Below, one piece after another: positions 1-38,771 of a stretch of 38,771 bases of DNA; position 1 is the first letter of the stretch; every line of letters starts with the position of its first letter. Position numbers and translations under genes: made by a program. The notes under the pieces are model-generated. The model worked only from the letters and a program-made list of their open reading frames with translations, was not told where the DNA came from and did not search any database. Source of the DNA: a virus; IMG/VR virus record IMGVR_UViG_3300030107_004270, positions 67,202 to 105,972 of that record, one strand, 5' to 3'.

Positions 1-1
1 A

Positions 2-169
2 GCATATGAGAGTAATGGTGGTTCTTCTGGTGGATACCATCAATTTACTGCTCAATTTATCAGAGAATTAACTAAGGGTCAATACGTCGATATTTACACT
101 TCCAATGGTAACGTATACAATGGAAGTGATGGAAGACACGGTGGTTGGGGTGGATGGTTAATAGGATAA
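2..169 (+). CDS. C-terminal end of a fibre-like structural protein (partial)
   Basis: The window opens inside a gene; 55 codons remain before TAA. The tail is rich in Gly, Ser, Asn and Tyr and ends GWGGWLIG. A glycine/aromatic-rich ending of this sort is typical of trimeric C1q-like or knob-like tips of cyanophage fibre proteins (family knowledge, not proven here). It lies directly upstream of the fibre cluster and is read in the same direction. The start and most of the protein lie outside the window, so the assignment rests on composition and context. Confidence 0.6.
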   Translation, partial: AYESNGGSSGGYHQFTAQFIRELTKGQYVDIYTSNGNVYNGSDGRHGGWGGWLIG

Positions 170-172
170 ATA
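165..172 (+). promoter_or_regulatory. T4-type late promoter box (GATAAATA)
   Basis: GATAAATA overlaps the stop codon of the preceding gene and lies 26 bases before the ATG at 199. T4 late promoters consist of TATAAATA alone, read by the phage sigma factor gp55; cyanophages use an NATAAATA form. The same core recurs before most structural genes in this window. Confidence 0.6.
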
Positions 173-198
173 GGTAGAAGACATTAGTAAAAAAAATT

Positions 199-471
199 AT
201 GCATACAAGTTATACTGTAGGTATTACAACAGCTGAATATAAAGCATTACAAACTTGTGTACCTAATCAACAAGATTGGATTGAAAATTCGATTAAAAAT
301 CGAGCTAGAATTGCAATACTTGAAATTCAAGATAAGTATACTAAATATAAAATTGCCAATCAACAAGCAATAACTGCAATTGGTTCCACTGCAATAATAG
401 AGGCAGCAATATCAGAAGGTGTTGTTGGTATTGCTACTTGGGCTGGTACAGATAATCCAGTACCCTCATAA
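199..471 (+). CDS. Small virion-associated hypothetical protein (90 aa)
   Basis: A 90-residue protein. The N-terminal half is polar and probably helical (IENSIKNRARIAILEIQDKY at about 29-48); the C-terminal half is Ala/Ile/Gly rich. No signal peptide is evident. It sits between two fibre-like genes with its own late box and with another late box overlapping its stop. This places it with structural or assembly proteins. No family is recognised; it might be a fibre accessory or chaperone. Confidence 0.7.
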   Translation: MHTSYTVGITTAEYKALQTCVPNQQDWIENSIKNRARIAILEIQDKYTKYKIANQQAITAIGSTAIIEAAISEGVVGIATWAGTDNPVPS

Positions 472-474
472 ATA
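467..474 (+). promoter_or_regulatory. Late promoter box (CATAAATA)
   Basis: CATAAATA overlaps the stop codon of the 90-aa gene and ends 17 bases before the ATG of the 1020-aa fibre gene. Spacing and sequence match the other late boxes here. Confidence 0.65.
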
Positions 475-491
475 TTTAAAAAGTAATATAA

Positions 492-3400
492 ATGGCATTC
501 ACCAAAGTACTTGGTCCTGGTATTCATACACAAGCCAACATACTCAGTCACAATATAAATTCTAGCGGAATTATAACTGCGACTAAGTTTGTTGGTCCTT
601 TTGATGGAACAACCATTGGTAGTGGTACTACTATAGGTGCTGATGGTATTAATGTTACTGGAATTGTAACTTGTACAACTTTAGATGTTAATGGAAACGG
701 AGATATAAGCGGTAATTTAGTTATTGGTGGAAACTTAACTGCAAATGGAGATCTTACAACATTAAATACAACTCTAAGAGAAGTAGAATTATTAAGAGTA
801 GATGCTAATAGTAGTGTAGCAGCAGGTATAATTACACAAACAGGTGCAGGAGATATATTAAACTTATTTGATGGAACTACTGAAGTTTTCACAGTTCTTG
901 ATACTGGTGAGGTTGGTATCGGAACTGTCACTCCAGGAAGAGATTTACATATATTAAACACAACTCCTTACATAAGAATTGAATCGGATGCTGCAAATCA
1001 ACCTGCAACTTTAGAGTTATATCATACAAGAGGTAATGGAAGTGATCACTGGCCTACTAGTGTAACCACAGATGATGCTGCATTAACATTTAATGTTGCA
1101 ACTGCAGCAAATGGATCTCCTGCAGAAAAAGTTCGCATCACATCAGCAGGTAGGGTAGGTATAAACGAAACATCACCAGACACTGATTTACATATAAAGA
1201 ATACTAACCCTGCTATCATACTTGAGGGAACTAATGGTTCTGGTAAACAACATAAGATTTGGAGTGCTGGAACTAATTCTGAAACCCTTCAAATAACTAG
1301 TGGAAATTATTATAATAATGCTGATATTCATTACTTCCGTGCATCTAATGAATCAACAGTTCAAGCTCGCATTGATAATACAGGAATTGGTATTGGTGGT
1401 GTAACACCTGTTAGAGAATTACATGTACATTCAGGTGATTCAGGTAGTACTTATATTGCTTTGACTAATAGTACAACAGGAACTACTACTAGTGATGGTT
1501 TTGGTATAGGACTTGGTGGAGATGAAGACGCAAAATTATGGAATTATGAAAATACTAATATGATGTTTGCGACTAATTCAACAGAAAGACTTCGCATCAC
1601 ATCAACAGGTCTGGTTGGTATCGGAACTGAAGTTCCAGTAGGAAATCTTGAGGTTAGAGATACCAAAGCAAACCTTATTGTTGCAAAGGATGGACTAACA
1701 GTTAAAGGTAATAGTAATATTGCTTCTAATTATGATTTCTTCCAAATAGGTGCTGGTGGTGCGTTAGCAAGTTATAACGTTGAAACAGTAACAGCTTCTA
1801 CGCATCTAATTCATAACGCTTATAGAAGTTCTGCTGCTGGTACTCCTTGGAAACGCAGATACCAAGATACTTCTATGAGACTTAGGATGAATAGTCCTGG
1901 CCGTGCATTTATATTTGAGAGTGCAGCAAGTGGTAGTGCAGATGCAGATATAACTTTTGCAGAACAACTTCGCATCACATCAGATAGTAATCTAAAACTA
2001 CCTGATAATGCAAAGATTGAATTGGGTGGAGCACAGACAGGTGCTGGAGATTTTCAAATCTATCATGATACCGTACATACATATCTGAAAAATAAACATG
2101 CATCTGGATATACACTATTACAAGTAAATGATAATGAATATGGTATAAAAATACAACCAAGTGGATTTTGTCAATTATATCATGCGAATGCTTTAAAATT
2201 ATCTACTTCTACAACGGGAATTTCAGTAACGGGAGAAGTTGCATCATCACAAGACTTTCCAAACTATAGACCAAGGTTAGATTTAAATTTTGTAGCAGTT
2301 AAGAAATTAGATTCAAGACTTACATATACTAGAGAAGGTCCTGCATCATATGTTGATAAAAATGGTTTAATTAAAACAGTTGGATATAATACTCCACGAT
2401 TTGATCATGATCCAATTACGGGAGAATCTAAAGGGTTATTAATTGAACAGAGTAGATATAATATGTTTGCAGGAACTGCAAATATGGGAAGTGAACATAA
2501 TTGTTGGATTGTTGGTGGTCCAAGAGGAAAAAGAGGTGCTAATGTTAAGGGTCCAGATGGTAAACTGACTGCACTTAATAATATTTACAATGGAACTAAT
2601 GGAGATCTAAACATATATTATTCTCCTAGAAATGGTGCAAATGAAATGACTACAACAAATAATACGACATATACAATGTCTGTATGGGCAAAATTATCAG
2701 CAGGTGCTAGTTATATAACTGGAATTAGATTAAGAACATATGGACAAAATATATCTGTTAATTATAATTTATCTACTGGAGTTGTAGTTGGTACTCATGA
2801 AAATCAAGGTAGTGATTTTGTATCATCATCTATTGTAGAATATCCTGATAATTGGTATAGATGTATTATGACATTTAAATCAGGAACAGATGGAAATCAG
2901 GGATTCCAAATTTATCTAATTGCAGGTACTAGTGAAAGTTTGAATAGTTCTGGTGCAAATGGTGAGTCTGTTTCTTTCTGGGGTGCTCAATTAGAAGCAG
3001 GTTCTAATGCAACATCCTTTATTCCAACTGATGATACTAATGATAACAACAATGGTTCAAAAACAACTCGTGGATATGAATATCTTAGTATGGAAGGAAG
3101 CGATGCTAGTGATTTATATAATGCACTTGAAGGAACTTTAGTTGCTGAATGGATAGCAACAGATTCAGAATCTAATCAGAATTTAGTTAGTTTCCATAAA
3201 GATCTTGGTAGTAATGAAAGAATAGAATTAAGAGCAACTGCATCAGATACTGCAAAGGTGAGATTTGAAGTAGTTACTGGAGGTAGTTCAACAGTTTCAG
3301 ATTCCAGCATATCACATGGTGGTATTGGTGATAATACCAAAGCAGCATTTGGATTTGAGAAAGATTTTTATGCCTTCTCAGTGAATGGAAGTGCTGTTGC

Positions 3401-3554
3401 TACTGATACGAGTGGTAATATGCCATCTGATATTAATTCATTAATGATAGGTAGGGCTGTTTGGGGAACAAGTTGGTTTGATGGATATGTAAAGAGAATT
3501 CTTTATTATCCAAAGAGACTTCCTAATAGTCAATTGATAACTATAACATCATAA
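492..3554 (+). CDS. Large tail-fibre/adhesin protein, copy 1 (1020 aa)
   Basis: A long beta-rich fibre protein. Residues 1-100 hold a head region with a GIITATKF motif and phased Val/Gly/Asn stretches. The body carries repeats of the type LRITS.G.VGIGT.xP..LHV near residues 141, 222, 299 and 375, a pattern common in phage fibres and S74-type appendages; no S74 autoprotease tip is seen. From about residue 582 the C-terminal half (FPNYRPRLDLNF onward) looks like carbohydrate-binding or LamG-like beta-sandwich sequence and ends RILYYPKRLPNSQLITITS. It is paralogous to the gene at 7847 in body and C-terminus, but the N-termini differ. The likely role is host surface recognition at the distal tail. 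Function is inferred from architecture and position. Confidence 0.85.
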   Translation: MAFTKVLGPGIHTQANILSHNINSSGIITATKFVGPFDGTTIGSGTTIGADGINVTGIVTCTTLDVNGNGDISGNLVIGGNLTANGDLTTLNTTLREVELLRVDANSSVAAGIITQTGAGDILNLFDGTTEVFTVLDTGEVGIGTVTPGRDLHILNTTPYIRIESDAANQPATLELYHTRGNGSDHWPTSVTTDDAALTFNVATAANGSPAEKVRITSAGRVGINETSPDTDLHIKNTNPAIILEGTNGSGKQHKIWSAGTNSETLQITSGNYYNNADIHYFRASNESTVQARIDNTGIGIGGVTPVRELHVHSGDSGSTYIALTNSTTGTTTSDGFGIGLGGDEDAKLWNYENTNMMFATNSTERLRITSTGLVGIGTEVPVGNLEVRDTKANLIVAKDGLTVKGNSNIASNYDFFQIGAGGALASYNVETVTASTHLIHNAYRSSAAGTPWKRRYQDTSMRLRMNSPGRAFIFESAASGSADADITFAEQLRITSDSNLKLPDNAKIELGGAQTGAGDFQIYHDTVHTYLKNKHASGYTLLQVNDNEYGIKIQPSGFCQLYHANALKLSTSTTGISVTGEVASSQDFPNYRPRLDLNFVAVKKLDSRLTYTREGPASYVDKNGLIKTVGYNTPRFDHDPITGESKGLLIEQSRYNMFAGTANMGSEHNCWIVGGPRGKRGANVKGPDGKLTALNNIYNGTNGDLNIYYSPRNGANEMTTTNNTTYTMSVWAKLSAGASYITGIRLRTYGQNISVNYNLSTGVVVGTHENQGSDFVSSSIVEYPDNWYRCIMTFKSGTDGNQGFQIYLIAGTSESLNSSGANGESVSFWGAQLEAGSNATSFIPTDDTNDNNNGSKTTRGYEYLSMEGSDASDLYNALEGTLVAEWIATDSESNQNLVSFHKDLGSNERIELRATASDTAKVRFEVVTGGSSTVSDSSISHGGIGDNTKAAFGFEKDFYAFSVNGSAVATDTSGNMPSDINSLMIGRAVWGTSWFDGYVKRILYYPKRLPNSQLITITS

Positions 3555-3560
3555 TAAATA
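3553..3560 (+). promoter_or_regulatory. Late promoter box (AATAAATA)
   Basis: AATAAATA overlaps the fibre stop codon and ends 21 bases before the next ATG. It is followed by a strong ribosome binding site (TAGGAGAG). The whole junction is nearly identical to the one at 11496, which supports duplication of the module. Confidence 0.65.
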
Positions 3561-3581
3561 CCCATAGGAGAGATATAACTA

Positions 3582-6062
3582 ATGCCTAATCTAGTCGGAA
3601 TTGGAAAAAGTCAAGTACCAACTAACGCAATGTTGGGTGGATTAGCCTATCAAGATCCTGAAAGTGCTAACCTAACAAATGTTCAGATAGAGAATATAGA
3701 TAAGATTAAAGCGGAGATGAATTTAGGGGCATCTTGCTTATTTGTATATGATACTAGAAAAGATTCAGATGGAGGAGCATGGAGATATAAGTGTAAAGAT
3801 AGTTCTTGGTATAATGAAGAATTTACATCACAAAGAGGATCAAAGAAACAATTTCCTGCTGTTGCATTAATTGTAGGACATATTAATTTTTTCATGATTA
3901 TGGATCTTGATGATCCAAATTGTCCAATGTGGATGGCAGGATGGCAATATCTTGGTGGAGCAGGAAGTGGTAGTAGTACTAACTGGTGGGGTGGAAGTGG
4001 AGATGTGCTTGGTGTTACAGCAGTAAATGGACAGATTGGTATTTGTTTCAGTACTAGTGTTAGGTTATTTAATTTTCCTAAAGATAGAATAGATTTATGG
4101 TATACTCCTGCAATTGGTCAATATGGAATACCTGGAGGAATAGCAGAACGTAATATAAAATATGTTGCTTGGCAAGAAGAAACTGATGATTATATGCAAC
4201 TTAGTACTAGTGGTATGAGGAATATAGCAAGTAGAGTATTACCAGGAGCATCAATAGATCGAGAAACTGGACTTCCAAGACCCACATTTGTAGTATGTCA
4301 TGATGCTGGAATAGATATAATCACTGATCAACAAAGAGAAGGTATTAATAAAGAACACTTTAGAATTAATAGAAGTAGTGATGATAATGTCCATCGTGTA
4401 TCGATTAGCAAATATGGACACATTTATCAAGCAATGGATATGGGTTCTGTTTTTGTTAACTTTCCAAGATCAGATGATTGGTCAGGAAACCCTGCTTATG
4501 CTACCAGAATATATGGTGGTTCTGGTAATAATACTGGAGAGAAACCTAATTTATCAACATGGGGTGGAATTAGGGGAGTAGTAGCAACTAAAGATGGATT
4601 TGCAGCACATGGTGATACTTCTGGTAGTAGTGCATTTACAGGTGGATTGAATATAGTTGTAGAACCTTTTGCAAATGATGGTTCAATATATCCTGGAGAA
4701 GCTGAAAATGGTTTAGATACTGCTCTAGGTATGGTTGCTGTTGCTAGAACTGATAGTAATAGTGGATATGTGGTTGGTGATGCTAGAATGTCTCTTATGT
4801 GTCAAACAGTAACTGATGATTTTGGTGTTGGTTCTGTAACAGCATCAGAGTCTTTTAATGAAGAATTTTCCAATAATGATAATAGTTGGTCATTTGCAGA
4901 TAATAGTGGTGGAGGAATTAGTGGTGGTACAATGACTATTAAGAATATTACTTCTGCCCGTGCAACACTTAATAACTGGGGTGGGACACAAGGTGGTAGT
5001 TATGTTGCTGAAGTTTATATTACTACAAATGGAAGTAGTGGATCATTATTATTAGATGATGATGGTGCTGGTGCTGGAGTTGGTAGTAATACAATCTATA
5101 TGAACTCAACGTCAGTAGGTGGTGCAGGTCAGACTGGTAGATTTGTTTTTAATTTCACAAGAACTGCATCAAGTAGATTGAGATTTATGAGAAATACTGG
5201 TGGAGATTTTGTGATTGATCATCTAAGAATTGCAAAGCGTGAAGTTTTTGATGGAGGATATGGTAGAAATAATGCAGGGATTATTGGAACATTAACAAGA
5301 GAACGTGTTGCACCTGGTGCAGATTTAATGGCTTATAGGGGATTTAGTTCGACTGGGTATATTTTACAAGCACATAATTCTGATCTTAATTTCGGTACAG
5401 GTAATTGGTGCTATTATTGGTGGATGAAACCTAATAATAGTTCAAATGGTACGGTTATTTTTTCCAGACACGCTGTTTCCACTGGAAGTAATACACGGGT
5501 TATGGTATATTTTAATTCCGATAGAGTTAGATTCGATGTTACTGAATCAGGTGGATCTAGTTATCATGGAATGGCTCCTGGTAATGGAAATCACTTGACT
5601 AATAGGGATTGGATGTTCTGTGCTATAGTAAGAAGAGGAAATGGATATGAACTATGGATAAATGGTAGAGTAGAGCAATCTCATACTGCCAATTCAACTT
5701 CTGATGGATCTCAAACTGATGGTGAAGCGGTATTAAGAATTGGAGAAGATCCACATACAGGTGGTGAAAATCTTAAGATGTGGATAGCACTCTTAAGAGC
5801 ATCAGCAACAGCACCTTCAGAAACTCAAATGAGAAAAATATATTCCGATGAGAAGAAGTTATTTACAGAAAATGCTAAGTGTACTTTGATTGGTAATGAT
5901 GAGCAATTAAATGCACTTGCTTATGATGAAGATAATGATATTCTTTATGCTGGAACTGATACTGGACGTAGTGATTTTAGGGGATTATGTAGAATAAATA
6001 GTACGAATAACGCTATAACAGCAGCACTTTCAGCTGCAAATGGATACGTAGCGGAGGAATAG
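3582..6062 (+). CDS. Virion structural/adhesin protein with LamG-like domain, copy 1 (826 aa)
   Basis: The first 110 residues (MPNLVGIGKSQVPTNAMLGG, then a VYDTRKDSDGGAWR segment) are closely shared with the gene at 11524. The middle diverges. Around residues 420-550 a jelly-roll-like carbohydrate-binding stretch is likely. Around residues 585-760 a concanavalin/LamG-like region follows (NWCYYWWMKPNN, then WINGRVEQSH). The C-terminus (AKCTLIGNDEQLNALAYD, then a RINSTNNAIT segment) is again shared with the paralogue. It probably forms part of a host-recognition appendage with the fibre upstream and the 362-aa protein downstream. Domain names are by eye; the role is inferred. Confidence 0.8.
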   Translation: MPNLVGIGKSQVPTNAMLGGLAYQDPESANLTNVQIENIDKIKAEMNLGASCLFVYDTRKDSDGGAWRYKCKDSSWYNEEFTSQRGSKKQFPAVALIVGHINFFMIMDLDDPNCPMWMAGWQYLGGAGSGSSTNWWGGSGDVLGVTAVNGQIGICFSTSVRLFNFPKDRIDLWYTPAIGQYGIPGGIAERNIKYVAWQEETDDYMQLSTSGMRNIASRVLPGASIDRETGLPRPTFVVCHDAGIDIITDQQREGINKEHFRINRSSDDNVHRVSISKYGHIYQAMDMGSVFVNFPRSDDWSGNPAYATRIYGGSGNNTGEKPNLSTWGGIRGVVATKDGFAAHGDTSGSSAFTGGLNIVVEPFANDGSIYPGEAENGLDTALGMVAVARTDSNSGYVVGDARMSLMCQTVTDDFGVGSVTASESFNEEFSNNDNSWSFADNSGGGISGGTMTIKNITSARATLNNWGGTQGGSYVAEVYITTNGSSGSLLLDDDGAGAGVGSNTIYMNSTSVGGAGQTGRFVFNFTRTASSRLRFMRNTGGDFVIDHLRIAKREVFDGGYGRNNAGIIGTLTRERVAPGADLMAYRGFSSTGYILQAHNSDLNFGTGNWCYYWWMKPNNSSNGTVIFSRHAVSTGSNTRVMVYFNSDRVRFDVTESGGSSYHGMAPGNGNHLTNRDWMFCAIVRRGNGYELWINGRVEQSHTANSTSDGSQTDGEAVLRIGEDPHTGGENLKMWIALLRASATAPSETQMRKIYSDEKKLFTENAKCTLIGNDEQLNALAYDEDNDILYAGTDTGRSDFRGLCRINSTNNAITAALSAANGYVAEE

Positions 6063-6063
6063 A

Positions 6064-7152
6064 ATGACAGTAAAGATTGAAAGACCAGCCTTTAATTTAA
6101 GAGAAAAATTATCTGAACTTGATCGACCAGTAGGTAATCTTGGAACAGAAATTTTAAAAACAAATAGCATTGATGAATTTTTTCATAACTATGCAATTGG
6201 TAGGAAAAATTTGCTGATTAATGGCCAATTTGATATTTGGCAAAGAGGGACCACATTTGCCAATCAAGGTGGTGGAAATACTGGATATAAGGCAGATAGA
6301 TGGAGAATCTATAGTGCTAGTGGTAGTGTTATAACTTGTACAAGAGAATCTTTTAATCCTGGACAAAATAAAGTTCCTGGAAATCCAAGATATATGTTGA
6401 GATTGAGTAATGTTCCTGATGCAAATACTTCATGGATGGAAATAGAACAAAGAGTTGAAGATGTAACTCGTTTTTCTGATCGTTGGATTACTATTAGTTT
6501 CTGGATAAGAGCAAATCAACCTCAATACGGAAATGATTATTTGAGTGTAAAATTAAATTTTGGATCTGGTGGTTCGAGTGATATGCAATTTGGACATACT
6601 TCGTTTAATATTAGTACAGAATGGGAAAGAAAGGTATTTACTTATTATTGCCCAACAATATCGGGAAAAACTGTAGGTAGTAGTAGTTTTCTTGAAATGA
6701 AAACTCTTCAAGCATCTGCAACTCAAGCTGATACTTATTATGATGTTGCTAATTTCCAAATGGAATATGGTAGACAAGCAACACCAATAGAGCAGCGTAG
6801 TCTTGGAGAAGAACTTAGATTATGTCAGAGATATTACCAACAGATTGTTGGTCATAGTGATATGGTGTGTGTTGGGCCTGGAAGATGTAATGGTACAACT
6901 AATGTTCCATTTGCAGTTCCACTTTCTGTACCACTAAGAGCATCACCTACAATAAATTCATGTAACTTTGCAGCTTTTACCGCAACAAATCAAGCGAATA
7001 TAAGTAATCATACTCCAGCAGTAACAAAATGGGATGCTAATAATAATATACTTACATTACAAGTATCTGGTCTTAGTGGTATGACTAATGCAAGATCTGC
7101 TAATATGTTCTTAAATAGTAGTCATACACTTTCAATGGATGCGGAGATATAA
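6064..7152 (+). CDS. Fibre/tip protein with carbohydrate-binding-like domain (362 aa)
   Basis: It starts one base after the preceding stop. Residues 1-22 (VKIERPAFNLREKLSELDRP) match the N-terminus of the 213-aa protein at 14086 and are probably a shared docking segment. From residue 48 it carries the KNLLINGQFDIWQRG motif typical of phage fibre proteins, with a beta-sandwich carbohydrate-binding-like domain to about residue 245. The rest (about 247-362) is a separate beta domain. It is the last gene of module 1 and likely a receptor-binding component. The C-terminus differs completely from the second-module counterpart, as expected for exchangeable host-range determinants. Confidence 0.8.
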   Translation: MTVKIERPAFNLREKLSELDRPVGNLGTEILKTNSIDEFFHNYAIGRKNLLINGQFDIWQRGTTFANQGGGNTGYKADRWRIYSASGSVITCTRESFNPGQNKVPGNPRYMLRLSNVPDANTSWMEIEQRVEDVTRFSDRWITISFWIRANQPQYGNDYLSVKLNFGSGGSSDMQFGHTSFNISTEWERKVFTYYCPTISGKTVGSSSFLEMKTLQASATQADTYYDVANFQMEYGRQATPIEQRSLGEELRLCQRYYQQIVGHSDMVCVGPGRCNGTTNVPFAVPLSVPLRASPTINSCNFAAFTATNQANISNHTPAVTKWDANNNILTLQVSGLSGMTNARSANMFLNSSHTLSMDAEI

Positions 7153-7154
7153 TC

Positions 7155-7520
7155 ATGGCAATTAAATACAAAATTAGAAGTGCTGGTGATGTAGAGGATA
7201 TTCTACATGTAGAATCAAAGATATCCATCCCAAAAGATCCAGATAATAGACATTATCAAGAGTTCCTTCAAGATGTAAAAGAACAAGGTATTGGTATTGT
7301 AGAAGGACCAGAGGTTGATATTAGGATTGACTATAAGATAAAACGTGTTGAAGCATATCCTCCTATTGGAGATCAATTAGATAAAATATACCATCATGGT
7401 ATTGATGCATGGAAAGCAGATATTAAAATGATTAAAGATCAATTTCCAGATAGTCAGGTTGGATTGTCAACAACTGCTAATGTTCCTGACTGGGTACAAA
7501 CCGAAGTTGACAAGTTATAA
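7155..7520 (+). CDS. Probable fibre-assembly/structural accessory protein (121 aa)
   Basis: Starts two bases after the previous stop and is read as part of module 1. It is a soluble alpha/beta protein with the segment YPPIGDQLDKIYHHGIDAWK at about 69-88 and a following Trp/Lys-rich helix. This segment is familiar from small proteins encoded next to cyanophage fibres. The gene's place after the last fibre gene suggests an assembly or chaperone role, like the unrelated protein at 14724, but no catalytic or domain signature proves it. Confidence 0.7.
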   Translation: MAIKYKIRSAGDVEDILHVESKISIPKDPDNRHYQEFLQDVKEQGIGIVEGPEVDIRIDYKIKRVEAYPPIGDQLDKIYHHGIDAWKADIKMIKDQFPDSQVGLSTTANVPDWVQTEVDKL

Positions 7521-7536
7521 TGATTCTGTTATACTT

Positions 7537-7544
7537 CATAAATA
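7537..7544 (+). promoter_or_regulatory. Late promoter box (CATAAATA)
   Basis: CATAAATA lies in the 49-base gap between the 121-aa and 79-aa genes and ends 25 bases before the ATG at 7570. Confidence 0.65.
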
Positions 7545-7569
7545 AATCAGATTTAATTCACAAATTGCA

Positions 7570-7809
7570 ATGACTGAACAACAAACACATTTACAATCTG
7601 CTATTCAACAGCAAAATAATCTTCTGAATGAGATCCAAAAACTTCAGACAGAAATAGACAATAAGAGACAACTTGCGGTAAAAGCACAAGGTATTATCGA
7701 GTACTTAGATCAGATTGGAGTAAAACTACCAGAAGCAGATGCTGAAGGTGAAGCAACTACTGAAGAAGCACCAGCAACTGCTGCAGATGCCCAAGTAGTG
7801 GCTGAATAA
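7570..7809 (+). CDS. Coiled-coil small structural protein (79 aa)
   Basis: Residues 5-50 form a Gln-rich amphipathic helix with heptad spacing of Leu/Ile, so a coiled coil is likely. The last 25 residues are Ala/Glu/Thr-rich, acidic and probably disordered. Late boxes flank it on both sides, and it separates the two fibre modules. The family is not recognised. A bundling or chaperone role with the fibres is a guess. Confidence 0.7.
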   Translation: MTEQQTHLQSAIQQQNNLLNEIQKLQTEIDNKRQLAVKAQGIIEYLDQIGVKLPEADAEGEATTEEAPATAADAQVVAE

Positions 7810-7823
7810 ATAGTTTTATTCAG
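7802..7823 (+). promoter_or_regulatory. Late promoter box (AATAAATA) inside a small hairpin
   Basis: AATAAATA at 7805-7812 overlaps the stop of the 79-aa gene and ends 34 bases before the ATG at 7847. It sits within a perfect 9-bp inverted repeat, CTGAATAAA at 7802-7810 and TTTATTCAG at 7815-7823, with a 4-base loop. The hairpin is AT-rich and has no T-tract, so it is a weak terminator candidate at best. Confidence 0.55.
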
Positions 7824-7846
7824 AAGGTAATACGGGGTAGAATAGA

Positions 7847-10800
7847 ATGCCTTATGTTGGTAGAGATCTTTCGAGAGGGAATTATTTAAAATTAGATGAT
7901 CTAGTCTCTCAATTTAATGGATCAAAGACCACATTTAACTTGACATCAGGTGGATCCGCTTTTTTTCCTGGATCTGCCTTTTCTATATTAGTGTCTCTTG
8001 GTGGTATAATACAAGAACCAGAGTCTGCATATACAATTAACAAAAGTCAGATAACTTTTGCATCTGCTCCTTTAGCAACGGATGAATTTTTCATCATTGC
8101 TTTAGGGGTTGCTTTAGGTGTAGGTGTACCTGGACATGGTACAGTTGGTAGTAATCAATTAACAAAACCATTTGATTATGATAATTATTTTTATCTGGAT
8201 AGTACAAATAATAGAGTAGGTATTCATAGTACTACACCAACAGTAGCATTAGATGTTGTAGGGGATATAAAATTAAATGGTAACTTAGTTACTGCTGGTA
8301 CTGGTGGCGGTGGATTTAATGCTGGAGTAGTAACATGTACTGGTTTAGATGTAAATGGTAATGCAGATTTTAGTGGTAATGTTTCTATTGGTGGAACATT
8401 AACATACTTAGACGTAACAAATATAGATTCAGTTGGTATTATAACTGCACAACAAGGTTTAGAATCAGTTGGTGTTATAACTGCAAGAAAAGGTATTCAT
8501 TTAGGTGTTGGTGCTACAGTTGGACATTTAAGTACTGTAGGAGTATCATCAATATCATCTTTACAGGTTAGAGATTTAACAGCAACACATGTTGCTTATG
8601 CTGGTGCAAATGGTAGATTAACTGGTAGTGCAAATTTAACATATAGTAGTTCTGTTTTTCAAATAACAAAAGGAACAAGTGGTGGTGCAACAGCAAATAC
8701 AGATGCACCATTAATTGTAGATAATAGTTCTCATGCTTACGTTCAATTTAGAACCCCTGCTACTAAAGAACAAGGTTTATTATTTGGTGATGATGCTGAT
8801 AATAATGTAGGTAGTATTACATATAGTCACAGTACTAATGGATTAACATTTACTACTAATGCTAATCCAAGACTTACCGTTACATCAACTGGTAGACTTG
8901 GTATCGCAACTGCAGATCCAACATATACACTACAAGTCCAAGGTAATGCATCTATTACTTCTCAGACTGGTACATTAACGAATGGAATTTTCTTTGATCC
9001 TGGAGATACTGGATCAGGTAATAGACCAGACATAGTTTTAAAAGGTGCTGGTTCTTCTGCTTTAAACGTTAAAGCATTTCAGGTTTATTATAATAATGGT
9101 TCTAATGAATCTTTCTATATTGATTATGAAGGAGCTGTTTCTGGAAAGAGTGTAACAATAGCAGATAAGATAATTCATGCTGGTGATACAGGCACCTTTA
9201 TGAATTTCAATACTGATGAGATTGTATTTGAAACAGGAGCAACATCAAAAGTATTCATTAATGATGAAGGTGATCTAACAGTTGGTGCTAGTGAAGGTAA
9301 TTTAGGAAAGGTATATATTAAACAAGCTGCAGATACAGATACTGAAGGTCTTGCCTTATTAAATTCTGGTGGAAGTAATTCATTCAGACTATTTTTAGGT
9401 GATACTTCTGGTACTGTTGCTCATTTAGGACATGGTGGACAGAAACAAGTTAATATTACTCAAGCAGGTGGTGTTGGTATCGGAACTACTAATGCAACAT
9501 CAAATCTTACGATAGCAGAAGATGGTGCATCAACAAATGCTGAACTTGCTATAAATTATACTGGATCTGGAACTAGAACTTCTGCGATTAGATTCCAGAG
9601 AGGTGGAACAAACTTTGGATATGTTGCTGGTGCAGCATTCATGCTCACAACTGGAGCACAAGATGATTTAGGAATTGCTCCAGTATCAGGAAAAAATCTT
9701 TTATTTGGAATTGGAAATAGTGAAAAACTTCGCATCGATACTTCAGGTAGATTATTAGTAGGTACGACTGCAGCTCCTGCAAGTACAAATACTCTTTTAA
9801 GAGTTCATACTCCTATTAGTTCAAGTAGTGCTAATTCAATAGAAATTGGTCACGATACTAATGGTGCAGATAAACCTGGTGCTGCACTTGGACTTGCTAT
9901 TAACAATGGTGGAGCATCAACAAATGCTGCTGATTTATATTTTTCAACTGCTACTAATGGAAGTTTAACAGAAAAACTCCGCATCGACTCAAATGGTCAT
10001 GTAAAAATATCAAATAATAGTGGCAAGATCCGAATGGGATCTTCAAATCAACTTGAATTATATCATAATGGAACCTATGGATACCTCAATGACACAACTT
10101 CTAGTGGTACTGAATTAAGAATTGCAGGAAGAGTTGTGAGAGTCATGGATAATGATTCATCACATACCACTGCATATTTTTCAGATAGTGCTGCAAAATT
10201 GTATAGTGGAAATAGTGAAAAATTAACCACTACTTCAAAGGGAATTACAGTAACGGGAGAAGTCACAACATCACAAGACTATCCAGACTTCCGACCAAGA
10301 TTAGATCTTAACTTTGAAGCAGTCCAGAAATTAGATCCAAGAATTACATATACTAGAACTGGCCCTGCATCATATGTTGATGAGAATGGTTTAGTAGTAT
10401 TAGTTGGTGATAATACTCCAAGATTTGATCATAGTTTTCCTGAATGGTGGGATGAAGGTAATGTCGGGGATACTAATTCAGTAGGAGCACCAAAAGGGTT
10501 ATTGATGGAGGAATCAAGAACTAATATTTTCAAAAACAATCATAATCTAAAAACTGTTAATGATCATGCAGATATTGGTTATGGATTAAATACGACTGAA
10601 ACGACTGCACCAGACGGAACATTTACTGCGACTAAAGTTACAGGTGGAGGAACAAATAAGTGGACAAGATGGGATACTAATAATGGACTTGATATTAGTA
10701 CAATCAACTTTACGGATACTTTTACTGTATCAGTTTATGCAAAAACTGTTGGTACAAGTAATGCTAACTTAACTTTGGATTTTGGTGATCAAGGTAGTAA

Positions 10801-11497
10801 AGCTTTTTCTGTAGGACAAGATTGGAAACGTTATGCGATTTCAGCAGTTCATCATAATTATGGAGCAACCACTAAATTTATTGATCTATCTTTCGGGGGT
10901 GATATTTATATTTGGGGTCTCCAGTGTGAGAAGGGATCTTTCCTAACATCTTATATTCCAACAAATGGAGCAACTGCAACTCGTGGAGAAGACTCTTTAG
11001 TCATAGATGGTGATGACTTTAATGAGTTTTTCGATCATACTGGTGCAGCAAATCAGAACTATACAGGAACTCTGCTTTCATTCATGAGGTTTGATGATAT
11101 TAAGTATATACCTACTGCAAGTAGATCCAATAGAGTACAACTTGAATTAAATAACGATAATAAAGTGCAGTTATCAACTGTAGGAGGTGGTAGTCCATAT
11201 GTCGATTCTGTAGTTACATACGGAACTGGTAATCAAGCAGATTTTAATGGATCTTCAGGAAGCACATTCCCAAATATGTTAAAACACGGAATTTCTTTTG
11301 CAAAAGATAATTTTGCCTATTCTTATAATGGTAACACAGTTGAAACTGATACAAGTGGAAATGTTGGTGGTACGAGTGCAACTACAAAGTATACTAAACT
11401 TAGCATAGGTCATGGACCATCAAAAGTACATATGAAGAGAATTATCTATTATGCAGATAGACTTTCAAATTCTCAATTAGTCACTATGACTTCATAA
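7847..11497 (+). CDS. Large tail-fibre/adhesin protein, copy 2 (1216 aa)
   Basis: The N-terminal domain (about 1-100, MPYVGRDLSRGNYLKLDDL start and SILVSLGGIIQEPESAY) is a fibre-attachment type common in T4-like marine phages and differs from copy 1. The body carries GIGT-like repeats near residues 124, 351, 543 and 636, with LRIDTSGR-type linkers. From about residue 803 the C-terminal region parallels copy 1 (DYPDFRPRLDLNFEAVQKLD; TYTRTGPASYVDENG) and ends with YYADRLSNSQLVTMTS. No S74 peptidase or lytic motif was seen. It is a host-recognition fibre by architecture. The shared C-terminus with an altered head suggests module shuffling between the two genes. Confidence 0.85.
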   Translation: MPYVGRDLSRGNYLKLDDLVSQFNGSKTTFNLTSGGSAFFPGSAFSILVSLGGIIQEPESAYTINKSQITFASAPLATDEFFIIALGVALGVGVPGHGTVGSNQLTKPFDYDNYFYLDSTNNRVGIHSTTPTVALDVVGDIKLNGNLVTAGTGGGGFNAGVVTCTGLDVNGNADFSGNVSIGGTLTYLDVTNIDSVGIITAQQGLESVGVITARKGIHLGVGATVGHLSTVGVSSISSLQVRDLTATHVAYAGANGRLTGSANLTYSSSVFQITKGTSGGATANTDAPLIVDNSSHAYVQFRTPATKEQGLLFGDDADNNVGSITYSHSTNGLTFTTNANPRLTVTSTGRLGIATADPTYTLQVQGNASITSQTGTLTNGIFFDPGDTGSGNRPDIVLKGAGSSALNVKAFQVYYNNGSNESFYIDYEGAVSGKSVTIADKIIHAGDTGTFMNFNTDEIVFETGATSKVFINDEGDLTVGASEGNLGKVYIKQAADTDTEGLALLNSGGSNSFRLFLGDTSGTVAHLGHGGQKQVNITQAGGVGIGTTNATSNLTIAEDGASTNAELAINYTGSGTRTSAIRFQRGGTNFGYVAGAAFMLTTGAQDDLGIAPVSGKNLLFGIGNSEKLRIDTSGRLLVGTTAAPASTNTLLRVHTPISSSSANSIEIGHDTNGADKPGAALGLAINNGGASTNAADLYFSTATNGSLTEKLRIDSNGHVKISNNSGKIRMGSSNQLELYHNGTYGYLNDTTSSGTELRIAGRVVRVMDNDSSHTTAYFSDSAAKLYSGNSEKLTTTSKGITVTGEVTTSQDYPDFRPRLDLNFEAVQKLDPRITYTRTGPASYVDENGLVVLVGDNTPRFDHSFPEWWDEGNVGDTNSVGAPKGLLMEESRTNIFKNNHNLKTVNDHADIGYGLNTTETTAPDGTFTATKVTGGGTNKWTRWDTNNGLDISTINFTDTFTVSVYAKTVGTSNANLTLDFGDQGSKAFSVGQDWKRYAISAVHHNYGATTKFIDLSFGGDIYIWGLQCEKGSFLTSYIPTNGATATRGEDSLVIDGDDFNEFFDHTGAANQNYTGTLLSFMRFDDIKYIPTASRSNRVQLELNNDNKVQLSTVGGGSPYVDSVVTYGTGNQADFNGSSGSTFPNMLKHGISFAKDNFAYSYNGNTVETDTSGNVGGTSATTKYTKLSIGHGPSKVHMKRIIYYADRLSNSQLVTMTS

Positions 11498-11503
11498 TAA
11501 ATA
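11496..11503 (+). promoter_or_regulatory. Late promoter box (AATAAATA)
   Basis: Same arrangement as at 3553: the box overlaps the fibre stop, ends 20 bases before the ATG and is followed by TAGGAGAG. Confidence 0.65.
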
Positions 11504-11523
11504 CCATAGGAGAGAAATAACTA

Positions 11524-14082
11524 ATGCCTAATCTAGTCGGAATCGGAAATAGTCAAGTCCCTACTAACGCAATGTTAGGTGGATTGGCATACCAAGATCC
11601 TGCTCATGCTAATTTAACAAATGTAGAAATAGAAAATATTGCTAAATTGAAAGGTTCAGTTAGTAATACGGCAACTGCTATATTTGTATATGATACTAAG
11701 AATGATAGTGATGGCGGTGCTTGGAGAAAAAGAACACAGAATACTTCTTGGTATAATGAACCATTAGGAACAAAAACTAGAGGACATAGAAGAGAATTTC
11801 CATCTGTTGCTATCATTGTTGCAGAATCTAGAAAAATAATAATTCTTGATGGCGATGATCCAACTTTTCCTATGTGGATGGTGTTTGAGAACCATGTTGC
11901 TAGTCATTCGATATCATCATGTGGAATGATAATGGGTAATGGATCTATATCAGACATTACTATGTTAAATGGAATTATGGCATCGACTCATGTTGGTGAT
12001 CATAAATGTTTGGTTAGAATTTATTTTGTTGCAGATAAAGGAGTTGCGAATCCTGGTCATACTTATTGGGGTGAAGGTATATTCTCAGGACGAATAGTAG
12101 ACAGAAATACTACGAATGGTTTCTATACTCGTAATGGAGTTAATAATTTGAGTGATAATGGTAGGTGTGTTGCTATGAAAGTCACTGCTGATGCACCAAT
12201 AGATTCTGTAACAGGATTACCAACACCCACATTTGCGATTGGTGGTGATACTGGACAGCATGTAATAGTTCCTGATCATACACCTAACACTAATCCACAT
12301 CATACTCATGGAGATGAATGGAAAATATCAAATGGTAATAATAGTTTTAACTATCCAGCACAACGTTGTATGAAATTTACAGATGATAATAAATTATATT
12401 GGTCTTATTCGTATCTAAATTTAACAGATGAATCACATGCTGTTATTTCTGATATTCCTGGTTCAGATAGAAGTAGAAGTTCATCTCATACTGCATCTAT
12501 AAATTCGACTTGGAATGATACTTATGATCGGCCACCATTTATTATGAGGTGGAGAAACCAAGGTAGTTCATTGGGTAATGTTTCAATTGCAACGGGAAAG
12601 GATTATCTATTTGCAGGAAATAAAAGTGGATTATCATTTCTTCGTAGAAATGCAGAAGGTTATGATAATCAAACAAGTGTAAATGCAACGCACGGTGAGA
12701 AAGAGGCAATGAGTGCCCAAATAACTCATGAATATAATACTGGTTGGTGTGTTGGTAAAGCTTCGCACATATCTATGTGCTCTACAGATACCAGTAATCT
12801 TGTTCAAGCAGATGTCATTTATGATGATCTACATGCTAATATTGCATCATGGACTGCACATACTAATACAACTCTTGCACATGTAACAGGTGGTCAAACT
12901 GGAAATTGTATGAAAATTACTACTTCTGGTGGCGGTGGCGGTGGTGCTTATAGGACAATTACAACTGTTGTTGGAAAACAATACACTGTAACTTATTTTG
13001 CTAAACATTCATCAGGAGGAACTGGTTTAAGATGTCGTGTAGGATCATCTGCTGCATCTTCAGGTGATGGATATTCTGGTGATCAAGCAAGTACTTCTGC
13101 AAGTTGGACTGGACCATATGCATTTGAATTTACCGCACAAAGAACAACCACATATATAACATTCTATTTGCCAGCAAGTCATGAAGCATTTGTGGATCAA
13201 ATAACAGTTAAATTGTGTGACCCGAATCGTGCAAATAGTGGATCAATTGATTCTGATAATACTACAAATGGTGGATTATTCGCATATGGAACTCTTACTA
13301 GATCTCCAGTTGCTACTGGTGCAGAGTTGGTTGGATATAGTGGTTGGTCTGGTTCTAATTATTTGATGAGACCTATGCTTTTACGTGCAGGGGGAACTCC
13401 ACCTGTTAATACTGGTACTGAAAATTATAGTACTGGAGATTGGTATGTGTCTGTTTGGTACTATCCAACTAGTCTATCTGATACTCAAGTTATATGGTCA
13501 ATGAGGGATCCTAGTAATAGTGGTACTCATTGGGTTCAACTTTGGTATAATACTTCTAATCAATCTATAAGATTGGCCGAAAATGATGGAACAGCAAGAA
13601 CATGTTATGTTAATTATCCAGGTCTAACAACTAATAAATGGTATCAAATAGTTGCTGGAAGAAAAGATGGAACTCAGTTTGTGTATTTAAATGGAGTTAG
13701 AAACAAGGCAAATACATGGTCAAGTGGACAAATTACTTGGACTCAGGGTACTCAGTTTAGAATTGGAAATCATTACGATACTCAGTATCCTGTAATAGGT
13801 TCTTTGGCATTATTCAAATATGCATTAAGTGCTCCTACATATCAGCAAGCTCAACAAATGTACCAAGATGAATTGGGATTATTTCAACCTAATGCAAAAT
13901 GTACATTATATGGATCATCTAAGGATGTGAATGCTATGGATTATGATCATTCTACTGATATACTTCATGTTGGAACATCAGAAGGTAGAAGTGAATTTGT
14001 TGGACTTAATAGAATAAATAATACGACTTCTGCAGTAACAACTGTACTGTCAGTATCTAATGGACTTGTAGCGGAGCAGTGA
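11524..14082 (+). CDS. Virion structural/adhesin protein with LamG-like domain, copy 2 (852 aa)
   Basis: Paralogue of the 826-aa protein at 3582. About 110 residues at the N-terminus (MPNLVGIGNSQVPTNAMLGG) and the C-terminal 60 (AKCTLYGSSKDVNAMDYD) are shared; the centre has diverged. A carbohydrate-binding-like beta domain lies near 430-560 and a LamG-like domain near 600-790 (NYSTGDWYVSVWYYPTSL; FVYLNGVRNKANTW). The 5-prime nucleotide sequence is also nearly identical to copy 1, so the duplication is recent or maintained by gene conversion. Role inferred: part of a second adhesin set. Confidence 0.8.
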   Translation: MPNLVGIGNSQVPTNAMLGGLAYQDPAHANLTNVEIENIAKLKGSVSNTATAIFVYDTKNDSDGGAWRKRTQNTSWYNEPLGTKTRGHRREFPSVAIIVAESRKIIILDGDDPTFPMWMVFENHVASHSISSCGMIMGNGSISDITMLNGIMASTHVGDHKCLVRIYFVADKGVANPGHTYWGEGIFSGRIVDRNTTNGFYTRNGVNNLSDNGRCVAMKVTADAPIDSVTGLPTPTFAIGGDTGQHVIVPDHTPNTNPHHTHGDEWKISNGNNSFNYPAQRCMKFTDDNKLYWSYSYLNLTDESHAVISDIPGSDRSRSSSHTASINSTWNDTYDRPPFIMRWRNQGSSLGNVSIATGKDYLFAGNKSGLSFLRRNAEGYDNQTSVNATHGEKEAMSAQITHEYNTGWCVGKASHISMCSTDTSNLVQADVIYDDLHANIASWTAHTNTTLAHVTGGQTGNCMKITTSGGGGGGAYRTITTVVGKQYTVTYFAKHSSGGTGLRCRVGSSAASSGDGYSGDQASTSASWTGPYAFEFTAQRTTTYITFYLPASHEAFVDQITVKLCDPNRANSGSIDSDNTTNGGLFAYGTLTRSPVATGAELVGYSGWSGSNYLMRPMLLRAGGTPPVNTGTENYSTGDWYVSVWYYPTSLSDTQVIWSMRDPSNSGTHWVQLWYNTSNQSIRLAENDGTARTCYVNYPGLTTNKWYQIVAGRKDGTQFVYLNGVRNKANTWSSGQITWTQGTQFRIGNHYDTQYPVIGSLALFKYALSAPTYQQAQQMYQDELGLFQPNAKCTLYGSSKDVNAMDYDHSTDILHVGTSEGRSEFVGLNRINNTTSAVTTVLSVSNGLVAEQ

Positions 14083-14085
14083 TTA

Positions 14086-14727
14086 ATGGTAGTAAAAATT
14101 TCAAAACCAGCAATTAATTTAAGGGAAAAAATTTCCCAATTGGATTATGATGCCCTTCCTTATGATAAAATTCCAATTGGAAGTGTAGTTCAAACGGTTG
14201 TTAATTATCCCCAAGCATCTAATGCTATGGAAGGAACTAATAGAGCAAGGCAAGATGTAGCTGTTAGAGCACATCAACCAGGTACGAGTGATGTTTTTGC
14301 TGAAGTTACTGGTGCAGATTATAGGACTACAATATCACCAAAATTTTATAGTAGTATGTTATTATTGGATCTTACCTTTCTTTTTGGTGGTAATAATAAT
14401 GGTTCTATTTCTGGATTTAAATTCATGCAATCTCGTATGCAAGATATGAGTAATCCTTTTGATCTTGTTAACAATGCACCTTATTCTGGAGGTGGTAGCA
14501 GACAGTTTACTCATGGATCAAGTAGACAAGTAGATACTGATGGTAATGATAGGCATACAATGCATATATCAGCAATGGTTCCTGCATATGGAACAGAATC
14601 AAGAACTTATGGGTTATGGCATTATTCGGAAGCTAATCATACAAAATATTTTAATGCAACAACTACTGCTAATAGTGGATGTTCATTTTCTCCTTGGAGA
14701 TTCGTAATACAGGAGATAAGACAATGA
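14086..14727 (+). CDS. Fibre tip-like protein (213 aa)
   Basis: Residues 1-20 (VKISKPAINLREKISQLD) match the N-terminus of the 362-aa protein at 6064; the rest is different. The body (IPIGSVVQTVV at about 30, then a beta-rich sequence, ending FSPWRFVIQEIRQ) resembles the small beta-structured tips that end many phage fibre clusters, where SPWRF-like endings recur. It is the last gene of module 2 and overlaps the chaperone gene by ATGA. A receptor-binding tip is the likely role. Confidence 0.75.
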   Translation: MVVKISKPAINLREKISQLDYDALPYDKIPIGSVVQTVVNYPQASNAMEGTNRARQDVAVRAHQPGTSDVFAEVTGADYRTTISPKFYSSMLLLDLTFLFGGNNNGSISGFKFMQSRMQDMSNPFDLVNNAPYSGGGSRQFTHGSSRQVDTDGNDRHTMHISAMVPAYGTESRTYGLWHYSEANHTKYFNATTTANSGCSFSPWRFVIQEIRQ

Positions 14728-15101
14728 ACGTTTTTTATCTTTCTAAAGCACTTAATGCTTTAAGACCTAATTGTGCATTTGGTTGTTCGGATACTTATGA
14801 CAGTATTGAATGGTATTCAAATAATACTGAATCATTACCAACAGAAGATGAAGTTAATGCAAAGGTTACTGAATTAAAAAATGCAGAACCAATGAGACTA
14901 TTACGTATAGAAAGAGATAAAAGGATTGCAACATCCGATTGGAGAATAGTTATGGCAAAAGAAACAGGATCCAATATACCTGCTGCATGGAAAACATATA
15001 GACAAGCATTAAGAGATCTTCCTTCCACTCAAACTCCTGTTTTAGATTCTAATAATCCTGTTGGTATATCAAGTGTTACTTGGCCTACTGAACCAACTTA
15101 A
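14724..15101 (+). CDS. Phage tail-assembly chaperone-like protein (125 aa)
   Basis: Start chosen at 14724, where ATG overlaps the upstream TGA; an earlier in-frame ATG lies deep inside the previous gene. The second half has the signature of small tail/fibre assembly chaperones: basic RIERDKRIATSDWRIV at about 57-72, then AAWKTYRQALRDLPS at about 82-96 and a C-terminal VTWPTEPT. The SDW and W..YRQALRDLP motifs are characteristic of that group. The protein presumably helps fold or attach the fibres made by the genes just upstream. Good recognition by motif, not tested. Confidence 0.8.
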   Translation: MNVFYLSKALNALRPNCAFGCSDTYDSIEWYSNNTESLPTEDEVNAKVTELKNAEPMRLLRIERDKRIATSDWRIVMAKETGSNIPAAWKTYRQALRDLPSTQTPVLDSNNPVGISSVTWPTEPT

Positions 15102-15313
15102 CTTACTACTGGTTCTCTGAGTGCTTCCATCTTTAAGAATTGTTCATTCATGTTATAATATAACTTATAATTTTCTGTCGTAAGATAATATCCTTTTATT
15201 TCGTTACCATCACAGTGCCAACCATAAGCATTGAGACGTTCATCAACACCATCTATTCTTAATTTCTTGCTACCATCTAGGTAGTTGTGGTATCGCTCGT
15301 CTAGGTTAATCAT
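15098..15313 (-). CDS. Hypothetical protein on the opposite strand (71 aa)
   Basis: The only convincing minus-strand gene in the window. It is charged and soluble with many Tyr and Asn (YHNYLDGSKKLRIDGVDERL near 8-27; TTENYKLYYNMNEQFLKMEA near 45-64). Its stop codon overlaps the stop of the convergent chaperone gene, and a TATAAT box lies 24 bases upstream of its start. Composition and the promoter argue for a real gene. Function unknown. Confidence 0.65.
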   Translation of the reverse strand: MINLDERYHNYLDGSKKLRIDGVDERLNAYGWHCDGNEIKGYYLTTENYKLYYNMNEQFLKMEALREPVVS

Positions 15314-15336
15314 AGTTCTTGGTGGATTGTGTGGAT

Positions 15337-15342
15337 ATTATA
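15337..15342 (-). promoter_or_regulatory. -10 box for the minus-strand gene
   Basis: On the minus strand this reads TATAAT, 24 bases upstream of the ATG at 15313. No good -35 match is seen, so a -10-driven host or modified-polymerase promoter is inferred. Confidence 0.45.
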
Positions 15343-15386
15343 ACATTATCTATACAAAGTAGCAAGTTCTTTATGTTTTCTTTCGA

Positions 15387-15415
15387 TTGCAAAGACAATC
15401 TATATATGATATAAT
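15387..15415 (+). promoter_or_regulatory. Sigma70-like promoter (TTGCAA-17-TATAAT)
   Basis: TTGCAA at 15387-15392, a 17-base spacer and TATAAT at 15410-15415, followed 17 bases later by the ATG at 15433. The same combination occurs at 33902. It faces away from the minus-strand promoter, forming a divergent control region at the border between late and early blocks. Confidence 0.6.
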
Positions 15416-15432
15416 AACCTCATCTTAACCTT

Positions 15433-15825
15433 ATGTCTATGTATGAACCAGAAGTTGATGACTATGTAATTTGGGATCGAGGTGAGTATGGTAAGGATGA
15501 AGGATGGGTTTATTTCAAGGGCGATGAGGTGGATAATGAAAAAAGAGTGAAGTTTGGATGGAAACCTGTAGCACGATATATTACAATAGAAACTGGTATC
15601 AGACCTAAACCTCAATGTGAGTATTCAAAGAATGATCCACACAAATATATTCATACATTATTGTTGTGTTATGATTCAGATTGGCATCAATTAAAGTTTG
15701 TAAAGAAGAGAAATAGTAAACATATACAGCATTGGTCACAGTATGATGACATGACAGGCAATGAAGAGGATAGATTGGTTAAGATGTATAAATCACAAGA
15801 TGGTCGTCCACTTGATACCCAATAA
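15433..15825 (+). CDS. Conserved cyanophage-type hypothetical protein (130 aa)
   Basis: First gene of the rightward small-gene operon. A soluble protein opening with acidic and aromatic residues (MYEPEVDDYVIWDRG near 3-17), then DEGWVYFKGDEV near 22-33, and a basic middle (HQLKFVKKRNSKHIQHW at about 85-101). A second Met at residue 3 could be the true start. The N-terminal beta-rich part suggests a small SH3-like or OB-like fold, a guess. No known catalytic motif. Confidence 0.75.
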   Translation: MSMYEPEVDDYVIWDRGEYGKDEGWVYFKGDEVDNEKRVKFGWKPVARYITIETGIRPKPQCEYSKNDPHKYIHTLLLCYDSDWHQLKFVKKRNSKHIQHWSQYDDMTGNEEDRLVKMYKSQDGRPLDTQ

Positions 15826-15828
15826 ATA
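15821..15828 (+). promoter_or_regulatory. Late promoter box (AATAAATA)
   Basis: AATAAATA overlaps the stop region of the 130-aa gene and ends 16 bases before the ATG at 15845. Late transcription may therefore re-enter the Nfu/PurN operon. Confidence 0.55.
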
Positions 15829-15844
15829 AGAAAACCGAATTATT

Positions 15845-16132
15845 ATGAGCAAGATAGACACTCAGGGTATGAGTATGCCTGTTGATCCTAATTTTAAAGG
15901 AAAACCAAAGGCACAAAAACATAAACCTTGGGAGATTACACCAAGAAGATGTCACACTCCTCAAATGGTTAAGGAGTTAAAGATACTTATTAATGAAGTA
16001 TTAGATGAGAGAGAAGGTAAATTTAATTATACTTCTTATTTTGATGTGGATAAGTATAAACATTATGTTGGTGAAGAAGAACCACCATATAGACCCACTA
16101 ATAAAACCTATAATCCTGGATACTATCAGTGA
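15845..16132 (+). CDS. Hypothetical protein (95 aa)
   Basis: A small basic-then-acidic soluble protein: a Lys/Pro-rich N-terminus (KGKPKAQKHKPWEITPRR at about 18-35), a helix around 40-58 (MVKELKILINEVLDEREGK) and a Pro/Tyr-rich tail. It overlaps the next gene by four bases (GTG within CAGTGA). Likely co-translated with the genes up to purN. Function unknown. Confidence 0.7.
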   Translation: MSKIDTQGMSMPVDPNFKGKPKAQKHKPWEITPRRCHTPQMVKELKILINEVLDEREGKFNYTSYFDVDKYKHYVGEEEPPYRPTNKTYNPGYYQ

Positions 16133-16392
16133 GTAAACACAATTACAAGAACCCTTCCAAGACACAAGATCTTGGACATGTAGAAGCACAGGTTACTAAG
16201 GGTAAAAAGTATTATAATGAGCAAGGGTGGGAGATTTCCCCACCCATAAGTGATAGAGAATGTATCTATCGTTGTTTGGAAAATTGTGAGTCACTTGCTG
16301 GACTTGATAAGAAACAAGTACAACGGTTGATGAAAGACTTTGAAACTATGAAGACAGAGTTTGTACGCAACGAGGAGTATCCAGTGTTATGA
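16129..16392 (+). CDS. Hypothetical protein with GTG start (87 aa)
   Basis: Start is GTG, overlapping the TGA of the preceding gene; the ending ATGA overlap with the next gene supports the frame. The sequence is soluble with ISPPISDRECIYRCLENCES at about 38-57. It has three Cys (CIYRCLENC) but no clear zinc-ligand set, and a helical C-terminus (KKQVQRLMKDFETMKTE). No recognised family. Confidence 0.7.
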   Translation: MSKHNYKNPSKTQDLGHVEAQVTKGKKYYNEQGWEISPPISDRECIYRCLENCESLAGLDKKQVQRLMKDFETMKTEFVRNEEYPVL

Positions 16393-16595
16393 ATCCAGAA
16401 GATATAGAACTACGTAGTACATCTCAACAGTTTGAGTATGAGAAGATGTCAAGAGACATTGATAAATGTGATGATGTTGAAGTTCTCAGAGAAATGTGTA
16501 AGTTTCTAGTTAAACTAGAGATGAAAACGAGAGAGAACTATAGTATAATACTACAGGACACCTTACCAGACATATCTAAAAATGGAATTAACTGA
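16389..16595 (+). CDS. Hypothetical helical protein (68 aa)
   Basis: ATG overlaps the previous stop; its 3-prime end overlaps the Nfu gene by 14 bases. Predominantly charged and helical (YEKMSRDIDKCDDVEVLREM near 17-36, then KFLVKLEMKTRENYSIIL). No membrane segment or motif. Translationally coupled in the operon; function unknown. Confidence 0.7.
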   Translation: MNPEDIELRSTSQQFEYEKMSRDIDKCDDVEVLREMCKFLVKLEMKTRENYSIILQDTLPDISKNGIN

Positions 16596-16818
16596 AGAAA
16601 ACGTGATGAAGGTTCTCGAAGACCTTATACCTTACATCGAGGCAGATGGTGGGTGGTTAGAGTTTGTAGAGATAGAAGAAGAAACAAATATAGTTAAAGT
16701 AAGATTGGGTGGTGCATGTTCTACATGTGCTATGAGTGCTATGACATTGAAGCAAGGTATAGAATCTAAGTTATGCCATGAGATTCCAGATTGTTATGGA
16801 GTGATTCAAGTATTATGA
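16582..16818 (+). CDS. NifU C-terminal (Nfu-type) Fe-S scaffold domain protein (78 aa)
   Basis: A stand-alone Nfu domain of about the expected 70-80 residues. Visible hallmarks are the N-terminal helix (ENVMKVLEDLIPYIEADGG, 7-24), a beta hairpin (VKVRLGGACSTCAMS), the CxxC pair C46/C49 that binds the bridging cluster in the family, and the following helix TLKQGIESKL. Family members assemble or carry [4Fe-4S] clusters to apo-enzymes, here presumably in host cytoplasm. Encoded just upstream of PurN in one operon. It could support host photosynthetic or nucleotide enzymes during infection, which is inference. Confidence 0.9.
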   Translation: MELTEENVMKVLEDLIPYIEADGGWLEFVEIEEETNIVKVRLGGACSTCAMSAMTLKQGIESKLCHEIPDCYGVIQVL

Positions 16819-17045
16819 AATGGATAAAAGGTTATGAGGATACAAATTCAAATCCTGTATATAAACATTGCTATGATCCTGACAAGTGGGAAGTAAAATC
16901 TAATAGGTTAATTATGACATGCTATGGGGATGGTGGTGCAATAGATATTAGACTTATGGATACTGATAAGGATTTACAACATCAAATAAACATCACTGTT
17001 AGTGATGGTAAACTCAAAGCAATCGTATCGGAGCAAACTAAATGA
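16815..17045 (+). CDS. Hypothetical protein between Nfu and PurN (76 aa)
   Basis: Start chosen at 16815, where ATG overlaps the Nfu stop; an upstream in-frame ATG would sit inside that gene. A beta-rich soluble protein (KWEVKSNRLIMTCYGDGGAI near 26-45; INITVSDGKLKAIVSEQ near 58-74). It ends with a four-base overlap with purN. No catalytic motif recognised. Confidence 0.7.
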   Translation: MKWIKGYEDTNSNPVYKHCYDPDKWEVKSNRLIMTCYGDGGAIDIRLMDTDKDLQHQINITVSDGKLKAIVSEQTK

Positions 17046-17584
17046 GACTAGGTGTTATGTGTTCTGGCAACGGAACCAACTTCGAGAACATAATCACAAA
17101 TCCTATTTGTAACAAGCATGAAGTTGTATTGATGATACACAACACTAAACATTGTGGTGCTGTTAAACGAGCAGCAAAATGGGGTATTCCTCATGTGAGA
17201 ATACCTCATAAAGATGAAGAGAGAATGATAGAAATGTTTAAGGTATGGAGAGTGGATCTTATCGTTCTTGCAGGATATATGAGGGTAATTAAGAATCCAG
17301 ACGCATTTCCTTGTCCTATAATTAATGTTCATCCATCGTTACTTCCAAAGTATAAAGGATTGAATGTAGTTGAAAGGGCAATGGAAGCAGGTGAAGAGGT
17401 AACTGGATGCACTGTTCATTATGTAAATGAGGAATTGGATGGTGGAGAGATAATACTTCAGGGTGAGGTTCCGATACTACCAAGTGATAATATAGAGTCA
17501 TTAACAAAAGCAATTCAGAGAATGGAATATGGGATATTACCAGCAGCAATAGAACAAGTCAAAGAATTATTGGGACAAGACTAG
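17042..17584 (+). CDS. purN: Phosphoribosylglycinamide formyltransferase (GAR transformylase, 180 aa)
   Basis: Transfers a formyl group from 10-formyl-THF to glycinamide ribonucleotide, the third step of de novo purine synthesis. The N-terminal phosphate-binding motif CSGNGTNFENI (7-17) corresponds to the GSGSGSNL-type loop. The catalytic set is present: N95 and H97 in INVHPSLLPKYKG and D133 in ELDGGEII. A length of 180 is slightly short compared with about 200-212 in bacteria; the C-terminal helix is trimmed but the core is complete. Start overlaps the preceding stop (ATGA). purN is a known auxiliary metabolic gene of cyanomyoviruses and presumably boosts dNTP supply. Identification is firm. 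Confidence 0.95.
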   Translation: MRLGVMCSGNGTNFENIITNPICNKHEVVLMIHNTKHCGAVKRAAKWGIPHVRIPHKDEERMIEMFKVWRVDLIVLAGYMRVIKNPDAFPCPIINVHPSLLPKYKGLNVVERAMEAGEEVTGCTVHYVNEELDGGEIILQGEVPILPSDNIESLTKAIQRMEYGILPAAIEQVKELLGQD

Positions 17585-17607
17585 GCATAAATTTTTGTAA
17601 AAGAATA

Positions 17608-17638
17608 TTGTCAAATCAGAACATTCGTGCTATAAATA
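17608..17638 (+). promoter_or_regulatory. Composite promoter: TTGTCA-17-TATAAA and late box TATAAATA
   Basis: TTGTCA at 17608-17613 and TATAAA at 17631-17636 with a 17-base spacer make a good sigma70 site. The -10 extends into TATAAATA (17631-17638), the exact T4 late consensus. It could thus serve both early and late polymerases. It lies just after purN and upstream of the 48-aa gene. Confidence 0.6.
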
Positions 17639-17678
17639 ATATCAGTCACCGAAAGGTACACATAGAGAGGCAAAAAGC

Positions 17679-17738
17679 ATTAAACCTTGTTGTTATGATG
17701 TATATCATGGTAAATTTGTAGTAAATGGAGAAGATTAA
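17679..17738 (+). CDS. Possible 19-residue peptide with non-standard ATT start
   Basis: An open frame reading KPCCYDVYHGKFVVNGED ends with TAA at 17736-17738, which overlaps the ATG of the next gene as TAATG, the coupling used throughout this region. No ATG, GTG or TTG is available in frame after the upstream stop near 17637. An ATT at 17679 follows a GAGAGG ribosome-binding-like site by 8 bases. It could be a real leader peptide with a rare start, or the remnant of a longer gene. Confidence 0.25.
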   Translation: MKPCCYDVYHGKFVVNGED

Positions 17739-17884
17739 TGCACAACTTAATTTCATTTAATCAATTAGCAGGTTCATACGAGGATGAACATGACGACCAA
17801 CTCACGGAGTACTACGAGTGCTTAATCGAATGCGATGAAACACAGTCAGTTTGTAAACGTATCTGTAGGGAGGTTTTAGTTTAG
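17738..17884 (+). CDS. Small conserved-looking hypothetical protein (48 aa)
   Basis: Acidic soluble protein with SFNQLAGSYEDEHDDQLTEY near 6-25 and the Cys-containing helix ECLIECDETQSVCKRICREV near 27-46. Four Cys (C28, C32, C39, C43) are spaced as two pairs of i, i+4, which could bind metal or lie on one helix face. The strong compositional order and TAATG coupling support a real gene. Function unknown. Confidence 0.65.
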   Translation: MHNLISFNQLAGSYEDEHDDQLTEYYECLIECDETQSVCKRICREVLV

Positions 17885-17972
17885 AGTTAAAGTTAAAGTA
17901 AATTTCTATTCTAATCACATGCTAATTCATTCACATCCACCTTAAGTAGGTCAATCTAGTAAAATATTCAAC

Positions 17973-18006
17973 AACCCTTGACAAATACTGTCAGGGGTTT
18001 TATAAT
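17973..18006 (+). terminator. Terminator hairpin overlapping a consensus sigma70 promoter
   Basis: Arms AACCCTTGACA (17973-17983) and TGTCAGGGGTT (17989-17999) pair over 11 bp with one G-T and a 5-base loop, followed by TTTTAT, so a rho-independent terminator is likely. The left arm contains TTGACA (17978-17983), and TATAAT (18001-18006) follows after exactly 17 bases, a perfect consensus promoter. The same DNA may therefore end one transcript and start the next. Confidence 0.75.
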
Positions 18007-18027
18007 GTACGTAATTATAGTTTGTCA

Positions 18028-18363
18028 ATGCCTAGAACTCAGAAAGCATTTGATGATAATGTTAAAAAACTAAACAAATCTAAGAAGTCAACATTAACTA
18101 AGAAATCAACATCAACTAAGATCACGATCACTCAATCACGTAAGAAGGATTTGTTTCCTATGATGGGAGTACATAAGTTTCCATATAGGTTTGAACCAAT
18201 GCCTGAGATAGCAGATAGATTAAACTTAGCATGGTTTGATGAACACTATGGTGATGAACGTATGATGAATCACATACGTAAGTACAAACTGAAACCACAC
18301 CAGTACAAATGTTATGTTAATTATTGGTGGTTAAAGGAACAGAAAACATCCAAAAAGGTTTAG
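18028..18363 (+). CDS. Basic conserved hypothetical protein (111 aa)
   Basis: First gene after the perfect promoter at 17978. ATG at 18028 preferred; a TTG two codons earlier is an alternative. Residues 12-45 are Lys/Ser/Thr-rich and likely disordered. The C-terminal part is compact and aromatic (LAWFDEHYGDERMMNHIRKY at about 68-87, then HQYKCYVNYWWLKEQ). Possibly nucleic-acid binding by charge. No family named. Confidence 0.75.
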   Translation: MPRTQKAFDDNVKKLNKSKKSTLTKKSTSTKITITQSRKKDLFPMMGVHKFPYRFEPMPEIADRLNLAWFDEHYGDERMMNHIRKYKLKPHQYKCYVNYWWLKEQKTSKKV

Positions 18364-18368
18364 GAGTT

Positions 18369-18506
18369 ATGAACTTGATTGTTAATTTTATGAAAGAAAT
18401 AGGACTCTATAAAGCACTACAAGAGGGCATTTATGAGTATTACCTTATTGGACTTGCTTTAACTGCTTTTGCTATCTTAGAGAACCATAGAGGGGCATTA
18501 CAGTAA
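18369..18506 (+). CDS. Small membrane protein (45 aa)
   Basis: Start at 18369 preceded by TAGGAG; an earlier in-frame start would overlap the previous gene. One hydrophobic segment, YYLIGLALTAFAIL at about 24-37, with a short polar tail, predicts a single-pass inner-membrane protein. It overlaps the next gene at TAATG. A lysis-control or membrane-modifying role is possible but unsupported. Confidence 0.65.
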   Translation: MNLIVNFMKEIGLYKALQEGIYEYYLIGLALTAFAILENHRGALQ

Positions 18507-18658
18507 TGAATGAAGATGAACTTAGAATAGTATTAGAGTCTGTTGTATCAAACTATGAGGGTGCTACAATAGAATATTACTCTACCTTTCATCGGAGTGG
18601 TAGACAAACTAAGAAAATTGTGATAGAGTATGATGTAAAATCAAATACTAATGGATAA
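18506..18658 (+). CDS. Hypothetical protein (50 aa)
   Basis: ATG overlaps the previous TAA, and the end overlaps the next gene by eight bases. Helical acidic N-terminus (NEDELRIVLESVVSNYEGA) then a beta-rich basic C-terminus (ATIEYYSTFHRSGRQTKKIV). Soluble, no motif. Accepted on coupling and composition. Confidence 0.6.
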   Translation: MNEDELRIVLESVVSNYEGATIEYYSTFHRSGRQTKKIVIEYDVKSNTNG

Positions 18659-18863
18659 ATTATCAAAGAAGCAAAGACACCAAGTTAAATCTAGGTGGTA
18701 TTATATCTTCTGGGGTGCTGCTACATTATCAGTGTTTGCAGGTCAAATATATGTTGGATCTGGATACAGGCAAATGTCAGAATCCTTCAATCGTATCATG
18801 GATACAATCGTTTTGGAACTTCAAAATAGTTTTGAGGATTCAAACAGACCCAAATTTTACTAA
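18651..18863 (+). CDS. Single-pass membrane protein (70 aa)
   Basis: A strongly basic N-terminus (DKLSKKQRHQVKSR) is followed by one membrane segment, YYIFWGAATLSVFAGQIYVG at about 17-36. The C-terminal soluble helix (QMSESFNRIMDTIVLELQNS) is amphipathic. By the positive-inside rule the N-terminus faces the cytoplasm. It looks like a small inner-membrane phage protein, and this topology would also suit a lysis-related factor, but nothing specific supports that. Confidence 0.7.
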   Translation: MDKLSKKQRHQVKSRWYYIFWGAATLSVFAGQIYVGSGYRQMSESFNRIMDTIVLELQNSFEDSNRPKFY

Positions 18864-18873
18864 GAGGAGTCTT

Positions 18874-19020
18874 ATGACTATAAAAACTCATACTATTGAG
18901 AAGAAGAACCCACAACATAATCAAATATGGGAGTGGGAAGAAACATCTGAAGTTCTGGAAGCATTAAAGCAACTTGACAAGTCTAGTCAGGTAGTTGAAG
19001 ATTGTGGAAAATCTACTTGA
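18874..19020 (+). CDS. Hypothetical protein (48 aa)
   Basis: Start at 18874 after AGAGGAG; the longer upstream extension overlaps the membrane protein gene and is rejected. Polar and acidic: QHNQIWEWEETSEVLEALKQ at about 14-33. It overlaps the next gene by 17 bases in another frame. Function unknown. Confidence 0.55.
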   Translation: MTIKTHTIEKKNPQHNQIWEWEETSEVLEALKQLDKSSQVVEDCGKST

Positions 19021-19249
19021 TGAGATAAGGCAACTGAGATCACAGTTGTTATTCAGAATAGAATTATTAGAAGATGATATGGATGCTCTTATGAAAGAGA
19101 GTATGGAATCTTCTAAGTATTTCTACTGCTTTGAGAGAGATGTCAATGCTCGTATAGATAGACTACAGGAAAAACTATCAAAACTTCATCAGAATGAAGG
19201 ACAAAAAGGCAGCAAAGATACTTATCAAGAGAGCAAAGAAGCATCCTGA
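19004..19249 (+). CDS. Coiled-coil hypothetical protein, GTG start (81 aa)
   Basis: Highly helical with heptads: ENLLDEIRQLRSQLLFRIEL and ARIDRLQEKLSKLHQ. GTG at 19004 is chosen; TTG at 18995 is an alternative. The 3-prime end overlaps the next gene by 56 bases, one of several long overlaps in this block. The Lys/Glu/Ser-rich last 15 residues may be out-of-frame passenger sequence. Probably an oligomerising small protein. Confidence 0.5.
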   Translation: MENLLDEIRQLRSQLLFRIELLEDDMDALMKESMESSKYFYCFERDVNARIDRLQEKLSKLHQNEGQKGSKDTYQESKEAS

Positions 19250-19352
19250 ATTATACACAGAAAGGGAAGTTTACTATGCTAAGATGGTAAAGAAACGCAT
19301 TAAACAAGAGAAGAAGGATGCAGAAAGACACATTGAAGATTCAACAAAATAA
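19194..19352 (+). CDS. Very basic small protein (52 aa)
   Basis: About a third Lys/Arg: KDKKAAKILIKRAKKHPELY at about 2-21, then REVYYAKMVKKRIKQEKKD. A familiar cyanophage small-protein pattern, but I know no function. The charge suggests nucleic-acid or acidic-protein binding. Its 5-prime end lies inside the preceding frame and its 3-prime end inside the next gene, so three genes share DNA here. Confidence 0.65.
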   Translation: MKDKKAAKILIKRAKKHPELYTEREVYYAKMVKKRIKQEKKDAERHIEDSTK

Positions 19353-19479
19353 AGATGGATCTTTTACTGTTGATTGGGATAAAAACGATCCCGAATGGAA
19401 GTGGTTAAACAATCTAACTTCCAAAGAAATACAAACTTTCGTTGAGGATGCAGTCAAGTATGACAGAACAATTCACTAG
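19318..19479 (+). CDS. Hypothetical protein (53 aa)
   Basis: Contains SFTVDWDKNDPEWKWLNNLT at about 15-34 and the acidic helix SKEIQTFVEDAVKYDR. The W-rich centre looks like a compact conserved module. Start codon ATG at 19318 lies inside the previous gene (35-base overlap), preceded by AAGAAGG. End overlaps the next gene. Real by composition; role unknown. Confidence 0.6.
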   Translation: MQKDTLKIQQNKDGSFTVDWDKNDPEWKWLNNLTSKEIQTFVEDAVKYDRTIH

Positions 19480-19813
19480 ATACAAGAATTATTCTCTTGA
19501 TCAATTAAAAACATGGGTTGAAGATGCAATTCATTCAGAAGCATCTCCAGAAGAAATCTATACCTGCATCGTTGAGGCAGTTACAGATACCCTAGATAAA
19601 CATAGGGTCTATCAAAAAGATAGCGAAGAACTATTAAACATTCTTGGAGGAACTATGGGTTCAGAGATTACCTACCAACATCCAAAGTATTCTAGTTTTC
19701 AAGAAGAACTAGAAGCAGAAGGATATGAATATACACCATTGTCTTCCAATGAGCAGGAGACTCTCATTGAAGAGGGTGATGAAAAGAAGAAGCATCTTAA
19801 GTTAGTTGAATAA
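19460..19813 (+). CDS. Conserved-looking hypothetical protein (117 aa)
   Basis: ATG at 19460 chosen (MTEQFTRYKNYSLDQLKTWV); ATG at 19448 is possible. Helical first 70 residues with SPEEIYTCIVEAVTDTLDKH, then a Gly-containing linker (LLNILGGTMGSE) and an acidic tail ending KKKHLKLVE. A late box overlaps its stop. Soluble; no enzyme motif recognised. Confidence 0.7.
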   Translation: MTEQFTRYKNYSLDQLKTWVEDAIHSEASPEEIYTCIVEAVTDTLDKHRVYQKDSEELLNILGGTMGSEITYQHPKYSSFQEELEAEGYEYTPLSSNEQETLIEEGDEKKKHLKLVE

Positions 19814-19816
19814 ATA
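19809..19816 (+). promoter_or_regulatory. Late promoter box (AATAAATA)
   Basis: AATAAATA overlaps the stop of the 117-aa gene and ends 18 bases before the ATG of the 69-aa gene. Confidence 0.6.
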
Positions 19817-19834
19817 GTAAAAAATTCTAGTAAG

Positions 19835-20044
19835 ATGAAAACATTCCAACAATTTATGGGAGAATCTGAAGAGGCAGATGATAAGAGAGATCTTGCTGTA
19901 GATGCTGCTGAAACTAGAAAAAGTGATAGGTTAAAGAGAAAGGCAAAAGAAGAAGAGAATAAAGAGGATCAAGCAAGGAACGCAGCGACTAATGCAAGAA
20001 TTGATAATCTCGAAAATCAAATCGCTGCATTGAAACAGAGTTAG
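19835..20044 (+). CDS. Charged coiled-coil small protein starting MKTFQQFM (69 aa)
   Basis: Begins MKTFQQFMGESEEADDKRD, an N-terminal pattern (MKTFxQFM) I associate with several unrelated cyanophage late proteins; it may be a targeting or processing tag. The rest is Lys/Glu/Ala-rich helix ending in a short coiled coil (NARIDNLENQIAALKQS). It has a late box, so it is likely made with the virion. Function unknown. Confidence 0.65.
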   Translation: MKTFQQFMGESEEADDKRDLAVDAAETRKSDRLKRKAKEEENKEDQARNAATNARIDNLENQIAALKQS

Positions 20045-20064
20045 CATTAATACCATTTCTGTGG

Positions 20065-20070
20065 TATAAT
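20065..20070 (+). promoter_or_regulatory. -10 box upstream of the helicase
   Basis: TATAAT in the context GTGGTATAAT, 21 bases before the helicase ATG. The same GTGGTATAAT ten-mer stands at 33921 and 31102. The -35 match is poor. Confidence 0.45.
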
Positions 20071-20091
20071 ACTAATAACCAAATCTTCATT

Positions 20092-21315
20092 ATGTTTGAG
20101 TTACGTCCACATCAACAGGATACCCTAAATGCTATGCGTGAGTGTAGAAAGGGTCAGGTCATTGTACCTACTGGTGGTGGTAAGACACTCTGCATGATTA
20201 ATGATGCACTACTTGAGTTGGAGTCTGGTACTAAAACAATCGTAGTTGTTTGTCCAAGACTATTACTTGCAAATCAGTTATGCTCAGATTTTACTGAACA
20301 TAAACCTGAAGCATGTATATTACATGTTCATAGTGGAGATGCTGGTAACTATCACTCTACTACAAAACCTGATATAATTTCTAAGTTTTGTTATTACTTT
20401 AGAAATCAGAATAAGTTAATCTTTACAACTTATCATTCTTTACATAGAATTAAAGAAGCAGGTATAAAAGTAGATACCATATACTTTGATGAAGCACACA
20501 ACAGTGTTCAAAAGAATTTCTTTCGTGCTACTGAGTATTATGCAAAATTAAATAATGTTCGTTGTTATTTCTTTACTGCTACTCCTAAACACAGTGCTGT
20601 TGATTGGAAAGCAGGTATGAATGATGAAGAAGTATATGGTGATATAATATGTCAAGTACCTGCACCTGAGTTGGTTGAGAATGGATACATACTTCCTCCT
20701 AAAGTTGTTGTTAAACAATTACCAAGAGGAGGTGATCCAGCAGAACGTGACCATAAGCATCTTTATAGAACTATTCTTGAAGAGGCAACTAATAAGGTTC
20801 TCGTATGTGCATCCTCAACTAAACAAATTGTTCGTCTTGTAAATGGTAGTCCCTTCGTCCATCAGATGAAGAAGTTGGATTACTCTGTGATGTATATTAC
20901 ATCCAAGACAGGTGCATACGTTGACGGAAAGAAGGTTGATAGAGATTCGTTCTTCAAGACCTTATCGGAATGGGGTAAGGATGATGACAAAAAGTTCGTG
21001 GTCATCCATCACTCTATTCTTTCTGAAGGGATCAATGTTTCTGGTTTAGAATCAGTGGTCTTTATGAGAAACATGGACTACATCACCTTTAGTCAAACTA
21101 TTGGTAGAGTCGTTCGTATGAATAAAAAAGATACGGACGATATTCGTGCTGGTAGAATAACCGCAGGTGATGTTCGTTCTTATCAAAAACCATTCGGTTT
21201 GCTCGTTGTCCCTGTGTATTCCAACGTAGGTATTACAACAGCAAGAAACTTACAAGATGTCGTGGACACAGTATTCCACGAAGGTGAACCTGCAATTTCG
21301 GTAATCAAAAGATGA
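20092..21315 (+). CDS. Superfamily 2 DEAH-box helicase (407 aa)
   Basis: An ATP-dependent nucleic-acid helicase/translocase. Motifs in order: Q-like LRPHQQDTLNAM (4-15), Walker A PTGGGKT (26-32), Ia VVVCPRLLLANQL, motif II DEAH (133-136), motif III TATP (162-165), motif V SEGINV (311-316), and motif VI QTIGRVVR (335-342) with arginine finger candidates. All core motifs are intact, so it is probably active. The family includes phage UvsW (about 500 aa, recombination/branch migration) and restriction-type helicases. T4 UvsW has DECH rather than DEAH and is longer, so I do not assign uvsW. Likely role is recombination-dependent replication or repair. Confidence 0.9.
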   Translation: MFELRPHQQDTLNAMRECRKGQVIVPTGGGKTLCMINDALLELESGTKTIVVVCPRLLLANQLCSDFTEHKPEACILHVHSGDAGNYHSTTKPDIISKFCYYFRNQNKLIFTTYHSLHRIKEAGIKVDTIYFDEAHNSVQKNFFRATEYYAKLNNVRCYFFTATPKHSAVDWKAGMNDEEVYGDIICQVPAPELVENGYILPPKVVVKQLPRGGDPAERDHKHLYRTILEEATNKVLVCASSTKQIVRLVNGSPFVHQMKKLDYSVMYITSKTGAYVDGKKVDRDSFFKTLSEWGKDDDKKFVVIHHSILSEGINVSGLESVVFMRNMDYITFSQTIGRVVRMNKKDTDDIRAGRITAGDVRSYQKPFGLLVVPVYSNVGITTARNLQDVVDTVFHEGEPAISVIKR

Positions 21316-21461
21316 AATGCGAAGTTAAATGTTATGTTGCTGGACAAGTATTCTCCGTAGAGTGCTATGCAGCAAATTATGATGAAGCAAGGAAGGTCGC
21401 TCTTGCACAACATCCAAACGCTAGAATTATGGGGGTAACGGCAAAATATGAGAAAACCTAA
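21312..21461 (+). CDS. Small hypothetical protein (49 aa)
   Basis: ATG overlaps the helicase stop (ATGA). Composition KCEVKCYVAGQVFSVECYAA then NYDEARKVALAQHPNARIMG suggests a beta-beta-alpha small domain. It overlaps the next gene by 14 bases. Co-translated with the helicase; function unknown. Confidence 0.65.
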   Translation: MKCEVKCYVAGQVFSVECYAANYDEARKVALAQHPNARIMGVTAKYEKT

Positions 21462-22005
21462 TAGATGGGAGGAATATTGTGAAACTACCTTTAATTCGTT
21501 GAGAGCAAACATTCATAATTGGGGAAAACCAGAATTTGATCGTCCTCTTACAAGAATATATTACATTGGTGTGTTTGACTGTGGTACTCCTAACCACACT
21601 AGATTGATTAGTGAGACTGCGTACAACAATAAACTTCGTGGTGGTAAGACTGTTCACGATCATTACCTATCCCCACAGTTTATTGGACGTATGATACTAG
21701 ACAACCCAGACAAATATCTGAAAGAGTTTAAAGTCTTTCGTGATATATTCTGGAAGTCATGTGCTACCATTATGGTCACAGCAGAAGAAAACATACGACT
21801 CAGCAAATTAACTGAGAATGATGGTAATGATTATAGGGTACATGTACCCACAAACAAGAAATATAATCATCTCGGAATAAATCTTTACATGCGACCTGAA
21901 AGGGTTGGTAGTTGGAAGCAGGTTGATGTTTCATCTGCATCTGAAGGGGATCTACACTTCCCAAGTGATTTACTAGAGTACGAGAAAGATTATCTAGTTG
22001 CATAG
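21448..22005 (+). CDS. Conserved hypothetical protein (185 aa)
   Basis: A well-ordered soluble protein with RIYYIGVFDCGTPNHTRLIS at about 36-55 and VHDHYLSPQFIGRMILDN near 69-86. The many His, Asp and Glu (HDHYLSPQ; RVHVPTNKKYNHLG) would suit a metal-dependent nuclease, but no named motif is met. It follows the helicase and small gene in the same operon, so a DNA-metabolism role is plausible. Family not recognised. Confidence 0.7.
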   Translation: MRKPNRWEEYCETTFNSLRANIHNWGKPEFDRPLTRIYYIGVFDCGTPNHTRLISETAYNNKLRGGKTVHDHYLSPQFIGRMILDNPDKYLKEFKVFRDIFWKSCATIMVTAEENIRLSKLTENDGNDYRVHVPTNKKYNHLGINLYMRPERVGSWKQVDVSSASEGDLHFPSDLLEYEKDYLVA

Positions 22006-22012
22006 TTTATGG

Positions 22013-22018
22013 TATAAT
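22013..22018 (+). promoter_or_regulatory. -10 box (TATGGTATAAT context)
   Basis: TATAAT immediately after the 185-aa gene. A transcript from it would begin near 22025, inside or after the first ATG of the next gene, favouring the internal ATG at 22040 as a start. Confidence 0.4.
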
Positions 22019-22021
22019 ATT

Positions 22022-22174
22022 ATGAGATCTGAAAAAATCATGCACGACAGTACATTGGATTTATTTGAACACCTCGGTATTCCTGATGATGATATTGAGG
22101 CATTAGCAGCATATCACGAGGTAACATGTGATTATTATATCGAAGAGTTTTATGGTCTTGAAGAATATGAGTGA
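22022..22174 (+). CDS. Acidic small protein (50 aa)
   Basis: Reads RSEKIMHDSTLDLFEHLGIP then DDDIEALAAYHEVTCDYYIE; acidic and helical. An in-frame ATG at 22040 would give 44 residues and fits the -10 box at 22013 better. The stop TGA forms part of a palindrome (22171-22192). Function unknown. Confidence 0.6.
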   Translation: MRSEKIMHDSTLDLFEHLGIPDDDIEALAAYHEVTCDYYIEEFYGLEEYE

Positions 22175-22192
22175 CAGTTAATTAACTGGCAC
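22171..22192 (+). repeat. Palindrome with AACTGGCACA motif, copy a
   Basis: Near-perfect 22-base palindrome centred on TTAATTAA with one mismatched pair. The right half carries AACTGGCACA (22184-22193), found five times in this window. The left arm includes the stop codon of the preceding gene. Confidence 0.6.
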
Positions 22193-22614
22193 ACTCCTCA
22201 CACCATTCTCACAACTCCGTCCATATAATAAGCACATGGGAAACAAAACGAGGCATTTTTAAATGCTCATCCCTGAGACATCGGTTCCTAACTACTCTGA
22301 CAAGGTGGTGCAAGTTGTACGGTTTTCCGAGAAATACACAAGCATCAATAAGAAGCAGAGACATGACGTTAGGGTAAAATACTACCGAGTCAGACATCTG
22401 AGATTTGGATGTAAGACCTCGTTTTTGTTTCTCTCACCCACATGAGAGATATGTGGTTCTACTGCCAAAAGCAACATACATCCATTTCTGGTTAGGAGTT
22501 GTTAGTAGGGTTCAGGTGTAAGCGATTCCCAGTAGGTAAATTTGGGCATATAGGTGAAACCTATGTCGATGCCCCACTCTCTCATGTACCTTTCTTTTAA
22601 ATTTCTGTTTAAAA
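22175..22614 (+). other. 440-base stretch with no secure gene
   Basis: Between the 50-aa and 144-aa genes. An open frame at 22263-22445 (60 codons, basic) is possible but has no clear ribosome site. Minus-strand frames are weak. The stretch contains several hairpins: GAGG.ATTT/AAATGCTC near 22250-22268, CTCTCA/TGAGAG at 22431-22448 and a strong one at 22544-22574. It could be a long structured leader. Confidence 0.5.
22544..22574 (+). promoter_or_regulatory. Strong hairpin in the leader of the 144-aa gene
   Basis: GGGCAT (22544-22549) pairs with ATGCCC (22569-22574), and the inner ATAGGT (22550-22555) with ACCTAT (22559-22564). The loop is GAA, with a four-base GTCG bulge on the 3-prime side; twelve base pairs in all. 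It lies 40 bases before the ATG at 22615 and has no T-tract, so a regulatory leader structure is more likely than a terminator. Confidence 0.5.
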
Positions 22615-23049
22615 ATGTCAACTCGTTCACGCATTGGTATCCAACTATCAGATGGAGTATCAGTTCTTTCTGTATATCATCATTGGGATGGATACCCACA
22701 GTGGTTAGGTGTAACTCTCGAAGAGAAGTTCAACACCAGAGAAAAAGTTGCTGAACTCATTGACGGTGGTGACATGTCATCATGTTGGTCTGACCAATCA
22801 TGGAGCAATGAGGAGCAAAAGCATATTGCTCGCACACCTTCTCCAGAATACTATTCTGAGCATGGTCAGGATTGCCCTCCTGAACTCCATAAGGATACTA
22901 AAGAGTTTCTTCAGTATCAATCAGATGGTGAGTATGCTTATTTGTTCACACTAGATAACGTGTGGAACGCATGGGCAACAGAGAATTGGAGCAGTAACAA
23001 GGAAAAAGTTGCAACACCTGTAACAATTCCTGTCCCTGCTGTTGCATAA
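22615..23049 (+). CDS. Conserved phage protein starting MSTRSRIG (144 aa)
   Basis: The N-terminus STRSRIGIQLSDGVSVLSVY followed by HHWDGYPQWLG matches a widespread small phage/bacterial family of unknown function with an STRS.I start and a HxDGYP core. The domain spans about residues 1-55; the rest is acidic and polar with a Pro/Val-rich tail. The protein is soluble and the family's role is not known. Isolated by a long structured leader, it may be separately regulated. Confidence 0.8.
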   Translation: MSTRSRIGIQLSDGVSVLSVYHHWDGYPQWLGVTLEEKFNTREKVAELIDGGDMSSCWSDQSWSNEEQKHIARTPSPEYYSEHGQDCPPELHKDTKEFLQYQSDGEYAYLFTLDNVWNAWATENWSSNKEKVATPVTIPVPAVA

Positions 23050-23069
23050 TTCTCAATCTGTACTATATT
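23042..23069 (+). promoter_or_regulatory. Weak sigma70-like promoter (TTGCAT-16-TATATT)
   Basis: TTGCAT at 23042 and TATATT at 23064 with a 16-base spacer, 24 bases before the ATG at 23093. Plausible but imperfect. Confidence 0.35.
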
Positions 23070-23092
23070 AACATCATTGATAGGTTTTTACC

Positions 23093-23233
23093 ATGAACTT
23101 CTTTTCACCAGACGACAGAGAGTACACTCTCGAAGATTTCAGAGACTTTGATCCAATCGAAAGTCTAACTGAAGAATTTGGATTCAGGGAAGAAATTGAT
23201 CCTGAGACTGCAAAACTACTAGCACAGTTTTGA
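23093..23233 (+). CDS. Acidic small protein (46 aa)
   Basis: Reads NFFSPDDREYTLEDFRDFDP and IESLTEEFGFREEIDPETAK; strongly acidic with regular Phe spacing. Its stop is two bases before the next ATG. A DNA-mimic or host-protein inhibitor would look like this, but there is no direct evidence. Confidence 0.6.
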   Translation: MNFFSPDDREYTLEDFRDFDPIESLTEEFGFREEIDPETAKLLAQF

Positions 23234-23235
23234 TT

Positions 23236-23493
23236 ATGAATACATCTGTCACACCCTCCTCATCACAGGAGGGTATTTCTCTCTCTGATGGACAAAGAGA
23301 TGATCTAATCGAACAATACACAGAGATTATTGTAGATAGTATGGATATGGATGCACTAATTCAATATGCACAAGAACAGTTGGCAAATTATTTTGATAAG
23401 TGTTCTGATATTGAATTAAAAGAGGACATTAATAATTGGGATGATAATGATGGATTGTATGAAGAATTAGTTGATAATGTCACAAAATCCTGA
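23236..23493 (+). CDS. Acidic conserved-looking protein (85 aa)
   Basis: Helical acidic protein: RDDLIEQYTEIIVDSMDMDA at about 22-41 and LIQYAQEQLANYFDKCSDIE at about 42-61, ending ELVDNVTKS. ATG at 23236. An 8-bp GC-rich hairpin (ACCCTCCT/AGGAGGGT, 23253-23274) falls in codons 6-13 and exposes AGGAGG. This could attenuate translation or mean that initiation is further downstream. No known family name. Confidence 0.65.
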   Translation: MNTSVTPSSSQEGISLSDGQRDDLIEQYTEIIVDSMDMDALIQYAQEQLANYFDKCSDIELKEDINNWDDNDGLYEELVDNVTKS

Positions 23494-23531
23494 CAAAAAG
23501 TAAAGATCGCTACATATTAGTGTGTGACAAC

Positions 23532-23565
23532 AAAGGTTGACAAAACCTTTAAAATAGATTAAAAT
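23532..23565 (+). promoter_or_regulatory. Sigma70 promoter with -35 inside a hairpin (TTGACA-17-TAAAAT)
   Basis: TTGACA at 23537-23542 and TAAAAT at 23560-23565 are 17 bases apart. The -35 sits in the inverted repeat AAAGGTT/AACCTTT (23532-23538 and 23544-23550), the same design as at 17973. It drives the 63-aa gene and the small-gene cluster beyond. The hairpin has only a short A/T-rich tail, so termination is uncertain. Confidence 0.65.
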
Positions 23566-23589
23566 TAAGTTCACCGCAGGAAAACCATC

Positions 23590-23781
23590 ATGGATCGCAC
23601 ACTATCCCAAGTTCAAGGTACAACATTGACTCGTTATCGTGTCACAATGGATGTGATGGTTGACACAAGTGCGTGTGATTCTCCAAAGGAATGGAATTGG
23701 GAAGATCTCTTACAATTAGAAGATCACGAGCAGATGAATGAAGTATTTGTAGAAGATCTAGGAGACTATACTATCCTATAA
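23590..23781 (+). CDS. Acidic hypothetical protein (63 aa)
   Basis: DRTLSQVQGTTLTRYRVTMD gives a beta-rich first half; the second half is acidic (EWNWEDLLQLEDHEQMNEVF). Preceded by CGCAGGAAAACC. First gene after the promoter at 23537. Related in feel to the next gene but with no clear homology. Function unknown. Confidence 0.65.
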   Translation: MDRTLSQVQGTTLTRYRVTMDVMVDTSACDSPKEWNWEDLLQLEDHEQMNEVFVEDLGDYTIL

Positions 23782-23806
23782 ACATTTTAATCATGGAGTT
23801 TTTATT

Positions 23807-24022
23807 ATGTCAAGTATCAGACCCATTAGAGTGATACATGAAGTGGTTTATGATGAAGATCAGATTCAACAATACGAAGAGTATTGTGACAATTATGATG
23901 AACCAATAACTCAAACAGGATTTGAGAGTTGGTGTAAAGATGACATAGAGGATGATTTTGGTGTTCCTGTATCTGCATTAGATATTAGGATGATAGCACA
24001 GGTAGGATTTGCAACAGACTGA
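23807..24022 (+). CDS. Acidic hypothetical protein (71 aa)
   Basis: Starts SSIRPIRVIHEVVYDEDQIQ and continues with QQYEEYCDNYDEPITQTGFE; ends with DIRMIAQVGFATD. Acidic alpha/beta protein. Its stop TGA belongs to palindromic motif copy b, and a strong terminator follows at 24041, so it ends a transcription unit. Confidence 0.65.
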   Translation: MSSIRPIRVIHEVVYDEDQIQQYEEYCDNYDEPITQTGFESWCKDDIEDDFGVPVSALDIRMIAQVGFATD

Positions 24023-24031
24023 CAATTATAT

Positions 24032-24041
24032 AACTGGCACA
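24032..24041 (+). repeat. AACTGGCACA motif, copy b
   Basis: Follows the stop codon at 24020-24022 in an imperfect palindrome (TGACAATTATATAACTGGCA), as in copy a, and abuts the terminator. Confidence 0.55.
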
Positions 24042-24071
24042 AGACCGATTGATTAACACTCAGTCGGTCTT
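24041..24071 (+). terminator. Rho-independent terminator
   Basis: AAGACCGATTGA (24041-24052) pairs with TCAGTCGGTCTT (24060-24071) over 12 bp with one G-T and a 7-base loop, followed by TATTAT. It closes the unit that starts at 23537. Confidence 0.8.
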
Positions 24072-24103
24072 TATTATATGGAGGTACAAGGGATTTTTTC
24101 AAA

Positions 24104-24298
24104 ATGACAAAATCAAAAGACAACTTTGTAAAATTCAATGAGTGGTTAGACACTTGCCCATTTGGGGATTACATAACCAACAAACTTGATTATGATCCTA
24201 AGACAAAATACTGGGAATTTCGTTGCAAAGTTCCTAATATCTCAAAAGAATTGAGAGATTCTTATACTGATTCACTTGCGGAGTTTTACACAAAATGA
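24104..24298 (+). CDS. Hypothetical protein (64 aa)
   Basis: Basic-acidic mixture: KSKDNFVKFNEWLDTCPFGD then YDPKTKYWEFRCKVPNISKE. Small aromatic core with two Cys. The end overlaps the next gene (ATGA). A TATTAT stretch just upstream could act as -10. Function unknown. Confidence 0.65.
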   Translation: MTKSKDNFVKFNEWLDTCPFGDYITNKLDYDPKTKYWEFRCKVPNISKELRDSYTDSLAEFYTK

Positions 24299-24687
24299 CA
24301 AAAACCCCACAAATAGATGCACTCGAAGGATTTGCACCTTTGGGCATTGATGAAACTAAGGCAAAAGTCCTTAAGTACACTCAAGATCTCTGTGTATGCC
24401 TTAAAGAGCATTACCATCACATGTATCCTGATTCAAGCATGGATAAAGAATACATTGTTGATAGCAATGGTCGTAGGTACTACAAGATTCTCATGGTAGA
24501 CAAGCACTCATGGGGTGATTCTCCATCAGTTCATGCCTTCATTGAGAAGAAGACAGGTAATGTCTACAAGGCAGCATCTTGGAAAGCACCTGCCAAGCAC
24601 ATACGATACAACCTATTGAATGAAACTTCAAGGATGATGTGCTACAACAGAGCAGATTGGTCTGGTGGTTATCTCTACATGAGATAA
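24295..24687 (+). CDS. Conserved phage hypothetical protein (130 aa)
   Basis: The second half is a well-conserved phage pattern: RRYYKILMVD at about 60-69, SVHAFIEKKTGNVYKAASWK at about 78-97, then APAKHIRYNLLNE and WSGGYLYMR at the C-terminus. Similar proteins occur in many lytic phages with no assigned function; the beta-rich core with GxVYKAASWKAPA suggests a small binding domain. Coupled to the 64-aa gene by ATGA. Confidence 0.8.
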   Translation: MTKTPQIDALEGFAPLGIDETKAKVLKYTQDLCVCLKEHYHHMYPDSSMDKEYIVDSNGRRYYKILMVDKHSWGDSPSVHAFIEKKTGNVYKAASWKAPAKHIRYNLLNETSRMMCYNRADWSGGYLYMR

Positions 24688-24702
24688 TTACAACAGATTG
24701 TT

Positions 24703-24726
24703 ACAGCACTCTTCACAGGGTGCTGT
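24703..24726 (+). terminator. Stem-loop after the 130-aa gene
   Basis: ACAGCACTC (24703-24711) pairs with GGGTGCTGT (24718-24726), 9 bp with one T-G and a 6-base loop, 16 bases after the stop. The following TTCAACTT is a poor T-tract, so termination is probable but partial. Confidence 0.6.
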
Positions 24727-24764
24727 TCAACTTATATACTAAAGGAGTTAAGAGGTTTACTTCC

Positions 24765-24950
24765 ATGAAAACATTTTCAATCAACTTCACAGAAGCAGAA
24801 TTGGAAACCATCTCAGCAGCAATGGATGATTACATTCATTACCAAGATGATGATGCACAGGAAGAAGACCTAATTGGTGGACTTTCTGTAGAAGATAGAG
24901 TTGACTCTATCAACAGCAAGATTAACACAGTATTTGCAGAGGTGGCATAA
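24765..24950 (+). CDS. Acidic hypothetical protein (61 aa)
   Basis: Start at 24765 is the first Met after the stem-loop; the longer frame upstream runs through it and is rejected. AELETISAAMDDYIHYQDDD at about 10-29, then EEDLIGGLSVEDRVDSINSK. Acidic, helical, soluble. Overlaps the next gene at TAATG. The T/S-F-x-x-x-F/L-T-E-A-E-L opening resembles several neighbours (25399, 26533, 27459), suggesting a local paralogue set. Confidence 0.65.
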   Translation: MKTFSINFTEAELETISAAMDDYIHYQDDDAQEEDLIGGLSVEDRVDSINSKINTVFAEVA

Positions 24951-25165
24951 TGAACACCTCTCGACTTTTTAAAGATCTTGAGTTCTGCATTGACCAAAAT
25001 GGATGGACTGATGAGCAAACAGCAGAAATGATTGGTGTTGCTGACAGTCTGGATGTATCTGTTGAATATTTCTGTGAAGAGTTTATATTCATCACAGAAG
25101 ATCCAGATGACATTCCAAGATTGCATGATGATGATTATCTTAAAATCAAATGGAGTTTAGGATAA
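24950..25165 (+). CDS. Acidic hypothetical protein (71 aa)
   Basis: Helical with NTSRLFKDLEFCIDQNGWTD then EQTAEMIGVADSLDVSVEYF, and an acidic tail. The helix-turn-helix-like spacing (EMIGVADSLDVSVEYF) may be accidental. Coupled on both sides by TAATG. Function unknown. Confidence 0.65.
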   Translation: MNTSRLFKDLEFCIDQNGWTDEQTAEMIGVADSLDVSVEYFCEEFIFITEDPDDIPRLHDDDYLKIKWSLG

Positions 25166-25308
25166 TGTTAGACGATCTTAAAAGAGAACTCACTAAGTAC
25201 ACTCCTCAACAATCTAAAGAAATTTATAAAATTCTGAGAGAGGAGTGGGAGTTTACCCAAAAGCATGGTAAACTCAAGGATAGGATACATCTCGGAGGTT
25301 ATCAATGA
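25165..25308 (+). CDS. Small helical protein (47 aa)
   Basis: TAATG overlap with the previous gene and ATGA overlap with the next. LDDLKRELTKYTPQQSKEIY then KILREEWEFTQKHGKLKDRI. Mixed charge, amphipathic helices. Supported by double coupling; role unknown. Confidence 0.6.
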   Translation: MLDDLKRELTKYTPQQSKEIYKILREEWEFTQKHGKLKDRIHLGGYQ

Positions 25309-25397
25309 TATTACAAATGATAACATTCGCTGTAATTGCATTAATTATTGGTATTATTGCAATTACAATCATATTCAATCACTACAACCCTCATTGA
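25305..25397 (+). CDS. 30-residue membrane micropeptide
   Basis: ATGA-coupled. After MILQ the chain is almost wholly hydrophobic (MITFAVIALIIGIIAITIIF, residues 5-24) with a short polar end, HYNPH. One membrane-spanning helix fills most of the protein. The next gene starts one base after its stop. Lack of any alternative reading of these 93 bases and tight coupling support it. It could act on the inner membrane; function unknown. Confidence 0.55.
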   Translation: MILQMITFAVIALIIGIIAITIIFNHYNPH

Positions 25398-25398
25398 T

Positions 25399-25704
25399 AT
25401 GTCAGACAATCGTAATGTCAAACACAATGTCACCTTGACTGAAGGTGAGATTAGTACAATTCTATCTCATTTACAGATTGTATCTGAAAAGTATGGTACA
25501 TCTGATGAGATAGAAAGTATCTTTGAAGAGTTGGAAGGTGTGGTTGATGAGTGGTATGCACACCAAGAGCGAATAAAAGAACAGTTAGAATGGTATAACA
25601 ACCAAGAGTTAAAGTTGACCCCATTCCAAGAAGAATTGGAAGTCAAAAAGTATATCAGAGACAATGATGACTCTGATTATTCCAAAATTCCTTCAAGGTA
25701 TTAA
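25399..25704 (+). CDS. Acidic hypothetical protein (101 aa)
   Basis: Start at 25399 (MSDNRNVKHNVTLTEGEIST) rather than a longer frame that would run through the membrane peptide. Helices at about 16-45 (ILSHLQIVSEKYGTSDEIES) and 50-85 (EWYAHQERIKEQLEWYNNQE). Shares the TLTEGE start style with neighbours. Soluble, coiled-coil prone; no known function. Confidence 0.65.
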   Translation: MSDNRNVKHNVTLTEGEISTILSHLQIVSEKYGTSDEIESIFEELEGVVDEWYAHQERIKEQLEWYNNQELKLTPFQEELEVKKYIRDNDDSDYSKIPSRY

Positions 25705-25706
25705 TC

Positions 25707-25892
25707 ATGCTACCATTTTACACACTCAATCTCAATAGAGATGAGTATTATGTACTCGAAGATCTTATGCTTGATGTTTACCTTCAAATAAAAGATCAAG
25801 GTGCAAAGGATTTGGATGAGGAATCATTCTTATCCCTATGTGACAAACTCCCTGCCGTAAATCAAAGGATTATTAACAATGACAGCATCTAA
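25707..25892 (+). CDS. Acidic hypothetical protein (61 aa)
   Basis: LPFYTLNLNRDEYYVLEDLM then LDVYLQIKDQGAKDLDEESF. The opening (T-L-N-R-D-E-Y-Y-V-L) parallels TNAQFAVLYDIL at 27459 and SKDELHSIVYYL at 26533, suggesting divergent paralogues. Overlaps the next gene by 14 bases. Function unknown. Confidence 0.65.
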   Translation: MLPFYTLNLNRDEYYVLEDLMLDVYLQIKDQGAKDLDEESFLSLCDKLPAVNQRIINNDSI

Positions 25893-26244
25893 AACAATGA
25901 AAGACTACACAGACTATGTGGTCAAGCAATGTGACGGTGATAATACTGTCACATTAGTTCGCAGAAGAACTGTGTATGAAGAAAAGGTAGTGACTCTTGA
26001 CGAGTACCTACAACTTAATAAACAACTCTCTGGAGAAGATACTGATGAGTTTCCAAGCATGTATGCTAGTGAGATTCAAGGATTTGAGAGCATTGGATTT
26101 GATGATTTTGAAGAGGAAGAGACTAAGTACATTGCATTTCCAAGTGATGTAACCAGTTTTACTGATGATGCTATTGGATTTATGTTTCAAAATCAACCGT
26201 GGTCGGATGGATATGGTATGATACCATTAGCATCTAACGATTAA
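25879..26244 (+). CDS. Acidic hypothetical protein (121 aa)
   Basis: Beta-rich N-terminal half (YVVKQCDGDNTVTLVRRRTV near 13-32) then acidic stretches (GFESIGFDDFEEEETKYIAF at about 68-87) and an aromatic C-terminus (MFQNQPWSDGYGMIPLAS). Net charge is strongly negative. Overlaps the preceding gene. No catalytic signature. Confidence 0.65.
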   Translation: MTASKTMKDYTDYVVKQCDGDNTVTLVRRRTVYEEKVVTLDEYLQLNKQLSGEDTDEFPSMYASEIQGFESIGFDDFEEEETKYIAFPSDVTSFTDDAIGFMFQNQPWSDGYGMIPLASND

Positions 26245-26248
26245 TCCA

Positions 26249-26533
26249 ATGTCCTACTCAGAAGAATACCATTCTCCCATATACATGGGAGAACCAGCAT
26301 CAAAGGATAAGACCCTTGATGAGTGGTTAGAAGAATGTCCAGATAAACTTCAATTCTTTCGCAGGTTTATCGACTGTAAAGAGGACATTAAACGCACACT
26401 TGAATGTGAAGAAGAGGAGTTCACAGAGGATGACCTCGAATACATGTTAGAAAAGTGGATGCGAAGTGGATTTGTAGAAAATGCAGAGGACATTCTCTTC
26501 ATGTGGGGAGAATACAAAAGTGGTGATCTCTAA
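26249..26533 (+). CDS. Acidic hypothetical protein (94 aa)
   Basis: Contains TLDEWLEECPDKLQFFRRFI at about 22-41 and CEEEEFTEDDLEYMLEKWMR at about 53-72. Pairs of Trp/Phe in amphipathic helices suggest a compact helical bundle. TAATG coupling with the next gene. Function unknown. Confidence 0.65.
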   Translation: MSYSEEYHSPIYMGEPASKDKTLDEWLEECPDKLQFFRRFIDCKEDIKRTLECEEEEFTEDDLEYMLEKWMRSGFVENAEDILFMWGEYKSGDL

Positions 26534-26733
26534 TGTTAGTAGATCTATCCAAAGATGAGTTGCATAGCATTGTATATTACCTTGAAGGTATGATGCAAGG
26601 CAATGATGATGAACTCGAAGTTGAAGAGTTGGAGGAATTATCCAAAAAACTCGACAACATTGCTTCTGCATGTGAATGTAAGGAGCAAAAAAAGAAAAAA
26701 GTAAACCTACCGACTCCTGAATGGGAGGAATAA
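26533..26733 (+). CDS. Acidic hypothetical protein (66 aa)
   Basis: LVDLSKDELHSIVYYLEGMM then QGNDDELEVEELEELSKKLD; a Lys-rich patch (CKEQKKKKVNLP) near the end. Looks paralogous in layout to the genes at 25707 and 27459 (short N-strand, helix, acidic linker, helix). Function unknown. Confidence 0.65.
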   Translation: MLVDLSKDELHSIVYYLEGMMQGNDDELEVEELEELSKKLDNIASACECKEQKKKKVNLPTPEWEE

Positions 26734-26735
26734 TC

Positions 26736-26897
26736 ATGGAATCTACTGCAACAGTTGAAAGATCAGTCATCTCAATCAATGACTATGAGTTAATTGATGA
26801 AGCAATGACTGATTTATCCAACAAATATAACAGTCCCTTAATAAACCGTCAAATTGGACGTTTGCTCGCTAAATTGGATGTAGTTGTCGAGGACTAA
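26736..26897 (+). CDS. Small helical protein (53 aa)
   Basis: ESTATVERSVISINDYELID then EAMTDLSNKYNSPLINRQIG and RLLAKLDVVVED. ATG follows the previous stop by two bases with GGGAGG upstream, and its own stop overlaps the HNH gene start (TAATG). Function unknown. Confidence 0.6.
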   Translation: MESTATVERSVISINDYELIDEAMTDLSNKYNSPLINRQIGRLLAKLDVVVED

Positions 26898-27277
26898 TGC
26901 CTTACAAAGATCCTGCCAAACAAAAAGAAGCAAAACGCCAATGGTACTTGCGGAATAAGAAACTGACCATTGAAAGATCTATGGCATATAAGCATAGAGA
27001 ACAAGAATGGTTTAAATCAGTTAAAAGCACAAAGACATGTGTTCAATGTGGTGAGACTAGGTATGAACTCCTAGAATTTCATCACATTGACCCTAGCACA
27101 AAGATTGCATCTGTATCTGATATGCTAGGCACTTATGGTAGACCCAAAGTGATAGCAGAAATGGCAAAATGTGAGGTTTTATGTAGGGATTGCCATTCTA
27201 AGCATCACCAACACCATCCTACTCACATCAATAGATGTCCAACAACAGGTCGTTTCCTTAAGGTATCACACCCATGA
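26897..27277 (+). CDS. HNH-type nuclease-like zinc protein (126 aa)
   Basis: N-terminal basic helix (PYKDPAKQKEAKRQWYLRNK, 2-21) is typical of small free-standing HNH proteins. Zinc ligands C48/C51 and C96/C99 flank the beta-beta-alpha-metal core, with FHHIDPSTKI (61-70) giving the first catalytic His and LCRDCHSKHH (95-104) the last. The usual Asn of CANCH is Asp98 here, which may lower or alter activity. TAATG coupling in front and ATGA behind show it is built into the operon rather than recently inserted. Role: DNA cleavage or homing, inferred. Confidence 0.8.
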   Translation: MPYKDPAKQKEAKRQWYLRNKKLTIERSMAYKHREQEWFKSVKSTKTCVQCGETRYELLEFHHIDPSTKIASVSDMLGTYGRPKVIAEMAKCEVLCRDCHSKHHQHHPTHINRCPTTGRFLKVSHP

Positions 27278-27462
27278 AAACTTATCATGTTAAATGCTAT
27301 GAGACAGTAAACTTTACTGTAGCAATAGAAGCAGAATCCGAAGAGCAAGCAAGAGAACTTGCACATGAAGACATCAATTCTCACGAAGTTATTGCAGAGT
27401 CAACAACAGAGTGGGATATTGAAGAAGTCATTTTAGAAACAGAGGAGTGGTACAGCAAATGA
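27274..27462 (+). CDS. Small DpnD/PcfM-like protein (62 aa)
   Basis: The pattern KTYHVKCYETVNFTVAIEAE then SEEQARELAHED is that of the small beta-beta-alpha DpnD/PcfM-type proteins found in many phages and plasmids. Their role is unclear. The rest is acidic (TEWDIEEVILETEEWYS). ATGA overlaps at both ends. Confidence 0.65.
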   Translation: MKTYHVKCYETVNFTVAIEAESEEQARELAHEDINSHEVIAESTTEWDIEEVILETEEWYSK

Positions 27463-27641
27463 GAGTTTTACATCTTACTAATGCTCAATTTGCTGTCCTA
27501 TATGATATTTTAGCAGAGACAGTTGATTATCTTGAAGGTGATCTAATCACATACGAAGATGAGCATGGAAATGAAGTAGAAGAGGACATAACTGATTATG
27601 AAGCATATCAAGTTTTCCAAAAATTGCGTGAAATCAAATGA
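27459..27641 (+). CDS. Acidic hypothetical protein (60 aa)
   Basis: Start at 27459 in ATGA overlap. RVLHLTNAQFAVLYDILAET then an acidic stretch with DEHGNEVEEDITDYEAYQVF. Belongs by layout to the local set at 24765, 25707 and 26533. Function unknown. Confidence 0.65.
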   Translation: MRVLHLTNAQFAVLYDILAETVDYLEGDLITYEDEHGNEVEEDITDYEAYQVFQKLREIK

Positions 27642-27823
27642 AACTATTCATTCCAGAGTACAAGAAAGTGAATGGTCGCACAAGATCACCAAGAGGAGGA
27701 CGTTTAATAACATGTCCCACATGTGCGAAAAATAACAGAGTGTATCATTTTTCATGGAGTGCATTGCAATGCCAACATTGTAAGTCTATGATAGAGAAGA
27801 ATAACTGGTACATTCAACCATGA
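27638..27823 (+). CDS. Zinc-ribbon small protein (61 aa)
   Basis: Two CxxC knuckles, C26/C29 (TCPTCAKN) and C45/C48 (QCQHCKS), 15 residues apart, make a classical zinc ribbon. The N-terminal 22 residues are basic (YKKVNGRTRSPRGGR). Such proteins commonly bind RNA polymerase, DNA or RNA. In a host-takeover gene block, a transcription-related role is a reasonable but unproven idea. ATGA overlaps on both sides. Confidence 0.7.
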   Translation: MKLFIPEYKKVNGRTRSPRGGRLITCPTCAKNNRVYHFSWSALQCQHCKSMIEKNNWYIQP

Positions 27824-27984
27824 ACTTGGACATCCGTTGCAAATCTCATCCTGAAGAGAATGAGTACAATATTCAATCAGATCGAGCGATTGATATTGCA
27901 TATTCTCTCTCAGAGGAGTACAATACGAGTGTAGACCTGTTCTACAATTATTCAAATACACTTTACATGACCGTAGGAGGGTAA
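27820..27984 (+). CDS. Small hypothetical protein (54 aa)
   Basis: ATGA overlap with the zinc-ribbon gene. NLDIRCKSHPEENEYNIQSD then RAIDIAYSLSEEYNTSVDLF, ending YMTVGG. Mildly acidic; AIDIAYSLSEEY looks helical. Function unknown. Confidence 0.6.
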   Translation: MNLDIRCKSHPEENEYNIQSDRAIDIAYSLSEEYNTSVDLFYNYSNTLYMTVGG

Positions 27985-27988
27985 TGAG

Positions 27989-28117
27989 ATGTCTGTATTA
28001 CATCACGAAGAAATCCTCTTAAGTATTTTCGAGGAGGTCAAGGAAGAATTTCCTTACATGGATGAGGAAAAGCAAATTGAAATCACAAATGAAAGATTTG
28101 CAGAGAGGTGTCAATGA
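27989..28117 (+). CDS. Small acidic protein (42 aa)
   Basis: ATG at 27989 lies behind GTAGGAGGG, a very strong ribosome site; an ATG at 27984 in another frame gives only 12 residues. SVLHHEEILLSIFEEVKEEF then PYMDEEKQIEITNERFAERC. ATGA overlap with the next gene. Function unknown. Confidence 0.6.
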   Translation: MSVLHHEEILLSIFEEVKEEFPYMDEEKQIEITNERFAERCQ

Positions 28118-28692
28118 AAAACATCTCTGAACAGATCGAGAAGATCTATGCTGATAAAGCAGGTAAGACAACCACTTCTCGTAAGTGTATTGCAGACTAC
28201 TGGGAAGATACTAATCAGTATGATGGTAAGGTTGCTGTCAATGTTAAATCAAATGATATTAACAAGCAAAACTTTCTACCTCGCTTAGTATCTTGTAGAC
28301 CTGCATACGATTTCTTATTGGATCAAAGAAATGAGTTAAAATTCATTTTTGTAGACTATCAGAATGTAAATGGTAATCTAACCATTGTAGATGATAGCAA
28401 TCCAATTAGCATTGAGGAGATTGATTGGAAGTATATGTCAATACAATGTCAAGGAGATGGATTTCTTGCATTGAATACAAAAACTTTGAATCAGGGTGCA
28501 AATATGAATCGGTGGCAGATCTTAAGAGATAAGAAACCAAGTCGAGATGAATGGTTAGAAGAGTTTAGAGAGCATTATATTAATTACATTCGTAAAGAAA
28601 ATCTAAAGTTACAAAGAAATCTACAGTATTTTAGTGTAGGATGTCAACAGTTAGATAAGGCAAAAGAAATCATGGAGGAATTGGTAGCATGA
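28114..28692 (+). CDS. Hypothetical protein, possibly nuclease-like (192 aa)
   Basis: The longest gene in the small-gene cluster. A mixed alpha/beta core: RLVSCRPAYDFLLDQRNELK near 57-76, FIFVDYQNVNGNLTIVDD near 77-94, then EEIDWKYMSIQCQGDGFLAL. The order of a D-containing strand, hairpin and W-K-Y strand recalls some restriction-endonuclease-like folds, but I cannot point to a certain PD-(D/E)xK triad. The C-terminal third is helical and basic. ATGA overlaps at both ends. Treat the fold idea as weak. Confidence 0.7.
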   Translation: MKNISEQIEKIYADKAGKTTTSRKCIADYWEDTNQYDGKVAVNVKSNDINKQNFLPRLVSCRPAYDFLLDQRNELKFIFVDYQNVNGNLTIVDDSNPISIEEIDWKYMSIQCQGDGFLALNTKTLNQGANMNRWQILRDKKPSRDEWLEEFREHYINYIRKENLKLQRNLQYFSVGCQQLDKAKEIMEELVA

Positions 28693-28850
28693 TAACCCGA
28701 AAGGATGTTGCCAGTAATCTAATTGACATCATTGCTGATTATCCTGACCAGTTAGTTCCTATTATAGATGAACTAACATACAAACTCAATCAAACTCAAC
28801 TAGAGGAGATTGAAGATCTTATTGTAAATCATTACGGAGAGGAACTTTGA
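28689..28850 (+). CDS. Small helical protein (53 aa)
   Basis: ITRKDVASNLIDIIADYPDQ then LVPIIDELTYKLNQTQLEEI; two or three amphipathic helices, acidic. Its TGA overlaps the TTG start of the next gene. Function unknown. Confidence 0.6.
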   Translation: MITRKDVASNLIDIIADYPDQLVPIIDELTYKLNQTQLEEIEDLIVNHYGEEL

Positions 28851-29236
28851 ACTACTCACAAGACGCAAATCCAAATGCAACTAATTCAGAGTTAGATGCA
28901 AAGGTAGTCATTGACCACAATGATGACTCAAGATTTATTGAAGAAATCTATGAGATTGCATTTGGTGAGGATGCGATTAATCGTGACTTCTCACATGATG
29001 AGGTTATTGAGCAAATCAGAGAATTTTCTGATAATGCACTTGAGTGGGAAGAGTCAGGGTTAAACCTTGACCAACTGCATAATATCTCCGAGGAAATGGA
29101 GAATACTTATAGGCAAGGTTACAGAGATGGGAGAAACTTTAACGCTGATGATGTGGCAAAATGTATTGCTGATAGTAATGGTGGTTATGCTGAGTGTGTG
29201 GATCACATGGTAGATACAATGGAGGGTGGAAAATGA
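28847..29236 (+). CDS. Acidic hypothetical protein, TTG start (129 aa)
   Basis: No in-frame ATG lies near the start, so TTG at 28847, overlapping the previous TGA and preceded by ACGGAGAGG, is taken. Acidic and helical: FIEEIYEIAFGEDAINRDFS and NTYRQGYRDGRNFNADDVAK. ATGA overlap at the end. Function unknown. Confidence 0.65.
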   Translation: MNYSQDANPNATNSELDAKVVIDHNDDSRFIEEIYEIAFGEDAINRDFSHDEVIEQIREFSDNALEWEESGLNLDQLHNISEEMENTYRQGYRDGRNFNADDVAKCIADSNGGYAECVDHMVDTMEGGK

Positions 29237-29535
29237 ATGAATCATTACACACAGTACAGTTGACTCGTAGAGAGTTAGGACTGATACATCACATGACTCG
29301 TATTTTATATGCTCAGATTGATGATGATGTGGAATTTGGTGGAACAAGTAATAATCAAGTATATAATGATTTTTATGGTAAGGATGCAATCTCTGGTGTC
29401 TACCTAAAGACACGAGATGAAATAAATCAGCATTATGATGATTGGTATAAAGATTTACAACGAAAAGATCCTTACATAAGACCTTTCTGCTATGTTAAAG
29501 GACATGAGAACCATTATTCCAATCATGGAGGTTAA
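29233..29535 (+). CDS. Hypothetical protein (100 aa)
   Basis: Start at 29233 in ATGA overlap. N-terminal LHTVQLTRRELGLIHHMTRI resembles the local set of T-R-x-E-L/Y starts. The remainder is Tyr/Asp-rich and basic at the end (YKDLQRKDPYIRPFCYVKGH). Function unknown. Confidence 0.65.
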   Translation: MNESLHTVQLTRRELGLIHHMTRILYAQIDDDVEFGGTSNNQVYNDFYGKDAISGVYLKTRDEINQHYDDWYKDLQRKDPYIRPFCYVKGHENHYSNHGG

Positions 29536-29539
29536 TTAA

Positions 29540-29773
29540 ATGCACTATCTTGTCATTGGTCATTGTGAGTTTAAGGAACCTGATTACATATTCTATCAGG
29601 GAAATTATACTGCAAAAGAAATTGAAAAAATGGCAACAAAGGATTTAACTGAACAATATGTTACAGTATATGATGATGGTAAAGAAGAATACCAAGAAGT
29701 GCCTATAATTTACATAGATCACATTTTTGAATCTGAATCTGACATTCATTTTACCAAAGGATTTTTCCAATGA
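29540..29773 (+). CDS. Hypothetical protein (77 aa)
   Basis: HYLVIGHCEFKEPDYIFYQG then NYTAKEIEKMATKDLTEQYV. A beta-alpha-beta arrangement with mixed charge. Preceded by ATGGAGG and overlapping the next gene by ATGA. Function unknown. Confidence 0.65.
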   Translation: MHYLVIGHCEFKEPDYIFYQGNYTAKEIEKMATKDLTEQYVTVYDDGKEEYQEVPIIYIDHIFESESDIHFTKGFFQ

Positions 29774-29925
29774 ACAAAACTCAAGTCTTAATGACTGAAG
29801 AACAATGGAGGACTGTTATTGATGCAGTCAATGATAAGTATCCTGATAGTGATTGTCTGGATATTCTTATTAACTCTGTTCATCATTTTCCTTCTTTTTT
29901 ATTTGGAGGACAAATAAATGACTAA
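29770..29925 (+). CDS. Small hypothetical protein (51 aa)
   Basis: NKTQVLMTEEQWRTVIDAVN then DKYPDSDCLDILINSVHHFP. ATGA overlap with the previous gene, eight-base overlap with the next. The start style again matches the local set. Function unknown. Confidence 0.6.
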   Translation: MNKTQVLMTEEQWRTVIDAVNDKYPDSDCLDILINSVHHFPSFLFGGQIND

Positions 29926-30076
29926 AATAACTGTTGACCAATACCTAGAATTGCAAGAGTCATTTACATTTAATGATTTGCAATTTGGTTCTGTTAATTG
30001 TTATTTTAATCCAATTTATTATAACAATCCAATGTACTTTAGTCCTTTAACTTATGAGGTAATTGACAATGATTAA
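29918..30076 (+). CDS. Small Tyr/Asn-rich protein (52 aa)
   Basis: TKITVDQYLELQESFTFNDL then QFGSVNCYFNPIYYNNPMYF. A good ribosome site (GGAGGA) lies 8 bases before the ATG, inside the preceding gene. The end overlaps the next gene by eight bases. Function unknown. Confidence 0.6.
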   Translation: MTKITVDQYLELQESFTFNDLQFGSVNCYFNPIYYNNPMYFSPLTYEVIDND

Positions 30077-30284
30077 CTCTGAATGGTTAGGTATGTCCTT
30101 TTGGTTGGACGAGGAGAAAGAGTTTTGCTATTGTCCTACATTTAAGGATAATACACCAGATAAGAAGAATTGGGGATATGTTGTAGATTGGGATGATTTT
30201 GATTGTTACATTAATGAATTGTTTCACATTCATAAGAAACTCATAACTGCGGATGTAGAAAAGTATTATGGAGTAGCACAATGA
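30069..30284 (+). CDS. Aromatic-rich hypothetical protein (71 aa)
   Basis: Start at ATG 30069. INSEWLGMSFWLDEEKEFCY then WGYVVDWDDFDCYINELFHI; many Trp, Phe and Asp. Soluble by charge. ATGA overlap with the next gene. Function unknown. Confidence 0.65.
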   Translation: MINSEWLGMSFWLDEEKEFCYCPTFKDNTPDKKNWGYVVDWDDFDCYINELFHIHKKLITADVEKYYGVAQ

Positions 30285-30475
30285 ATAGACCATTAAGAAT
30301 CACAGGAGAGATAATGGATTGTCTAACATCTGACTATCCTATCTTAAAACGAGAAAATCTACTAAATGAGATTTTATGGGATTATTTTGCTCTAATTGAT
30401 GATGATAGACTATCAGAATTAGAGGACATCATTGTAAACCAAAATTGTATCATCTTTGAGGAGTTAAACCAATGA
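30281..30475 (+). CDS. Acidic helical protein (64 aa)
   Basis: NRPLRITGEIMDCLTSDYPI then LNEILWDYFALIDDDRLSEL. ATGA overlaps at both ends. Function unknown. Confidence 0.65.
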   Translation: MNRPLRITGEIMDCLTSDYPILKRENLLNEILWDYFALIDDDRLSELEDIIVNQNCIIFEELNQ

Positions 30476-30723
30476 ATGATTATCCTACAAGACAAGAAGC
30501 AGAAAAGGAATGGGGTATGCCTTATGGGGTACTTGAACAGTTAGAGTATATGGTATCACGCATAGAGAATGAGTTACCAGAAGAAGAGAAAAAAGAATGG
30601 ATATTAAATCCACATGATAAGGATTGGGATTGGTTGGTGTCTTATGTTGATGAACTTCGTGCTAATACTGGTGTAAACTGTGATGATTATTCGTTCACTT
30701 GGTATCCTAGCAGTTCGTCATAG
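30472..30723 (+). CDS. Acidic hypothetical protein, last of the cluster (83 aa)
   Basis: NDYPTRQEAEKEWGMPYGVL then EEKKEWILNPHDKDWDWLVS. Trp-rich, acidic. Its last 12 codons already contain two TTCGT motifs of the adjacent repeat field. It ends the ATGA-coupled chain. Function unknown. Confidence 0.65.
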   Translation: MNDYPTRQEAEKEWGMPYGVLEQLEYMVSRIENELPEEEKKEWILNPHDKDWDWLVSYVDELRANTGVNCDDYSFTWYPSSSS

Positions 30724-30820
30724 ACTTATAACCAATAAGACGTTCATAAGAAAAAAGATGTTCGTCTTCATTGGTAACTCATGGTAGTATTCGTCCTTAG
30801 TTGCTTCGTACATTCGTGAC

Positions 30821-30980
30821 TGTTGATAAACCTGTGGAAAACTCGTGTTTCTGTGGAAAACTCTGTGTTTTTATGTATATTCGTGCTTAATTCGTCTTTA
30901 AAATGGTCAAATAAATAGGAGTTCGTTTTCTACAAGGATGTGGAAAACCTTCGTCTTTATGTGTAAAAACATGTGGAAAT
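30821..30980 (-). other. DnaA-box cluster, candidate replication origin
   Basis: Read on the minus strand, TTTTCCACA occurs at 30833-30841, 30852-30860 and 30939-30947, with one-mismatch forms at 30960-30968 and 30972-30980. A TTATCAACA form lies at 30821-30829. TTTTCCACA is the DnaA-box consensus reported for cyanobacteria. All boxes face the same way, around an AT-rich stretch at 30861-30920 that could melt. Origin function is inferred. Confidence 0.5.
30910..30917 (+). promoter_or_regulatory. Late-promoter-like box (AATAAATA) within the origin-like block
   Basis: AATAAATA followed by GGAG but by no good ORF. It may prime transcription through the block, as T4 origins use transcripts, or be chance. 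Confidence 0.35.
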
Positions 30981-31082
30981 GTTCGTCCGTGTCGTGGTCT
31001 TGCCCTGCGTTCTACCATAAGACCGCAAAAAAGTCAAGGAGGTTCGTTGTAAATCTTCAAAATGTCTTCGTCCTCACACAAC

Positions 31083-31111
31083 TTGTCACACGGGACACTT
31101 CGTGGTATAAT
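31083..31111 (+). promoter_or_regulatory. Sigma70 promoter (TTGTCA-17-TATAAT)
   Basis: TTGTCA at 31083-31088 and TATAAT at 31106-31111 with an exact 17-base spacer. A transcript would begin near 31118, which makes the ATG at 31146 the natural start of the next gene. Confidence 0.7.
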
Positions 31112-31145
31112 AGAGTATAAGAACACAAAGAAACTCTATGGTCTT

Positions 31146-31322
31146 ATGCCATTTACCAAGAAATTCCCCAATGCGGGAGAGACAGTCCACATAAGAGTGC
31201 CAAAATGTTACAAAGATTCTATAATAGATCTTTGTATAGCATTAGACAGCAAATTTCAACAAGATGTAACAAAGGGTAACACTACCATACGCAAAATTAT
31301 ACAGAACTCCCTTTCACATTAA
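31146..31322 (+). CDS. Small basic protein (58 aa)
   Basis: An upstream in-frame ATG at 31062 is rejected because the strong promoter at 31083-31111 lies between. PFTKKFPNAGETVHIRVPKC then YKDSIIDLCIALDSKFQQDV. The beta strand followed by two helices (VHIRVPKCYKDSIIDLCIAL) is compatible with a ribbon-helix-helix DNA-binding protein, so it could act on the adjacent repeats. Weak assignment. Confidence 0.6.
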   Translation: MPFTKKFPNAGETVHIRVPKCYKDSIIDLCIALDSKFQQDVTKGNTTIRKIIQNSLSH

Positions 31323-31423
31323 CATAAAATCCTCATAGTCTGGGAGATTGTCACAATTCTTATGATAATTTTTGTTACAGTCGCAATTCTTAATATTTCA
31401 ATGTGTTACTAAAAATAATTCAT

Positions 31424-31468
31424 GGCAGGGTCGGTGTCGAATATTTGATCTAGCAGATACATCCCTGC
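31424..31468 (+). ncRNA. Structured element copy A (candidate leader RNA)
   Basis: 45 bases aligning without gaps to 31995-32039 at 32 of 45 positions. Hairpin 1 is GGCA/TGTC with loop GGGTCGG; hairpin 2 is GCAG/CTGC with loop ATACATCC. Loop GGGT could kiss ATCC. An alternative fold pairs GCAGGG (31425-31430) with CCCTGC (31463-31468). It lies about 140 bases before the wHTH-like gene. Confidence 0.4.
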
Positions 31469-31540
31469 TCCCTTCCTCTTTAATTACTCTTATTCTAGTC
31501 CCTAACAAGCATAAATCTACCGACCTTGTGCCACTTTATT

Positions 31541-31550
31541 AACTGGCACA
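31541..31550 (+). repeat. AACTGGCACA motif, copy c
   Basis: With upstream TGTGCCA (31527-31533) it forms a hairpin. It stands 60 bases before the 88-aa gene and next to the inverted repeat at 31552. Confidence 0.55.
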
Positions 31551-31551
31551 T

Positions 31552-31571
31552 TAAGTGGTTTACAAGTCGAT
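31552..31571 (+). repeat. Inverted repeat, left copy (20 bases)
   Basis: TAAGTGGTTTACAAGTCGAT; its reverse complement recurs at 32075-32094 with 19 of 20 matches. The two copies bracket the 88-aa gene, the 28-T run and structured element B. Confidence 0.7.
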
Positions 31572-31610
31572 TAATATCGCTTATTGTGTGTTCAGTTACA
31601 TCAATCAATT

Positions 31611-31877
31611 ATGAACGTCACTCAAAAGCAATGCCTAAGAACACTTAGAAAGCATCCTAACGGTTTAGGAGTCTCTACACTTGCTAAGAAAGCAAACCTA
31701 GTAAAATCTGAGGATGATAATACATCATTCATTAAAGATCAGTTAATGCCATTAGAAAGGTCAGGTAGACTGACTAGAACAACTACTAAGCAAGGTAGGA
31801 CTATTAAATGGTACACTACTAAGCATTTTGAGAATAATAAAAGACGTAATAGAATATTTCAATTAAATCTATTCTAA
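31611..31877 (+). CDS. Small winged-helix-like DNA-binding protein (88 aa)
   Basis: Start at ATG 31611; an upstream in-frame start has no ribosome site. Helix NVTQKQCLRTLRKHP (2-16), helix VSTLAKKANLV (22-32), helix FIKDQLMPLERSGRL (40-54), then a basic beta wing with TRTTTKQGRTIKWYTT and a basic tail. This order is that of a winged helix-turn-helix. Likely a DNA-binding regulator. Enclosed by a 20-base inverted repeat and flanked by AACTGGCACA hairpins, it may bind them (inference). Confidence 0.65.
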   Translation: MNVTQKQCLRTLRKHPNGLGVSTLAKKANLVKSEDDNTSFIKDQLMPLERSGRLTRTTTKQGRTIKWYTTKHFENNKRRNRIFQLNLF

Positions 31878-31889
31878 GATTTTATGAGG

Positions 31890-31913
31890 TGTGCCAGTTA
31901 AGAAACTGGCACA
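31890..31913 (+). terminator. Perfect 10-bp hairpin after the wHTH-like gene (motif copy d)
   Basis: TGTGCCAGTT (31890-31899) pairs perfectly with AACTGGCACA (31904-31913), four-base loop. TTGTTTTTTG follows from 31921, seven bases after the stem, so a terminator is likely, though the T-tract is slightly displaced. As a dyad it could also be a protein-binding site. Confidence 0.6.
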
Positions 31914-31963
31914 TTCTCTATTGTTTTTTGTGTTCTTATGATCTAGAATGAAGATAGAATCTA

Positions 31964-31991
31964 TTTTTTTTTTTTTTTTTTTTTTTTTTTT
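31964..31991 (+). repeat. 28-base T homopolymer
   Basis: An uninterrupted run of 28 T, far longer than any other here. It lies directly before structured element B. It may be real or an assembly/sequencing effect. Confidence 0.85.
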
Positions 31992-31994
31992 ATT

Positions 31995-32047
31995 GACAGG
32001 GTGAGTGTCGATGAATTGATCAGGCAGTTACCCTACTGCCGTTTTTT
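31995..32047 (+). ncRNA. Structured element copy B with terminator-like hairpin
   Basis: Hairpin 1 is GACA/TGTC (31995-32009), loop GGGTGAG. Hairpin 2 is GGCAGT/ACTGCC (32023-32040), loop TACCCT, followed by GTTTTTTC, which fits a rho-independent terminator. Loop GGGT can pair with ACCC of the second loop. Arm changes relative to copy A keep pairing. It may act as a leader/attenuator or a terminator for the 88-aa gene. Confidence 0.5.
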
Positions 32048-32074
32048 CTTGTTATTCTTATTATAAGCGATCAG

Positions 32075-32094
32075 ATCCACTTGTAAACCACTTA
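32075..32094 (+). repeat. Inverted repeat, right copy (20 bases)
   Basis: ATCCACTTGTAAACCACTTA, reverse complement of 31552-31571 with one mismatch. Confidence 0.7.
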
Positions 32095-32108
32095 GTAGAC
32101 ACTTTATA

Positions 32109-32118
32109 AACTGGCACA
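32109..32118 (+). repeat. AACTGGCACA motif, copy e
   Basis: Preceded by ACTTTATA as in copy c (ACTTTATT). It lies 60 bases before the ATG at 32178, the same distance as copy c from the wHTH-like gene. Confidence 0.55.
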
Positions 32119-32177
32119 CTCTATATGGAATAGGCATAAAAAATAGATTACAATTAGATTAATCGAACATTAATCAC

Positions 32178-32825
32178 ATGCCTACTCTAACAATCGCTAA
32201 GAATGACTATAAGGTCACTAAAGGCAATATTCACAACATCTATAAGCAAGCGACAGTAGATGAAATAAATGCTGGTTTAGTATGGTATAAGTTAGCAAAA
32301 GATTTTACCATGCTATTAGAATCTACATTAGATTTTGAAATATCTTATAAAAAGATAGCAGGAGTAGTAGCAGCATTATCAGTTCAGAATCAATGGAATA
32401 CTAATAAAAAGGATGCTTTAAATGTTTGTATGGCATATTTTGAAAATAATAACCTAGATGATGTATTAGTTTCAACTTATCCTATATGTAAAGATAAAGC
32501 AATTAAAATCTTACAGAGTGATGGCAGTAACGATTCTATAGAGACTATTTTAGGCGTTAATGCTAGGAAGACAAAAAACTTTTATTGGAATATTATAGGC
32601 GATGATAGAGCGATTACAGTAGATGGTCACGCCTTTAATATTGCATCTAATAGAGTATCATCTTTAAAGGAAGTACCTCCGATAAGTAAAAAGAATTATA
32701 AGATCTTACAGACTGAATATAAATTAGCAACATCATTTATTAATAAAAAGTATAACTTATCTTTAAAAGTTTCAGATGTTCAGGCAATAACTTGGGTAAC
32801 ATATAAGAGAATAAATGACAAATAG
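32178..32825 (+). CDS. HhH-glycosylase-like conserved phage protein (215 aa)
   Basis: Helical protein with ISYKKIAGVVAALSVQNQWN at about 55-74, then KKDALNVCMAYFENN and a C-terminal core NARKTKNFYWNIIGDDRAIT (128-147) followed by VDGHAFNIAS (148-157). The order 'K-x-x-N-F-x-x-x-I-x-GD-x-x-x-T-V-D-x-H-A' resembles the helix-hairpin-helix and following Asp region of HhH-GPD DNA glycosylases and of a phage family of unknown role. D149 would be the candidate catalytic Asp. Likely DNA binding; enzyme activity is unproven. Separate transcription unit bordered by repeats. Confidence 0.7.
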   Translation: MPTLTIAKNDYKVTKGNIHNIYKQATVDEINAGLVWYKLAKDFTMLLESTLDFEISYKKIAGVVAALSVQNQWNTNKKDALNVCMAYFENNNLDDVLVSTYPICKDKAIKILQSDGSNDSIETILGVNARKTKNFYWNIIGDDRAITVDGHAFNIASNRVSSLKEVPPISKKNYKILQTEYKLATSFINKKYNLSLKVSDVQAITWVTYKRINDK

Positions 32826-32834
32826 TGATACAAC

Positions 32835-33393
32835 TTCGTACCTATCGTTGTTAGATAGTACCCCTATCTAACTTCGTTATCTATTAATTAACCTTACAAT
32901 CCTTCGTTATTATGTACACTAACTATTCACGATTAACCTCTAATACCTTATGTAAGGGTAAGAATTGCGATGATATGTATAAAGAATTGCTGATATATTA
33001 TGAGACTAATGATAACTTAAGCGATGATATTATCGACCTTAAGTATAAGATACTAAAGAATATTGCATGTACTAAATGTTATTAACTTCGTAGTATTCGT
33101 GCATTAAATGTTACCTACCTCGCTTCGTGTAGGCACTTCGTTATTACTTAGTGACCTTATGTTCGTTTATTATTTGTTATTTTATAATTTAATATTTGTA
33201 AAATGTTAATTAAATTAGTGTTAATTAGTGAGACTCACTCGTCTAAAAGTGAGAAATTAACCCCTATATTTCAGTATAGCAAATATATCTGACTCGTCAA
33301 GTAAAGTTCGTTATCGCAGTCATACCAATGGATTTGGGTTGTAATATTTATATATAGTGCCTCGCTATTTAACATTTAGTGATTTGACTTCGT
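32835..33393 (+). repeat. TTCGT motif field 2
   Basis: TTCGT starts at 32835, 32873, 32903, 33087, 33096, 33124, 33137, 33162, 33307 and 33389. All are on the plus strand and all lie outside the 57-aa gene at 32912-33085. Five extend to TTCGTTAT. A TTATCAACA DnaA-like box follows at 33393-33401. Confidence 0.7.
32912..33085 (+). CDS. Small Cys/Tyr-containing protein (57 aa)
   Basis: YTNYSRLTSNTLCKGKNCDD then MYKELLIYYETNDNLSDDII and KYKILKNIACTKCY. Cys at 14, 19, 53 and 56 (C..4..C and CTKC) could bind zinc. It is not coupled to neighbours and has no clear ribosome site, but amino-acid use is orderly and it is free of the surrounding TTCGT motif. Moderately supported. Confidence 0.5.
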   Translation: MYTNYSRLTSNTLCKGKNCDDMYKELLIYYETNDNLSDDIIDLKYKILKNIACTKCY

Positions 33394-33705
33394 TATCAAC
33401 AATCGAGAAGTCAGTCAGGGACAGTGTTTTGGGCGTTTTTTGTTTATACCGTTGCCGCCCTTGCGTTTTAAAAAAACGAAAGTCCCTAACCTACAACGAA
33501 CCCAGAAAGCGAGAGTGATAAAAAATTCGGAAAAAAAAATTTTACCCCAAATACCCCAGGCATAAGACCCCAGTGAAAATTCGGAATTTCATACATACTC
33601 TGTATGGGTTTATCGGAAGCCTTATAGAAAATTTTAAAGGGATAAAAACCGCCCCTCTAAGAATCGTAGGAAATATATAATGTGACGGGTTATAATAAAG
33701 AAGTT
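33086..33705 (+). other. 620-base gene-free stretch
   Basis: No credible ORF on either strand. It holds part of TTCGT field 2, a GACTTC/GAAGTC hairpin near 33385-33413, the three-stem element at 33417-33487, three ACCCCA repeats (33544, 33553, 33567), two AAAATTCGG copies and a TATAAT at 33691-33696 before the 49-aa gene. Confidence 0.6.
33417..33487 (+). ncRNA. Possible three-way-junction RNA
   Basis: An outer stem AGGGAC (33417-33422)/GTCCCT (33482-33487) encloses a GGGCG (33431-33435)/CGCCC (33456-33460) hairpin and a CGTTTT/AAAACG hairpin near 33463-33478. Nested complementarity in a gene-free stretch suggests a folded RNA. Not conserved-tested. Confidence 0.35.
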
Positions 33706-33855
33706 ATGAGATTAGAACTTGACGAATACGAAAAGGATACTCTGATGGAGACTATTCAGTACAGAATGGATGAAGATACTCACCTCCTTGTTAATGCATC
33801 CTTAAAGTCAGACCTTAAAGATTTACTAGACAGATTTGAAGAAGAAGACTACTGA
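33706..33855 (+). CDS. Small acidic protein (49 aa)
   Basis: RLELDEYEKDTLMETIQYRM then DEDTHLLVNASLKSDLKDLL and an acidic end. Helical. The L-D-E-Y-E-K-D-T-L opening again resembles the set in the small-gene cluster. A TATAAT box at 33691 lies 10 bases before the ATG. Function unknown. Confidence 0.6.
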   Translation: MRLELDEYEKDTLMETIQYRMDEDTHLLVNASLKSDLKDLLDRFEEEDY

Positions 33856-33901
33856 GAACGGGTAAGAACCGTAGTGTACAGTCGATCTAAATAGAGGACC
33901 G

Positions 33902-33930
33902 TTGCAATTATTGACTTGTAGTGGTATAAT
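33902..33930 (+). promoter_or_regulatory. Sigma70-like promoter (TTGCAA-17-TATAAT)
   Basis: TTGCAA at 33902-33907, 17-base spacer, TATAAT at 33925-33930, 24 bases before the glycosyltransferase-like ATG. Same pair as at 15387. A second TATAAT lies at 33936. Confidence 0.6.
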
Positions 33931-33954
33931 AAACATATAATAACATTCGAGGTT

Positions 33955-34713
33955 ATGGCTAAAGGTTTTACAGTAAAGGCAGACGTGCCTAAGAAGAAAG
34001 AATCGCAAGATACTTTTAACATTGATGAAGCCAAAGAAATGATTAAAGGTAAGACAGTGGTATTCTGTCTACCTGGTAGAGGAGTTTCTTACATCTTTTT
34101 AAAGGCATTTGTACAGTTATGTTTTGACTTGGTTCAGAACGGTGCAGCGATTCAGATATCACAAGACTATAGTAGCATGGTAAACTTTGCAAGATGCAAG
34201 TGTTTAGGTGCTAATGTTCTCAGAGGACCTAAACAGGTTCCGTGGGATGGTAAGTTGAAATATGATTATCAGTTATGGATTGATAGTGACATTGTATTTG
34301 ACACTGAGAAGTTCTACCGTCTTGTACATATGGATAAAGAGATTGCAGCAGGTTGGTATTGCACAGAGGATGGAAAGACTACTTCTATTGCACATTGGTT
34401 AGAAGAGGATGATTTCCGTCAGAATGGTGGTGTGATGAATCATGAAACCATAGAAACGATGAGCAAACGTCGCAAACCCTTCACTTGTGACTACACTGGA
34501 TTTGGTTGGTTACTTATAAAGAATGGAGTATTTGAGCATGAGGGTCTCCCTTATCCTTGGTTCGCTCCAAAGATGCAAGTCTTTGAATCTGGTGAGGTTC
34601 AAGATATGTGTGGCGAGGATGTCTCGTTCTGTCTAGACGCTATCGAAGCAGGTTTCGAGATCTGGTGTGACCCTAAGATTCGGGTAGGGCATGAGAAGAC
34701 TAGAGTTATCTAA
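33955..34713 (+). CDS. Glycosyltransferase-like (GT-A fold) protein (252 aa)
   Basis: After a Lys-rich 30-residue leader comes a Rossmann-like strand VVFCLPGRGVSYIFLKAFVQ (35-54), then DYSSMVNFARCKCLGANVLR (71-90). The WIDSDIVF strand holds a DxD motif at 110-112, the metal/nucleotide-sugar site of GT-A enzymes. GFGWLLIKNGVF (182-193) and GEDVSFCLDAIEAGF (220-234) match the acceptor-side elements, with H246 near the end. It is a common late-region neighbour of gp25 in cyanophages, to my recollection. Substrate (virion protein, DNA base or host glycan) cannot be told. Confidence 0.7.
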   Translation: MAKGFTVKADVPKKKESQDTFNIDEAKEMIKGKTVVFCLPGRGVSYIFLKAFVQLCFDLVQNGAAIQISQDYSSMVNFARCKCLGANVLRGPKQVPWDGKLKYDYQLWIDSDIVFDTEKFYRLVHMDKEIAAGWYCTEDGKTTSIAHWLEEDDFRQNGGVMNHETIETMSKRRKPFTCDYTGFGWLLIKNGVFEHEGLPYPWFAPKMQVFESGEVQDMCGEDVSFCLDAIEAGFEIWCDPKIRVGHEKTRVI

Positions 34714-34727
34714 GGTCTTATAGTAAT

Positions 34728-34775
34728 GAGGGGTCTTATGCCCCTCTAAAAAATCGGGCCGTTAAAAATACGGCC
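34728..34775 (+). terminator. Tandem hairpins after the glycosyltransferase-like gene
   Basis: GAGGGG (34728-34733)/CCCCTC (34741-34746), followed by TAAAAAAT, and GGCCGT (34757-34762)/ACGGCC (34770-34775). Neither has a T-tract on the plus strand, so they may be processing or partial termination signals. Confidence 0.4.
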
Positions 34776-34805
34776 GCTAAAGATAAAAAAACGGAGCAAA
34801 ACATT

Positions 34806-34946
34806 ATGGGTATGAGAAGTTTATCTGGAGAAGTTCAGGTAGAAGCAAAACCAAAGAAGACCTATCAGGGTCGAGGAAAGCATACTAAATATGCTGCAAC
34901 TGCCTCTAACAAGGCAAAAAAACGTTATAGAGGACAAGGGAGGTAG
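34806..34946 (+). CDS. Basic small protein (46 aa)
   Basis: MRSLSGEVQVEAKPKKTYQG then RGKHTKYAATASNKAKKRYR and ends GQGR. A very basic, Gly-rich tail of the type GRGKHTK..AT..N.AKKRYRGQGR, which I recall as a recurrent tiny cyanophage protein near gp25. Probably nucleic-acid or protein binding. ATG at 34812 is an alternative start. Confidence 0.65.
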   Translation: MGMRSLSGEVQVEAKPKKTYQGRGKHTKYAATASNKAKKRYRGQGR

Positions 34947-34948
34947 CA

Positions 34949-35104
34949 ATGGACGAACAACGTTACAACGTAGAACAGTTCTTTACACAAGGTTGGGACA
35001 TAGTTGGTGCTAATATGACTAAAGAGGAGGCCACAAAGCGTTTAGACGCTCTACAGGCAGAAGGTTTCGTTCCTTCAGACCTAAGAGTCAGGAAAGTAGT
35101 TTAA
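34949..35104 (+). CDS. Small hypothetical protein (51 aa)
   Basis: DEQRYNVEQFFTQGWDIVGA then NMTKEEATKRLDALQAEGFV and PSDLRVRKVV. It starts two bases after the previous stop behind GGGAGG. The helical T-K-E-E-A-x-x-x-L-D-x-L-x-A-E-G motif looks like a small conserved domain. It ends just before a strong terminator. Function unknown. Confidence 0.65.
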   Translation: MDEQRYNVEQFFTQGWDIVGANMTKEEATKRLDALQAEGFVPSDLRVRKVV

Positions 35105-35130
35105 ATATAGTCGTCATTACAAAATAGATA

Positions 35131-35160
35131 AGACCTTTTGCATCGCAAGGGGTCTTTTTT
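35131..35160 (+). terminator. Strong rho-independent terminator before gp25
   Basis: AGACCTTTTGC (35131-35141) pairs with GCAAGGGGTCT (35145-35155), 11 bp with two G-T, three-base loop ATC, then TTTTTT. It separates the middle genes from the baseplate genes. Confidence 0.85.
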
Positions 35161-35224
35161 ATGCCTAAAATATAAAACTTTGGAAAACGGATATACATAT
35201 AGTGTGGGTTATACCTATTTTTGA

Positions 35225-35626
35225 ATGGCAGTTAAGATTTCCAGAGCATTTAAGGACATTAGTTTGTCTTTTAGTAAGCATCCAGTTACAAATGACGTAA
35301 CTGTGCTTAAGAATGAGGACGCAATCAAAAAATCTGTCATTAATTTGACCAGAACTCGTTTTAATGAGAGATATTTTAACGAATTAATAGGTACTTCCAT
35401 AGACAATTCCCTTTTTGAGTTAATGGATAGTGGTATAGGGGATGTTATGGAGACGGAAATAACAACCTTATTAAATAATTTTGAACCAAGGATCAATTTA
35501 ACCTCTGTTACAGTTGAACCTGAACCTGATATGAACTATTTGGGTGTTAAAGTTGAGTATGAAATAGTAGGATTGCCATTTCCACAACAAAACATAGAAT
35601 TTTTACTACAACCGACCAGGGTATAA
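35225..35626 (+). CDS. 25: Baseplate wedge protein gp25 (133 aa)
   Basis: gpW/gp25-like baseplate protein, nearly the same length as T4 gp25 (132). Recognisable features are the N-terminal ISRAFKDISLSFSKHPVTND, the conserved NLTRTRFNERYFNELIGTSI stretch (about 39-58, family pattern ...L.T..GER...P..G) and the C-terminal beta strand LGVKVEYEIVGLP. In T4, gp25 joins gp6 and gp53 in the inner wedge and contacts the sheath. The last base of its stop codon is the first base of gp6. A canonical late box is not visible upstream. Confidence 0.92.
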   Translation: MAVKISRAFKDISLSFSKHPVTNDVTVLKNEDAIKKSVINLTRTRFNERYFNELIGTSIDNSLFELMDSGIGDVMETEITTLLNNFEPRINLTSVTVEPEPDMNYLGVKVEYEIVGLPFPQQNIEFLLQPTRV

Positions 35627-37524
35627 TGTCATTTAATCAGTTCACTAACCTAGATTTTAACGATTTAAAGACTCAGATCAAGGATTACCTTCGATCTAAT
35701 TCCAATTTCACTGATTTTGACTTTGAAGGATCGAATTTTTCGGTACTAATTGATAATCTTGCATATAATTCTTACATTACTGCTTATAATACTAACATGG
35801 CAGTCAATGAAGCATTCATTGATAGTGCTACCGTAAGGGAAAATGTCGTATCATTAGCAAGAAATATTGGATATGTCCCACGTTCTAAGAGATCTGCAAT
35901 AGCAAAAATCAACTTTACTGTCGATACAAGTGCATTAGGAGCGAGATATGTGACGCTTAATCCTGGAGTTGTTGCTGTGGGACAAGTACAAAATGGTAAT
36001 TATATCTATTCTGTCCCAGATAAAGTCACGGTAACTCCTGATAATGCTGGTTTAGCAACATTTGAAAATGTAAGTATATACGAAGGATCATATCTCACAA
36101 AGAAATTTACTGTAAATACTTCACAAGTTGATGCAAAATATATTATACCTAATGCAAATGTAGATACAACTACTATTCAGGTTAATGTTGAGACTGGTGG
36201 GGTTACAGAAACTTATAATGCATATGAAAATATTTTTAACGTAAATGCAGAATCTAGACTCTTCCTCATACAAGAAATTGAAGATGAGAAGTATCAGATT
36301 CTATTTGGAGACGGTATTTTAGGTAAGAAACCAGATAATGGTGCTGTTATTACTGTAAGTTATATTACCACTAATGGTGTTGATGGTAATGGTGCTACTA
36401 ATTTCAATTTCTCTGGAAATATTACTTATCCTGTAAGAAGTGGAGATAGGTTAATCGATTCTACAGTAACTTCTGGTATATCTCTTATAACCACGGTACA
36501 ATCGTCTCAGAACGGTGATAATATAGAATCCATTGATAATGTCAAGTATCTTGCTCCAAGGGTCTATGCGTCCCAATTTAGGGCAGTTACTGCAAATGAT
36601 TACACTAGTTTAATTCCATCAGTTTATCCAAATATTGAAACAGTAACTGCATATGGTGGAGAAGAATTGGATCCTCCTCAATATGGAAAGGTATTCATAA
36701 CAGTTAAACCAAAAACTGGTGAATTATTATCACAAACAACTAAAGATACGATTAAAAGTAATTTAAAGAAATATACTGTTGCAGGAATTAAACAGGAATT
36801 TGTGGATTTAAAATATCTTTATGTTGAGTACGATACAACTGTATCATTTAACCCTAGTTTTGTTACATCTAAAGAGCAATTATCTGCTAGAATTCTTAAA
36901 GCAATCTCTACGTATGCTACTTCTTCTGATATTAATTCATTTGGTGGTAGATTGAAATATAGTAAGTTGCTTTCCATAATAGATAAGGTTGATGGAGGAA
37001 TTACTTCTAATATCACTGTTATAGCAATGAGGAGAGATTTATCTCCAGCATATAATCAACTTGCTAACTATGAATTATGTTACCAAAATGCGTTCCATGC
37101 AGACTTAGAAGGATTTAATGTTAGATCTTCTGCATTTAGATTAAGTGGTGTTGATGGTGATGTTTATCTAACTGATTTGCCTAACTCTGATGGATTGACA
37201 GGTGCTATAAGATTTTTCCAATTAGTTAATGGTGAACCAAACTTTATTAATGATAATGCTGGAAATATTGACTATGTAAAAGGTGAAATTATATTATATG
37301 CAACTACAATTACATCAACTACAGTAACAGATAAGATTGAAATTGAGGTGACACCTGAATCTAATGATATTGTCGCAAAACAGAATCTTTATATTGTGCT
37401 AGATACTACTAGTGGAAGTAAATTAACCCTCCAAGAGGACTTAGTTTCTTCTGGTTCCAATAAATCAGGAACATCATATACACCATCTTCAAGTTTCATT
37501 AGCAATAAAAGGTATACCAGATAA
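35626..37524 (+). CDS. 6: Baseplate wedge subunit gp6 (632 aa)
   Basis: Baseplate J-like wedge protein, close to T4 gp6 in length (660). The N-terminal SFNQFTNLDFNDLKTQIKDY followed by an AYNTNMAVNEAFIDSATVRE segment (45-75) is the conserved J-like start, and ARNIGYVPRSKRSAIAKINF follows. Residues about 200-300 contain the ILFGDGILGKKPDNGAVITV beta region. The C-terminal half (ASQFRAVTANDYTSLIPSVY; then a VEYDTTVSFNP segment) matches the family's dimerisation part. gp6 forms the continuous ring that holds the six wedges. Order gp25-gp6 supports the call. Confidence 0.92.
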   Translation: MSFNQFTNLDFNDLKTQIKDYLRSNSNFTDFDFEGSNFSVLIDNLAYNSYITAYNTNMAVNEAFIDSATVRENVVSLARNIGYVPRSKRSAIAKINFTVDTSALGARYVTLNPGVVAVGQVQNGNYIYSVPDKVTVTPDNAGLATFENVSIYEGSYLTKKFTVNTSQVDAKYIIPNANVDTTTIQVNVETGGVTETYNAYENIFNVNAESRLFLIQEIEDEKYQILFGDGILGKKPDNGAVITVSYITTNGVDGNGATNFNFSGNITYPVRSGDRLIDSTVTSGISLITTVQSSQNGDNIESIDNVKYLAPRVYASQFRAVTANDYTSLIPSVYPNIETVTAYGGEELDPPQYGKVFITVKPKTGELLSQTTKDTIKSNLKKYTVAGIKQEFVDLKYLYVEYDTTVSFNPSFVTSKEQLSARILKAISTYATSSDINSFGGRLKYSKLLSIIDKVDGGITSNITVIAMRRDLSPAYNQLANYELCYQNAFHADLEGFNVRSSAFRLSGVDGDVYLTDLPNSDGLTGAIRFFQLVNGEPNFINDNAGNIDYVKGEIILYATTITSTTVTDKIEIEVTPESNDIVAKQNLYIVLDTTSGSKLTLQEDLVSSGSNKSGTSYTPSSSFISNKRYTR

Positions 37525-37527
37525 GAA

Positions 37528-38771
37528 ATGGCAGATACAAAAGTAAAAATCTCACATGTTCTGGATAGTCAGATTCCAGATTTTATTCAAGAAGATAATC
37601 CTTTATTTAAAGAGTTTTTAAATCAGTACTACGTTTCTCAGGAACATCAGTATGGAGTAGCGGATCTTGCTGAGAATATTGCAGATAATAAGAATATATC
37701 TAATTTTTCTGATCTTAATGTTGTTGCTTTACAAACTTTAGTTCCCATAAAATTAACTAGTGAAGTTCTTGCATTTGATGACGTTATTAATGTAAACAAT
37801 ACTGGTGGGTTTCCAAATAGTTATGGACTTATAAAGATTGATAATGAAGTTATCACTTATACTGGAAAAACTGCAACTTCATTCACTGGATGTATTCGAG
37901 GATTTAGTGGAATTACTTCATTAGAAAGTAATAATGATCCCCAATATTTGACATTTAGTTCTACTGAATCTGATGAACATGCTGATGAATCTATTGTTAG
38001 CAATTTAAGTCACTTATTCTTACTTAAATTCTATGAGAAATTTAAAGCACAATATCTTCCAGGAGTAGAGAAAAGAAGTCTTTATCCTACAATATCTGTA
38101 GATAATGTACTATCAAGAGCAAAGGATTTTTATATTTCAAAGGGAACTACATCTTCTCTTGAAATTTTATTTAAAGTTCTTTTTGGAAAAAATGTTGAAA
38201 TTATAAAACCTTTTGATAATACTATTACTTCTTCTGATGCCGAATGGAGAATTGAAGATCAATTAGTTGTAGAAGCATTAGAGGGAAATCCTTTAGATTT
38301 AAAAGAAACAACTATATTCCAAGATTCTTTAACATCTCCAACTGCTAGTGGTGCAGCTTCTAATGTTGAAGAAATATTTTTGGGAAGCAAAAAGTATTAT
38401 AGAATTGGATTGACTCATTCTACTGTTGCTCATGATTTTAAAGTAAATAACAAAACTCAAGTTATTGGTACTGCTTCAAGTACATCAGTTGTTACTGTAG
38501 ATTCTACAGTTGGTTTTGATACTAGTGGTACATTCTTATATCAAAATAGTATTGGAAACTATACATCAGCAACTTACACATCGAAATCTCATAACCAATT
38601 CTTTGGATGTGGAATTACAACTAATTTAACTGAATCTACTTCGATAATTGATAATGTATTTGTTTATGGATTAGAAAATAACGATCCTACAAAAGTTTGT
38701 AAGATGCGTCCAGTAGGATGTATAAGTGGTGCAGATTCCAAAGATATTAGCACAACCAAATATTTTAAAGA
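37528..38771 (+). CDS. Virion/baseplate structural protein in gp7-like position (partial, at least 414 aa)
   Basis: Open from ATG 37528 to the window edge. The start ADTKVKISHVLDSQIPDFIQ then EDNPLFKEFLNQYYVSQEHQ is typical of a large cyanophage structural protein following gp6. The segment TYTGKTATSFTGCIRGFSGI (about 112-131) and FYISKGTTSSLEILFKVLFG (about 196-215) recall baseplate wedge/tail-hub surface proteins. Position after gp6 parallels gp7 in T4, but sequence identity to gp7 cannot be claimed. The C-terminus is outside the window. Confidence 0.75.
   Translation, partial: MADTKVKISHVLDSQIPDFIQEDNPLFKEFLNQYYVSQEHQYGVADLAENIADNKNISNFSDLNVVALQTLVPIKLTSEVLAFDDVINVNNTGGFPNSYGLIKIDNEVITYTGKTATSFTGCIRGFSGITSLESNNDPQYLTFSSTESDEHADESIVSNLSHLFLLKFYEKFKAQYLPGVEKRSLYPTISVDNVLSRAKDFYISKGTTSSLEILFKVLFGKNVEIIKPFDNTITSSDAEWRIEDQLVVEALEGNPLDLKETTIFQDSLTSPTASGAASNVEEIFLGSKKYYRIGLTHSTVAHDFKVNNKTQVIGTASSTSVVTVDSTVGFDTSGTFLYQNSIGNYTSATYTSKSHNQFFGCGITTNLTESTSIIDNVFVYGLENNDPTKVCKMRPVGCISGADSKDISTTKYFK

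Follow-up and report, generated by a model that had tools for sequence, protein, structure and literature searches.

A recurrent array of host-type DnaA boxes beside an early-type promoter in T4-like cyanophages: a candidate origin of replication

Might a T4-like phage of cyanobacteria start its replication with the initiator of its host? To our knowledge, host initiator use is not known for T4-type phages. The question is raised by a cluster of DnaA boxes in a T4-like cyanophage-type virus, within a stretch of 38,771 nucleotides (the window) that represents bases 67202-105972 of a 106,732-base (106.7-kb) IMG/VR virus record. Searches of the open-access full-text literature turned up no description of DnaA boxes for cyanophages or for T4-like origins, and the word 'DnaA' is absent from a review of T4 initiation (PMC3016281). 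A single theta origin predicted for Syn9 is the only cyanophage origin mentioned in a further review (PMC2984593).

The array is placed between an ORF ending at 30723 and a promoter near 31083. The window also carries the phrog_1574 gene at 33955 and, at 35225 and 35626, respectively, the T4-like tail genes gp25 and gp6. The presence of the array is confirmed, and it comprises the following elements:

30821-30829, - strand, divergent DnaA box by sequence, TTATCAACA, 12 bp to the next box
30833-30841, - strand, exact DnaA box TTTTCCACA
30852-30860, - strand, exact DnaA box TTTTCCACA
30862-30920, no strand, mildly AT-rich tract separating the two box groups, a weak candidate unwinding element
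30926-30934, + strand, one-mismatch box TTTTCTACA, facing the next box at a distance of 13 bp, a recurrent convergent geometry
30939-30947, - strand, exact DnaA box TTTTCCACA
30960-30968, - strand, one-mismatch box TTTTACACA, in register at 21 bp from its predecessor
30972-30980, - strand, one-mismatch box ATTTCCACA, in register at 12 bp from its predecessor

These 160 bp thus hold three exact and three one-mismatch copies of TTTTCCACA, which is the published cyanobacterial DnaA-box consensus (PMC4674748), as an earlier note on this sequence had recognised, together with one TTATCAACA, a sequence reported among the boxes at the origin of the linear Cyanothece chromosome (PMC4674748). The earlier count of three exact boxes, two one-mismatch boxes and one TTATCAACA was correct for the boxes it included and missed the third one-mismatch box at 30926. 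Since this TTTTCTACA box lies on the + strand, 13 bp from the box at 30939, the view that all boxes share one orientation has to be abandoned. With 22 one-mismatch boxes versus 17.6 expected, the window has no unusual number of them; what stands out is their clustering. Three of the four exact TTTTCCACA copies in the whole 106.7-kb record fall within the array, and its cluster score is 9, the highest score of any other cluster in the record being 2. The 'AT-rich core' noted earlier corresponds to a mild and rather weak enrichment, with a maximum of 72% A+T per 60 bp versus a window mean of 65% (approximately the 90th percentile). The region can be accepted as gene-free, the sole listed ORF of at least 60 aa over the array (30938-31120) being without support. 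As expected of a DnaA-dependent origin of the oriC type, at least three consensus DnaA boxes are therefore clustered in noncoding DNA. No Rfam match was obtained across window positions 28000-35000, and direct DNA similarity to phage records was confined to flanking parts, with none at the array itself.

Within the two groups, successive boxes of the window are spaced by 12, 19, 13, 21 and 12 bp. Across 41 distinct arrays, the great majority of same-strand neighbours are 11-12 or 20-22 bp apart, convergent pairs are separated by 13 bp and also by 23-24, 56 and 78-79 bp, and divergent pairs by 13 or 19 bp. Cyanobacterial chromosomal arrays likewise display the 11/21-bp spacing, as judged with search patterns that allowed a wide range of gaps. 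The imperfect boxes of the window match this register (a convergent 13 bp, then 21 and 12 bp) and are therefore independently supported as sites; the first two exact boxes, with their 19-bp gap, fall outside it. With the exception of this gap, the spacing is helically phased and host-like, as in an oriC-type origin, and the array is also a cluster of evenly spaced iterons, as in an origin of the T4 oriE type.

Conservation was assessed in isolates and in metagenomic contigs, where counts across related phages are not independent. Among 17 complete or near-complete cyanomyoviruses, pairs of exact boxes less than 100 bp apart are present in seven (Syn9, S-PM2, S-SM1, S-SM2, S-ShM2, S-SSM5 and P-SSM7); the array is located near 52.57 kb in Syn9, 48.85 kb in S-SM1 and 52.82 kb in S-ShM2. 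Every such pair falls between the gene for a ~410-aa helicase and gp25, an interval that makes up ~8% of the DNA across the 14 genomes in which both genes could be located. In S-SKS1, a TTTTCCACA/TTATCCACA array phased at 21 bp likewise lies within this interval. We detected no array of exact boxes in P-SSM2, P-SSM4, P-HM1, P-RSM4, S-RSM4, S-SSM7, S-CRM01, S-CAM9, Sf-FS3 or T4; mismatch boxes were scanned in the other isolates, S-CRM01, S-CAM9 and Sf-FS3 being judged by the exact-box list. Arrays were borne by 7 of 12 Synechococcus versus 1 of 5 Prochlorococcus phages, numbers that are too small for a claim on host range. Because tiny annotated ORFs overlap boxes in several isolates, as do annotated tRNA genes in S-PM2, the 'intergenic' status of the boxes rests on doubtful annotations in some isolates.

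For the metagenomic contigs, 80 relatives were picked via the phrog_1574 gene at 33955, regardless of boxes. In an unbiased 9-mer survey of these relatives, TGTGGAAAA/CTGTGGAAA belonged to the words that most often recur in clusters, with only the TCTCGACGA/CTCGTCGAG family ranking above them. Among the loci with at least 2.5 kb upstream of phrog_1574, 4 of 42 carry a strong array there, and the identical test downstream of this gene yielded a strong array in 0 of 36 loci. The DUF7178 gene, when used as an anchor, gave a single relative, whose contig ends before the array. Lastly, when 2.9 million viral contigs were scanned blind for three tandem TGTGGAAAA, the result was at least 119 loci, a lower bound that is not a representative prevalence. 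Homologues of window genes, nearly all of them gp25, gp6 or phrog_1574, are present in at least 53 of these loci, while 66 of the listed 119 carry no window genes. Among the listed matches with such homologues, the array is mostly upstream of them, in general 0.7-4 kb and at most ~9 kb upstream of phrog_1574. The reversed control pattern occurred at 25 loci in total, none of which has gp25/gp6/phrog_1574-type neighbours.

The conservation in relatives to which the earlier note had tied its proposal was thus observed in a minority of relatives, though a substantial one, namely 8 of 17 isolates, ~10% of the gene-anchored sample and at least 53 blind-scan loci. Since many relatives are without it, the array is recurrent, not universal. 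This patchiness, and the hypervariability of the region, would suit the view that the boxes are captured fragments of a host oriC or functionless random noise. We regard this view as highly improbable, as the reversed control pattern is rare and never found at the genomic place of the array, and as arrays persist over many genera with their spacing kept while the surrounding sequence diverges.

The sequence that follows the array in the window is characterised by three further elements:

30996-31038, + strand, conserved motif of the array-promoter interval (CTACCATAAGACCGCA...GTCAAG), near-identical in S-SKS1
31083-31111, + strand, near-consensus sigma-70 promoter TTGTCA-17-TATAAT
31146-31322, + strand, small ORF of 58 aa served by the promoter at 31083-31111

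When promoters with at most 2 mismatches were sought on the gene strand up to 350 bp downstream of the array, a sigma-70 promoter was present for 40 of 50 arrays versus 13.5% of random positions. An early (host sigma-70) promoter therefore stands alongside the repeats, as at origins of the T4 oriE type. In the closest relative (L163), the 58-aa ORF is conserved to 75% over 59 aa; the figures are 50% in L183 and L201 and 41% in L145. An 86-aa ORF listed from 31062 gave no match in a tblastn search of the phage collection, and more plausibly starts at 31146, past the promoter. The window and S-SKS1 have a common variant motif, CTACCA.AAGAC.GCA...GTCAAG, and other isolates have a related CTTAGCACG...GTCAA motif instead. 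Across 8 isolates, a composite unit can be aligned, which includes a CTTAGC motif and has the order box(es), AT tract (AAATAAATCTA), GTGTGTTTTAT, CTTAGCACG motif, GTCAA and TTGACA-17/18-TATAAT. P-RSM4 and P-SSM4 have kept the composite promoter unit, and the boxes are absent from them. A structured hairpin downstream of the array is not well supported, the folding energies being weak and inconsistent.

The main rival to an origin is promoter regulation. Host DnaA would then be a transcription regulator, and the boxes an upstream control site for repression or activation of the strong early promoter, which would couple early expression to the cell cycle or replication state of the host. Indeed, the promoter coupling is very strong, DnaA is known to control transcription outside oriC (PMC7198777), and the matching place in P-SSM2 has a matching promoter, in and around which another repeat (ATCTCGACTAGAT) occurs, as would be the case if operators were exchangeable. 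However, most phages have no overlap between boxes and promoter, the distance between them varies from 3 to 306 bp, and up to 8 boxes with oriC-like phasing exceed the needs of a simple operator. Regulation appears unlikely to us.

Several other repeats accompany these promoters. The window contains one such group around the array:

30656-31103, all on the + strand, 15 noncoding TTCGT pentamers interleaved with the array, a candidate second operator motif

One of these copies lies inside the spacer of the early promoter, and a further noncoding cluster of 10 copies, all on the + strand, is located at 32835-33393. TTCGT is also enriched around the arrays of about a dozen relatives (e.g. L109, L092, L074 and L123), and the clusters are possibly the site of a second regulator. 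The ATCTCGACTAGAT-type repeats of P-SSM2 surround a perfect sigma-70 promoter at 66.0-66.2 kb (L008, 7548-7720). In S-SKS1 (L351), CTCGACGAG/ACGAGATA repeats surround the promoter beside the DnaA boxes, and in 6 of 80 relatives the 9-mer with the strongest clustering comes from the ATCTCGACTAGAT/CTCGACGAG/ACGAGATA word family. In S-PM2, AAATCTCA/AGATTTAAG repeats with inverted arms are densely packed immediately downstream of the boxes, at 19.45-19.62 kb (L345, 1450-1620). Elsewhere in the window, a conserved noncoding segment at 31404-31550 is 78% identical to P-SSM2 66468-66614 and has no annotated gene or Rfam match; it apparently has a second copy at ~31996-32120, has GCAGGG...CCCTGC inverted-repeat ends, and is a candidate noncoding RNA or regulatory element. 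A long uninterrupted T run occupies noncoding positions 31962-31990 between two small genes. Positions 16582-17584 encode a NifU-like domain protein (Pfam match) close to a PurN-like protein (identified by eye), both probable auxiliary metabolic genes. The superfamily-2 helicase of ~410 aa at 20092-21315 is conserved among cyanomyoviruses, whose UvsW-like gene is a different one.

What would bind the boxes? A DnaA_C domain, the DNA-binding C-terminal part of DnaA, was absent from G000 (a fragment) and 9 phages in a search that detected its positive controls, including S. elongatus, and cyanomyoviruses carry the T4 replisome (PMC2984593). Host DnaA is therefore the likely ligand. One use of such binding would be a decoy: the array would titrate host DnaA in the manner of datA and block host re-initiation as phage copies accumulate. 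High-affinity consensus boxes of host-type sequence and the lack of a phage DnaA would be in keeping with this. However, each genome has a single small array, often of 2-5 boxes, and titration requires neither a fixed position nor conserved phasing nor a promoter. We rank titration third, as a rather improbable explanation.

As T4 oriE unites iterons with an early promoter, an oriE-like origin with host DnaA as the iteron binder is favoured. We believe, with modest confidence, that the array provides the DnaA-binding portion of a T4 oriE-type phage origin made up of phased repeats and an early-type sigma-70 promoter, and the findings suggest that many T4-like cyanobacterial viruses borrow the replication initiator of their hosts. 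We infer DnaA binding, opening, priming and initiation at the array. Host DnaA would bind the phased boxes and thereby distort or open the adjacent DNA, the transcript of the promoter 100-150 bp downstream would form an R-loop and prime the leading strand, and replication would then pass to the T4-type helicase, primase and polymerase of the phage. The earlier proposal of a phage origin that uses host DnaA is partly supported: it gains from the conservation, the oriC-type geometry and the lack of a detectable phage DnaA, and loses from the many relatives without an array.

Two further observations bear on such an origin. The GC skew of 8 isolates, which is dominated by coding-strand bias, has no clear switch at the array, its detrended maximum being several kb away, and it speaks neither for nor against an origin. 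The position of the array relative to phrog_1574 drifts by 0.7-9 kb, which speaks against an origin. Moreover, the boxes are not essential for T4-like replication, because P-RSM4 and P-SSM4 have lost them and because about half of the isolates and most gene-anchored contigs are without an array. Also against such an origin, dnaA has been reported to be dispensable in some cyanobacteria (PMC7198777). A tentative and broader proposal, which may well prove wrong, is that a large part of the T4-like cyanophages has a hybrid origin, where a T4-type replisome starts on DNA that has been opened by host DnaA assembled on boxes that mimic oriC, and that phages of weakly DnaA-dependent hosts, such as some Prochlorococcus phages, keep the promoter unit and lose or swap the boxes.

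The array provides a precise and conserved origin candidate in the named isolates Syn9, S-PM2, S-SM1, S-SM2, S-ShM2, S-SSM5, P-SSM7 and S-SKS1. It would link the host initiator to a phage that has a full replisome of its own, and could serve as a genomic marker of host DnaA dependence.

Phage and plasmid origins that use host DnaA, such as P1 oriR, are part of temperate or plasmid-like replicons that have a Rep of their own. The present array resembles them in having host DnaA boxes in a putative viral origin, and differs in belonging to a T4-like phage family with a complete replisome of its own. The DnaA titration locus datA also has boxes outside oriC, whereas the phage array is promoter-coupled and phased and has few boxes. 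T4 oriF (ori uvsY) adjoins the baseplate gene 25, just as the array is upstream of gp25; oriF has no repeats and a middle promoter. True synteny with oriF through UvsW was rejected, as the window helicase is of a different ~410-aa family, gene orientation differs, and the true UvsW-like genes of cyanomyoviruses sit elsewhere. With the chromosomal oriC of cyanobacteria, the array shares TTTTCCACA boxes (PMC4674748) and the 11-12 and 20-22 bp spacing; unlike oriC, it has no dnaA/dnaN neighbour, is coupled to a sigma-70 promoter and usually has fewer boxes. The nearest functional parallel is T4 oriE, where 12-nt iterons are found with an early promoter and occur in syntenic regions of close relatives (PMC3016281). 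The phage arrays are likewise at a syntenic place in relatives, with a drifting position and about half of the isolates lacking them. Both loci combine a cluster of evenly spaced short direct repeats with an early-mode promoter, but the oriE iterons are 12 nt long, whereas the repeats here are 9-nt host DnaA boxes on both strands. The array also suggests a role for the phased repeats at T4 oriE.
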